Origin: Neopestalotiopsis rosae
Taxonomy: Eukaryota > Ascomycota > Sordariomycetes > Amphisphaeriales > Sporocadaceae
Assembly: GCA_023078685.1 (NCBI GenBank)
Contig: JALGAS010000004.1
Span: forward strand, 2,914,001 to 2,978,000
DNA length: 64,000 nucleotides
Direction of reading: 5' to 3'
Program-made: the position numbers and the translations under genes
Notes under the pieces: generated by a model
Database searches by the model: none
The model's input: only the letters and a program-made list of their open reading frames with translations
Told to the model about the DNA's origin: nothing
Part shown: piece after piece, positions 1 through 64,000 of the stretch
Layout of the letters: each line of letters starts with the position of its first letter
Position numbering within the stretch: the stretch's first letter is position 1

Positions 1-2826
1 TATCACCGTTTTGCTCGACTGAGGTTCATCGAGAAAGAGTTTGGGCAGGCTCCCTGGCGCCTTAATACGGCAGTTCGCAAGATATAGTGGCAAAAAGTGA
101 ATAGCCGGCCGAGGCGAGGAGTCCAAGCGGTCGGGAGCTAACAGACGCGAGTGCAACGCACCGACCGGCGAGGACATTCGGAGAACATGAACTTTATATC
201 GTTGATTCGGAACATCGCTATCAGACTCGTTTGTTTCGGTGTCGCTCTAGGTTGTCACTTTGTTCGACGGAAGAGTGTCTCTCATTGGTAGGCATTCTAG
301 AGAGGTTAGGACATGCTCTCTATAGCTCGTCGCAGGAAATAGTGGACTGCCGTTACGGTCGGCAAACGTGGGATTTGGAGAGGTTGGGAAAAGGATGAGG
401 ACGAAGTTCTGGGTAGGTTTTCTCCTAATGTAGCTGCTGAAGAAGGATGTATGAATTGGTAAAGATGATATCTGACATTAGTCCTGGCCGGTAGATGTAA
501 GACTGACCTGTTCGAGAAGTAATTAGTGAATCGTGGAATTGAGGTGTCTTTTTTTAAACGGGAGACTGTGACATTAATGAGCCAAAGCAGCAGGCGTTGA
601 GAATTTTAAGTTTTGGACCCCTTGAAAAAAACGACACCCAATCCATCATCACGATATGATCTTCTAATTGCCTTGCTTAGTGTCGGCAATGTATTTTATG
701 ACGATACATAGGTAGCACTGAGCGAGCAGTCTTGTCTTCAAGCTGTGGTGGTGGCCCAGATAGGGAAGGTAAAGTGCAAGGTTATACGCCGCAGCGCCAA
801 GACGGCCCAGAGAACCAGCCAAGCCAGCAGCTCAATGTTCTGCAGTTTACAGGCAATAGTGTGGGGCTGCAACGGCGCCGGGGGAAATAAACTTGCTCAT
901 ATTCGCTCACCAATGGGGTGTATGTCGGTTGCCCTTCCATGGATGTCTTGATCCAATTGGCGTCTTTTGAATTTCACCTAACTATTCGTCTGTCTGCTGG
1001 CTTTTGTGCACTTTTATGGTACATTCCCGAATATGAAGACTTCCATGCAACCTGGGCATCATTCGACGTACTCTAGAAGTAGGACAGCTTGATACTCCGT
1101 GTTCATGGCTGGGTCGGCTAAGACACATTCCCCATGAAATAAAATGCCTTGCTTCCTACAGGTGTTGGCTTCACTTACAGCATCAGCATCAGCATTGGCC
1201 GCATACTGTCAGCATCAATAAGCACCGCCGATTGGATCAATATTGTACCAGCCCAAGGTGAGGACCGGGGAGAGCAACGAATAGGCACTGTCGATCCAGC
1301 GGCGACTGCCTATGCACATCCTTGAATGACACCCAAGTCACCCGAATGAATTATACGAAGCAAATGACGAGAGACAATTATCGACACGACCTTCTCAAGG
1401 TTACATCGTACCTGGTGTAGGTAGGTAAGTGGATGACCATACCCAAAGACAAGATTGGGGGGAGAGAGAGAAATCAATTCCCCTCGTGCTGTCAACGTGC
1501 GGATACGTCCCACGTTTACTACCTGAATGTAGGTAAGCCTTCATGTCCCTCGAGATGTATATGCAGACCGGCCGTTGATCTACAAGACTGGTCCACGTTG
1601 CCAGTGACTTATCGAAGGAAAAGCTGCATGTTGGAGCTGTGAACGCGTAATAAGCTTTGCCAGAGGCCCTAGTATTCACAATCGCTCCATGGAATATCTG
1701 GCCCGAGCCGAGGCCATCGGAAACAAGATTGATCGGCTCTTCTATTAGGACGTCTTCCCGTACTACTTGCCCACACTCGATCCGCTCCATCTTCTTTGAC
1801 GGTGGGCGGCTAGAAATCCAACAACGTAATCCTAGCTTGTAGGTGGTGGCTTTGCCCCTACGAGTTTCAGCCGAGCGTTGACAAAGCGAGACTACGTTGG
1901 GTAAAGGTACATACATTCATTACATAGGCCTCACATTTCCCTAGGCTTGACAGACAGGAACCAAAACTCAATTCATATTACGGCGTACCAGAAAACCCTC
2001 ACGGCAGCAATCGAATCGCCGTGCTTTGCTACTCGTCAACCTTCTTCAGGATCTTCCCCATATATCTCGGGTCTTAAAGGTGAACCGACGGCGGTGCGTT
2101 CAATCCGTGTGACTCCAAGACACCCAAATCCTCAGTGGCTGCACTGTCCTAGGCTTGGGTACCCCTCTGGTCGCCACTACTGCCACTGCCTGGGCCGCTG
2201 GTGCACCCTCGGACCTTTCACTGGGTCGAGACCACGGGGGCGATCAGGTGCCATGCGCAAATCCTCCGATCTTTCGATTACCTGTTCTTCTGGTCATACT
2301 CAATTCAGCTTCACGTAATTCACCTGATTCGACTGCAAAACTCACATCTACGGCGCATTCACGACGACTCGACTCTGCTCCAGCGGCAGATGTGAATTGC
2401 AGCTGCCCCAAGAAGCCTCGCACTAAACAAGAGGACCCCTACATGGCAATAGCAGCGCCATTCTTCTAGGCAACATTTACACTGGATCCGCTGCGTTTTT
2501 CCCAGTGGAGGCACCCGCTAGGTACATACAGCCCAGCCCAGTACTGACCACAGAGCCGCCCGTAGCACAACTCTAAAACAAGGGGAAAACCCCTCCGCGT
2601 CCGTGCCTGTGCCCATTTTCATTGTCCGATTTCCCATTCAACGCAACCGCCGACCAACTGCCCGAATTTTGTTCAAGGTTTGTTGCGGCTCCGGAGCCAC
2701 GCAAACGTCGTTGAGGGAGACACAAAGTTTTGTCTCTCGTTTCTCGGAGCATCGTACATTGTTTGGACATTGGATGCATCCGGATCGGTCTGCTGCTCGA
2801 TCATCTGCGCCGATCCCGCCGCCGCC
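1..2826. other. Intergenic, no supportable gene
   Basis: I see no ORF with recognisable domains or a convincing exon chain on either strand. Short open frames around 1.4-1.9 kb and 1.95-2.47 kb have irregular composition, no family resemblance and overlap each other on both strands. The last few hundred bases presumably hold the promoter and 5' leader of the copper-fist gene that starts at 2827. Confidence 0.5.
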
Positions 2827-4550
2827 ATGCCGCTCATCAACGGCCAAAAGATGGCCTGGTACGTTTTTGTCTGTCCTCTGCCCCGAATCTCCACCGATGA
2901 CCGCAAACTTTCTCAACAAGGCGCCGTCGCAGGCAGGCAGACAGAAAGATTTTGTCGCATACTGCCTCAAGCGATCAGCCATTACTTCTTGACACGATGC
3001 TGACATTCCTCCTAGTGAGCCATGCATTCGTGGCCATCGTTCGACCACATGCAACCACGCCAACGAGCGTGTCATGGTCCCGGTGCGCAAGCCCGGCAGG
3101 CCACTGAATGAATGCCCCCATACACGCGGTAGTAATTGCGGATGTAGAGACGTGACTGTCGCCATCCCTAGGAAAAGGAAATGCGAGTGTGTTGGCGACA
3201 AATCCGCCGCTGCCAAGACCTCACTCACCCAGACATCAGCAGAAGCTGCTCGCCCTGGAAATGCGTCAACATCAGTCAAGGAGCAACAGGGTAGTGAGCC
3301 GTCATCATGCTGTAAACCAAAAGCACCATCCACAGAGGCATCATCAGCCAGCATACCTCCCGCCATGGCGGCCGTACCGGCAATGACACCTCTGTCTCAA
3401 CCCCAAGCTCAAGTTACACCCATGAGTGGCAACGCGGCATCACAATGGACCACAAATTGGAACTGGAATTTTGGGTCCATGGCTTCGTCACACGCACCAC
3501 AGCCTTTTCCGGGATTTACCGCCTCTGTACCGCAACAGCCCCAACCCATTCAAGTGCAAGCATCTAGAGTACCACAGGCTGTAGAGGTAGTCGTGCCAAC
3601 TGCGAAGAAGAGCGACTCGGACGATGAAGTGGAGGGCAGGTCATCACAGGAGGGATCGACATCATCATCAGCTGCTGATGAGCCCACTGTGCGGTCAAGT
3701 TGCTGCTCTACGCGATCCAGTAGTACTGCACAATTCGCTCCCACGCCCGACACCGCGTCACCCGAGTCATCCGGCGCTTCATCCTATGCAGGCCATTCTC
3801 GCTCCAATTCCAGGTCACGGACAACAAGAAAATTGCGAAAGGACAGGTGAGCCAAACATTTCGCTCAAGTACACAAGTATAAGCATGGCTGACATCCAAA
3901 CAAGACAAAGTGTGTCATCCATAGCGACTGCGGTGCCCCAGGCACTGCCAGAAACAACTCCTCGTCCTGCATTTCCTGTCATGATACAAAGTCCAGTCTC
4001 GCAAATGTCCATGCAGCCCATCACAGCACATCCACCAAATTGTACAAACTGCGGTCATAATCAACCAGCGATACTGATATATTTACCATTTGGTCTTCCA
4101 GCTCAACCTGTAGCATATACCGGTACTGGTGGCGGTCCTGTATATGTTGTTCAGCCTGCGCAACCAGCCCCCGTAAATATGCCGCCACCACAGGAATTCC
4201 CCAGAGCCCCGAATCCGTCCATGCAGGCCATCACTGTTCCTATGGGAGGGTGTGCGAGTGACACAACTGGACTAGGAACCCTCCACGAGTGCAACTGTGG
4301 TCCCGGTTGTCAGTGCCTCGGCTGCATTGCCCACCCATTCAACGATGCAACGCGGGAATACATTCGATCCGCCCAAAATGCCTTTGATGATTTCGGCACG
4401 CCATATCAAAGCCTGCAGGACCTTGACTCGGCCAATATGCCAACGGCGCAATCGATTGCGAATCTGACCCTCAGCCCGGAGCAGACATTAGCTTCAGAGG
4501 ACTTTTTCTTCGTCGACTATCCATCAGCACAGAGGGTATATCCCGGATGA
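2827..4550 (+). CDS. Copper-fist transcription factor, Mac1/GRISEA/Cuf1-like
   Basis: Predicted nuclear copper-responsive transcription factor, about 500 aa in three exons: 2827-2858, 3016-3846 and 3905-4550 (the last acceptor could instead be at 3910). The N-terminus is a complete copper-fist domain. Cys11, Cys14, Cys23 and His25 form the zinc knuckle, at the same positions as in yeast ACE1/AMT1, and are followed by a KPGRP minor-groove motif and a Cys-rich copper-cluster segment (CPHTRGSNCGCRDV, then CEC). The Cys11 codon is split by intron 1. Near residue 415 lies a second cysteine block, CNCGPGCQCLGC followed by AHPFN. In Mac1/GRISEA-type activators such a C-terminal motif senses copper and controls activation of high-affinity copper uptake genes. 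That block argues for the copper-uptake activator rather than a metallothionein-type ACE1 activator. The middle is Ser/Gln/Pro-rich. The fist and the C-terminal motif are seen directly; the target genes are inferred. Confidence 0.9.
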
Positions 4551-5693
4551 ACGAAGAACCGCTCATTACGATGGAAACTTGAACTTCATACCTCATGGGA
4601 TTAGGTCCCGCTCCAGCCGCATTGACAGCCACCGACTCTGCCACCTGGCATACATTCATGCAGAACAGGAGTGCGATCATGGCTGTCAATGGGTCATATC
4701 ACGGGCAGCGATGTGTCGAAAAAGGGGGCATTTAGTAGAGGACAAAAAGTCCGTGGTCCCATGTTACGTCCAGCTTATGTATGATACCCACAAACTGTGG
4801 CGGGCTTGTGTTGGGGCACCTGTACAGGATGTTGAGTGTGTGTGTACAGTGACTTAGGTATTAAGACTACCTTACGTACTATACTGGGCATAAGGGTTAC
4901 TTATACCCATAGCCGAGTAATCCTTGTACTAGGTACATTGCTTGCATACAAACAACCAACACAGGAAAGTCTTGATAAACCCTGTCTGACCATATCCTCC
5001 TCCATGGAAAGACGTTGGTTGGCATTTCAGGTGTTGCATGAGACGACCGACGAATAACGAATGAAATGATGTAGCGAATTTAGCTCTTCAGTCATGAATT
5101 CAAAAAGAAACAATTTCCAATGCACTAGCATGCTTTTCATTGATCTAACTGTTGTCTGTGGAGAAGCCTCCAAATTCGCAAACCCTCTTGTGGTGTCAAT
5201 TGGCCCAATGTCAAAATTCTCTGGATACTGCCAACAAACGGGCAGTGTGAGCAACTTCGAAATCCCATGGCTGTTAACCTCGTGGAACCAAGAGGATATA
5301 GTCCGGGCTGCCGATTGGGACCATTGCTAAAATGCTGTCCTTAAGAGTCACATTGTCTCCTCTTCGCGATAGATGGTCACTATTGTTGCTCGCGAATCAG
5401 TAAGAGATGGAGGATCAAATGTGCCGCCCTCGTTGCTGGCGATGGAGAGAAGAAGGAAAACAAAGAGCAAATTGCGGTAGAAGCTTGAGAATGAATTGGT
5501 CAGAGACTGAGATGAATGTCCTCAACTAATGTCCATGCTTGATTGTAGCAAGCACTTCAAGAACTAATTACTGTACCGCCTGATTTCATGCCAGATGCTC
5601 TCAACTTCAATGAAGTGACAGGAACCGCATATACATAGCAATACCATTTTTTCCCTTTCTTGAGACTCAACCGGTGTGGCTGCGTATGGTTGC
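4551..5693. other. Intergenic between copper-fist gene and orphan family member A
   Basis: Convergent spacer between the end of the copper-fist gene (plus) and the stop codon of the minus-strand orphan gene. The small open frames here have no homology I recognise. Both 3' UTRs must lie in this stretch; I see nothing else in it. Confidence 0.4.
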
Positions 5694-6806
5694 CTAAACC
5701 AAGCTGGCCTTTTCTTTGTCGAGGGCATGGCCACATACAAGAAGACTTTTCACGATGTCGGACAATCGAGATAAGACGTATGCGCGATCATTATATGTGG
5801 CAGGCCGGTACCTTTCTCTTATTTTGAGCCATTCGTAAATCAATTGGTACATCATTGGTACCCAGCCGGAGTTCATGGACACTTGAAGTGCAATGGCAAG
5901 GGGTTTGAGTGTAGTCACATATCGCGAGTCCTGCTGGTACGCCTGATTCCAGAGAAACAGCACAATTCTGCTTCCGTTGACAAATTTTCTCATTCTCATG
6001 GGGTTGTCGAGGATATCTAGACAGATCTCGTGTCAATTAAAGTGCGTGTGAAAGAAAACAATTTGGAGTGCCTGATAGAAATGATCATACCCATTGGAAA
6101 AGTCTTATCGACAATGACATCGAGGTCATCAAAACGCAAGGGCTCGTGGAGCAGTTCCATGTGATGCTTGAAGGTATCGTCCATTATGTATTGAATCAGC
6201 CCACATGCTCGCAAAAGTCGTAGAGAGCCCGGCTGGTCCTTCTGTACATGCTCAATGGCGATGGAGTAAACGTGGTCATCCTGGATCCCTTGTCTACTGA
6301 TCAAGTGCTCGGCCATGGCAAGGAAGCAATCGCGTACGACTTCATCAACGAACACTCTTGTATCAGTATGGTGGAATTAAAGTTGGAGTATTGGGTGAAT
6401 CGTTAGTTGACTTACAGTCATCTGGGCTGACGGGATAACTTTGCTCGTCAAATCGACGGAGCTCACCTCTGAACAAGTTGATGATACACTCGTCACCGGT
6501 ACAGAAAAAGTCATGCACCGAAAGATCCCCCAAACAACAAAATTCGTGAGCCTTGGGAATGATGGTACTTGATGCAAATGCAGCCCCTGGCGATGGTTCA
6601 GGGGATAAGGGGTCGGGCAAAAACAGAGCCTGAAGCTCAGGTAAATTTTGCGGTGCCATCGAGGAAGCCTCGCCAGGTGATAAAGGGTCGGGCAAAGACA
6701 GAGCCTGAAGCTCAGGTAAAGGTTGCGGTGCCATCTTGCGCTTCTTCTCATCTCTCGCAGCCTGCTCGTCGTCATCAAGCATACGTTTTCTGGAATAGTC
6801 TGCCAT
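5694..6806 (-). CDS. Orphan three-exon family, member A
   Basis: Unrecognised protein of about 325 aa. Exons on the minus strand are 6806-6416, 6354-6091 and 6016-5694, giving an uninterrupted frame of 326 codons with both introns in phase 1. An in-frame ATG at 6881 would add 25 residues. The N-terminal region is charged (a KKRK run) and carries a tandem repeat of about 24 residues. The middle exon has LRFDDLDVIVDK. The C-terminal exon has LWNQAY, a WVPMMYQLIYEW block and a final LDKEKASLV. It belongs with the genes at 7256-8248, 12989-13964 and 14736-16017, which share intron positions, intron phases and the C-terminal signatures. No signal peptide or membrane segment is evident. Function is unknown. 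Confidence 0.7.
6614..6735 (-). repeat. In-frame tandem repeat inside orphan gene A
   Basis: Two adjacent copies of about 72 nt encode nearly identical segments of about 24 residues. The copies read MAPQPLPELQALSLPDPLSP and MAPQNLPELQALFLPDPLSP, differing at two positions over this core. The length is a multiple of three, so the frame is kept. The DNA copies are almost identical, which suggests a recent duplication or repeat-number variation. Confidence 0.85.
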
Positions 6807-7255
6807 TGATCTACTGTTGTCTCCAGAGCCTGCGTATTGTATGTTGTAACCAGAGGGCGCACCACAGAGGCCCATTAGCATATGACAAGAATGCTGAAGA
6901 AATGAAAAGTATCAATATGTCCTAAAAGACGATGACATGAGTAGCAAGTCAGGAATCCAACACTCACAAAGTGTTGACAAGACAGCTGGGAGCTGTCCAA
7001 GCTCTTTCTGCGCGCCACGCCTTTTTATTTCACTACTGACAAACCTTGGTGGAAGATGGAAACTGCACCTCTGACTCCCTTCCCTTTCTCCTTCCACACA
7101 GAACTCGATAACGGGCGCATTACATCATGATATGGAGACGGAAACCGTATCCTTTCGCTCGTCACAGATCGGCTTCCAGAATGCTAACATCAGTAGTCGT
7201 GCCCTTCGCCCCTCGTAATCAAAGCCAGGCCACTCTGAATCTGGCTCACATTGGC
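6807..7255. other. Spacer upstream of orphan gene A
   Basis: Promoter and 5' leader region of member A, lying just downstream of member B on the same strand. There is no gene in it apart from the possible 25-residue N-terminal extension of member A up to 6881. Confidence 0.35.
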
Positions 7256-8248
7256 TCACTCTTCCTCCAGCTCCAAAGCACGCTTAACGCCTGCAGTCTT
7301 CTTAACATCCCACTTCAAAGCGCGCTGGATCACTGCAAACTTCTCCCGATCCAGCTCATTCTCAGTCGACAGAAGAGCTTTCTTCTGCACATTCAGGATG
7401 CTCAGACACTCGCTCAATGTGCCAGTGTGTACGGCGTTCTTGCCATTGGCCCGAAATTCACCGTGTGGTAGAGTAGCCCAGTAGATGATGGGCCAAATAA
7501 CGGGCCGCATCTCTGAGTTCTCCTTCAGAAGTTCTGAGGCACTCTTGAGAAAGTTCAATGTGGATAGACACTTCTTGGGAATGCCGTCGTAGGAAGCGTT
7601 CCAGAGAGAGAGCGCGAACTTGCGGATGTTCGTGAATTGTGCCGCGTTGCCGTCTGGACCGTACACCTCGCCTGTGAGTTTTTACCCAAGTATTAGCCAA
7701 CAAGACAAGTGGATAGAGCTAGATAGGGTTTGCCATACATTGATAGTTGATCATGCTGTCGAGATCCGCGGCCGTCAAGGGAGTGAACCACAATCGCGGT
7801 GGCTTCAGAAAGGCGTCGCTCATGAGGAACTCGATTATGCGCAGAACTCGGAGAGCCGGATGTCCATAACGGTTATCTGTGCAGTCCCAATCGGGCACCC
7901 AGCGGTCGATCATGTCAAAGATAAAGGTGTAGAAGAAGTTCATCAAGACTAAAATGCAACTCTTGCTTTAGTATCCAGAGACTCTTTGGAAAGCCATGCA
8001 GTCAGTGCGGGAGAGGGCTCGCTGGACTTACAGATTGCCTGGCTGTGTTGAGGTTCATCCTTGATCTCTTCGAATACCGGAGGCATGATACCTTCTGGCC
8101 ACATTCCAAAGAAGAAATTATAGGCACTATGTCCGAACGTAGCCCTTGTATGTTTCTTGACCTCGTCAGAGAATGTCTTTGCATATCTGACCGCCCAAAG
8201 ATCTCTGTTGGCCCGCTGATAGGCCGTCTCGGTGAGGGGACGATCCAT
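7256..8248 (-). CDS. Orphan three-exon family, member B
   Basis: Unrecognised protein of 280 aa. Minus-strand exons are 8248-8032, 7948-7739 and 7671-7256, and the joined frame is 281 codons with two phase-1 introns. The start is the ATG of MDRPLTET; open frame continues upstream without another ATG. Exon 1 contains the aromatic stretch AYNFFFGMWPEG. Exon 2 has RVLRIIEFLMSDAF and then LTAADLDSMI, matching member A's DDLDVIVDK position. Exon 3 has LWNASYDG, VIWPIIYWATLP and ELDREKFAVI. Intron phases and these signatures match members A, C and D. It lies head-to-tail upstream of A with 449 bp between them. Function is unknown. The predicted product is soluble and mostly helical (my inference). 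Confidence 0.72.
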
Positions 8249-10316
8249 GATGAATAGTTGTGTGATGGCTGTGTTGTCCTGGTTCCGTTTGCTTGTCTCA
8301 AGGGATTTTGCCGTCACGTCCAAGTGAATGAAATCACTGTTGTGAAGCCAGACAGACCTCGAGAGATAAGATGGGGTGCTTGAAGATCATCGAAATCTTC
8401 CGCACCTTTGATCGAAAAAAAAAATATGGGAGGGTAAATAACCATTTGGTTGTATCGTGGGTTGCTTTGAGAAGAAAAAAGATTGTTTACCCACGCCCTG
8501 GTTTGCCGATTTTTCAAAGATTGTTCCCGGGGCGCCTGAAGCTAGAAACTGCAACTTTGAATTTTTGGTTCTTGTGCAGGAGCACATCGCGACTGGAAAC
8601 CTGAAACGAGCTCTCGATTGGCCTTGTCCGCAGCAGGCCCTTGGACAATGAAGAAGTCACGGCTCAATATGATCGTCGTCGTTCGTGATTTCTCCGTCTG
8701 AACTGTGGTATAGCCGACGACCATATACGGCACTTTGGATTCTCCACTCGCACAAGGCGAGTACTATGCGAGTGCCTACTATCCGCCTACTATCAGACGT
8801 CATTGCCCCAAACATATTGAGGAAAAAACAAATCGTACGGCCGCTCTCTCTGAATATGGCACAATAGAGGATGGCGTGTCTTCTACTACTGATCCATGGG
8901 CGGTTGTAAGTCTGCCCCCCGAGGCACTGTTCTTAGTATCAAACTTCAGTAGCCAGGTAAGTAAGCCCAGGCATTGAGGAACTCGGTTTTGATGGAGATA
9001 GAGGATAGGTAACTTTCATGGTTGAGAGGGTTCAGGTACAGATGATGATACCAGTACTGCTGGTGGCCAATTACCCAAGTGACATTAACAGAGAGCAAAG
9101 ACACCGTATTGTATTCTTGGGTCATGTATGACAATTTAGGAGCAATGCCTTGGGCTGGCTGCATGCAAATAGGGTCGGCAAGACTAGCAGACTGGCTCTG
9201 GGTGCCGACTTCACGGTTTGGCATATTGGCCCACTAACAATGACAGCATATCGAATAATGCATAGCTGGAATCATCATCCTGCAAGACGGGATTTGAATT
9301 CACGGTGTACCGTGCAAAGATTCAGTTCGCCGTAGTCGACTAGTCACAACGGAGGGAAGGCATCGTTGGCTTCACTTAGATGTCGAGTGGTTCGACACCA
9401 GACAAAGCATTTGCTTGGGGAACGGTGCATGGCTAGACACTAGTCTAGCACGAGTGCACTTGGCTCAAGCTGATATCTATCTCGTTCTCAAGTGTGCTTT
9501 TATGCCACCGCCAACCAGCAGTCGAGCTGAGGCACTGCCTGGTACAATATTACGCACGCACACAAAGCACATCAACATTTATTGGATCAGATGGTCTCAT
9601 ATTGTCCTGTTTAGGTGGTGAGGTGCCGCCCAGGACATGTCAGCATGCTCCCGCCGAAGCGGAAAACCAATAAGCTGTGAGTTTTAACGGCTCGTCACAT
9701 CCAATTTTAGTTGATACAGAAGAAAGGGAAAAAAGAGAAGAGGAAAATGCGGGCGCCGAAAACGCACTTAAGAACCAAAAAAATTGGTCGTGTCCCACCC
9801 GTCTGCGGTTATCGCAAGACACTTTATCACCACGTGACCGGCTGACCCGTGCCTGCATTTCTCCAAGGTCATGGCAGCCGAAGCGTTGCGCCGACCCCGC
9901 AGCAGTCGAACGAGGGCCCTTCGGTCAGCATCGGTATGGTTTCCGGTGGGCAGCCAGGCCAGCCAGGTGCTCTCCAAGTGCTAAAGACTACCCTATCAAG
10001 TAATATTTAGTGGTTCCTGGCAGCCTCGCAGCGCCTGGCAAGGCAACTGAGGAAGCGCCAAAAAAAGATCGGGGTTCGACCCGGTAAAAAAGCTGCTAAG
10101 GTAATCAGCACCAGTTCCTTCGTAGCGGCGGAGCTTGTCGCACTGCAGACTGTTGAGTGGTGACGGCGACGAGGCGACTACCAATTCGTCTCCATACCAC
10201 ACGACTCATATCCCGACCTCGCTGATCCCATTAGCAATTGATTCGTTTGATTTTATTTTCTTCGCGGCGCGCCCCCCGAAATGCAGGAAGCACGGATAAG
10301 ATAAGAAGACAAGACT
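8249..10316. other. Intergenic, about 2 kb between orphan B and the SHMT gene
   Basis: Divergent intergenic region serving as promoter space for orphan gene B (minus) and the serine hydroxymethyltransferase gene (plus). No protein-coding exon chain could be built. A tRNA-like anticodon arm on the minus strand near 9.3 kb was examined and rejected. Confidence 0.4.
10281..10304 (+). promoter_or_regulatory. Possible upstream ORF in SHMT 5' leader
   Basis: An ATG followed by six sense codons and TAA lies just upstream of a likely 5' UTR intron. If transcription starts before 10281, this seven-codon uORF would sit in the SHMT leader and could dampen translation. The transcription start is not visible from sequence. 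Confidence 0.25.
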
Positions 10317-10481
10317 GTAAGTCATTCACTTAATCATATTATACATATCGTCGCCCCAGTTGCAGTCAGCCCAGTTTCCAATTGGGACTCTCTTCCTCTC
10401 GTCGCCGTTGTTGCTGTTGACTTTCGCTCGTGTGTCTTGTGTGCCGTGGTGCTGACTCCAGTCTCTTCCCCATCTCTGCAG
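10317..10481 (+). other. Probable 5' UTR intron of SHMT gene
   Basis: A strong donor (GTAAGT at 10317) pairs with a pyrimidine-rich acceptor (CTCTGCAG ending at 10481), only six bases before the SHMT start codon. Splicing would place the leader directly against the ATG. RNA reads would settle it. Confidence 0.45.
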
Positions 10482-10487
10482 ATAGCC

Positions 10488-12307
10488 ATGTCTCTTGCCG
10501 CTTTCCGAGGCACTTCGCGTGCTCTCCGCACCCTCCCGAGATGGGCGGCCACGACGACGACGACAACGACGACCGCCGCTGCTCGCCTTGGCGCCCGCGT
10601 TCAGGTCCAGAGCTGCGTCGCGGCTCGCCGGTCCCAGTCCTCGTCGGCCGCCTCTCTCGATGGGCAGCAAAGTGTACGAGATGAATCTACTTCTGCTAAC
10701 ACTGGAGTCGCACCCAATGGTTCTGATGCTGATGCTGCTCAAAAGTTGCTGTCGGCGCACCTGCGCGAGGCCGACCCGGCCGTCTTTGATATTATTGAGA
10801 AGGAGAAGAAGCGACAAAAGCACTCCATCAACCTCATTCCTTCCGAAAACTTCACTTCGCAAGCCGTGCTCGATGCTCTAGGAAGTGTTATGCAGAGTGG
10901 GACAATCCTTTGGGTAATCTGAGAAGAGAAGAGAGCCATGTGTAGCTGATGCTCGTGAACAGACAAGTACTCCGAGGGATACCCGGGTGCAAGATATTAT
11001 GCTGGCAATGAGTTCATTGACCAGTCCGAGAGGCTATGCCAACAGCGCGCCCTCGAGACCTTTGGCTTGAGCGACAAGGAATGGGGCGTCAACGTGCAGT
11101 GTAAGCGGACTATTCACCAATGTGGCTTCACGAGAAGGCGCAAGACTAATATCGATTCCCAGCCCTTTCTGGCGCTCCCGCCAACCTCTACGTCTACTCT
11201 GCTCTCATGAACACACATGACAGACTCATGGGCCTGGACTTGCCCCACGGCGGTCACCTGTCTCACGGATACCAGACCCCGACCAAGAAGATCTCGGCGG
11301 TTTCCAAGTACTTTGAGACGGTTCCCTACAGACTCGACGAGGAGACTGGTCTCATCGACTATGTCAAGCTTGACGAGCTTGCCACTGTTTACAGACCCAA
11401 GATCATTGTCGCAGGAGCCAGTGCCTACGGCCGGTTCATTGACTACAAAGCCATGAAGGCAACGGCCACCAAGGTTGGTGCTTACTTGGTCGCTGACATG
11501 GCACACATTTCCGGCATGGTCGCTGCCAAGGTTCTTCCCAGCCCATTCACTTACGCCGATATTGTAACGACTACTACTCACAAGAGTTTGCGTGGCCCCC
11601 GTGGTGCCATGATCTTCTACCGAAAGGGAGTCCGATCCATCAACAAGAAGAAGGAGGAGGTCATGTACGATCTTGAGGGACCTATCAATGCCTCCGTCTT
11701 CCCAGGCCACCAAGGTGGTCCTCACAACCACACCATCACCGCCCTGTCGGTGGCACTCAAGCAGGCACAAACGCCCGAGTTCCGCGCATACCAGGAGCAG
11801 GTTTTGGCCAACGCCCAAGCATTCTCCAAGAGATTGAGCGAGCCCAAGAACAGCGGTGGTCTTGGTTACAAGGTTGTCAGTGGTGGCACCGACAACCACC
11901 TTGTCCTGGTTGACCTTAAGCCTCAGCACGTTGATGGTGCTAGAGTTGAGCGTGTCCTGGAACTGGTTGGTGTGGCCAGCAACAAGAACACTGTCCCGGG
12001 TGACAAGTCGGCCATGATCCCTGGAGGTCTGCGCATGGGTACTCCCGCCATGACCACTCGTGGTTTCAATGAGGATGACTTTGTCCGTGTTGCCGACATT
12101 GTCGACCGCGCAGTGACTATTGCGGCCAGAGTAGACAAGTCTGCTCGCAAGTCAGCTGAGGAGAAGGGTGAGAAGTACAAGTTGAAGTTCTTCTTTGACC
12201 ACCTTGGCAGTGGCGAGGATGACTCTGAGATTGTTCAACTGCGCTCCGAGGTTGCCGACTGGGTCGGCACATACCCCCTGCCTTGGACTGAGGAGGGTAA
12301 GGCGTAA
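10488..12307 (+). CDS. Serine hydroxymethyltransferase, mitochondrial
   Basis: PLP-dependent enzyme that interconverts serine plus tetrahydrofolate and glycine plus 5,10-methylene-tetrahydrofolate, feeding one-carbon metabolism. Exons 10488-10896, 10963-11100 and 11163-12307 give 563 aa. Residues 1-50 are rich in Arg, Ala, Ser and Thr, including eight consecutive Thr, with almost no acidic residues, as in a mitochondrial presequence; this suggests the mitochondrial rather than the cytosolic paralogue. Diagnostic blocks are [41 protein letters not shown] and the PLP-lysine motif [13 protein letters not shown]. The family match extends over the full length, ending at WTEEGKA. It is a conserved housekeeping gene set between two pairs of orphan-family genes. 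Confidence 0.96.
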
Positions 12308-12988
12308 AGTCGTGCTGTCTTCGTACAATACTACAATGAAAGGATTCCAGCTGGATTAGGTCACAAGTCTCATTGAAGACGATGGTGCTTTCTGCGATAT
12401 TGGATTTGCGCGGGAGACGCCCAGGGAGGAAAGAGTTACATTGGATGCGACCAGTACTGCTTTCTGTTCAGTCATTCTGCGTACATCACATCTCATCCTT
12501 GCATCGGGAGTCTGGAGTGTTTATAGGTTTTGCACGCAGGTCATACAAAGTCAGTTCAACACTTGTACCAATGGTTCACCGCGATGATCCGTTCATGGCA
12601 ATCTTGTCAGCGTAAGCGCAATTAAATAGTAAAAATGACATTTTGTTGTTGAGTTCTTACAGGAATGAGCTCATGTGAACACGATTCGAGATGATTTTGA
12701 AAAACAAGCCGATAGCAAACTTGATATTGTGGCACACTCAACCAACATTTACAGTATCAAAGGAATACAAGCACCTGAGCCAACCATTGCAATGAGACAA
12801 AGACAATCAACCAACTTGTTTTGCTGCCTCGTCCGCATCCGAGCGCCGGGTTTGAACATTTGAAGAGTTCTTCTGATCCTCACTGGAAAGATCTTTTGTT
12901 CTGCTGAATTCTATTTCCATCTCAAACAACATCAACCATTCAATCAAAACACTTCCACTAGTGATAGTAATTTTGAGTCACTCATAGA
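12308..12988. promoter_or_regulatory. Duplicated upstream region of orphan gene C (copy 1)
   Basis: No gene. Positions about 12718-12925 closely resemble about 14471-14755 upstream of orphan gene D. Shared stretches include CCAACATTTACA and CACTGGAAAGATCTTTTGTT-like text. The two downstream genes are therefore a tandem duplication that included the promoter. The SHMT 3' UTR must occupy the start of this interval. Confidence 0.6.
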
Positions 12989-13964
12989 ATGACCGACCAA
13001 TTGTCCGGCACATTCGAAGACGACGAACTGTACAGCGAGTCTGAAAGTGAGGAATACGACAGCGAACCTGAAAATGACATATCAGCACCGCGAGACAGCC
13101 TGGTTCTGTCTAAAGCGCCTTCTTTACCGGTCTCTGAGGAGTACCAGCAGGCAATAGACGCCAGTAGCATAGAAGTGGACATCGATTATTTTTATGTCTC
13201 CCGAGAATCCGAATGGACTCTTGAGCATATTCTTGGCAGCGACAAGCACGCCAGAATACGAAGATGAAACACTCCGCAAATGTAAATCCACATGAACATC
13301 ATTGTTTCTTACTCAAGTGTCCGTTATTTGCCCCTGTTGAAAGCCAGTCCATACTGATATTCAAGATGCTTGTGCAGTTGCCGAGATAACAATTGTCGCC
13401 ATGGTCAAGCTTCTTGTCTCTGAGAAAGCGGCCCGCATAAACCGCCCGGCTGACAGAGAAACCGAACCTAGAGACCTGCCTCCTATCGATAGCTTTGAGA
13501 TATTGGTCAAAGTCGCCTCTCACCGTACGTTTTATATGGCCCCCTACCTCTGACTGATGAGAACAAGACTGAAAAGAGTCATTGCAATAGACAGATACTG
13601 TCCTGATCTCACCCTGGAGCTCTTTGAGCATATACACATATTCATAATCGGACTCTGGAATCAAGCCTACAACCCGGACCGAGAACGCGTGCTCGCCGGC
13701 CTAGAGGCCCTCGACGTGGCCCTGGGAGGTATGTTCCATGAATTCTGCAACCCCAAAGCGAAAGAGCTGCTGCCACAGATCTGGAACGTTATCAACTGGT
13801 GGCTCGAGCCCCCGGGCAGCATATACATGTTCCAACCCGCGCCCATGATCCCACACAGGGCGCGCGTGGGTCACTTAATGTTCCTCGAGGCGCGCTTGCG
13901 CGCGAGCGGGCATGGATTGGACGCGGAGAAGGCGGCCATGGTCAAAAAATGGCTGGACAGATAG
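12989..13964 (+). pseudogene. Orphan three-exon family, member C, with a one-base frameshift in exon 1
   Basis: Family member related to A, B and D. Exons by comparison with D are 12989-13281, 13348-13524 and 13591-13964. The exons sum to one base more than a multiple of three. The frame from the ATG continues to a stop at 13267, while the frame matching member D begins at the T5 run 13189-13193, where one extra T accounts for the shift. Without it the product would be 280 aa, the same length as member B. The N-terminus is very acidic (Glu/Asp/Ser-rich). Exon 2 carries VAMVKLLVSEKAARI. Exon 3 carries LWNQAYNP, IWNVINWWLEPP and GLDAEKAAMV. It may be a young pseudogene, a strain polymorphism or a homopolymer sequencing error. 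As it stands, only a 92-residue N-terminal fragment would be made. Confidence 0.65.
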
Positions 13965-14735
13965 AAGGAACCACGCTGGAAGACAGACGACGGCAGAAGG
14001 CACGCAATCATTTCGAAAATAAATACGGGCCTTACTGGGGATTTGCTTGAATTAGTAGAACACATAGCAATTTAGCAGGAAACTAACCTGTGAGAACCTA
14101 GATGAAGAGTGATTATTAAACCCGGCTATTCCTTCTCTCTCTGTGTCATTCTTTCGGGACTTATTGACCTTGGCATGGCACTGATCCCCATACAGCAATA
14201 GGGCCACAGATTGCATGTTCCATGGTAAGAGAACTCGTAATCATAAGTGGCAGCGGATGTTGTTAAACCCGAAATGAGGTTTAGGGTATGCTGGGATAAT
14301 TCGACGCATCACGATTACCATTCAGTCTTGTGTAATGTCGTTCAAAGATGTAAGTCGCTTTGGATAATATGCCTAGGTGTAGTTGCTTTAATTTCTGTGC
14401 TCTTGAGTCGATCAAACACAATTTATCGATCCACAAGAGCATGGGGCATCACTTCCGGCACGTAATGGCAAACTTCATATTGCGGCACTCCCAACCAACA
14501 TTTACAATATCAAAGGAATTCAGTGATTTAAACCAACTATTGCGATAACAGACAAAGAAAATTAACCAAGCTTTTGTGCTGCCTCTCCCGCATCCGATTT
14601 CTGGTACCTGTTTGGTACATGAGATCCAAAGTCATTAGCAACACGGGCGCCTGAGAGACTCCCTCCACAGGGACTGGCAGTGCTCGAATGTATAAAGAGT
14701 TCTTTTGATCCTTACTGGAAAGATCTTTTGTTCCG
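13965..14735. promoter_or_regulatory. Spacer between orphan C and D, with duplicated upstream region (copy 2)
   Basis: About 14471-14755 is the second copy of the segment upstream of member C, with an extra segment of roughly 75 bp near 14606-14690. No gene is seen. Confidence 0.55.
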
Positions 14736-16017
14736 TTGAAACCTAAAGAGAAATATCCATCATTACATAAGATAGCCCACCAATCGAACAGCCTACCCGA
14801 AGAAGGTGCTATTGTTCCTAGAGATGAAGAATCAATCCTGACGCGGCGAGATGATTCGGTATTGCCTGCAAAGCCATCTAAACTAGTCTTACGTATCGAC
14901 AGAAAAGTCAGACAATTCTGTGATCATTACATATACGACCATCCGTTTCTTCGTCCTCAAGATCACCGTCATTGCGAAGACGAGAAATACGAAAACAAAA
15001 AACTCGAAGAGTTCATGTCTCCTGAGGATCAAGACGGAGTTTTGTACGCATTCTTCGCCGCGCTACGCAACTCGGACTGTGCATCCGAGGATCGCCACAC
15101 GCGCCAGTGTAGGTCAACATCAACATCATTGTTTTTACTCGTGTATTCATCTCCTTGTGTGGAGACCCGACTCGTACTAAAATTCAGAAATTCTCTATAG
15201 TCCTTGAGAAAACATTTACCTCCCTGGTCCGGCAAATTTTGTTTCATCTGGAAAACGAGGAATTTCCCTGTGAATATTATGATGATGATGATTGCTTTTG
15301 GGAACATGGTGAGGATTGGTTTAAGAGAGCATACGGGGTGGTATTGAAGCTCACGGAAGATCGCATGGCTCAGCCAGATCGCTTAGGTTGCAAGCCCGTG
15401 CCTACCGAAGCCTTTGATAAAATTGTCGAGGACGTCACCGACTGTATGTTCCAACATGCTTCTTACCCTCCTTTACCTGAAACAACGCTGAAATAATCAT
15501 TGGAGGGTACTTTCCCGGGATCGATTATAAGGAGCACTTCGAGCAATTGAACGCGCTCTTACTCAAACTCTGGAATAGGGCCTATAATGTTCCGGAGAAG
15601 GAATTAGAAGAAAATGTGTCAAAGCGAGTCATCACCAGCCTCAGGCCTCTCGAAGTAGCCCTGGAAGTTTTCTTCAGCTGCAGCGATTTCGGGCTCCCTC
15701 CTGAGGTCTGGAACGTTATCAACTGGTGGCTCTTACCCCCGGACACCAAAAACTTGTTCAAACCTGCGGACCCAATGCCATGGAAAAATTGCTTGAATAA
15801 CTTAATAAATCTCGAGAAGAATCTATGCAATAGTAAGCACGTCTTGGATATGGAAAAGGCCAACATTCTCCAACCATGGCTACTCGAAGAGGAGAAGCGG
15901 GAGCAAATTAGGCCACAGGCGGAGCGAGATGAAAAGGCGTACACTTGTCTAGTACAGCTCCATCAGGTTCCGCAGCAGCTTCAACAGCTGATTGACCTGT
16001 TGGAGCAAAATAAGTGA
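14736..16017 (+). CDS. Orphan three-exon family, member D (start unresolved)
   Basis: Unrecognised family protein. Exons are about 14736-15108, 15201-15443 and 15506-16017, and the joined frame is continuous with both introns in phase 1. The open frame runs back to 14736 (376 codons), but the first in-frame ATG is at 15015 (EEFMSPED, 282 aa). So the N-terminus either has an unseen upstream exon or has lost its start codon. Exon 1 has SPEDQDGVLYAFFAAL, matching the shifted frame of C. Exon 2 is rich in Asp, Glu and aromatic residues. Exon 3 has LWNRAYNV, VWNVINWWLLPP and VLDMEKANIL, then a Glu/Gln-rich tail (HQVPQQLQQLIDLLEQNK) absent from the other members that looks amphipathic. It lies in direct tandem with C. 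Function is unknown. Confidence 0.62.
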
Positions 16018-19000
16018 GCGTCAAATCATCTGATACCACTTCGCCAGGTTCAGCAGCAGCTTCCTCAGCTTTGGGAGCTACTGCCGCAGCCTACAATTTG
16101 GGGGACAGAATCAGTAGAACACACATCCGCACGGGCAGAAGATCAAGTCTGAGGACTTCAAAGAAAGTGTGAATACTACGTCCGGCAACCCTTATCTTGG
16201 CATTCATTGGCTTCAAACCATACATGAAGAATGTCTATAGATCATTTTCTTAGGCCATGTATCACGATGAAGCATTATACTTTCAACTATGCGTTACATA
16301 GGACTTCACCGTGGTGCTTTGTATGTCGCATGAAGCACGTGAGATGTAAGACAGGTCAAAATATCGTGTGTTCAATCGTCAAATAGACCATGATGATGAA
16401 CGGAGTGGATATGTCTGACTGACGCCAAACTTACCCATCTCATCTTGTACAGAGACATGATTGCTGAATTACCCATGATCTTGATTAGAGCATGGAACAA
16501 TACTTCCGGAATCGTGGAGACACGCACATCAGCTCCAGATATATGTGGGTGCTTGACTATGCATAACACGACCGGAATACACCGAGATGCTTTTTAGGGA
16601 CTGAGATCAATCATGAACGGCTCAAACTTCTTCACCGCTGTAACGGTGCTTAGAGGAACAGGGAAAGGGGTGTCGTATGCTTGTCCTGTCGTTGCATATA
16701 GTGACGACTTCGTAGAAGACGATCTTTGCACAATAGCTAGGCAGAAGTGGAAATGGAATAAAAGGTTTGGTGACAAGACATCGAATCATGAGGATCGGTC
16801 GCAGTAGCTGCATACATGGACATTCTCTTCACTCAATCACCCAGTAGTAGTCTTGGGTCAAATGCTAACGAATATTTGAGTACGTGTAGAGGCGAACGCG
16901 CGGCTGGGAGTTCCCATCTACGTACTGATGATTGAACATTCACGAGCATTCAAGAAATCTCTCTTATCGAATGGACAAAATAAGTGAGAAGAATAACAGC
17001 CTATGCATTTAGATGTAATCAGATATCGTGCCAGGTCAATCCTCGTCATATCAGCAGAACATCGTATCAGCAACAAAACCACAAGCTAGACGAGAAGGAT
17101 CTCCAAGGGAGCAGACCATGGGACGATGGAAAGTGGAACATCGTTCTAGATATGGCAGTATGGTAGGTATAGAGTGCATCATTGACTACACCGTCGGCGG
17201 TCAGATATTGGTGATGAACCAGCGCATGTCGTTGAGCAGGACAATTCAATGTTGATAACCAGGCGAATGAGCCACCACGGGATCGACGGGCCGATCATTT
17301 GGATAAATGAGTGTGATCCGCATATTGATATCCAAGTAAGGCTCAGGGCTGTGTAGAAAATCGAGGAGTTGTCACTCTCATACGTACGTAATTCTTCTCC
17401 CCCAATTAATATCTTCCTTCGCATGGTCCATACTTACATTCTCTAGATCTCGATCCACCGGTTTGCGCCGGCCAACAAGGATGAAAGACTGACCCGCCTT
17501 TTTCGGAACCGTGGCCATGCTATCAAACACTACAATTTCGTCACACATGCGAACCGGGTGCCGGTCTACGGGTTGGCGGCTCATCGTGGAACATGTCACA
17601 AACGTCCGCCGTGGGACCGGGATGGGTGGAGACACGGTTAGTTGTCTCACGGATCGGACTATGCCATCGTTCTCCTATCTACCAGGCCAGCTGCTCATTC
17701 TCTTGAAGGAGATAAGGGAGTAATGGCGCTGTTGGCTGGTTGGCTGGTTGGCCATCTGGGCGACACATGAATAGATTGGATGGAACAAGCTCCACATGGC
17801 TCCAAGACTGTAGGGTTGCACGAAGGAAGAAAAAGTGGACGTTTTCGTAAGCAAGGGGTAATGCGGAGGAGAATATTTGTGGGTGAACAACCGTTGACGC
17901 CATGCGTCGGCTTCGGCTCAGTGCTGTGAGATGATGGCATTTGGCATTGACGGTGGAGCTGAGCATCAGGGCCGGTGAGTTCTGCAGAGAGCGTAAGCGT
18001 GAGCGCTATAGACAGTACACAGCCATCGATATCGTCCTCGCAGGGTCGTCGTAACATGCCCATATGCAACGCTCGGTAACAAACCGTAACTTGGAGCAGT
18101 AAGAGCAGCAGAGTGCTGGAGGCTATTGTTAACAGCAAAGTGACGGTAAGGTAAGTGTTTACCGTGAGCAGTAACCCGAATGTTGTGTCCAGATCAAGCA
18201 GATTTATGCCTCATGCCGCCAAATTCCCGTTGCGTACGCGTCTATGAACTGTAGCCAACAGGCAATCTACATTGATTGCGCCCAACTTCATCCGAGTCCG
18301 GCCAGTGGTCAACTCTGACTGTATGGATTGAGTGGTACGGTTTTTTCATCTAGGATATTTGTTGTCGTACATGGTATTGGAGGTCTGTGCATGAGTATAA
18401 TGCGAGCTTGAGACTGTAGGATCAAGCTTGCATGCGACGCCCGATCGCAGCCTGTCCGGGTGAGAGCATCCCGGCATTCTGCGTGTCGGAAGTAGAGCAA
18501 ACATGGAGTGTCTGCTGCCTGGCATGGTGGTGCCAAAACCGGTTTGAATCCGCCCTGCGCAGTAAGAGAAGATCAACAAGAGTTCCTTCGGAGGCCGCTT
18601 GGAATCTGGAGGTTCAAAGACACTCCATTTTCTCGGACCGTTATGGGCCTTTTAATTGTGGGCATTGAGCGCGCACGGGGTTATGATTGACTGTTGATCC
18701 CGGCGACGGTTCTGTTATTCTAGCGGCACTTGTTCTCTGAGCATGGCATTCTGGCATTCTGATGGTTTTCTCGATCGAGATTCCGTAGAGTATCTATGAT
18801 GTTACCTGCTGTAGCAGTGGAGTCCAGCTTCGGGGCACTTTGAGCTAAGCCAGAGAAGGGCCGATGAGAGCTGCGACTGCAAGGCCTGACTTTCTTACGT
18901 TCTGCAGTGCTTTCAGACATCTCCTGTGTTTTGACATGTAGTTGGCAAAAATGCTGCCAAGTATTCCTGTATGCAGCTAGGATTGAGCGAAAAGAAGCAC

Positions 19001-20374
19001 GAAAAAGAAAAGGAAAGGAATTAAAATTCTGAGCAAGGGTAAAAGTGCGAGCCCTAACCCACGAATGGCCAGGCTCGGAATAGCTGCTTGGCTGGCAAGA
19101 TCTGTCTCTGAGATGCTGCCTCTGAGAATCTTTTGAAGCGGCATTGCAGAAAAGCGCCGACAACCCTCAAGGATGTTTGAGCGCCCTGAAAGCTGCAGTT
19201 GCAATTGCGACCAAGCCTCGATAAGTTGTGTAGGGTGACGTTGCAAAATTATCACTTTTGGGTGGCTTACAACGATGATCTCACCCTAGTTAAGGAAAGT
19301 GGCGGCTCTGCGGGATAAATGCTGTGAGCTATCGGGTGTGACACCATGTCTTGTACTGCCCTGTAATCGAGAGCGTGGCTATTGGGTAGGCGGTACATGG
19401 CACGGCAGCCCTAAAGAAGCAAGCCGTAAAGTAACCCCCCATCAATCAATATTGTCTGTTGTTGTGGATGGTTTCGCAAAGAACGACTCTCGATGTAAAC
19501 AAATCAACATGCGTAACACCAGATGGATGTTGATTGTGGTACGAATGTTGCCATATCAAGAGCGTACTGCATTGCGGTTTCGAGTCGACTGCAGCTGTGC
19601 CGTGGTTATCATGCCCCGAATCCGTCATCGAGCAGCAACACTGCATATTGTGTGAGTGTACAAATAGCGCGAGGGTCCCTTCTTTTCACATGTCTCCAGG
19701 GTGTTGACACGCTGTCTGAACAGGGCTGGTTGATTGGTCAGAACGTCTAAAATAATCAATGTCGCGCTGACTGCTGCTGCTGACGACTTGAAGGCTGACA
19801 ACCACTTTGGAGGCTTTGGAGGGCGTAGATAAGGCATGCCGGCGTCATCAAGTCGAGACCTGATCAAATACACCATAGTGACCACCTATGATGATATGAT
19901 ATATGATGACCGTTTGATTGATTTTGAATTGCTTCTGGTCGCATTCTAGACATACCGCTATTTTGGTGGTTGGACTTGTAGTGGCTGGTGGTTGCATCGT
20001 TCGAGTCGAGAGACGAAAGAAGTAGTGTTGTGTGGATATTTTGTGGGTATAGTGGCATGCGTAGTGTGTACAGCATGTCTACTACATACGTACTTCTCCG
20101 TATGTAGAGCATCAATCGCAGCATGCAACATGTCGTCTCCGCGTTCTGGGGAAATACCCCAGATTCATCGACAGCAGTAATGCCGAGAAATGAATCAGGT
20201 AGGCGATTATCATTTGCCCGATGGGATCGGTAGGTTTGCCATGTGCGGTACCTACGAACTTCACAAGTGATGAAGATATTCATTGCTCGGTCGAGCGGTT
20301 GGTGATAGTGAAGAGTCCGACTCAAGGCTAGCAAGTCATCTGCTTAGCGATGCCCCCCTTCCAGGAGCGATACA
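16018..20374. other. Gene-poor stretch
   Basis: About 4.4 kb in which I could not build any exon chain or recognise any domain on either strand. Many short ORFs overlap on opposite strands and look random. No terminal repeats of a transposon were noticed by eye. Confidence 0.4.
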
Positions 20375-20733
20375 TTAAAATAGCAGCCAGGTAGGCTTTC
20401 CACGCAAGCCACCACGAGGCATAGTGGTCAAAGATAGATTACCGAGATCTGCCATGATAGCAGCGACAATTGGGTAGAACAACGGACGAAACAATGATGC
20501 CGCCCATCGCCTTACCAGTAGTTCACCACATGAGTCGATTCTGCAAGGATGGCCAATGCAATCGAAGCAATCAGGGCTTGATGCGAAGTTTGGTAGGATC
20601 TCCAAGGTCCCTGCTGCAAGTTTAGTTCAAGCCAAGCGTAGGCGGCTTCTTGGAGAATCCGGGGTCGTCTCTTGCGTATCTCTGTTACCGCGGCTATGTC
20701 GCGGATATCGCAAAAACTCGAAACCGCCAGCAA
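20375..20733 (-). pseudogene. Possible relic of a membrane protein gene
   Basis: One minus-strand frame reads WLELNLQQGPWRSYQTSHQ and then a hydrophobic helix (LIASIALAILAE), ending at a stop. A different frame just downstream on the same strand reads FDHYASWWLAWKAYLAAIL, again hydrophobic and protein-like. The two cannot be joined by a clean GT-AG intron without a stop, so this looks like a decayed multi-pass membrane protein gene. The family was not identified. Chance is possible. Confidence 0.25.
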
Positions 20734-23685
20734 GGGCAGGGAGCCTATTTGACGCTCAGCATCTCAAGCGCCGCTCAAGGGACCTGATCAAGTGTATTCG
20801 CCGGCATGTCTGCGGAATATTCGTTGTTGAGCATAAAATATATGTGTGTGTACGCAAAGTTCCGTTGTGCCAAGATAACTTTGATGAGCATGGGCTGAAC
20901 TTGCAAAACTACTTCTTGGGAAAAACCACGCACAAGGGATGAGGGAGAGGGAGGGGTAGAAGAGGTGGTCGGAGGGGTAGCAACAAAGAACTCAATCCAA
21001 TTCCTCCCACCTGCCATTTGCTTGTGCTTGTCCATCGAGTTGGGACCGTGGTTACACGCTTGCGGGCCGAGGGTCGCACTTGCCAGGGGCTTTGGAGGCA
21101 TTGAGGAAACATTCCACTAACTTGTTGCTTCCAGGGCGCTGTAGTACAACTAAGAAACGCCCTATCAGCAACCAATTATAAGGTTAATTGCGCAAAATGC
21201 AGCGGCCAAACAGCCACAAGCCAAGCATACCAAGCCAGCAGGCATCCTCATGCACCAGGTTCTTTTTTAGAACCCCGCCAAGGTTCCGCTTTTCAGGGAC
21301 GCTTGACGTCATTTCTCCCTCTGCGCCCGCCCCCCGCCGGCCCCCGCTTCAGAACTACATACCAAGACACCTCGCAGACCTACCTCGTCGGGTTCTTTTC
21401 CATGGGCTGGCTGTCGGCCTAACCTCGAAACACCACAGCGCAGCCAAGCAAGACGCAGCTCGGCCAACAAGCATCGATTTCGCTTGGTGTAGTTTGTGCA
21501 AAGGTTCCCATTGGTGCCGTCCCCTGAACAAGGCAAACAAGCACATGCAGGAGGGAAAATTTCAAATCTGACTGATCAACGAGGGTGACTCCAAGGCATC
21601 ACAATTCTGTGATTATTGAAACCAAGGTAGGGATAGATGAAGAAAAGTACCCTTCTATTCAACACGGCAAGAACATACAGGAAAGGAGTGATAAAGAAGT
21701 AGTATATAGAGTGCGAGAATATTGACCGAGTAATTTGTGGGGGATCGACTGCGGAACTAGATATATCATGCCGTGCTACTAGATTATAGTGGTGCAAAGG
21801 AATCCGAGATATTCGTATCTTTCAGCGGATTCAATTATACACATTCCTTTTGCAAGTGCCGCCAAATGAAATTAACAATGAATACCTGCCGTGCATCTAG
21901 AATGTATACAACGACCCGATCAAGATCAAACTTTTGTTGCGCGATTCAGAGAAATTTTCACAAGGTCGGCATTGTGTCGTCATTGTAGGCAAAATGCTTA
22001 TCAGTAGTAGTCTGTGTTGAATCCATAGGCTGGCCTCGCCGACCCTCGATGCCGTAATGTCCCCATTGGGCTTGGGCCTGTGGCTAAGGGGGGACAGGGG
22101 CCTACTCGTGTACAATCTGTTGAATGCGATACACTTCGTCATCGCCCACTTTGAATGTCTGTCCAGACCATTGTCTACAAATCCGCAACACCAATAGTTG
22201 AATCCACTAACCTAGGCGGTAGACTACTTACCAGGCTACCCAGCGTCCCGGCCTTGCACGTATACTGTCGAGGCCTGTCTGGTTTATTTCGAAAATTTGT
22301 GCGGTGTGAAATTCGAAAGTACTTCCTTTGTAGGCTGCCATTAACTGGACTGAGATTGACATCGACGGATGCAGTCGAACGGATGAACGGCTCCCAGCAC
22401 ATGCCAATATTAGTAGTACGAAATGCAAATATCTACGGATCAAGAAGAACTCTTGCTACTTGTGGTGGTCGATGGTAACCCACCTGCCACCAGACAAGCC
22501 AGCAAATATTCCGTATGTTGCTAGCCTTTGAGAAGTGGTATGGTATACTATTCGCGTACATACTGGAGACTGGAGTACAGAGTATTACCCTCTTTTTCCC
22601 TCTTTGATAATGCCTTCCCCCTGTCAAGGAACAAATCTGTGGAACTCTGCAAGCCAGCAAGCCAGTCATCTTTGGACCAACACAACCATGGTCTTGGTGG
22701 GATTCAGGTCTATTAGTGCCAAGCATGCACCTTTGCGAGGACCTGACTCTGATCAGTTCCTTTCCGGGCGAGGTTGAACTTGTGAACATACCACAGGCTT
22801 TACCGACTCGATCCCTTGGACGAATACTTATCGGAGGACCGACCGATCGGCTATACTGCCCGTCGAGAGAAAGTGAGTGAGAATGAAACAACAAGCGAAG
22901 ATAGCGACAGGCTAGGAATGCCGCCCATGCACGGGACTACCAGGTATGTCTCGATCATCGAACAGTCGAGGACTCGAGGGATAAAGCTCGTGTATCGTTG
23001 GTCGGACGGCCTCCCGCCTAGATTGCCTCATACCAGGGTGCGTAAAGGACGCAGACATGCCTGGACAGCCTCGACCCACCCACATGGACCCTGACTGCCT
23101 GTCTGTTCTCTTTTTCTCTCGCCAGGCTCTGGCTCGTGGCTTGGGTAGTTGTTTGTAAACTAGGTAGGGTTAGTGTCTGAAGATGAGAACAAGCCGGGCA
23201 GTCAATCACCACGCAATCCGGCCGATGACTACCATAACGTTGCCATGATGCCAAGCTGATTCGACCGCCCCACCCGCTGGGTCCACACGCCGGCCCTGCA
23301 AGCCAACTTGGTTTCGGCCATGATCACTTTGTCGGTACATCTCACATCATTCATACGGCTTTCTTGTCGATGGTGACTATAGCATTGTACTTCGGTACAC
23401 TACAATGTCATCAAATCCCATCGGAGCGTATCCACAATTTTGTTATCCACATCTACTTCCCACTCCGTCTCTTCACCCGTCTCTCCGTTGACAGACAAAC
23501 ATAAATATATGGCAATCCCCCGGCCATCCCCATGGGATATTGAAAACCTATCTTCTTCTCCAGTTCCCATAAGCGAGACCCATCCAACGGATTGATCGAA
23601 TTTCACAGCTTTTCTCAACTTCAAACATCTTTTGCTTTTCAATCGCGTGTAGAGTTCGTTCCTTACCCAAACTCAATCAACCACC
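20734..23685. other. Gene-poor stretch upstream of the HAD hydrolase gene
   Basis: No supportable gene. The last few hundred bases are pyrimidine-rich on the plus strand (for example around 23450-23660), as expected for a fungal core promoter and leader of the gene starting at 23686. Confidence 0.4.
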
Positions 23686-25112
23686 ATGTCTCTCGAAGCT
23701 CCCAAAGGCAACGGCAATGCCTCTTTCCACCGAGGCAGCTTTGTCGATGAACTTGAACACGCCCAGCGCGACCTGGTCGACAGCTTGCACAACGAGTCGC
23801 CTTCCGTTTCTTCAGACAGCTCAGTGCCTACATTAAGCCCGACCCAGAGTGCTACACCCTCAACACCACCATCCGAGCCTGTTTCTCCTCCCGGAGATCT
23901 GGTTGCAGACAGCTTCGCCTTTGCTTTCGATATCGATGGCGTGCTTATCCGAGGTGGTCGGGCCATTCCCGAAGCTGTTGAGGCTATGAAGGTCCTCAAC
24001 GGCCAGAACGAATACGGCATCAAGATGTAAGTCCTGCTGTGCAGCAACGATCGCTTTGTCATGCTAATAAAAAACCTAGTCCTTACATCTTCTTGACCAA
24101 CGGTGGAGGCAAGTCCGAGGCTGAGCGCTGCAAGGACTTGTCGAAACAGATGGAGATTGATATCTCCCCCGCCCAGTTCATCTGCGGACACACTCCCATG
24201 TCGGAGATGGCCACCAAGTACGGCACTGTCCTGGTCGTCGGTGGTGAGGGCGAGAAGTGTCGCCAGGTCGCTGAGTCCTACGGCTTCACCGATGTTGTCA
24301 CTCCTGGCGATATCATCAAGCACAACAGCGCCACCACACCTTTCCGCAAGCTTACGCCCGAGGAGCTTGCCAACTCCAGAGAGCGCGACTTCAGCAATGT
24401 GACTATTGACGCTGTCTTCGTCTTCGCTGACTCCCGCGACTGGGCTGGCGATCTACAGATCATCCTCGATGTTGCCATGTCCAAGGGCGGTCGTCTCGGC
24501 ACCACATCCGAGACTTTCGATGAGGGTCCGCCGATCTACTTCTCCCACAGCGATGTTCTCTGGTCTGCTGCCCACAACGACCCTCGTCTGGGTATGGGTG
24601 CCCTCCGCGGTATTGTCGAGTACACCTTCAAAGAGGTTACCAAGGGCAAGACCCTCACCACCCACGCCTTCGGCAAGCCCCAGATTGGCACCTTTGAGTT
24701 CGCTACTCGCCTGCTGAGAAGATGGCGCAAGAACGAGCACAACTTGGATTCGCCCCCGGACACGGTCTACTTTGTCGGTGACACCCCCGAGAGTGACATC
24801 CGGGGTACCAACCAGTACAACGCCAAGGCCGAGAACGACTGGTACAGCATTCTGGTCAAGACCGGCATCTACCAGGAGGGTACCGAGCCCGCCTACAAAC
24901 CCCGCAACACTGTCAACTCGGTGCTCGACGCTGTCAACTTTGGTCTCAAGCGCGAGATGGAGAAGAAGGCCTCCAAGAACACCCTGCCCCTCGAGGCCTT
25001 TAACAAGGCTTCCAAGCCCAGGCTCACCGATCTGCCCAACTGGCTCCTCGACAACAGCGACTGCGCCGTGTTGAGCCCTGCCGAGGAGCGCGCCTTGACC
25101 CTCACCGCATAA
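23686..25112 (+). CDS. HAD-superfamily hydrolase, CECR5/YKR070W-like
   Basis: Predicted Mg-dependent haloacid dehalogenase-type phosphatase of the class IIA branch (CECR5/HDHD5 family, yeast YKR070W). Exons 23686-24026 and 24080-25112 give 457 aa. Motif I is FDIDGVLIRGG (nucleophile and acid/base Asp). Motif II is FLTNGGG, read directly after the intron. Motif IV is FVGDTPESDIRGTN, with the metal-binding acidic residues. The intervening cap region contains ISPAQFICGHTPM. The first 80 residues are Ser/Thr/Pro-rich and unconserved-looking. The yeast orthologue is mitochondrial, but this N-terminus is not clearly a targeting peptide. The physiological substrate of the family is not established. 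The coding sequence has a strong C-ending codon bias, suggesting good expression. Confidence 0.93.
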
Positions 25113-25715
25113 ACGCTTTCTACGAAGTCACGAGCTTATGACCAACTTTTCTCTCCTTTCTTCCAACCAAATTTTGCAACAATTTTACTTCGAATCAACA
25201 ACTTTTCCAACCATAAACCCCTATAAATCATAGAGATATGATAAACCATTGGGCATTTTCGACCCTTCCCTCCTTTGTGGGATGAATTTCATACAGGCAC
25301 GGCACTCTGGTCGCTCCTTTGCCGGACAGACATTGAGATGGGATTAAATCATTGGGCGGCGTTTTATCATTTTCTGGAATCTGGATTACAAAATTATTAC
25401 CGAGTGCGACTTTGGGAGTTGGAAGCGTTTGCTTTACATGTCCATAGATATCCCTCAATGCAACGCAACAATAAAATAAACCTGATACAAATACCTCAAC
25501 TTGCCATATTATCCGAAGTGACTTGTACAATCTTATCATCATCCATTGTTGCGACAGTTCATAAGCACATGTCTGAGACGTGAACTTGCCAAAGTCCCGT
25601 CCTTCTGCTAACATCCTGCTTAATCCATACTCCCACACATGCAGCCAATTGATCAAGACTTGATGTCATTTGGTATCATTTCGTTATTATTATCGCTTAT
25701 TCACCCGCACTACAT
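25113..25715. other. Convergent spacer
   Basis: AT-rich stretch between the convergent HAD hydrolase (plus) and L-rhamnose dehydrogenase (minus) genes. It holds both 3' UTRs; no gene is seen. Confidence 0.5.
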
Positions 25716-26528
25716 CTACTGCAAATTCACAAACAACCCGCCATCCACCAACAACTGCGCACCCGTAACATAGCCACTGAGCTCCTCGCAAGCCAAGAAG
25801 ACAGCCGGGCCGGCGAGATCCTTGGTGTCGCCAGTGCGGCCGAGGGGGATGCGGCCCTCCATGTAAGTCCGCTTGGCGTCGTCGGCCAGATCCTCGTCGT
25901 TGAGCTGGGTGCGGATGGTGCCGGGAAGCAGGGCGTTGCAGCGGATCTTGTACCGGCCGAGGGCCACGGCGGTGCTCTGCATGAGGCTGAGCACCCCGGC
26001 CTTTGTCGGGGTGTAGTGCGTCTGCAGGCCGCCGCCCACCAGGGCCGAGATGGAGGACACGCCAATGATGCTGCCTCCGGGCGGGGACTGAGACGCCATC
26101 TGCCGCGCCGCGGCCTGGACCACGTAAAAGGCGCCGTCGAGGTTGGTCCGCACCGTGCGGGAGAACAGGTCCGGCTCCAGGGTCAGGAACTCGGCAAACT
26201 GGCACACGCCGGCGTTGGAGACGCAAATGTCGAGGCGCCCGCCGAACAGCGACGCCGCGCGCTCGGCCAGGGCCCTGCCCGTCTCCGGGTCCGTCACGTC
26301 GCCCGGGAGGTGGTCGAGCTTGCCGGCCGCGTCGGGGTTTTGTTCTTTAATGGCCGCGGCCTCCGACAGCAGCGAGTCGAGGTGTGGCCGGTCGCGCGGC
26401 AGGTCTAGGTGGTTGACTACCACGTTGGCCCCCTGCCTCACGTACTCGAGCGCAATGGCGCGGCCGATGCCCGTGGTGCCGCCCGTGATGATGGCCGTCT
26501 TGCCGGCTAAGAGGTTTGTGACTGGCAT
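25716..26528 (-). CDS. LRA1: L-rhamnose 1-dehydrogenase (SDR family)
   Basis: Short-chain dehydrogenase of 270 aa, single exon, predicted to oxidise L-rhamnose to L-rhamnono-1,4-lactone, the first step of the fungal non-phosphorylating rhamnose pathway. The Rossmann motif is TGGTTGIGRAIA. NVVVNHL follows at the cofactor-specificity strand. NAG is in SNAGVCQFAEF. The catalytic Ser is in GVSSISALVGG and the Tyr/Lys pair in HYTPTKAGVLSLMQS. Further blocks are CNALLPGTIRT, YMEGRIPLGRTGD and the C-terminus GAQLLVDGGLFVNLQ. From memory these resemble the characterised yeast RHA1/LRA1 enzyme over the whole length, so I assign the specific function rather than only SDR. The start chosen is ATG at 26528 (MPVTNLLAGK), fitting the family length of about 258 aa. 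L-rhamnonate dehydratase lies 1.3 kb upstream on the same strand, which supports the call. Confidence 0.88.
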   Translation of the reverse strand: MPVTNLLAGKTAIITGGTTGIGRAIALEYVRQGANVVVNHLDLPRDRPHLDSLLSEAAAIKEQNPDAAGKLDHLPGDVTDPETGRALAERAASLFGGRLDICVSNAGVCQFAEFLTLEPDLFSRTVRTNLDGAFYVVQAAARQMASQSPPGGSIIGVSSISALVGGGLQTHYTPTKAGVLSLMQSTAVALGRYKIRCNALLPGTIRTQLNDEDLADDAKRTYMEGRIPLGRTGDTKDLAGPAVFLACEELSGYVTGAQLLVDGGLFVNLQ

Positions 26529-27874
26529 CTTTTGCTCTTTCTTCCTTCTTTTTTTTTCTCCCACCGTATGGCCAAAGAAGTCTTCTTTCCTCTGTTTGGA
26601 CGCAAATGTTACGTCAAAGTCTGATACAATTGGTGGAGGTTCGTCGTTCTTTGTTCTTTCGGTGGTGAGGGGTGATGGAGGGGTAGATCTGGTTTATCTG
26701 GTCGGAGAATCTGGCTTTGATGGGTTTTGAAGTTTAAAAGTTTCCAATCTAAAAGATTGCCACCTTGTGATGTAGAGTCTGGGTATAGTGATTGATGAAT
26801 TCTTGGAGTAGCTGATATTATCAAAACCAGCTGTGCGAGAAGTAAAGTTTCCTCGCAATGTGACTGTTTGATTGCAAGTTCGGCACTATACAACATGAAA
26901 GGACAGACAAAAGCCCCAGAACCACTATACTAGATTTCCCCCCTCCTCACTCCCTGTTCTCTCCACAAGAGCAACATAGCTTGAGCCCATCTATCTTGGC
27001 TTCTTTCCGAGAATTCAATTCCACAATTCTACCACAATCCATTTGATTGATTCATCAGCTTCCTCTTTTCCTTCTTTTCTAAGAGGGCTAGAACCGGAAA
27101 TCCCGCCCCATTCTAAGCTGGCGCGCGTCGTGGTCTTCGCGACTCATGGGGGTCTGGATCTTAGTCTTTTACCCCACCAAAAATTTATTGGAGGCTCCCA
27201 AAACTGCCCCGCGTTTCTCGGGTCAAAGTGTACCGACCGTCTTCGGAGCATTGGATCGGGCCATGGGGCGCGCTCATCAACCCCTCCATGGTAAACTCAC
27301 GAGGTCAGCTTTTTTCAAGTGTCATTGGTGAACTATTGGGGTTCTAGCGTGTGTTTATTGAGAAGGCTTCCTCGGGTCAAGGGGAAGGATTTCGCGATTA
27401 CTTCTGGCCATTGCGAGCATATCAATATTATTATCAATTTTGACTCTTTCTACCATGATCGACAGCTATGTTGCCAGTAAGACATCTGATTCTCCTAATA
27501 CGGGTTGGCTTTTGAGGAGAATGGGCAGGACATTGCGACTAAAGGAATCAATTTATATTCTTCTGCTTATTTCAATGTGCACCATTTACAGATCAATAAA
27601 TTATCAGCAGAAATAATGAAGTTCTTTGATTTCTAAAAATAATGCCCACTAGTTGTAAGAAATCCTGCCAGGTACGAAGTATATACAGCTCGTTTCTACT
27701 AGCCCACCAATCATTGATGACCGCCTTCAAAACGGTAAGACGGGGCAAAGTTGCTTCTCGTTATGTCATGATGGTGATGATGCATGCTATTTCTGGTCAT
27801 AAAATCTATACGGTCTTCAAGTCCCTTTGACACCGTCTGTGAGCTGTTTGTTTGCAAGAGGCGCTCAAAGAGTT
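26529..27874. promoter_or_regulatory. Upstream region of the rhamnose dehydrogenase gene
   Basis: About 1.3 kb between two minus-strand rhamnose pathway genes. It should contain the LRA1 promoter (near 26.53-27.1 kb, with long pyrimidine tracts on the plus strand) and the 3' UTR of the dehydratase. No gene is seen. Confidence 0.4.
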
Positions 27875-29285
27875 TTACTCCTTAACCTCTTCCTTTGCCG
27901 GTTCAGCCGGCTTGAGTCCAGCAGTAGGCGGGGGCGCCAGCAGGTAGTCGGAGGAGATCAGCTTGGATCGCACGGCAGGGTTGAGCGTAAGTCCGAATCC
28001 AGGCTTGTCCAGATCGGCACTGGTCAGGAAGCCCTGGGTCGGGATGGGCTCGTCAAGGAAGAGGTCTCCAAACACGGGCAGGACACTCTTTCCGTCGGGC
28101 GAGTTGGCCAAGTACTCCTGGAATGGCGTGTTGGGCTGGGAGATGACAAAGTGGTAACTGTACGGGCCGCTGGCGTGGGGCACGACGGGGATATCGTAAG
28201 CGGCAGCCATGGCGGAGACCTTGAGCAGCTCCGTCAGACCTCCGAGCCACATGACGTCGGGCTGGATAATGTCCAGGTTGCGGCCCTCAATCAGCTTGCG
28301 GAAGCCATATCTCGAGTACTCGTGCTCGCCAGTGGTGAACTTGAGCGTGGGGTGCGCCCGCTTGATCTGCTCGAAACCGTCCGTGTCATCGGGGCTCAAG
28401 CACTCCTCCCACCAGTTGATGTTCAAGTCCTTGCACTTCTCGGCAATCTCGATCGTGTACGAGACGTTCAAACTCATGTAGCAGTCGACCATGATGGGGA
28501 AGTCGGGTCCGACGCTCTCTCTGTGCTTGCGGAGGAATTCAATGTTCTTACGCAGACCCTCGTGGCCGTCGGCCGGGCAGAAGGGCAGAGGCACCTTGGC
28601 GCCCCAGAAGCCCATGGACTTGGCCGCGGTCGGCTCGGGACCGGTGCAGTAAAAGTTGAGACGCTCTCGTGCGGCGCCACCAATGAGCTTGTATACGGGC
28701 TCATTGCGAATCTTGCCGAGCAAATCCCAGATGGCGAGATCAATGACGGAGATGACGGCAACGGGGAGACCTTTCCGTCCGTAGAACATGGAGGCTCTGT
28801 ACATTTGCTCAAACAAAAGATTGGTATTCCGGGGGTCGGCGCCGATCAGGAAACGCTCGAAGTGTTGGTGCACCAGCCAGCAGCTGGGAGGGCCTATATG
28901 GTATGTTAGCGACCGTCTTTTGATTCAAGGTGTATAACAATGTTTGTCTGCGTTGACTTACCTCCAAAACCGGTAGCAAAACCCACGGTGCCGTCTGTCG
29001 CCTCAATCTCAACCAAGAACGAGCCCAGCACATTGATACCCCAGCTTGTCCGCGACTTCTTGTATTGATCCCATATCGAGCAAGGGGTAGAAATGTCCGA
29101 GTCAATGAGCCTGGAGGAATGAGAATGTCAGTTTCAATTGCAATGAGTGAAGCACGTGCGCAATCTATTCCTTCGACTTACCAGTGACCGCCCTTGACGT
29201 TGTGATAATCACCTCCAGAGCCAACACCTCCGATCACATATGATCGGATGGCTTTGATGGTGGGGAAATCTCGCACAGCAGACAT
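27875..29285 (-). CDS. LRA3: L-rhamnonate dehydratase (enolase superfamily)
   Basis: Predicted to convert L-rhamnonate to 2-keto-3-deoxy-L-rhamnonate, the third step of the fungal L-rhamnose pathway. Minus-strand exons 29285-29182, 29110-28962 and 28893-27875 give 423 aa; both joints restore conserved text (GGHWLIDSD and GFGGPPSCWLVHQH). Enolase-superfamily features are visible: metal-binding residues in IMVDCYMSLN, WWEECLSPDD and TTGEHEYSRYG, and the catalytic His in VVPHASGPYSYHF. The N-terminal MSAVRDFPTIKAIRSYVIGG and the cap text SWGINVLGSFLVEIEATDGT fit the rhamnonate dehydratase subgroup. The C-terminal tail is Pro/Glu/Lys-rich (PAEPAKEEVKE). The neighbouring L-rhamnose dehydrogenase strongly supports the assignment. 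Confidence 0.9.
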
Positions 29286-32200
29286 GTTGGGCTATGTGAG
29301 AGTATGATAATTCCGCAGCGATTTGCGCCGGTGATGTCTCAACTTTCAAATCTACTCAATTGATTATACTGAGAGATGAGAAAAGATGAGATTGGACCAA
29401 ATGAAGCTTTCCACGCTGTTGAGAGACAGGCCCGTTCGTAGCTTTTACACAATGAAGCAGACACTAGATGATGATGCAGAAGAATTGAAAAGTCACGACA
29501 TTCAGTGAGGGGAGACTGCACGCCTTTTTTACATTTAGAAGAGCTTCACGGGCTACCTAGAATCCGAAGTCGCGATGAGCTACGCCAATGCTCCGTCGGT
29601 GGCAGATCGCCCGATGAATGGATACTGGCTTGGGCGGAATCCCCACAATGCATCAATGCGAGCTCTCAATGCTGCTTCTCTGAATGCACCACGGGTTCAA
29701 GTGCTCCCTAGTAGCCAACGAGTTGAGTCGCGGTTGGTGTTAAGCACCGGGTCAACACAGCAGCTGAGCCTTTGACGCTACCTTAGGTCATGTTAGACGG
29801 GTATCTAGTAAACAACGGCATTCTCCAGCTTGTGAAAGAACGAAGAGATTAGTTGTTAGGATGGTGTTGTTCTGGCCCGTGTAGAGGATAAGTCACATGT
29901 GGAATGTCTGGTTGCAAGTCATTGAATCCAGATGGAATTATTGGAATCAGACAAACCTTTGCAGTAGCTATTACACTACAGATGCTTGTTTCCCACTAGG
30001 GATGCCAAACTATTCATATCATTGCTCGAGACTCCCGTGTCCTTTTTGTGGCACTGACAGTGACAGCGGGATTGGGTGTGACACACCGGAAGTCTCCGGT
30101 TGCCCATGCCCACTTTGGGACACTACCTCTTGGAGTCTTGCTGTTTGAAGACATGCCGGCAGTCGAGTGACCACTGTTGCACCGTGGTAATATGATAGGA
30201 ATTAATAAAGTAATTTCTTACTGCCGAAGACTTTCCAGGGTATCCACGGGAGCTGTCGTTGCTCGCTTGTTTAAGCCACGCTGACCTGCCAGGTTACAAT
30301 TCGGATCAGGTCGAATCAATTGATTGATGGAATGACAGGATCAGTGGTGACGATCCAATAGAAGAAGATCGTTGGTTGAATTAGTCGAGCAGCTATGGAT
30401 ACTCGTAACCAGATCTGGCGAGCCAAGGCCAACCAAAGCCAACAGAGGCCGCTTCTGCCGAGGTTGTTGTACAAGAACAACAAGCCCAGAGCACCGTTGC
30501 GCCACACCCGCGCCTAATATGGGCCTCTGAGAGGTGTGTTATGGGTGCGTGAAGTGTGTGTCTGTGGCCCGCCTTGCTTGTAACGCCATGATTCAGGCCA
30601 TGGGCTGCAAGCCTCCTGTAATTTGGGCAGGATCAGCCACATAGCGTACATGCAGGGAACGATTATCAGGCTGGAGTGCCAAGGTGAAGAAGAGAATGGG
30701 ACGAGAAAACACACAGTATAAGTCGTAAAGTCGCGGAATTTTACTTGCTTGCATGGATTTTCTCAAAAGTAAGCACCATTATGGACAGGGGGGGAAGGGA
30801 AAAGTGAGTTGGGCTGCTGGTTGGTGGTTACACCTGGTCGGAATGCCAAAGAGAAGAGATCTGACTAGCGTAGCAAAAGTGTACTGTAGTAGGAATTGAA
30901 AATGCCACGTGAGGGTTCGTGCCTACCCAGCAAGCCTGTCAAGCGTGTCTGTCTGGCCTTTTGCAAGCCTAGTCGCAAACTCGTAGTCTGACATACCCCG
31001 GACTGTGGTGCAAGCTGTGCAGTAAATCCCCAAAAACTTTTTTTCCCAGGCGCTGCAAAGACGATCCATGATCTCCTTTGTCTCCGCACCGGCTAGACAA
31101 GCTTCCCCGCACGAGGAAAACAGGGTACGGTGAGTCGTGTGTTTCGGAACAGGGAGTGGTAGTATTCGATCTACCGTACTGAGTAGGCGAGGTTGCATCG
31201 CCCTGGATTTATGAGCAGATGAGAGGCATGCTTCTCTTTGTATCCCAATCGGGCTGAAGGAATAAAATTTGATGCTTCGTCAAATCCCGGGTTGGTTGGG
31301 TCTATCCTGCTGTCTGTCTGTCCACAGTGTAAAGAAGAAAAGGATATCTATGATCATCTGTCAAAATTGAATTATACTGTATATCGTATGGATATACTCC
31401 TTCTGTTGTTGATGATGATTGTACGTCTGGCGTTTAGGCAAGTCTGCGCGATACAACGTTGAAGAGACACTGTCGGCTCGGGCCTTTTTCAACGGGAAAC
31501 ACGTCGAGTCTAGCAAGTATCGGATTCCAATGATCGACCTAGAGTCCTTAACAAAGGCGTCAAAATTTCAATAATGTCTACACAGGCGCGCTCAAGTTGG
31601 GTTTCAAATCCTATTGCGTACTAGTATTTCCCGCGCAATTCCTCTTTTAGATCTTGGACAGAATCTGACCTGGGGGGAAGGTAAAGATCCCTGACCTGAT
31701 GACGCCCAATCCTAACAATTGTACAACCTCAAAACATCTAATGCCCGGTGGGGGAGGGGTGCAATTCTTCTTCTTTTAACCTTCAAGCAAATCAGCATCA
31801 AGGATTTTGCATGCCCACCTGAACTGTATGTAGGTGGAGGATAATATTGACATGTACTTACGTGCATATACTACATTACATACTTACCTACATACATACC
31901 CAAGGCTACCTACCTACCTTACCCATCGACATCATCCAATGTCCAGCATTCGAGTATACTTGCCTGCCGAACCGAGAGAATCACGTAAACGAAATGCAGG
32001 CCAGCCATTAGACGAGGTGTGCTAACTGGCAGAATGGTACTAAACTGAATGACACGAACCCTCCCCCCAGGTCCCCAGTCCCAGACCAGACATACCCAGA
32101 CCAGAAGCCGCTTAATTCACCGAATCCAGTGAACGAAGGTGGAGGGTTCCCCAGTGGCTCCCCCCAGTGGCTCCCCAGTGGCTTGTCCATCTTTGTGGAG

Positions 32201-32950
32201 GTAGGAGAGTTATGACCTAGACCCCCCCTGATTGGAGTCCTGCAAGGCCTGGATGGTGCCCCGAATTTCTGCGATTTCTCCCCTGGTTCCCCTTGTCCAC
32301 AATAAAAAATCCCCACGCTCCCCCGAACTTCCAAAGCTCACACCTCTGCTCAACATTACCCCGAGCCACTCGAGCCACTTGCGCCGCCAACCGCCGCACG
32401 CCTCACTGCTGCCACCACCGGCGCGCGAGAGTCAAGCCCGAGAAAGTAACAGTAAGAGTTGACTACTTGCCGTTCAATCTCACAGTGCTTGATACTGATG
32501 CAACCCGTCCGTCCCCATGTACCCGTTGCACCGAAGATCTCGATAGTAGCTTGACCGCACCATTGGTATCGGTACTTGAGATCCGTCTGGGGCTGACCGA
32601 TTTGGACGGGGACGCACGCACTTGCAAGCACTCACTGCACGCACGCACACACTTTCTCTCAACTGACGCACATTTTACCTGCCTGCCGCTGTATGCTGGC
32701 CTAGGTAGTTTGGTTTGATCTGGCTTTCGGCTGGCTGGCTGGCTGACCTGGCTTGGCTATCTGCTGTCTGGTGGGAGTGAGAGGAACAAGACAGTTTAGT
32801 ACCCTGTTTGACAGATCCTCTATACCCCATTATTCTTCAAATTCTTGCTTTCTCTTTGCAGTCTGCAGGGTTTGGGGTCCTGGTCGAGGGCTGCGAGGAC
32901 CTGACTGGTCCCGGGGCCTGACCTAACCTGACCTGATTCAGGGGAAGCAA
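29286..32950. other. Long intergenic region between LRA3 and the Zn2Cys6 gene
   Basis: Divergent intergenic region of about 3.7 kb: promoter of the dehydratase on the left, promoter and leader of the Zn2Cys6 regulator on the right. No coding exon was found. It contains a TACC/TACATA-rich microsatellite-like stretch around 31850-31920 and a short tandem repeat near 32149-32182. The 300 bp before 32951 are rich in CTG and CTGGCT runs. Confidence 0.45.
32149..32182. repeat. Short tandem repeat, CCCAGTGGCTC units
   Basis: Three near-adjacent imperfect copies of CCCAGTGGCTC-like units upstream of the Zn2Cys6 regulator gene. No function is evident. Confidence 0.6.
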
Positions 32951-35900
32951 ATGGGAAGAAGAAACAATCAGGAAGCAAAGCAAGAAAAGAAGATGCAGCC
33001 AGCGTCTACGGCTGCCGCTGGTGCTGCTGCTGGTGTTGTTCCTGCTGCTCCTTCTGGAAGTGGTGGTGCCTCTGCTGCTCAGCCACTCGATGGCACACAC
33101 CCACGCGTCTCGCCGCCACTCAGTCATGGGAAGCACGAAGTCGAGAGTGATGATGGGAATGCCATGCACAGTGGAGATGATGCCGACCCTGATGAAGACC
33201 ATGAAGAGCCTGATGCCGCGCCTAATGGCAAGCGGAAGAGGCCTATCTCTGTATCGTAGGTGTTTTCCTTCCTTTTCAGAATTTTCCGTCTCCTTCTCCC
33301 CGTTCGCTTCATCAACATCACTTATACACACACCGGTACTTTTTCTTTCTATTCTTACTAATACTGCCTTGCTTGTCTTACTTCTTCGTATTCGTTTCCT
33401 TACTCTATAATCTTAATGTCTCTTGTCAACCACTGAGGGAATGACTGGGCGACCGGTATACAATCTGTTACCATGACACCAGATCAGCCCCAAGTAATAA
33501 CCTCACCTCCCCCTACGTCTCCTCGCAAGCACTACACCGATAATTCAGATAATTCAGATAATGAGCCACCTTCCAAGAAAACTGCTAACATACCTCCCAT
33601 CCAAAGATGCGAACTATGCAAACAAAGAAAGGTAAGATACTGATATATACTCGTATATCTAGTTGTCACCGATGACCAGATTGCCGTTGCATTCGCGCGC
33701 TGGGTGCATATGTATAATGATGCTGATATAGCCTGCAGGTCAAATGTGACAGAGGTCAGCCATCGTGTGGCTGGTGCAAACGCAACTCGGTTCCCTGCGA
33801 ATACCGCGAGAGGAAGAAGCCTGGATTGAGGGCTGGCTATGGCCGGGAACTTGAGCAGCGCTTGGACAAACTGGAAGAAATTCTCAGATCACATTCCGAG
33901 ATTCTTCAGAATGGTTATGTCAACAACAGCCTCAACAATGCCGCTCATAGTGTCCGGACCAGCATCCCCAGTATCCCGAGTATCCCGAGCGACTCGGGAA
34001 CTCCACGGGATCAAGCCTCGGTGTTCCGTCAAAACGACCCCGTGAGAACGCCTCGCGCAGAAACAGCTCTCTTCCTGCAAAAACCATCGTCGTTCCCGCC
34101 CGTGACGCAGGCCAACGACTTTGGCTTACCGCCGCCAACCCCATCCATACATTCCATGTCTGATGCCTTTCATTCGCATATGCCATTGTCTGGAATATCA
34201 CCAACGAGTCAAATGCCCGGCTTACAACCGAGTGCGGCAACTCAGGAATACTATGGAAATCATCAGACCCAATCCCCTGGCATGGGTATCAACCACGGCC
34301 AGACACACCTTTCAGCAGATCAAGACCTCCCTCCCTATGATCTGCTTTATGCGCTGGCAGATCTGTACTTCAAACACATAAACACATGGTGCCCAATCCT
34401 GCACAGGAAATCAACCCTCGATACACTTTTCGGCAGTTCCACTCTGGACGAGACGGACAGAGTGCTTCTACATGCCATCGTGGCCACAACTTTGCGCTAC
34501 TCCACAGACAATCGACTTACAGAAGAGCGGAGGCGGCATTATCATTCCATCTCGAAACAGAGAGTTCTCCTCTATGGCCTGGAGAATTCATCAATCAAGG
34601 CCTTGCAAGCGCTAGTCATTCTAGCCCTTGATCTCTGCGGAGATAGCAATGGACCACCTGGCTGGAACATTATGGCACTCATCACACGGTCTGTGGTCCA
34701 GATTGGTTTGGCGGTAGAAACAAGTTCATTCTCGGTTTCGCCAAACTATGCGTCCATCTACACGCTCAGAGCCATGATTCTCCCAGAACCAAAAGACTTC
34801 ATCGAGGACGAAGCCCGGCGCCGGCTATTCTGGATGGTCTATCTCCTGGACCGTTATGCTACACTGGCTACTGCTTTTGAGTTTGCCCTTGACGAGAAGG
34901 AGATTGACCGAACCCTGCCATGTAGGGACGATTTATGGGTCAAGAACCAGAGAGTGGAGACAAGGTGGTTCCAACCCGAGAACCACCCATCAGATCTCCC
35001 CGATCATGACACCAATAAGCCCGAAAACCTCGGTGCTTTCTCGTACTATATCGAGATACTGGGAATACTGTCCAAGATCCACAAATTCTTGAAGCAACCA
35101 GTGGACATCAGCGCACTGAGTGACGTTGAACAATGGCAGATGAGATACAAGGATCTGGACAACTTGCTCACCTCGTGGAAGTTTGGCCTTCCGGGTGAAT
35201 ATGGCAATATGGCAAAGTTGTTCCAACCTGGCTGTTCCAAAACTCTAAATTGTGGCTGGATCATGTTACATGCCACTTATCACACTGCCGTCATTAGACT
35301 ACACTCGTCGGCAGCCTACCCAACCACCAGATCACCAATCTTCACGCCGTCGTACTCTGCTAGTCAGCGCTGTCACGGTGCTGTAGAGAATATTGCAGCG
35401 TTGGGAGAGTATGTGGTCCAAAATGGCATGCTGCCCAAACTGGGCCCGCCATTTGCCTTTACCCTCTGGGTCTCTGCGCGTCTCCTGCTGGTGCATGGTT
35501 CAACAGTCGAGCACAAGCTATCACCGCAGATTGCATTTCTCGTTGACACGCTACGGGAAATGGGCAGGTACTGGCCAGTTGCTGCTCGATATTGTCAACT
35601 CCTTCAACGTGTTCTTGATGAGCACAGCGATAGCGAGCGAGCTGTCGGAAGTACTGGCGAAAGGGTAACACCCTCGTCGGTCAGGATCCTGGCAGACATG
35701 CGGAGGACCGCTTTTGATCTCGACTTTCTCATCAGTCGACAGCCAAAACATATTGCAGGTGGGCCCAGCCGAATGCCCAGCGTTACCCCTGCAAGGACAC
35801 CTGCAGCCAATGAGCTCGAATATCTCGACGTATTCGACTTCTTTAACGTCCCTCGGCTCCCCTTCAACGCCGGTGAAAATGGGCAGGCCAATGGCAACGG

Positions 35901-36057
35901 CAACGGCAATAATGGGAATGGAAACGAAATGAACATTGACCACATGGAAAGCAATGGGGGTCCCCAGAACGGCGCAACCAATGAGTTCAATATTACAAAC
36001 TTCATGGTTGACGCAAACAGTGACTGGCTTTTCAAGCAGCCTGCACTAAGCAACTAA
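32951..36057 (+). CDS. Zn2Cys6 transcription factor with fungal_trans domain
   Basis: Predicted nuclear activator or repressor of 882 aa. Exons are 32951-33255, 33607-33631 (25 nt) and 33739-36057, and the joined frame is exact. Exon 1 encodes an Ala/Pro/acidic N-terminus ending in NGKRKRPISVS. The micro-exon supplies CELCKQRK. Exon 3 continues VKCDRGQPSCGWCKRNSVPC, so all six zinc ligands have canonical C6 spacing. Next come a basic linker and a coiled-coil dimerisation segment (ELEQRLDKLEEIL). The fungal-specific regulatory domain begins at DLYFKHINTWCPILHRKSTL and includes EDEARRRLFWMVYLLDRYAT. The C-terminus has an Asn/Gly run. A CTAAC branch site 18-22 nt before the 33606 acceptor supports the micro-exon. 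The alternative start at 33473 is discussed in the findings. It may regulate the adjacent rhamnose genes, by proximity only. Confidence 0.88.
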
Positions 36058-36662
36058 TCCGATGGGAATGAGTATCACGAGCTACAGGAAGAGGAATCAT
36101 TTACGAAGTCAAGCGATTCAATTGCACTAATAGCGTTGGAATCACTGTAACCATATCAAGGACTGGGAAAAATCGCGTAATCATTATATACTATACCCTC
36201 GCTATAATGTTTTAAATATATCCATCCATGCATCAATTTCTCATAAGGCGCCTTGTGCAACATTTGACCGATGATTACACAACCAGCACTGCAAGAACTG
36301 CCAGCACTGCCGTCACATTTGCACGTTTCTCTGGGCCCTTTGGTGGTGGTCTGAAAGCAAGGTTCCTTGACTTCAGTCGTGATGGATCAATGTAAGATTG
36401 ATGTCATATCAAGATCCAGCTCTATTTGCAAAGCAGGTGAGGAATACGGATGTAAGTGCCGTTCCAATGGAGCACATATGAGCCACGTGTCAAATTTCAC
36501 TACTTGACTTATTTTAGCCATACATATAGAAGATGATATGGTATTCTCATTTCCCTGCTAAAACGATTGGTTCACAACGCTCCCAAAGTAACTTGAATAT
36601 CAAAAGCTTTGCAGTTCTCCCTGTCTTTGCATCATACAGACGCGGACCAGAAGTAATAATTC
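36058..36662. other. Convergent spacer
   Basis: AT-rich stretch between the regulator (plus) and the alcohol dehydrogenase (minus); 3' UTR space only. Confidence 0.5.
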
Positions 36663-38181
36663 TTAGATACTGCTCAGCTTGGGACTACCCTCACAAGCCG
36701 GCAGCGAAAACTTGGTCTCGATAAAGACCTTTTGGATGCCGTCCTGCTTCTTCTCAAAGGCGTAGTAGACCTTGTCAATGTCCTCGATGCGGTAGCGGTG
36801 CGAGACCATTTGCAAGGGGTCGAGCTCGCCCGTCTTGATGGACTCGAGCAGGTCCTCCCAGTACTTGTGCACAGGGGCCTGGCCGTTGCCGATGAGGCGG
36901 ATGCCGCGCTGCATCACGGAGCCAATGTTGAAGTGGTTTGTCTATTGATGAGTTAGTGGGAGGAGCATTGTTTTGCATTTTTGATTCTTTGCCAAGAAAG
37001 TTGAGCAGGGATTATCATGACCATCAAGGGACTCGGTCATATGACGAGTAGATGAGAGAAAAGCATGGACTATGATAAAAAAAGAAATGAGGATCACTCA
37101 CATAACCAACATAAATACCCGTGACACCACACCGACCATAATTCCGCACACTCTCGACCATTTCGTTGAGGATCTCACTAGTGTCCGTCTCGGCGCCCGC
37201 GAGCATCTCGAGCCAGTGCAGCCAGCCCTTGGCGTACTCCCCCGCGGCGCACTCGAGGGCGACGTCGGGCCCGCGACCGCCGCACATTTGCTTCAGCCGC
37301 GTAATGACCGTGTCCTGGGTGGTGACGCCAAAGCTGAGGGCCTTGTAGTCGACGACATCGATCTTGCCCGCGTGGCGCTGCGGCCAGCGCTCCTTGATCA
37401 CCGACAGCCGCGGCTCCGTGTCGACGTAGATGACTTTCGCGGCCCCGGCGTTGGCGGCGAACACGCCGGCCATCTGGCCGATGGGCCCCGCGCCGAACAC
37501 GGCCACGTGGTCCCCCTCGTAGATGGCCGTGTCGTGCGCGCAGTTGTACGCCGTCGGCAGCACGTCGGAGAGGTACAGGGCCTTTTCGTCGGGGACGCCC
37601 TCGGGGATCTCGAGCAGGTTCACGTCGCCCAGGGGCACGCGGACGTACTCGGCCTGCCCGCCCGCGAAGCCGCCCGTGAAGTGACTGTAGCCAAACATGC
37701 CCGCCGTCTGCGCGCCGTACATGGACTTGGCCGCCTGGTTGGCGTTTGTCTTTTCGCACTGCGAGCTCAGCTTCTGCTTGCAGAAGAAGCAGTCGCCGCA
37801 CGCGATCTGGAAGCTGGCCACGTAGCGCCGGCCCTTTTTGCACTTTGTCACGGCGGGTCCCACCTCGTCGACGATGCCGCAGAACTCGTGGCCGAGGATG
37901 TCGCCCTTGTTGAGCTCAATGACGGCGCCGTGGAGGAGGTGCAGGTCCGAGCCGCACACGGTGCTGCCCGTGACCTTGAGGATCACGTCGCCGTCCTCGA
38001 TGATCTTGGGCCGCGGCACGTCCTGCACGGCCACCTTGTTCTTGCCGAGCCACACCAGCGCCTTCATGGTCGACGACGCGTCGCCCGTCTCCTGGTAGTC
38101 GGCCACGTCCTGCTTGATGATGGACGAGTCGTCATGGCCGACGAGCTTTTCTGCCCCGTAAGCTGCTTGGGCTACCGACAT
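36663..38181 (-). CDS. Zinc-dependent alcohol dehydrogenase, formaldehyde-dehydrogenase-like MDR
   Basis: Medium-chain dehydrogenase/reductase of 452 aa; minus-strand exons 38181-37102 and 36941-36663, with a phase-0 intron. The GroES-like domain starts at MKALVWLGKNK, after an N-terminal extension of about 38 residues. The catalytic zinc site is in GSTVCGSDLHLLHG and GHEFCG. The structural-zinc cysteines are in CGDCFFCKQKLSSQC. The NAD-binding Rossmann motif is AVFGAGPIGQMAG, followed by YVDTEPRLSVI. The C-terminus has the usual VSHRYRIEDIDKVYYAFEKK block. FdhA/Tdh-type MDR enzymes of this layout act on small alcohols, aldehydes or hydroxyacids; the substrate cannot be read from sequence. 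Sitting next to rhamnose genes, it could process the lactaldehyde end product, but this is only a guess. Confidence 0.87.
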
Positions 38182-39700
38182 GTTGACTGTTTCCTACTTT
38201 TGCCGTTTGCAGTGCGTTCTCCTCTTTTCTTTTCCAATTTTCTTGTATCACTGCTCGTTAACACACACTAGGACAGGTTGATGAGAAATGAGATGTCGCC
38301 TTTATGTCAAGAACCTTCACAAAGTATGGTCCCGGAATGACAACAATAATCTCATGAGACTGAGGGGGATTTATATATGCCACTTTTCAATCAGCCTGGT
38401 CATGAGAAAATTGGCATGAAAACCGAATGGGGAAACCGCAAGCTCCCCTGGCTACTTTATTCGTGCCCATTTCTTGCACAGTATAACGTAAAGACGACGA
38501 CACGGCACTTTTTAACTGGCTCTCTTTCACCGAGACGTACCCCGCGATGTCACCTCGAACCATCGGATTTAAGACCGATGCAGCATTTGCCTGAATGACT
38601 ATGGGCTTATAAAGCACCTTTGGCACTGCAGAATGCGCATGTTGAAGAAAGTGTATGACGCTTGGAAACTGTAAACGGTCGCACGTTGTTACACACATGA
38701 TCGTTACGTCATGACTTTTGTGGTGATGAGAAGTCTTGCACCGGAGCATAGTCCCCGCGCCAGAGCCTCAAATGGGGAAGCATTAATGCGACGGTCAAGG
38801 GGGTCAATCAGAATACGAGGGTGACAGGGCTAGATTTTAAGCTTAAGTCCGACGTTTCTGGGCCCGTTTTATTTCCCGAAGCCGATGGTGATATATGTGC
38901 AATCTGCGGAATGATATTCAATGATTCCGAAGCCAGTGTTTACCTGGACGTCGAGGCAAGGTGATGATTGTATTAAATCAACCTCGTGTCGTACCTGGGG
39001 TAATACAGCCTGGATTGGAGGATATGGGCGGCGGGTCTCCGGGCATTATGATTGGTCATTCTTACGGCTTGGCTTCTGCCGACCACTATATTCGTCGTCT
39101 ACAAACCACGCTGTCATTCAAATGTGCATGTATGCTGCTGTATAAATCAAATCGCATATGACTTCTTTCGTCTCTTTGGAAGCCATCATCATTAGTATTA
39201 GATATGATTAAAATGATTTTGTCGAGGCACAACTTCCAATTAATCCATGCTGCCTAGATGAACGATGGCGCCAGATTCTTGTCCGACGTCTCGTGACCAT
39301 TACAATAAACAATAAAACTCCAAGAAACGCCGCCCATGGGGCCAATCCGATCTCCTTTTTCCATCTCACTTTACCTGCCAAGGGTATAATTAACGTCATA
39401 ATTACATGAGGCCAGCTTCCCAGGAGCGAGCCATAAATAACATGTAGAAATCCCGTTCCAGGTCTCAGTTGTAAAGTGGGCGTTGAAATCTGCAACCGAA
39501 GCTGTACTCGTCACAATATAGTGACATGTTTGCAAATGGCCAAACGAGAGCAATCCCAAAGAAGTGTAATGAACTTGTTTTTTTCTGTTTTCTGTTTCTT
39601 TCGTCCCTCCTGTCCTCCTGTCTTTTTTCTCCACTCAAAGTGGTCTGAACTGTAATTGATGCCTTTTAATGGCCACCTTGTTCAAGCGAAGAAATATGGA
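38182..39700. other. Intergenic, about 1.5 kb
   Basis: Promoter of the alcohol dehydrogenase (minus) on the left and 3' UTR of the Prp24-like gene (minus) on the right. No supportable gene. Confidence 0.45.
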
Positions 39701-42700
39701 TCAAGACTGCTTGCTTCTAAGAAACAGGTTCTTGAAATCCTCGTTCGATTTTGGAGCAGCTTTCTCGTCTGAGCTGTCCGTAGTCGGCTTGCTGCTGCTA
39801 GTTGGAGCGTTCGAGGCTCCGACAAACCCTGCACGCGGCTTTGGCTTCTGGCCAGTAGTTGGAGCGGGCCGTCGGATTGCTGGTTGCGGCATCAGTTTGG
39901 ATGTCTTGACTTCTGCCTTGCCCTCCTTGAAAAGCTCATCAACAGTGCCAGTCTGGATTTTCTGGTTTGCAGATATTTCACGCCCGTCGAGAGCCAGCAT
40001 AGCCTTGCCGGCCTGGGCCGCGTCCTTGAACTCTACGATTGCGCCACCACGGTCTGGTCGCAACACGATCTTGATAATTCCTTCACAAAGCTCTTCGACG
40101 AGGGACCGTACGCGGGCATCGTTGACTGTGTCAGGCAGCCCCATTATTGCCATGGATCGTGCCTGGATCTCGCCCTTTGTTGTCGGCCCGTTCGTCATAT
40201 CCACGTCGCCGTCGGGAGTAGCGACTTTGATCGAAGCAGTAGTCTTGTGATTCTTGTACGTGCTGATCTCCACGTCGATAATGTTTGATGCCAATTGAGC
40301 TTTATTTAGGGCAGATGCAGCGCTCTCAGCCTGTTCCTTGGTTTCCATGATAACATGGGCCGTTCCGCGGTTTTGGCCTTTAACGTCCTTGAGGATGTTG
40401 ACAGAGCTCACTACACCATGTTTCTCGAACATGGCACGCAAGTCGTCTTCTGTCGTCTTATGTGTAATGTTTTTAATGGTGAGATCCCGACCGTCTGCTA
40501 CTGCACCCTCGCGCTTCTTCTTGACACTGGGATTTGAGTACTTGGAGACAAGTTTGTACTTGCCATCCAGCATTTTGCCATCAAGAGCTGTTGCTTTGGC
40601 TGCTGCTTCGGCGTCCTCGAAGGATACGTAGCAAAAGCGACGGTGGGTGTTATACTTGAGAGACGGGAAACGAATGCTAAACACCTCGCCACAGGCTTTG
40701 AAGAGATTACGAATGTAATCTTCGTCCGCAGTCGGAGGATAGTTTGTCACGTAGAGTGTCAGTCCAGTGCCTGGTGTGACAGAAATTTGGTTGTTGCCAA
40801 AGTATTTCTGGTCGCGAAGCAAAGCCGATCGCATGTCCTCGGTCGATTCAAACTCGACAAGCGCAGCTGCGTTATCAGTCCTCTTCTTGGTCGTCACGTT
40901 GACAACGCTTCCATATTCCTTGAAATACTTGCGTATAGCAGTTATGGTCACATCGACGGGTAAATTCTGGACCATAACTGAGGTGTTTTCCCTGTCTCGC
41001 TTTAGGCTCTGCTCGTCAGCCGCTGCTTCTTCATTCTTCGGGCGCTTGTTTGTCGAGGCCTCAACTGACGGGTCACGTTTTCTCTTGGAGCTCGGTCCGT
41101 CTTCGTCGCCCGGAGTAGCCAGCTGAGTGGCTTGTGCTTGTGCCGCATAGGCCGACTCGGCTGCTGCTCGCTCGTGCTCACGGCGTCGCTCTACGCGCCG
41201 GCGAGACCTGTGGATCATATCCAAGGCACGACGGAGTGTCTGCGACTGTTCATAGTCATTGCAATGTTGGTGGCAAACCTCCATAATGCGTTCTGGCCAG
41301 TCGAGATTCTTTTGTTGCATAGCGCGAAGTAGGACTTCGGTACCCATGTTGGGCCTGTTGGCAGACTTGATACCATTGGCGGACGTTGCAGGTGTCGGGC
41401 TTCGCATTCGAGGTTGGGAGGCATACATTCTCATCTCCCACAGGTAGTAGTTGAGCCAAAAGTCGTAACTGTTGCCATGAAGCGGCTTGTCAGCCATTGT
41501 ATTCCATCTTGCGCGCGCTCCCTCAATGTCCCCCCGCTTCTCAGTGAGGAATAGAATGAGAATGCGCTCAAGCCGATAGTTTGGGTCGCCCTGAAATTCG
41601 TCCTTGTATAGTCGTCTGCCCCAAATTCCAACATCTTCTATTGCCGAAACCAACCCGAATTCTGCGACATCGGCGGCATCTTCAGAGGCGTGAGGAGCCA
41701 GGGCATTACGCTTCAAGTAGCCACACCACGCGGCATACATGTCAATGACTCCAGGCATGCCATTCTTGTCAAGAGCAGCGGCGTTCGAGGTAGCGGCGTG
41801 CTTGATGGATTCGACATTATGGAATCCCCAGCCCGCCTCTTCGGCGCTCAGGATGTAGCGAGACCAGAGTGAGCCAGAGCCAGGACAGTGTGAGGTGGCG
41901 CGCCTTAAGATTTCCAGAGTATCGGGCAAGGGAGGATCCTGAATATGAGGCGCGCTAGCCGAGTCTCGTAACGTTGATAGTAATACAATAAAGTTGAGCC
42001 AGATATCGTCATTAAAGGCGAAGACACCAGTGAGGGCCCTGCCGTAGAGCATCAAGGCGAGCTGGACAGACAGGTTCGTGTGTTGGGGTGGAGGGCTCTT
42101 GATGGTTGTTTCTATTGTTTCCCAGTCGAGGTATTCTTTCATGGCAGCTTCGTAGGCTTGTTCGTCGCCAGAGCGTGCCAGTCTGTTGAGCTCCAGCTCT
42201 CTGCGCTCTCTCGCAGCCCAGGCCTCTTTGGCAGGCTGCGCAACGGCGGTAATTTCCTTCATTTCAGCCTCGTATGCAGAGTTGTTGTACTCGCTCAGGA
42301 AGCTGGAGAACATTTGCGACGTATTGTCCCAGGTAGCGTGAGGAATCGACAGACGGTCGCGAAATAGGTGGGAGATGCGCTTAACACCATTAGCAGTCCG
42401 AGACCTAGACAGCTGTTCCATCTCAATCCCGGCCCATCGATTCCAGAACTCATGGCTGTCGTTCATCCGATACTTGACGGCCTGGTAGCCATCGCTCCAG
42501 AGGGTAAGGGCGGTGGAGAAGGAGAAGAGCTCGCGGCCCATGTGCTGTTCCTCCTCCGGCCATCCTGCCTCGCGAGTCTGGCAATCAATGAATAGCGACC
42601 AATAGTACTCGCAGTAGGCGAGCCATATCTTGAGACTCCAGGGCTCGGCGCTGATGGCTCCCTTGAAGAGCTCGACGACTTTGACACGGCCCTCGAGATT

Positions 42701-42766
42701 GGTCGCGCGCTTGGTTTCCTCCTCGAGGTAGGCAAGCCAATTATCTTCTCCAATGGGGGTCGCCAT
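39701..42766 (-). CDS. U4/U6 snRNA-annealing splicing factor, Prp24/SART3-like
   Basis: Predicted nuclear RNA-binding protein, 1021 aa, single exon, needed to re-anneal U4 and U6 snRNAs during spliceosome recycling. The N-terminal half is a HAT-repeat array, with recurring W-aromatic helices such as WSLKIWLAYCEYYWSL, EFWNRWAGIE, IWLNFIVLLST and SYDFWLNYYLWEMR. At about residues 560-615 there is a basic NLS-like region (SSKRKRDPS, NKRPKNEE). Four RRMs follow, starting near SVMVQNLPVDVT, GLTLYVTNYPP, DLTIKNITHKTT and SMAIMGLPDTV; RNP1-like text includes RRFCYVSFED. The last residues SNEDFKNLFLRSKQS match the Lsm-interaction (SNFFL) box of Prp24. Animal SART3 has HAT repeats and yeast Prp24 has four RRMs; this protein shows both, as is usual in filamentous fungi. 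Confidence 0.93.
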   Translation of the reverse strand: MATPIGEDNWLAYLEEETKRATNLEGRVKVVELFKGAISAEPWSLKIWLAYCEYYWSLFIDCQTREAGWPEEEQHMGRELFSFSTALTLWSDGYQAVKYRMNDSHEFWNRWAGIEMEQLSRSRTANGVKRISHLFRDRLSIPHATWDNTSQMFSSFLSEYNNSAYEAEMKEITAVAQPAKEAWAARERRELELNRLARSGDEQAYEAAMKEYLDWETIETTIKSPPPQHTNLSVQLALMLYGRALTGVFAFNDDIWLNFIVLLSTLRDSASAPHIQDPPLPDTLEILRRATSHCPGSGSLWSRYILSAEEAGWGFHNVESIKHAATSNAAALDKNGMPGVIDMYAAWCGYLKRNALAPHASEDAADVAEFGLVSAIEDVGIWGRRLYKDEFQGDPNYRLERILILFLTEKRGDIEGARARWNTMADKPLHGNSYDFWLNYYLWEMRMYASQPRMRSPTPATSANGIKSANRPNMGTEVLLRAMQQKNLDWPERIMEVCHQHCNDYEQSQTLRRALDMIHRSRRRVERRREHERAAAESAYAAQAQATQLATPGDEDGPSSKRKRDPSVEASTNKRPKNEEAAADEQSLKRDRENTSVMVQNLPVDVTITAIRKYFKEYGSVVNVTTKKRTDNAAALVEFESTEDMRSALLRDQKYFGNNQISVTPGTGLTLYVTNYPPTADEDYIRNLFKACGEVFSIRFPSLKYNTHRRFCYVSFEDAEAAAKATALDGKMLDGKYKLVSKYSNPSVKKKREGAVADGRDLTIKNITHKTTEDDLRAMFEKHGVVSSVNILKDVKGQNRGTAHVIMETKEQAESAASALNKAQLASNIIDVEISTYKNHKTTASIKVATPDGDVDMTNGPTTKGEIQARSMAIMGLPDTVNDARVRSLVEELCEGIIKIVLRPDRGGAIVEFKDAAQAGKAMLALDGREISANQKIQTGTVDELFKEGKAEVKTSKLMPQPAIRRPAPTTGQKPKPRAGFVGASNAPTSSSKPTTDSSDEKAAPKSNEDFKNLFLRSKQS

Positions 42767-43215
42767 CTTGGACTAGAATCCGTCGCGAGATGGGCGATGA
42801 GGAGACAACGGCCGTCATGTGTTGATCTGGATCGATGCGTCGCCTCGAGGGAGATGGTGAAAAGGAATGACGGAGACGGTGGTCACGGGTGTGTGGTGAT
42901 GATGATGGCAAGCTTGCAATGGGTAGTGTGTTTGTTGGTGGGAATTGATTGGGGGGGTTGTCGAATGGGCGCGGCACTATCAAGTTCAGGTCGTGTCTTT
43001 TGATTTTGGGGCTTTTTAGGCAAGGTACTTCTACGTAGGCCGATTGGAGGCTTCCACCGGTGGGTAGCAGGGTAGGTAATTGTAGCTGGGGGGCCCTGGA
43101 GGTAAGGTAACCACCGCACTTGACCTGTGACTGCACTTTTGCAGTGGATTCTTTGGAAACTGCATGGGGATCGGATTGGAGCATGGACCGCGCCGACCGA
43201 CATGGAGCTCCAAGG

Positions 43216-43247
43216 GCTCCAGTGCTCCAGTGCTCCAGTGCTCCAGT
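43216..43247. repeat. Tandem repeat, GCTCCAGT x4
   Basis: Four perfect consecutive copies of an 8-bp unit upstream of the Prp24-like gene. It is probably a length-variable microsatellite. Confidence 0.85.
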
Positions 43248-44854
43248 GCACCACCTTACGCATCACCTTGCGGCTAAGGTTGCTGCTACCTACCGCAGCC
43301 CAGCTGTTTTTTTTTTCTTTGGCGCCCTGGAGCTAAAAAGTTTCCGCTGACTGCCGACTGGTCGAAAGTGGATGTGTCTGTTCTTTGGGTACGAATTGCA
43401 TCCAGGTTTTACAACGACTTTACTAATAATCTCCAAATGCTTACCCATGTTTCCCTGGTGATTTTGTTCTGACTTGTATTTTATTTTCGGACTCTCGTCC
43501 ACACGCGACTACTGCCTTGGGTTCTGCTCATGACCGTCGTAATATTTGCATTATTCATTGCTCATGCTGAACTGAAAGCGGTGTGTGTCTGCGTGTCATG
43601 GGAAAAAGTGCCAACTCGTCCGTCACGTTTTCATCAGAGCTCGGAGTTTACGAATCCTCGGGCGGAAAATAACAAGCTGGTATATTCATCCTTGGGGTCG
43701 GTCACCTGCGACTGACCGCAGCTAGCTAGGCAGACAGAAGACAGAAGAAGGAAAAAAACCTCGAGACTTCAGGAGGGAGATTGGGAAGACTTTTTCCCGA
43801 TTCAGTGCAGGATCTGCACAAACGACTGGAGATGATTTTGGTCGGCTACCGTTGACTCGTGTCTTCCCTGAGTTCCCTCTTGAAAAGTGGATATGGGAAA
43901 AAGGAGTTTCCCAAATGCGCGCGCGCGTATACGACCACGATGTACACAAGATGGATGCACACGCAATAGAGATTGGGTCAATGTCTACGGTCTCTAATGA
44001 AGCACCACGTGGTGCTACGTAGCAGAGAAAGCAGTAAGTAAACAAGAGGTCCTGGCTCAAGCTGAACAGGCAATATCTAGTGAGGATGGGCATGAGGACC
44101 ACGTATGTTATCATCACCGCTATGACTTTTTTGTTTTGCTTCACTTCTGTCTCTCCTTCTGACTGTTCAATTTTTCTCTCCTCCCTCTCCCTCTTCTCTC
44201 TCTCTCTTCGTCCCTCCCTGCGCGTGTGTGTCGTTACCGGCAAGATCTTTGACGGGACCCCCACCTTTTGTGGAGAGTAAATGGCAGATGCAGCCTCCTC
44301 AAAATCAAATGGCCTGATGAATTGCGATCACAACTAATAGCAATCGATCGCGTCTTTATTACACTACATGTACTCAAGGTATCCTCTCAACCTCCCTTAC
44401 ATGCTCACTGACCACGGTAGCATTCGTTCGTCATGTGTTAGAGTAGGGTAGCAGTATATCAACCTATCAAGTCCCCGATCGATTGGCAGGTCCCGCGGTT
44501 GGGCTTGAGCTCGACCCGTCCAATGTTATGTCAAGCCCGGATGAGATGACCGTCGTCAATGCATCCCGTTGACATGGCGTATCACCCGAGATTCACCATG
44601 ACATTTCACTGACGACCTGCCCGCGGGAATAACTGCAGTAGAGACCCCGGCAGAGAAAAAGGCGTTCCCCCGGGTCCCCCTGGTCTCGGTGATTGCGCTA
44701 TGCTACAGTGAGAGTAGGCATGCCAAGCACGTCCCCCCAGACTGTCCTACCTCAGCGCTCGCACGCCTGGCAAAAACGACAACCGAACAAGACCCGTCAA
44801 CAAGACAACGACGTTCGTGTTCCTTCTATTACCTACAGCTTCACTATTCTAAGA

Positions 44855-45058
44855 ATGGCTCTGCGCAAGCCACTGAGCAGTGGACAAGCCAGGCCCTTCC
44901 CGACGTTGACGCCTCGAGATGAAAACGGTCTACTCGTAACCCCACGGGCTTCTAGTAATCGCCGCGTCTTGCTGAAAAGGTTACTTCGACAACAGATAGT
45001 ATACACATATGTACATACAGAGACACATTGGCGGAGAGGCGGGAGACCAAACCGATGA
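44855..45058 (+). CDS. Small hypothetical ORF
   Basis: An ATG-started frame of 67 codons begins MALRKPLSSGQARPFPTL and continues with a basic segment (NRRVLLKRLLRQQ) before composition degrades. The first 50 residues look protein-like. It could be a short protein or a first exon with donor GTAACC or similar, but no continuation was found. Family not recognised; chance remains possible. Confidence 0.2.
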   Translation: MALRKPLSSGQARPFPTLTPRDENGLLVTPRASSNRRVLLKRLLRQQIVYTYVHTETHWRRGGRPNR

Positions 45059-46024
45059 CGGCCGTAGCGACAGCGGCAGGGAAAGACATTGAACCGATGC
45101 CGTCTTACTACCTACCTCATCCCTCATATATGCTTTATTTACATGCAAGACATCAGTGCATCGCAGTTTGAGCGATAAGTTTGATATGATCCATACTTGT
45201 CGTGAGATGCCTCGCTCACAAGCTTCCAAGGTTGCTTCGTAAGCGTTCGAGGCCGCAATCGATTGGCAGGGTTCAGTGGCATCAGTTCTAGGCCTACCGA
45301 ATCCCCAGAATCGAAGGGGAAGGTAAGGAGAATAAAAAGTAACATAAGCCCTCTTTCCCGGGTACAGGCTTCTACTGGCCGCGCCCAAGTATGGTTGTAT
45401 GTAACAGCGTGTGGCCGACTTACCGAAAGTCTTGTCTGTCTGGTGTCCATACACTTCCTTCCTTCAGGCAAATGCCCAGCGCCTACTTTACCTACTAAAG
45501 CCCAGCCCAGCCCGGGCCACAAGCAATGTCGTCACCCGCTGTCGACGCCAGACGCCTCCTCGGCACCCCTTGGAGAGCGGGCTGCATATTAAAGTGTCCC
45601 GAGAAATTAACTTCCCCACTGGCCCTGCGTGCCGACTACCGCCTGTCCAACCACAGCACTTCGTCTTCTGGCCCTCTGCTCTCCCGGGGGTCCGAGCTTG
45701 TAGTGGTTCCTTCAAGCGAACGTGGTGCCTGTTGACGAGGGCCGATGACCACCACCACTTGCACCACTACAAAGAGTCAAAGAAAAAGGTTCAAACTGAC
45801 GACAACCGCAAGCTTGCTTTCGTGACTTTGTCCGTGCTTTGCGACTCTGACGGAAACATTCTCGCTGAAATATTCCGTCCATGAACACTCTGGCAGCGGC
45901 CCATCGTTGCTCAGATCATCTAATAGTAAGTTCTATGCCGGGTAAGATGACGGACACTAGAAGTTCATTCTCGCGAGGGACTTATATGTGAAATCGATTG
46001 TCCGTGAGTCAACTTCGTATTCGC

Positions 46025-46260
46025 TTAATAGAAGTCCGATTCATAGAGAGAAGTCACTGATACGGAGTCAAAGCTAGATGATCTCATAAATATAGCGAGG
46101 TTTTCCAGTGAAAGGCGTCTGAACCCGGCGCATAGAAAGGCATTGACCCAAGAACTGTATTCTTCGGGTATATGTTCTATGGAGAGGAACGCGGATGGTT
46201 CATCAGCCACTTTGCTAACATAACGCATGAGTTGCCAAGTTATGACACTTGGTTTATGGT
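46025..46260 (-). pseudogene. Protein-like fragment left of O-methyltransferase 1
   Basis: The minus-strand frame reads VITWQLMRYVSKVADEPSAF and ends NLAIFMRSSSFDSVSVTSLY followed by a short tail and a stop. It looks like the terminal exon of a lost gene. Its C-terminal text weakly resembles that of the fragment at 49224-49590. No complete gene could be assembled. Confidence 0.25.
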
Positions 46261-46838
46261 GCTACTTTCCGTAATTGAATTAAAACGCTTCTTGATCTCA
46301 CATATACTCTCTGGTACTTGGTTTACCACGTTCGTATAGCCAAAGGTACTGTCACCAAACAATAGCAAGATTCAAGCAATGAATGAGTTGTATCATATTC
46401 GGGACAAACTCTAGAGTTTCCCCGATTATGTACGCGCAGATCTCCTGACAGCTGATGATATTTGCCTGGATGATATCGCAACATGTTCAGAGTCGAACGC
46501 AACGACAATGATGAATCAACTTACCTAGACACATAGTCGCCGCCCTCTTCACTAGCGTATCGATTTGTGACACGGCGGATTGGCACTGCATACCTAGGCA
46601 GGCATATGGGCAAGAGTATATAAGGCAAGAACGATGGAGAAAGTGCTGATTCACCAAAATCAGACCACTGCACCTCTAAAACTGGAAGGACCAAGGAATA
46701 AATCTTTGACTTTCAAAATACTAGTCGACGCGATGAGAAAACGACACGAACCCGGAGAAAAGAAAAAACTGCGACAAGCGAGTATACATCGTCGGTCTAG
46801 GCAATATCGGCCCTCGCACGTGCATCTCACCCCTACAA

Positions 46839-48344
46839 TTACACTTTCGCTTTAATTGCCGGCGCTTCACTCGCTTCAATGTCCAACTCGATAACACTTT
46901 CTGCCACGCCGGGATATGAGTAGATGTGCACGACGCGATAGCCGGCTTGCTTGGCTAGCTGTCGCCAGTGCTTCTCAGTCCGCTCGTAGGCGGCGATATG
47001 TGTCAGCATTTGCAGACTTGAACGTGTTAGCAATTTCCAAGATGTCTGTCGGGGGAAATTGCTTACTCCATGGTGGTGGACGCGAAGCTAGGCTGGTCCT
47101 CAGCAATGACAATCTCGAACAGCAAAACGCGCGAGTAGCCAGGGCGCAAGGCAGGCCGCAGGCCCTCGAGGATCCGCACGGCATCGTCGTCTTGCCAGTC
47201 GTGGAAGATCGAGTGCAGCGAGTAGGCGCGGGCGCCGCGGATCGGCTGCGGGGTGAAGAAGTCGTGGACCTGCGCGTCAAACGGCGGGTGTGACCCTTCG
47301 ATGCTGTTGATTACGTTTTCTTGGTCCTGCAGCACAATCTTTCCGGGCAGAGACGGATACCGAGCCGCGAAGGCGAGCATATCGTGCCCTCGACCACCGC
47401 CTACGTCGCACAGAAGGACGTCGCTATAGTTTGCATCAAATCCTTCAATAATGCGCTCCGTCACCTTCGAAAACATGTAAGTGCTTTATCCGTGTAGGTG
47501 TCAATGGAGAGTATTAAGGAGCTCTCCACTCCCAAAGTGATGGTTTGAGATTTGCTTACTGGATAGAAACCGGGATCAAACCAGCTTGGCTTGCCTGCGC
47601 GGTAGGCCGACATGAACTGAGAAAAGTTCGTCATGTTTGGGGGATGCGCTTGACACCAAGGAAAGAATGGAGTTTTCATATTGTGAGCGTATTGAAACGG
47701 CCCGTCAGTGTCATTCTTGGGGCTCTGATATCCCGTGCTCGCTGTCCATTCAGGTAGCCTGGATAGGTCAAGTTAGTTGGCTGGGCGGACCATACCCAAG
47801 TTTACGACTACAATCATGTCTGGAAACGTACTTCCTCCAGGACGGAATTCCAGTATCATAACAAAACTCCATGGCACACTGGTAGTTGTGTCCTGCAAGG
47901 CCATTGCTCAAGGGCGTACCGTGCCATTTCCCTTGCGACAGAGCGAGGACATGCATGGCAGACAAATGGTTGAGATAACGTTTGAGTAGGCCCAGGTCCC
48001 ATGGCTTTCCTGTCTTTTCGGCCAGTCCGGCAGTTGTAAGGCCTTGCGGTGCATCTCTGAGGTGTTGAAAGATCTTGAGATCGACACAAATCTTGATAAG
48101 AGCCGACTTGCCTGGCTAACCTTTCTGTTAGGAAGCCGCACGTACTTTGACTAAACGTGACGGAACGTCATACCTCTGCCCAAAATGTCCTCTGCAGAAA
48201 CTCGCTGGGAATCTCGAGCTTCCCCAGCAGGCCCAGGGTTAATTCAAGGAGGCTATCTCGACTCCCTGGCGCATCGTTCTCGTACGCAGTCCTAACATTG
48301 GCAATAGAGTCGAGTAAAGACAAAACATCCTTTGATGGTGCCAT
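46839..48344 (-). CDS. SAM-dependent O-methyltransferase 1 (COMT-type), five exons
   Basis: Predicted small-molecule O-methyltransferase of 409 aa. Minus-strand exons are 48344-48174, 48115-47832, 47758-47560, 47464-47067 and 47016-46839, and all joints keep frame. The N-terminal winged-helix dimerisation region reads ALIKICVDLKIFQHLRDAPQ. The catalytic domain has the SAM-binding loop VLLCDVGGGRGHDM, the acidic VLQDQ strand, DFFTPQPIRGARAY and the catalytic-region histidines in LHSIFHDWQDD. The last exons give TTMDLQMLTHIAAYERTEKHW. This layout is typical of fungal secondary-metabolism O-methyltransferases related to plant COMT. It is paralogous to the intronless methyltransferase at 53777-54967; both share YRAGKPSW followed by DPGFYP. 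The methyl acceptor is unknown. Confidence 0.9.
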
Positions 48345-49720
48345 TTTTTCCGATTAAGCCACAATCTTCACGAGAAGGGAAAACGAATAATTGCTTCTTC
48401 CTGGGACTCAGGGACTTTCCTCTGAGGGAATCGCATCGTTAAGAACCTCTGCATGCGGGGTGATGGAACGTCGTCTGCAACCCCCTTACAATGCACCACA
48501 TAATAGTATTGAGCTGCGTCGGATGCGTATTCGGGATCATTACCTCATACGTTAATCGAGAGCGCCACATTGGGTCCAAAAGTTGCCTGCAGAGTGCAGA
48601 CTTTGAACGCAAATACCAGGTCTCCTCGATCATACGGGCGTATAGGTGGGCTTCCCATCCACCTATCAGCACAAGGGTTGCGCGGCTATACTATTGGTGG
48701 CATTGGTGGCTCGGTCCGTTATCTAGGGATGTAACCTACTCAAATCTACCGAGGGGTGTTGGTATGGCCCTTCAGCAAGGGGGCCCCAACGAAACACCTT
48801 TTTGCTTCCTTGCATATCGACGCAGTGTGAAATTGCAAATACTCCACCACGTGTTTGCTACAACATCGGATCCGGACTGTCGGGTCGAGTGACACGAATG
48901 CCCCGCGGGCATTGGTCAAAGCATACCGGGTTTTGGACTTGTCTACGACTCGAATCGCCAACAATCCATATTCGAATCAATGTTGGTTCCCAAGTAATCA
49001 TTGAGTAATATGGGGGGTTTTGACGATATTTACTAGACCCCTGCACCCCAGCGTTGAAAGCAGACAGACCACCATGAAAGCTGGCAGGAAAGCTGGCAGG
49101 TTACTATTCTTATCCACGTAGGAAAACTGTTTGCTTCCTGCCACGATCTAGAGGTCTTGGCTTTGGACCTATAGGGTCATGTTGACAGTGCTTCCAGACT
49201 ATGCGAAATGAAATGAATCCTTGTCATGGCTTTCTTATCTCCTTGCCGTAGTGTACGTAGTCGCAATATCGGATGGAGGTAAGGGAGAATGAATCAAGAA
49301 TTGCAGAGGATATGAGCAAGCGGACAATGTTAATCGCGCACGGAATCTCGGCAAATTCACTTTCGTACTTGAGAACCACGGCTTTGAGACAAATAGTGCG
49401 CAGTTTCGTTCCCCAGTGACAGTCATTTTTCTCATTGTCGACACTGCCGTCAAAGACACCCACCACATACCCCGCTCGAAAGATTTTGAGAGTTTCATAT
49501 GAAGAGATCAGTAGGTCTTTGATAGCGAAGGCAATTCGTCGGCTTAATCGCCTCCAATTCCTCTGTCTCAGCGTTCAACACCACACGGAAATTTCGACGA
49601 TCCAGTCAAGCTGTAAATGGAGATGAGTATCTTCATACCACCATCATGGCACCAGCGTATTCTCCAAACGTTCGCTCGTGCTTGACCTCAATACCGTGGT
49701 ATACTTTGAAGATTTTTCTT
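48345..49720. other. Intergenic upstream of O-methyltransferase 1
   Basis: Contains the promoter of O-methyltransferase 1 and, at 49224-49590, a protein-like minus-strand fragment listed separately. Nothing else is supported. Confidence 0.4.
49224..49590 (-). pseudogene. Protein-like fragment right of O-methyltransferase 1
   Basis: The minus-strand frame runs NWRRLSRRIAFAIKDLLISS, then ETLKIFRAGYVVGVFDGS, and ends LDSFSLTSIRYCDYVHYGKE before a stop. No ATG-led gene can be built. It may be the 3' exon of a degraded gene. Its end resembles the end of the fragment at 46025-46260 (DSFSLTSI against DSVSVTSL). Confidence 0.25.
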
Positions 49721-50484
49721 TCAACACACAATCTGGCGCAGGGAAAAGTGGACAAGTATCATGAAGATCACTAATAGCGGCACACATAGATCCACCGCAA
49801 TGCTCACGCCGCGCGCCCATAACTGATTGAACCCCTCCTGCCATCTCTGGATATTGAAGTATTTCTCGAGGAATTTTGGCTGCACCGTAGATAGACGCGA
49901 TGTGTCTTGCGGTATATCGTGAATGGAGCACGTCGCGGTGCCGGGTTCATTGTCTGTCAGGACTGTACCCAGCCCATTGCTCGCGCTGTCGCGCGCCCCG
50001 GCTTCTGCTGGACTCATGTTGCGAGGGCGAAACATGAAACAATCGCTACCGGTGGCTTCTGATATGAGCTGATTAGAACTTGTTCGCAACGACAAGGGGA
50101 GTGGTCTTGACAGGACCAAGATGTTCCAAGTTCTTTCGGGTCTCACTTACTAATTTCTAGCTCAGAAGTTGTTCCTTGCGCGACGCAATTGTCTATGTGC
50201 CACCGGAGGAGGACCAGTGCGTCGTTTCTCGTCTTCCAAGATATATCGACGGTGTGCTCTACAAGCAACTCGGGGAATCTGGCTCTCACAGGAGTCAGTA
50301 TATCAGCAGATAAGGGGGCCATATATGCGCCCAATAGATATACGCACTCATGCGTCCAATCGCGTTCACACCAGACGAAAGAATTTAGACAGAGGTCTTT
50401 TTTGCAGTTGGCGCGAGTCGCAAAGTCCCAGCAAAGTGCAGTCGCTGCCAGCAACCATATCCACATAAACGTGCTCAATTCCAT
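49721..50484 (-). CDS. Orphan small membrane protein
   Basis: Unrecognised 223-aa protein. Minus-strand exons are 50484-50151 and 50058-49721, joined in phase 1; the ATG has a good context (ACCATGG). The N-terminus has a hydrophobic, tryptophan-rich segment (FMWIWLLAATALCW) that could be a signal peptide or anchor. A short Cys-rich stretch follows (ANCKKDLCLNSFVWCERDW). Near the C-terminus there is one clear transmembrane helix (VDLCVPLLVIFMILVHF). The ends are therefore membrane-associated and the middle hydrophilic. It lies between O-methyltransferase 1 and the DUF3433-like stump. Function unknown. Confidence 0.6.
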
Positions 50485-51322
50485 GGTTGCTCTGATTTGA
50501 GGAGGTTTATTCAAGAACAACGTAAATCAAAGTTCCAAAACTACCCCAATTTATGGTTTCATTCTCAAAGAGATGAGTTGGTAACTACTCAATATCAAGC
50601 CCATTGCACTTGGTAGACAGAGGCGCAGTATACTTCTGCGCCACATCAGTATAACATGATATATTCCTCATGGCGAATTCGCATTAGGCAGCATGTAAGC
50701 TTGCACGAGCGTCAAAATTCGAGCCACGCATTGTGTGGCACAGGCATGACGTCCTGGCATTACCAGCCTTGCATTCGGTACAGCACTGAGCATACATGAT
50801 CTGATAAATGAGAGGACGTACTAGGGTGTCTGGTAGTGCTTATACTGCGCCAGAATCCAATCGCAGATCATTACTCCCTTGCCATTGTCTCGTTCCTGCC
50901 TGATCTGAGACAATTCGGTCATCTACACAAGCTGCAAACAAGCAAGGTCACATATTGTTTGGATAGACGACGACCATGCGGAAGTGGAACCATTGCGTTG
51001 TCACCGTCCCCGACCCATCTGCTGCCTTTGAAAGGATCGGCAAAACTTTTGCTCGTCAACGACCACAGTTATATATGATTTTGATGCCATTACCAACCAC
51101 ATACGACCATAGCTCTTAGAAAACTCGGCATCCCGTCCGCTCTGCCCTAGATAAACTGAGAAGCGCCGGATTAGTACTCAGATCGGTGACGGCTGGGGAA
51201 TCCCCGGTGTTGTATGTTTTGCATTTTTGGTGTTTTTATGATTTTTGCTTCCTCCATCTACCCTGGATTTCTAGGGATATTATCCTGGCGAATTGGCATA
51301 TAAATATGATTGCTTCACAGAG
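50485..51322. other. Intergenic
   Basis: No gene is seen. It contains the presumed promoter of the 223-aa membrane protein gene. Confidence 0.4.
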
Positions 51323-51360
51323 GCGGCGGCAAGTCGCATGGTCATTGCAACATTGCTTAT
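51321..51360. repeat. 40-bp element shared with the O-methyltransferase 2 3' end (copy 1)
   Basis: This segment (GGCGGCAAGTCG ... CATTGCAACATTGCTTA) recurs in the same orientation at 53737-53773 with only a few differences. There it covers the region just downstream of the O-methyltransferase 2 stop codon. Here it abuts the end of a truncated membrane-protein frame. Confidence 0.7.
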
Positions 51361-51605
51361 ATCAGACCGTAGCGCGCATTTGAAGTTGAGAAGATTATCT
51401 CAAGAGTAACTATAAAAGCGATGAAAATTATGGTGAAAGCTAGCAAGGTTTTTCTGCTCAAATAAGAGGTAACGAATGCTGGTTCCGAGATTTGAGAGGC
51501 TTGTTGAGTCCGTTCGTCACATTCAATAGATCTTGGTCTACGACGCATGCTAGGAATTGCCTGCTCTAGAAGAGGTCCTGGAGTGTTATCATTGTCAGGA
51601 AGCAC
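51357..51605 (-). pseudogene. Truncated stump resembling a DUF3433 membrane protein N-terminus
   Basis: The minus-strand frame has a hydrophilic leader, then SYLSRKTLLAFTIIFIAFIV and TLEIIFSTSNARYGL, then a stop. The hydrophobic helix and its flanks resemble the N-terminal region of large fungal DUF3433 multi-pass proteins, which continue for about 1000 residues; nothing of the rest is present. The break coincides with a 40-bp element also found at the 3' end of O-methyltransferase 2. A separate minus-strand frame (51664-51858) could have supplied an upstream exon. The family call is from memory and tentative. Confidence 0.35.
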
Positions 51606-52419
51606 AGGGAATCAGGTATATACGAGTGCTTACCTACCCTCGATGGTCCGGAAGGAACTATGATCACTCAAATGGACAGTACTTTCGAAAGAGGGGCCCC
51701 CCCGGTGCGTCGCTTTCCGAGATAGAATCATGGACCTCAAGCGACTGTCTGGGTCTTATGTGTGCCAAGTGGATTGCATGGGCTTCATGGTCATTAAATA
51801 CCATTCCGACTTCTTTCCCTGGAAATAATTGAGAAAATGACAGCGGAACTTTGAACATCTTGAATCGATGAATGTGCGGATTGCCTTTTGATTATTAGCC
51901 GTCAGAATTTAGACCCGGAAATGCAGAATGGAATGGAACGGGCGAACATACACAGCCTTGAAGTTGTCCCGTTTCACTAAACCTTTCTCCCTGTGTTGTA
52001 CAAAGCCTCATCAAAGATCGCATATTTAGGAACGTGGTGCTACGTGGATGCGTCGGCGTGACCCCCCTCCCGAAAGACTCGGCCCACACGCATGATACTA
52101 CGCACGAAAAGCAATAGCCATCTTCATTTAAGGCGTAGCAGGAATTGGATTGGTTATCTCTTCGGCGAACTCGAATGCAATAACAGGTGTTCGGGACGCA
52201 ACTTTTCAGCCGCACAAAGCTAAGCTATTTCCGATCACGCCCGGCATCCAGTCCTCTAGATTTCCCTCTTCTCACGGAATCAAATCCGCGACCAAGGGTC
52301 TGATAATCCAGGACGCCCTACTCTTGTTAAAAGTCAGGCTCATTCCAGAATATTCGCTAGAGTTTAATGTTGTCACCGCTCACAGTGCTACAAAAGCGTT
52401 CGATTCGCCACACACCTCG
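51606..52419. other. Intergenic
   Basis: Divergent spacer between the DUF3433-like stump and the orphan gene starting at 52420. An open frame in phase with that gene extends back to about 52150 but lacks an ATG, so an unseen upstream exon is possible. Confidence 0.35.
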
Positions 52420-53447
52420 ATGACAGCTTTTTTTGCTTGGGGCAATGTGCCCAACTCATTCGTCGTCGCGAATGGGTCCTTGCTGGACTAGTAAGAAAAC
52501 GCCAAGCAGGATTTCATCAAGAGTCAGTGTGGTTTCCTAACGGCTTCATATAGCCAAAATATGCCGGACGACTATGAAGGCAAATTCAAGGTCAATGAAT
52601 GGAATGCTATGCAGCTCAAGTCATTCTACTCGGGTCCGAATGGATATCATTGGGCGCTGAAACACAACCGTGAATGTGAGTACGACGTCAGACCAGTTCA
52701 AATCAGGTAGTCTAAACATGGACTGCTGTGTAGGGGCGGCCCGGTGTCCGAAAGACATGGTTCCTTTCCTTCACACTCAACTCACCGTTGTTGGCTCCAA
52801 CGGTCTCGCTAGCCTGGGTCGCGGGCACGTCACCTTTGTCTCCTTTGTCCCAGACGGTACCGGGTGGTTTGCCCGATACAGCTCAAACCAGTGTATATAC
52901 GGTCCGGACATTTCTGCCTTCCCCTCGACGTGGAAAGTGCTTGTGCACGAACTCGAACGAAATCACCCCAGGATGGATGAATGCATCGATTTCGCTGCGT
53001 TCGGCCAACACGAGCTGCTGCTAGTCCGGTTTGAGAATGGCAATTCCCAGATGGTGCTACCCGAGGACCTGGCAGTGCGGAGCCGGATCTCCGCGGAACT
53101 GGTTCGTGAGGTTGAGGAGCGGCTTGCGGATGGCTGGACCTTTGGGAATCGTACGACACTTTGTGGGTTTGACACCAAACGCTGGTTTATAGAATGGATA
53201 CGCGGGAGCAGCGCAATATTTCGATATAATACGGGAGACGGAGAAAAGAGCAAAGAAGACTTGGAACGAGTCAAAAGTGTCTTGTCAGGTGTGGGAAGTG
53301 ATGCGGCACTTGTTGCAAGCCACAACAATGCTCACCTCGTAAGTTTGTTATTCCAAAAGAGTTTTCGGGGATGTTTGCTAACACTTCCTCAAGATCGCGG
53401 CCAATTCGGCCTTCGCTCAACAGTTGGCCGTCAGCAGATGGTTGTAG
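52420..53447 (+). CDS. Orphan hypothetical protein, four exons
   Basis: Unrecognised 283-aa protein. Exons 52420-52490, 52554-52675, 52734-53338 and 53394-53447 join into a continuous frame, and the last intron has a clear GCTAAC branch site. Many Trp/Gly/Phe-containing segments (AFFAWGNVPNSF, FYSGPNGYHWAL, FVPDGTGWFARYSSN, LCGFDTKRWFIEWIRG) suggest an extracellular-like or repeat beta fold, but I see neither a signal peptide nor a known domain. The C-terminal exon is helical (IAANSAFAQQLAVSRWL). It converges on O-methyltransferase 2, 329 bp away. The start is uncertain because the open frame continues upstream. Confidence 0.6.
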
Positions 53448-53776
53448 TTCGCTATTGCGATGAGACTCAGCCGACTCCGATAACTCCCCGAAACACTGAA
53501 CGGAAGACTGGCTCAAATGCCATATAGTGTTGTGATCTCTCTTTCAATTTGGTCGGATGATACAGAGGACCCGTTGCCTTCCGAGGGAGCAATTATTCCA
53601 GACAATTTCTATAAGTTCTACGCCTTATTTGAACGATATTCGTAGTGAAAAACTGAAACGAGGAAAGCTCCCTTCCTTCTCGAGTATGGTGACATTCCTA
53701 AGCTGCCTGGAAGACACATGCTGCCACATCATGCAAGGTGGCGGCAAGTCGGCTGGTTATTGCAACATTGCTTACA
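53448..53776. other. Convergent spacer with repeat element (copy 2)
   Basis: 3' UTR space between the orphan gene (plus) and O-methyltransferase 2 (minus). Positions 53737-53773 carry the second copy of the 40-bp element also found at 51321-51360. Confidence 0.6.
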
Positions 53777-54967
53777 CTACACTAGCTCCGCCTCAATCAG
53801 ACTCTCAGAGCCCATCTCAAACGTATACACCTGCATGATCTTGAACCCAGCCCGATCGAGGATCTTTTCCCAGTCAGCGTGCGTCCGCTCCCTCATCGCA
53901 CCGAGCACCATCATCAAGTGGTCCATTGAGGTAATAGGCCACGAGGCATTGCGTTCTGGCACCACGAGCTCATTGATCAAGACGGTCGAGTACCCGGGCT
54001 TGAGCGCAGGCTTGAGCTGTTCCAGAATCTTGACACAATCTTCGTCGTCCCAGTCGTGGAGCACCGAGTGCAGATAGTACGCCCGGGCGTGCCTGACGGG
54101 TTGAGGCGTGAAGAAGTCGTGACCCATGGACTCGAACGATTCCGCGGATTCGGTGGCGACTGTAGATATCACCTGAGGCTGATCTTGTAAAACTAGCTTG
54201 CCTGGAAGACCAGGGTGTTTCGCTTTGAGTTCAGACAAGTCGTGACCGATGCCGCCACCGACATCTACGAGCAGTACATCGCTAATGTCGGGATCAAAAT
54301 TGGCGAGGCGCTCCGAAATGGGGTAAAAGCCGGGGTCAACCCACGACGGCTTTCCGGCGCGGTATGCTGACATGTAGTTGCTAAAGATTTGGAGGTAAGG
54401 CGGGTTCTGATCCAGCCAGGCGAAAAAGGGCAGCTGGGTCTTGTGGGCACTTTGGAATGGTCCATTGGCCAGCTCGGTAGGGAGTTTATAGTCGGTGTCC
54501 TTGAGATACTCGGGCAAGTGGCGGAAGGATGGACCGGCGACGTCGTAGGTATAAATGATACCGTCTCGGTATTTCGGCTCGGTCAAAGCGGTACTCAATG
54601 GTGTAGCAATATACCCATTTTCGTTTTCCCCAATCACATGCATGGCAGCAAGATGCTTGAGGATTCGAGAGATCAAGACCGGATGAGCACCTGATTCCTT
54701 TGAGACTTGCTCTGGGCTTAGACCGTGAGAGCCGCCGTCCTTGAGGAGCTCAAATATTTTGAGCTCAACAGCCGTCCGACAATGAGCTGACCTCGCTGGT
54801 TCAGCCCATCCCATTCGCTGAATAGCCTCGCTCGGGAGCTCCAAACTTGCAATCAAGGCATGGCTCAAGCTCAGAAGCTGCTCCCGAGCGCCGGGCTTTT
54901 TCTCCGCGTAAGCAGAGCCTGCGGTCTGCAGCTGTGCAAGGATTTGATCAGCTCGTGAAGAAGCCAT
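53777..54967 (-). CDS. SAM-dependent O-methyltransferase 2 (COMT-type), intronless
   Basis: Predicted small-molecule O-methyltransferase, 396 aa in one exon. The start is the ATG of MASSRADQIL; open frame extends further upstream but without an ATG. The N-terminal winged-helix dimerisation domain includes AVELKIFELLKDGGSHGLSP and ISRILKHLAAMHVI. The catalytic domain has VLLVDVGGGIGHDL, VLQDQPQVI, MGHDFFTPQPVRHARAYYLH, VLHDWDDEDCVKIL and MDHLMMVLGAMRERTHADW. Motif order and length are normal for fungal COMT-like enzymes. It shares YMSAYRAGKPSW and DPGFYPISER-type text with O-methyltransferase 1 (46839-48344) but lacks all four of its introns. Substrate unknown. With the P450 and MFS genes it suggests a small-molecule pathway. 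Confidence 0.92.
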   Translation of the reverse strand: MASSRADQILAQLQTAGSAYAEKKPGAREQLLSLSHALIASLELPSEAIQRMGWAEPARSAHCRTAVELKIFELLKDGGSHGLSPEQVSKESGAHPVLISRILKHLAAMHVIGENENGYIATPLSTALTEPKYRDGIIYTYDVAGPSFRHLPEYLKDTDYKLPTELANGPFQSAHKTQLPFFAWLDQNPPYLQIFSNYMSAYRAGKPSWVDPGFYPISERLANFDPDISDVLLVDVGGGIGHDLSELKAKHPGLPGKLVLQDQPQVISTVATESAESFESMGHDFFTPQPVRHARAYYLHSVLHDWDDEDCVKILEQLKPALKPGYSTVLINELVVPERNASWPITSMDHLMMVLGAMRERTHADWEKILDRAGFKIMQVYTFEMGSESLIEAELV

Positions 54968-55337
54968 ACTGAAGATTGCGGAATTCAGAGAACTAGAACT
55001 GTGCTGTAATCGTCTTTGAATATCTTGTGCTGGCAAGGGAGGGGTGTTGTAGGTTGTACCTGGCCATGAGCATCGAAGCCTGACGTTGGTGTATGGTATG
55101 CATGCGGGTAGCCCGTTGGTGATTTAGTCCGGAAATATATTATTGTTGGTAATGCCACTTGCTTATGTAGCTTCACATAACCACATAAGACCAATCAGGA
55201 CGTGGAGTAGCATCAGCAAGGTTGACTGATACGCCAAGCTGTTGGTCAAATGATATATTTCACAGAAACGATTTCAACAGCAGGAACGCGTTAGAGCCAG
55301 CGACGGACGGGGATGTAAATTGTTATTTGTATTTTCG
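54968..55337. other. Spacer between O-methyltransferase 2 and the coiled-coil gene
   Basis: O-methyltransferase 2 promoter and coiled-coil gene 3' UTR; no gene is seen. Confidence 0.45.
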
Positions 55338-56822
55338 TCACATTGTTTCCAATGCATCTATGAGTCTGTTCTTCAAGGCCGTGTGCACCTGATCCACGAT
55401 TTCCACCTCGATGTTGTCAGACTTGTCTTCGATTTTCCCCTGGCGTTCCTCGAGTTCGGCTTGCCGTTCTTCGATAGCCTCGTAACTTTGCTCCAGACCA
55501 GCCAGTTGTGTTTCTAAATCCACGTTCTTGTTCTCCAAGGCTTGAATCCTTTCTACTTGTGCATAATCTCGAGCTTGCATCTCTTTAAGCGTGATGTTGA
55601 TCTGATGCTGTGTTTTTTGCATGGCACATAATTCATTTCTGAGAGTGCTGTTCTCATTTTCCAAATCTTGGGTTCTTCTGAGCACCTCGTTGAACTTGGA
55701 AAGAAACATGGCCACAGGATTTGACAAGTTGAGAGTCGGTTCTTGGCTTTTCTCAATACCGAACTCCCTAGTCGAGTCCCGGTTATGTGCTTGTGCAGCA
55801 TCCGTCGGTAACTTTTGATCATCTAAGCGCCGACGGGAAGACTTGACGTCGATCTGCGCACCATCACGCAGTCTCTTCCTTGGTGACTCTGCTGCTGAAC
55901 TAGACTTTCCAGCCTTGTCCTCGGATGCCTCATAGGGAGGGGGACTAATTGTGTTATCCTCAACGCTTGGGTCGGAGCCGGTGGTCGAGTCGATGGCCTT
56001 TGGGGCAAGATCTTCCTTGACAGAATCATCGGATCTCTTGTATGCTGGCGGAGTCGCTGTAGCAACAGTCGAGTCGCCTGACTCAGACGCTGTGCTGTCG
56101 CCCTTGCGCTGGATTGCCTGGGCATCAACAGTCGCAGTACAAGCATTGAACACTTTGCCGCCAGCGCCACCGTACAGAGCTCCAAGCCACCAATCATGTT
56201 CCTTCTCCTGCTGCTGTTGATCATCGAAAGAGACTGGTGAAGTGATGGCTTGTTCGAGGTATCGAAATTGTTCTTTTGATAGTGTTGTGTGGGGCATAAA
56301 AACGACAAATTCAAGAACTGTCGCCAACAGAGTCATTGTTTGGAGCGTAATTTGGGAAGCTGGCTTGAGGGAAAGATCTTCGACAGGTTGGACGAGGTTG
56401 CCAGGGTGATTGAGCTGGAACCGCACGCGTGTGATGCTGCCCACGAGCTTGGGAATGACATCTCGGTCCATTTCTGGAACCGTTGTAGCATCGACGTGAT
56501 TGGTTTGTTCGAGCGATGAGATGTGATGTCGAGGTACGTCGAAATACAGAGTCGTTTTCTGCCTCTTCTTTCCCGAGCCATGGCCGAAGACGGTTACATT
56601 AAACCTGAATGTCACAACAGGTGGATCGTAACACGTCTTGAAGGACATACGCAGTCTTTCTCTCTCGGTTTTGTGGTCGTCATCATGGGCTCCTCCACTG
56701 GCGCGCCCCTCAAATGCGACGATAACATTCGTAGCCTCTTTGCGAAAGGGCTTGCTTTGTCCAGCATCTCGATCCGCGTTACCCGTGTGGCCTTTGGCGG
56801 GTGGCACGATTGATTCACTCAT
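55338..56822 (-). CDS. Hypothetical coiled-coil protein
   Basis: Single-exon protein of 494 aa; the start is ATG at 56822 (MSESIVPPAKG). Three regions are visible. The first 220 residues look folded and beta-rich (FRFNVTVFGHGSGKKRQKTT, then VGSITRVRFQLNH and LQTMTLLATVLEFVVFMPH). Next is a long low-complexity Ser/Asp/Pro linker with PPAYKRSDDS and PPPYEASEDK motifs and basic NLS-like patches (PRKRLRDG, SSRRRLDD). The last 130 residues form a strong coiled coil (QDLENENSTLRNELCAM, QALENKNVDLETQLAGLEQ, ERQAELEERQGKIEDKS). A nuclear or scaffold role is possible but unsupported. I do not recognise the family. Confidence 0.75.
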   Translation of the reverse strand: MSESIVPPAKGHTGNADRDAGQSKPFRKEATNVIVAFEGRASGGAHDDDHKTERERLRMSFKTCYDPPVVTFRFNVTVFGHGSGKKRQKTTLYFDVPRHHISSLEQTNHVDATTVPEMDRDVIPKLVGSITRVRFQLNHPGNLVQPVEDLSLKPASQITLQTMTLLATVLEFVVFMPHTTLSKEQFRYLEQAITSPVSFDDQQQQEKEHDWWLGALYGGAGGKVFNACTATVDAQAIQRKGDSTASESGDSTVATATPPAYKRSDDSVKEDLAPKAIDSTTGSDPSVEDNTISPPPYEASEDKAGKSSSAAESPRKRLRDGAQIDVKSSRRRLDDQKLPTDAAQAHNRDSTREFGIEKSQEPTLNLSNPVAMFLSKFNEVLRRTQDLENENSTLRNELCAMQKTQHQINITLKEMQARDYAQVERIQALENKNVDLETQLAGLEQSYEAIEERQAELEERQGKIEDKSDNIEVEIVDQVHTALKNRLIDALETM

Positions 56823-56991
56823 GGATCTAGATAGAGCTGTGATCAAGAGGGAGCGATGAAGATGCTTACCACAGAGAACAAATAGTCATACTCAAACTCA
56901 TGCCTATTACTTGATCGGTCAGCAGTCAATAGACGTTCCGACGTGGCTCCTCCTCTCGGTCACCTTGCGCTGGAAGCCTAACAACTGGACG

Positions 56992-57110
56992 CGACCTAGG
57001 CTCGCTACCGGCAGCGTTGAACGCTCCTTGCCCAAGATCCCGATCCTTTCAGCGTGCGATACGCACACTGAGTAGGAGTCGGTCAATAGATGATCGAGGG
57101 TGCGAGTGCT
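56992..57110. repeat. Direct repeat copy 1, upstream of the coiled-coil gene
   Basis: Begins CGACCTAGGCTCGC, contains CTCCTTGCCCAAGATCCCGA and ends TGATCGAGGGTGCGAGTGCT. It is repeated at 57211-57357 in the same orientation. Confidence 0.9.
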
Positions 57111-57210
57111 AGTCAGTCCTTTGATGGCAACAAGCAACAAGACGAGCCGGAGGAAAGGAGTTGCGCCGGAACTGAAGAAGATAGAAGACCTTGGTTCGAT
57201 GACCTAAACA

Positions 57211-57357
57211 CGACCTAGGCTCGCGACCGGTAGCCTGTGGAAAGGCTCCTTGCCCAAGATCCCGATCCTTTCAGTGAGGGTGTCTTGAGTGTTTGCTAAC
57301 CCGCGACGCGCGCACTGAGTAGGAGTCAGTCAATAGATGATCGAGGGTGCGAGTGCT
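57211..57357. repeat. Direct repeat copy 2, upstream of the coiled-coil gene
   Basis: Second copy of the 56992-57110 unit, with about 28 bp more inserted near 57275-57305. Unit spacing is about 219 bp. Confidence 0.9.
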
Positions 57358-59167
57358 GATCGAGTAGAGGTCATGAACAGCAAGGCAAGATGAGGATATG
57401 TGTTGTGGTGTCGAGTTGACGATAAACGAGTGTGGTTGGTGATGGTTTGCAAAGGTCTTGAAGATTGGCCGAGCCCCAGCCACCTCCATTAAACCAGACG
57501 TTGCTCAGGTGCCTAGCGTCGCGCGCTTTGGTGCTAGCGCGCTTGAGTCACGTGATTTGATTAAGTGAAGTGGGGCGAGCAGCCCGTCGCGCAGTATGCT
57601 TAATGTGGGGCCATCAGAGCTAAATCATCCAATGAAAGTCGATGGTCCTTCTGGCCTGGCTGGCACCACAGTCCACCGCATAATGCGCTGGCGTTCAGCA
57701 GGTTGATTGCTAAAAATGGGATGCATTGTGTAACAGTGGATGTCGCTATTAATGTCTCGACATCAATGATAGCAGCCGCTGCCGTCATCACTCTTCACCA
57801 CAAGGCTGTCTCTGAATCGGACGCGCCAGTGGTAGATAAGTTTTGTGGCGCCACTCAAACACAGGTTTTCCAGGCTGAACGAGAGCAGTGGCTGCAGGGC
57901 AAGCCCAATGGTAAAGCTATGCGATATCTAGGACTCAAAGTGCACATCTTGACACCCCTCGATTCGCGACACGTTCCTCAGCTCAAGTCAGCCCAGGATT
58001 TATTAAAAGCATCACCTGTACAACGTGCGCGATTTGCGAAAACCCACAATCCAGAACCACGCCTCCCAAATCGGGGAATATGAACAACGTGTTGTTCCTA
58101 CGGCACCCACAAATGCTGACATGAACCCTGTGGTATGAAGAAAATGACGTGATACATCAAAGCAGACTCCGGGTACCAAATATAACGAGGTTCCAGAGTC
58201 TCTTCATGTATCAGCCAGATAGGGAAAACGTGTCGTGAACGCGCTCACTTTGCCACTCCCAAGTGACCCCCAAGATATCGGTATACTACTTTGGACCTCT
58301 CCGGATTTGCTTGTTCAGTCACAAGGGACAATATTTTCTGCAAGATTGTTGTTGTTTTCATCGTTTTGAACATTATTTGGAGGTTATCGTATGTCGTTGG
58401 CGAGTCGATCTGCACGATACTACCCCCAAAGACTCAGTAAAGTGTGTAGAATGTATGCACTGTTGGTTTCTTGGTCCCAAATCTACGACCGCAGGCCGGA
58501 AATTGCTACAGGTAAAGTTTGCCAAGTCTGTAACGGGTGCTTACAACATCAATCTTGCAGATTCGTGGGGGCTGAGATGAAGAAGTTGTACAACAAAAGA
58601 GTGCTTGGCGCTGAATGCCGTGATGAGCCCCCAATCTTCAGCCCCATCGTGGCAGTCATTGTCACTCAATGTAACAACCGCGCCACTTGCAACTACCAAC
58701 TCTCGCTATTCATTGGATGATTTGTATGATAACGAAACCAATGATTCAATCACGTCTTGCATCAATACGATAGTGAACGGAACCACGTATCCGCAGGTAT
58801 TTTGTATACTCATATGGTTGGCGAGCATCTTCTGCTTCGGACCCCATACAGAATCAAACAAGCTGGTGATTAGGCCCCATCCTCGCCATCTTGGGCATGA
58901 AGGAGGATTTCTGTGTATCACACCCGCTGACGATATCAAATTTCCGTGATTATGTTACAGGTGTAAAAGGCGGGCTGGGTGGAGGGATATACGCTGCTAT
59001 AAAAACGACTTGTGCCACCACAACGGTTGGCTTTTTTATTTTATTTTTTTATTAATCATTGATTATTCGCCGCTTGCATTGGATTGTTTCTTGGATTCGA
59101 TCCTCTCTGTTCATCAATATCGTTGAGACAGCAAATTTTGCCCAAGGCAAAGGCTCTCCCACTCGTC
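57358..59167. other. Intergenic with undefined ORF fragments
   Basis: An open plus-strand frame at about 57703-58083 (FQAEREQWLQGKPNGKAMRY and similar) has protein-like composition but no ATG and no recognised family. Around 58510-58600 a frame reads VCNGCLQHQSCRFVGAEMKK, which vaguely resembles the second half of a Zn2Cys6 cluster, but the first half is missing. Both may be relics. The MFS gene promoter must lie at the right end, where a T-rich run sits near 59033-59050. Confidence 0.3.
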
Positions 59168-61190
59168 ATGGATCTCGAAATCGCCACAGCCTCGGACAGG
59201 CATTCGGCCAAGGCCACGGACTCGGCATCCGACATTGCACTCGTTGAAGCCACTGGAAGCAATGGTGAATACAATTCTCTAAACGAGACTGGTCCTGTCT
59301 ATCTTTCAGGTTGGCACTTTTGGCTCATGTCAGCTGCGTATGTTGAGGCCCAATCAACAACCGTCGAGAGGTTTCCGTGGTACTGACTGACTTTCTCTCT
59401 ATAGCATCGCAACAATGTTATTTCTCACCAACCTCGAGGTCCCGGTCGTTACGACAGCTGTTATCACCATAGCTGACGAATTGGGCGGCTTCGATAATGC
59501 AGGTTGGGTCCTGGCAAGTTATCTGCTGGGTTACGTTGGTAAGCCGCTCCCCAAGTGCACTGCTCGACCCGTATGTACACCACTGACACTGTTTTACAGC
59601 TGTGATTGTAATTTGTGCAAAATTTAGCGACATACTTGGTCGGAGATTCATGTTCTTGCTATCTATCATAGTATTCATCATATTCTCCGCTGCTTGTGGT
59701 GCAGCGCAGACCATGACGCAACTGTAAGTATTCTCCACAAGACTGGTAACGGACATGCTCGAGAGGACATGGGAACTAACTGTTTCAGCATCATATTCCG
59801 AGCCTTTCAAGGCGTCGGTGGCGGCGGTTGTTTCTCCTTGTGCACAATCATGATGATGGAGCTCGTTCCTCCTGAAGGGTATGCCCAATTCGTGGCAAAC
59901 ATTTCGCTCAGTGTTGCATTGGGTCTCCTCCTGGGACCGATCCTTGGCGGTGCCATATCATCACACTCGAGCTGGAGATGGATATTTATACTCAAGTTTG
60001 TCCCCAAAGTCAATTGATGAGTGGTTGAACCATACTAACTCTCAGTGTTCCAGCGTGCCAATCGCCGTGCCGACATTCGTGATCGCATGGATTGCCATTC
60101 CGAAAGACTTCCCACATCACGGCCCGGGACGAGGCGAGAAGGCTAGTCGACCGCCTCTCCGCAAATCGATGCACCGATTAGACATTCCCGGCACTGCTCT
60201 CATTTTCTTTGCCACCCTAGCATTGACCTCTGCGTGTGAGGAAGCCGACAAGACATTTCCGTGGAGGTCTGCCTATGTCATTGCACTTCTAGCAGGTTCG
60301 GCAGTAATGTGGGTCATTCTCGTACTCTGGGAGAGACATGTTACTCTGGCCAACGCGATTCGGGAGCCTATTCTGCCTTGGACTTTCCTTGAGAGTCGAC
60401 AGATGAGGGGAATACTCTTGTAAGTTTTCGGGATGCGTGTCGCTCGGTTCATTATACTGATCTTCTTGTCCAGGAACTTCATCTTCTTGGGCGGCCCAAC
60501 GATCGTCAGCATGTTCATCATACCTCAGAGGTTCCAGCTCAGCTACGGCTCGTCGGGCTTTGAGGCAGGCGTCCGACTGATACCATTCACACTCGCCCTG
60601 CCGGCCGGGTCTATCTTTGCGTCGAGATTGGCAGGGAAACTCAAGGTCCCTCCTCTCTTCCTCCTTTTGGCCGGCTCTTGTCTCCAGATCCTCGGGTTCG
60701 CGCTTCTCGGTACCTTGGACTTTACTCTGGAAGCACCGGCTAGAATTTATGGTTACCAAATCCTTTCTGGGTGGGGCTGTGGCATGAACTTTTCGTTATT
60801 GTTCGTGCTCATCCCATTCGTCATTGACGGAAAATATTTAGGTAAGTCACCATCACCCGCAATTCTGCTCTCACTGCTAACAGGAAACAAGCCGTCGGCA
60901 TGGGCGCTGGTGCACAGTTCAGGATGATAGGCAGTGCCATGATCCTAGCCGTGTCAACGTCCGTCTTCAACTCATATGCGCGGGAGCATCTGCAGGCGTA
61001 CATGGGCCTCTCTGATGTCGGCGCAGCTATCGGAAGCCACATGGCGTCATTGCCACCCGATGTACAGGTTGAGATTCGTCGTGTCCTCTCAGAGGCCTTC
61101 AATCACCAGACGCTCGTCTTGTGCGCATCAAGTGTGTTGCAGATTCCTTGCTCCCTGATGATGTGGAAGAAGAAGCAGTTGGTCATTTGA
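59168..61190 (+). CDS. MFS drug:H+ antiporter, DHA2/14-TM type
   Basis: Predicted plasma-membrane exporter of 555 aa. Seven exons: 59168-59337, 59405-59538, 59600-59723, 59789-59995, 60054-60419, 60474-60841 and 60892-61190. The N-terminal 40 residues are hydrophilic. MFS motif A is AKFSDILGRRFMFLLS. Motif C is LGLLLGPILGGAIS. The EGY-type loop is MMMELVPPEGYAQF. The hydrophobic segments fit a 14-helix DHA2 layout like that of toxin and drug pumps in secondary-metabolite clusters. The last intron needs acceptor CAAG at 60891 to keep frame (L-A-V-G-M-G-A-G-A-Q). It converges on the P450 gene, 254 bp away. Likely role: export of the cluster product or self-protection (inference). Confidence 0.9.
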
Positions 61191-61444
61191 ATAAGATTGG
61201 TGTGATGAAGTCAGACAATGCTTTAGCATGAGACCGCAGTAGCCACCAAATAAGCAACAAACGAAGGAGCAGATAGAACATGTGTGTTGCTGCTAGCTAT
61301 ACCTTCTTTCACGGCTTGGAAATTAATAATTAATGGCTGTGTGTCATTCAGAGACCAATGCAGCCAAAGTCCGTAAGATAGTTCCTTGTTAGATACCATT
61401 GCCAAGTGCGAGCGTACACTACCAAAATATATGAACATACATCT
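61191..61444. other. Short convergent spacer
   Basis: 254 bp holding both 3' UTRs of the MFS and P450 genes, so their transcripts may overlap at the ends. Confidence 0.6.
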
Positions 61445-63638
61445 CTAAGCTTGTCGCACTTTCGAGTTCTCGTATCTGATTCTCTCCTCTTCCCAGTTCT
61501 TCTCAATGAGTTTCTTCTTTTCGGCACTTCTGACCACCAGGCAAGCAGGCAGCTGCGGGCCTGGATTGCCGAACATGGCTCCAGGAAAGTCCATCGGATT
61601 CAGCGGAAGCTTCGCTCTGGGAGCCACAACGACGTTGAAAGACCACAGGATCCTCATGATGGAGAGTGATAAACTGCGCTCGGCCACATGAACTCCAGGA
61701 CAGATTCTGCGGCCAGAGCCAAACGCAAAATGGTCGCGATCGGCAACGTTGGGCGAAGTGATACTCTGCTGGGCCTGTTCAAAGTTAGACTAAATCTTAC
61801 AAGAGTAATTGCGCAGACGACTTACAGTAGCATGATCATCAGCATAACGTTCCGGCCAGAACGCATCGGGGTGTTCGTGTCGCGAGGGATCGTGTTGAAT
61901 GGCCCTAGCAAGTAAGTCAGTACGATGTGGAGATTATAGCTGGTAGTCGAGGCGCGCACCAAGCATTGATATGTAGACGAGATCCTTTAGGGATGAGCAT
62001 TCCCTTGTACTCGAGGTCCCGGGTGGTTACATGCGGGTGACCAAGTGCGACTGGCGGTCTCCATCTCCAGACCTCCTTCATCATGCACCGTACGTACGGC
62101 AGATTTTGGAGATCCTCCCAGACGGGTACCCTGTCGCCCACAACGCTGTCTGCAGAAAGAAAGTCGTTTAGTAGTCATGAATTCGGGCATGGATATAGTT
62201 CACTTACCAATCTCCTCCTGAGCTTTGCGTTGGACGTCCGGAAATGTCATCATGGCCTCCAAAAACGACATGGTCGACATCTTGCTCTGCGTCATGGATC
62301 AGCAGAATCCGGTTATTTTTTTCAGCAGGGTAGCGTACTGTGTCGGCGGCACCTTGAATCAACATGAGGTTCAAATATGCCGCTTCTTCCTCAGACCCGA
62401 ATCCCAGCCGCTTCTCGTCGGTTAGGATTCGGTACAGCATCGTCTCTTTGGCATTTGGGGCCGTTGAGCCACCGCTCATCAGTTGCTGCACAACGGTCAA
62501 TTCAATTCCCTGGCCCATCTGTGAGGAGTTACTGACATTCTTGAGTTTGATTGACCATTTCAGGTTGTCAAGAAATAGTTCACGACCTTTGCGCTCCCAA
62601 GGTTTCAAAGTCAAGGGCAATTTTTGCAGGAATGGAAATGTGTCAACGATGTAAGACCCAGGAATAGTTGCTGTTTGGTCAGTAATAGAGCGCTGGCATA
62701 GACCGTGTCGGCTCACCTTTGATATATTCTAAGCCGGAGTCTACACATCATTAGTAAGGTTCTCATTTGATGATTATGAATGTATTGAATTACCATGGAT
62801 ATAGTCGATGTTTGGATCATCTGTGCTCTTGATCTGTGATAATGTGTCAACGAATGCATTGTTGAAGTCTGCACGAGACACTCACCTCCAGTCCCAGCGT
62901 CTGCAGGGCGAAAGTGCTATACGTGTATCGGCCAATTTGCGCCCACAGATTCTGCTGATCAGTCCCGGCGTCTTGATCAATTGAAGTTTCATAGATGAAC
63001 TTTGCAGTCTCGTAGTACATAAATCTGTGCTTGTCAGCCTGGTCGTCGCCTCCTCATTCGCACGCTGACTTACGGGAGTCCAGCATCGGCTCTCGCGGGG
63101 CTCGTCAGCTCGGAATGCGTTATCTTTCGTTGATGCTAATAAACATGCTGTAAGATGAGTTCTACAACGCGCGAGAAACCTGCATCTACGTACCTTCCAC
63201 CTCTGATCAGAAGCCTGTAGGAATAGCACGTTCCAGCAGTTGGTCATGATGTTGTTGGCTTCGATCCAGTTTGGTCTCTCAGATGTGCTAGCCGATTTCC
63301 TGTCCATGAGCTCCTTTGCATTACATCAGCACAAATATGCGACAAGTGGAATTCTCGAATTGCCATACCTTGACTACGGCATCAGAGTTGAGATAGTATA
63401 TCGTGACGGGCCCAAGCTTGACGCGAAAGATTTCGCCATACTGGCGCGCCCACTTATTCAGCAGAAGATGAAGACTTAAATTCTTTGCTGCAGGTACATA
63501 TTGCAAGACGTTGCCAATCAAAGGAAGTCCGGGCGGTTGCGGGGGCAATTTACTATTGTGCCTCCATTGCTGCATGAGGTAGTAGCAGACAAGGCACACT
63601 ATACCAACGGCACCCAGCAAGTTGAGGTTCAGCAACAT
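61445..63638 (-). CDS. Cytochrome P450 monooxygenase
   Basis: Microsomal class II-type P450 of 552 aa. Eleven minus-strand exons: 63638-63369, 63313-63194, 63135-63074, 63024-62886, 62833-62794, 62740-62717, 62670-62339, 62280-62208, 62149-61960, 61904-61826 and 61774-61445; the joined frame is exact. An N-terminal membrane anchor (LLGAVGIVCLVCYYLM) is followed by a proline hinge (LPPQPPGLPLIGN). The I-helix oxygen-activation motif is QGAADTMS. The ExxR motif is in MKEVWRWRPP. A PERY motif is in FWPERYAD. The heme-binding loop is FAFGSGRRICPG, containing the cysteine ligand. The general style resembles fungal OrdA-like secondary-metabolism P450s, but the CYP family needs a search. Two exons are only 24 and 40 nt. 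Substrate unknown. Confidence 0.93.
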
Positions 63639-64000
63639 CCTGCGCGAATTCGCATCAGCTTTCCACAAAGGTTGTAGATGAGGTGTGTTCGTGAACGCAG
63701 ATGTGCTAAAATTCTCCAAATCGTGAATAGTATTGTTTAAGATACTGTTGTGTTGTATCCTGAAGCAGGTTGCCAGATCACAACTTCCCCGCCAAGCCGC
63801 GGGGACTTGCTGATATAGTCGATCGTTCGCATATAGCACAGGCGGAAATTCCGGCGGCTGTGTCCCGTATATGCCGGAGTTCCGCAGCGGGCGCTTTCAA
63901 AGCGTTTCAGTCTGCGAAGCACCGACTCAAAAGAATTGCCTTACTTTCTCGGAATGGTAAGTTCTGAGCAGCCGCTGACTCAGCGGTCTCGGTCTTTGAG
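63639..64000. other. Right edge, P450 promoter
   Basis: Upstream region of the minus-strand P450. No gene start could be recognised before the window ends; a further gene could begin just outside. Confidence 0.4.

What the first reader, a model, noticed from the sequence alone, without database searches (positions are those of the whole stretch)
5694..16017. Undescribed four-member gene family in two divergent tandem pairs flanking SHMT
Seen: four genes (A 5694-6806 minus, B 7256-8248 minus, C 12989-13964 plus, D 14736-16017 plus) each resolve to three exons with both introns in phase 1 at matching places. All have LWNxxY early in the last exon, a WxxIxxW block about 45-50 residues later, and LDxEK near the end. 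Protein identity outside these blocks is low, so the family diverges fast. Two genes point left and two point right, with the housekeeping SHMT gene between them. I recognise no described domain. Inference: a lineage-specific expanding family that duplicates locally. The function is open, and self/non-self or effector-like roles are only speculation.
Basis: partly seen in the sequence, partly recalled or inferred. Interest (0 to 1): 0.75.

Follow-up and report, generated by a model that had tools for sequence, protein, structure and literature searches.

The report
Fast-changing gene family beside SHMT gene
A plant-associated fungus carries a small unnamed gene family packed around one housekeeping gene, found so far only in close relatives; two copies look worn out, and one copy took its start from an unrelated gene for a DNA-repair enzyme.

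Summary
The four genes are real and homologous, and the family is larger than reported. A profile from C, D and three outside relatives picks out A, B and a fifth gene, E, at E 5e-12 to 6e-9 among 772 open frames; the next best is 3.3. E lies 2 kb left of the window. Six whole-genome protein searches found members only in this 20-kb block. Named outside relatives are hypothetical proteins of Pestalotiopsis and Neopestalotiopsis. Corrections: C's 5' frame does not join its conserved part; D has ATA where relatives have ATG and stops 44 codons early; WxxIxxW is strict only in C and D. New: the start of gene A is an 83-bp copy (79 of 83 identical) of part of the RNase H2 subunit B gene on another contig, in frame, bringing the start codon and a basic KKRK stretch. 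Against Neopestalotiopsis sp. 37M, A and B are 97-98% identical, but its only C/D-like protein found is 59% identical to D. Most likely intracellular helical scaffold-type proteins under birth-and-death evolution; biochemical role not shown; a secreted effector is unlikely.

The parts
6416..6806 (-). gene A exon 1
   Evidence: agrees with P0006 apart from a 25-residue repeat unit
6731..6813 (-). 83-bp copy of part of the RNase H2 subunit B gene (C14:1492034-1492116), in frame; holds the start codon and first codons of gene A
6091..6354 (-). gene A exon 2
   Evidence: 37M annotation begins it 15 nt later
5694..6016 (-). gene A exon 3 (LWNQAY, LDKEK)
8032..8248 (-). gene B exon 1
7739..7948 (-). 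gene B exon 2
7256..7671 (-). gene B exon 3 (LWNASY, LDREK)
10488..12307 (+). SHMT gene between the two pairs (not a family member)
   Evidence: PF00464 E 7.3e-149 on 11150-12304; ATG 10488
12712..12908 (+). upstream region of C with two blocks shared with D (80% and 91% identical)
12989..13267 (+). C: 5' open frame from ATG, not in the frame of the conserved part
13194..13281 (+). C: conserved part of exon 1, from an internal Met
13366..13524 (+). C exon 2
13591..13964 (+). C exon 3 (LWNQAY, WNVINWW, LDAEK)
14465..14740 (+). upstream region of D with two blocks shared with C
14772..15108 (+). D exon 1: open frame similar to P0002 and P0004, ATA where they have ATG; internal Met at 15015
15201..15443 (+). 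D exon 2
   Evidence: acceptor chosen by likeness to P0004, an alternative is 15164
15506..16017 (+). D exon 3 up to TGA (LWNRAY, WNVINWW, LDMEK)
16018..16152 (+). 44 codons behind the TGA of D that match the end of P0004, then a stop

Best explanation
SHOWN: a gene family of at least five members (E, A, B, C, D), without a described domain in its core, sits in one 20-kb block of a Neopestalotiopsis-like genome. A-D share two phase-1 intron sites; E shares the first. D, and probably C, are damaged in this assembly. Gene A has a chimeric start copied from the RNase H2 subunit B gene. INFERRED: the family evolves by local birth, decay and remodelling of gene ends; E, A and B are the working members here and the C/D side turns over. 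The proteins are intracellular, mainly helical scaffold or adaptor-type proteins that bind partners through a HEAT-like helical core. A probably gained a nuclear address from the captured basic stretch, and E adds a zinc-binding module. Confidence by step: family and its confinement 0.9, capture 0.9, decay of D 0.75, decay of C 0.6, scaffold/nuclear reading 0.3. The number below is for the whole.
For: Whole-genome searches place members only at this locus. In six of six profile mixes the five genes took the first five places among 772 ORFs, the next ORF at 0.59-3.8. Shared intron phases. E and C/D types both exist in P. fici six locus tags apart, which fits the order here. Capture: 79 of 83 bases, same frame, sharp ends, present in 37M too. 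Damage in D: no ATG at 14772 and an early TGA, with relatives intact there. Helical model for P0004, pLDDT 69.8; no signal peptide by hydropathy in 8 of 9 proteins; Cys-rich tail in E.
Against: No expression data. The helical core has no confident fold match and the model of E's kin is weak. That KKRK works as a nuclear signal, and that E's tail binds zinc, is not tested; Pfam matches of the tail stay under cut-off. C and D could start at a shared internal Met, and C's frame change could be an assembly error. B is weak in single-sequence searches (0.02; 0.10) and rests on the profile.
Confidence: 0.5

Rival explanations
1. A fading orphan family: the genes matter little, local duplicates appear and decay almost neutrally, and the capture is an accident that brought a start codon and nothing more.
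For: D and probably C are damaged. C against D has dN/dS of about 0.5-0.6 with first-position identity (56%) no higher than third-position (57%) in exon 3. No relatives found outside two genera.
Against: A and B keep open frames and 97-98% identity with 37M; E keeps its core in P. fici at 44% with its neighbours apparently in place. Two upstream blocks of C and D are better conserved than their coding exons.
Confidence: 0.25
2. A recognition or conflict locus: E, A and B are stable parts, while C/D-type genes vary strongly between strains and take part in self/non-self recognition or another genetic conflict.
For: A and B are 97-98% identical between this strain and 37M, yet the only C/D-type protein found in 37M is 59% identical to D and 39% to C; in the tree C/D rows have end branches of 0.3-1.4, the others 0.03 or less.
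Against: No HET or NLR domain by Pfam. P0002 may simply be another copy; 37M DNA was not read. Damage in C and D fits loss as well. No test of strain variation within a species.
Confidence: 0.12
3. Secreted effectors acting on the plant host.
For: Genus-limited, divergent paralogues in a genus with plant pathogens (PMC13215550, passages).
Against: A, B, E (first 126 residues), P0002, P0004, P0005, P0006, P0007 have no hydrophobic start (best 8-residue mean at most 0.86 in the first 35 residues); only P0003 reaches 2.4, from a start that aligns to the exon 1-2 junction of D.
Confidence: 0.04

Closest known systems
Hypothetical proteins E8E14_008165, E8E14_008201, E8E14_008376 (Neopestalotiopsis sp. 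37M), G7054_g7234 (N. clavispora), PFICI_03092 and PFICI_03098 (Pestalotiopsis fici)
   Same: Same family by sequence: the first is A (97%), the second B (98%), PFICI_03092 is E type, the other three C/D type.
   Different: No function or family name is attached to them in the source names shown.
RNase H2 subunit B (PF09468/PF17745)
   Same: Donor of the first codons of gene A: 83 bp, 79 identical, same frame.
   Different: A has neither RNase H2B domain; only a piece near the donor's C-terminal end was copied.
NOT1 superfamily homology domain and other HEAT/MIF4G-like helical repeats
Fungal allorecognition (het) gene clusters
   Same: Local duplicates and possibly variable members (recalled; papers seen only as a listing).
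   Different: No HET or NLR domain; no shown polymorphism within a species.

Membership tests
The orphan family itself (A-E) | Sequence homology of the last-exon core | tested here: met
   Top five of 772 ORFs in six of six profiles; whole-genome hits.
The orphan family itself (A-E) | Two phase-1 introns at matching places | tested here: inconclusive
   Met for A, B, C, D. In E intron 1 is in phase 1, but the 51-nt GT-AG stretch at the second site is in frame, without stop, and read as coding in P. fici P0005, where 10 of 17 residues agree: E may lack intron 2.
The orphan family itself (A-E) | LWNxxY, WxxIxxW and LDxEK | tested here: inconclusive
   LWNxxY and LDxEK in A-D, WxxIxxW only in C and D; none of the three in the last-exon core of E, which has LWAQSY and FSVIHSW.
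RNase H2 subunit B | PF09468/PF17745 domains | tested here: not met
   Gene A has neither; the donor-type protein P0008 has both.
NOT1 homology domain / HEAT-MIF4G repeats | Fold | tested here: inconclusive
NOT1 homology domain / HEAT-MIF4G repeats | Pfam sequence signature | tested here: not met
   No such family listed for A, B, C, D at E up to 1 or P0001-P0004 at up to 10.
Fungal allorecognition (het) genes | HET or NLR domain | tested here: not met
   Pfam scans of A-E and P0001-P0007 list none.
Fungal allorecognition (het) genes | Strong variation between strains of one species | tested here: inconclusive
   C/D-type 39-59% against A/B 97-98% versus 37M, but copies may not correspond and 37M may be another species.
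Secreted effectors | N-terminal signal peptide | tested here: not met
   Crude hydropathy: 8 of 9 proteins lack a hydrophobic start; P0003 has one from a start inside the family core. No dedicated predictor was available.

The most novel reading that the evidence does not exclude
The SHMT locus of pestalotioid fungi is a genetic-conflict or recognition hotspot built on an unnamed helical protein family. E, A and B are stable parts, and the C/D side is replaced or broken so often that strains with 97-98% identical A and B carry C/D proteins only about 59% alike. The family also re-addresses its members by capturing pieces of unrelated nuclear genes.
Probability: 0.1. Interest if true: 0.75.

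Novelty: new member of a known kind. Interest (0 to 1): 0.45.

Why it matters
It is an undescribed, locus-bound protein family with a visible life cycle: conserved members, local duplicates, damaged copies, and one member whose start was copied recently enough from an identifiable donor gene that the donor site can be read base by base. That makes one step in the evolution of new genes, the gain of a new N-terminus with a possible nuclear address, directly testable. If the C/D side proves to vary between strains of one species, the locus becomes a candidate recognition or conflict locus in a genus with crop pathogens.

Tried and rejected
Secreted effector: hydropathy does not support it. RIP (repeat-induced mutation) as the cause of decay: the TA/AT and CA+TG indices of C and D are ordinary for the window. 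Further members elsewhere in the genome: none found with D, B or A exon 3, P0004, P0003 or P0005; these single-sequence searches could miss distant copies, and each found only some of the five. Further captured pieces in the rest of A or in B, C, D, E: none at DNA level. A promoter motif common to all five genes: only C and D clearly share upstream blocks; CAACATTTAC also resembles a spot before E but occurs elsewhere in the window. Fold: no Foldseek match at E 0.001 or better. PDB sequence profile: best rows are designed pentatricopeptide proteins over 21 positions, E 0.003, taken as chance. E's tail: Pfam gives only sub-cut-off zinc-finger matches (best 0.0012); Foldseek lists LIM and RING chains at E 0.9-2. 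A second intron in E: first taken as spliced, now doubted because P. fici reads the stretch as coding. PFICI_03093 to 03097 were not read, so the P. fici gene order is inferred from tag numbers. Paper searches: four locus-tag strings gave two unrelated papers; searches on orphan families, P. fici, Neopestalotiopsis, RNase H2 and chimeric genes gave nothing on this locus in the listings; of one paper, PMC13215550, passages were seen; no other paper was opened.
Full report
SETTING. Its nearest named relative in the protein searches is Neopestalotiopsis sp. 37M: B is 274 of 280 and A 285 of 295 aligned residues identical to 37M proteins. Published Neopestalotiopsis genomes of about 50.9-53.8 Mb and 48.55-52.72% GC fit (PMC13215550, passages seen); the window has 50.3% GC. 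The fungus is most likely a Neopestalotiopsis; this is inference.

THE FOUR GENES. A (minus 5694-6806) and B (minus 7256-8248) each splice into three exons with two phase-1 introns and an open protein. The annotated 37M protein P0007 aligns to B without a gap over all 280 residues. P0006 agrees with A except for an acceptor 15 nt later in intron 1 and a 25-residue repeat unit, two here and one there (the repeat also shows). C and D, read from an internal Met, have two phase-1 introns and an intact core. Their starts are another matter. The frame that begins at ATG 12989 in C ends at 13267 and is not the frame of the conserved part from 13194. D reads ATA at 14772, where P0002 and P0004 have their ATG, and has a TGA at 16015-16017 followed by 44 codons that match the end of P0004. 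The match of P0003 to C likewise runs a little past C's own TAG. So D, and probably C, are worn copies in this assembly. A shorter product from the internal Met (13194 or 15015) is not excluded, nor is an assembly error in C.

A REAL FAMILY, WITH A FIFTH MEMBER. D exon 3 searched against the whole genome gave five places, all here: D, C (3.7e-18), a new gene E (3.4e-4), A (4.8e-4) and B (0.02). B exon 3 found B, then D and C weakly (0.10, 0.11). A exon 3 found A, D (5.4e-4) and C (0.13). P0004 found C and D, P0003 found C, D and B (0.0018), and P0005 found E. A profile made only from C, D and parts of P0002-P0004 ranked B, A and E next among 772 ORFs of the window and 9.8 kb to its left, at 4.9e-12, 1.9e-11 and 5.6e-9, with the next ORF at 3.3. 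In all six profile mixes tried the five genes took the first five places, the next ORF lying at 0.59-3.8. E (L012 6099-7782, C12:2910299-2911982, plus strand, 2 kb left of the window) has an intron at the first site in phase 1. At the second site a 51-nt stretch has GT-AG ends and phase 1, but it is in frame without a stop; the annotated P. fici protein P0005 reads it as coding, and 10 of its 17 residues agree. So E may have lost, or never had, intron 2. E continues past the core with an acidic linker and a cysteine-rich tail whose Pfam matches stay below cut-off. The block from E to D spans 19.7 kb. The motifs LWNxxY and LDxEK hold for A-D, not for the core of E; WxxIxxW is strict only in C and D.

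ORDER AND RELATIVES. The order here is amino-acid permease, E, a DnaJ-domain gene, a copper-fist gene, A and B (minus), SHMT, C, D (Pfam of the non-family genes). Three protein searches found seven relatives, P0001-P0007: 4 hits among 3092 candidates, 2 among 7994 (candidates capped; one of the two is again P0001) and 3 among 5386. The last hit, P0008 (E 0.69), is an RNase H2 subunit B (PF09468, PF17745) and led to the capture below. P0002, P0006 and P0007 share one contig length of 269,103. The search reaches only relatives that share short exact words, so more distant ones may exist.

THE CAPTURED START OF GENE A. A DNA search with the 5' part of A found one other place in the genome: 83 bp at C14:1492034-1492116, 95% identical, E 4e-30 (2.7e-29); 79 of 83 bases agree. 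The place lies inside an intronless frame that matches P0008 at 99% over 1-436. The base-by-base view shows sharp ends, the same reading frame, and a match that begins 7 nt before the ATG of A and covers its first codons including KKRK. P0006 of 37M carries the same start with two changed residues, so the event is older than the split of these two strains. Searches with the rest of A and with B, C, D and E found no other such piece. That KKRK acts as a nuclear signal in A is inference.

RATES. E is 428 of 445 identical to P0001 and 154 of 349 to P0005; D is 117 of 197 identical to P0002, and C 67 of 173. In a 12-row tree the A, B and E rows have end branches of 0.03 or less, while the five C/D-type rows have 0.3-1.4; 4 of 9 inner branches are open. 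P0002 may be a different copy rather than the counterpart of D, so fast divergence and copy turnover cannot be told apart here. Between C and D, exon 3 is 60% identical at DNA level, with dS near 1.0 and dN near 0.5 (Nei-Gojobori, 117 codons, near saturation). Two upstream blocks are 80% and 91% identical; these are the best blocks, and the whole upstream alignment is 69% over 283 ungapped columns.

VERDICT. The finding is real, larger than reported and partly misread in gene structure. Locally duplicating orphan families and chimeric gene starts are known kinds (general knowledge); this family and this capture did not turn up in the paper searches made (listings).

Noticed in passing
window 6598-6722: Tandem repeat in exon 1 of A: a 25-residue unit present twice here and once in the 37M counterpart.
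   Followed up: partly
window 2993-4550: Copper-fist transcription-factor gene (PF00649, E 2.8e-11) between E and A.
   Followed up: no
L012 8539-9438 and L012 1990-3624: DnaJ-domain gene right of E and amino-acid permease left of E.
   Followed up: no
own genome C1:6207271-6207846: A second SHMT-like gene, 70% identical to the query fragment.
   Followed up: no
window 12712-12908 and 14465-14740: Upstream blocks of C and D are better conserved than their coding exons, which suggests shared control or gene conversion.
   Followed up: partly
L012 6530-6580: 51-nt in-frame GT-AG stretch in E at the site of the family's second intron; coding in the P. fici annotation. A possible intron turned into coding sequence, or the reverse.
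   Followed up: partly
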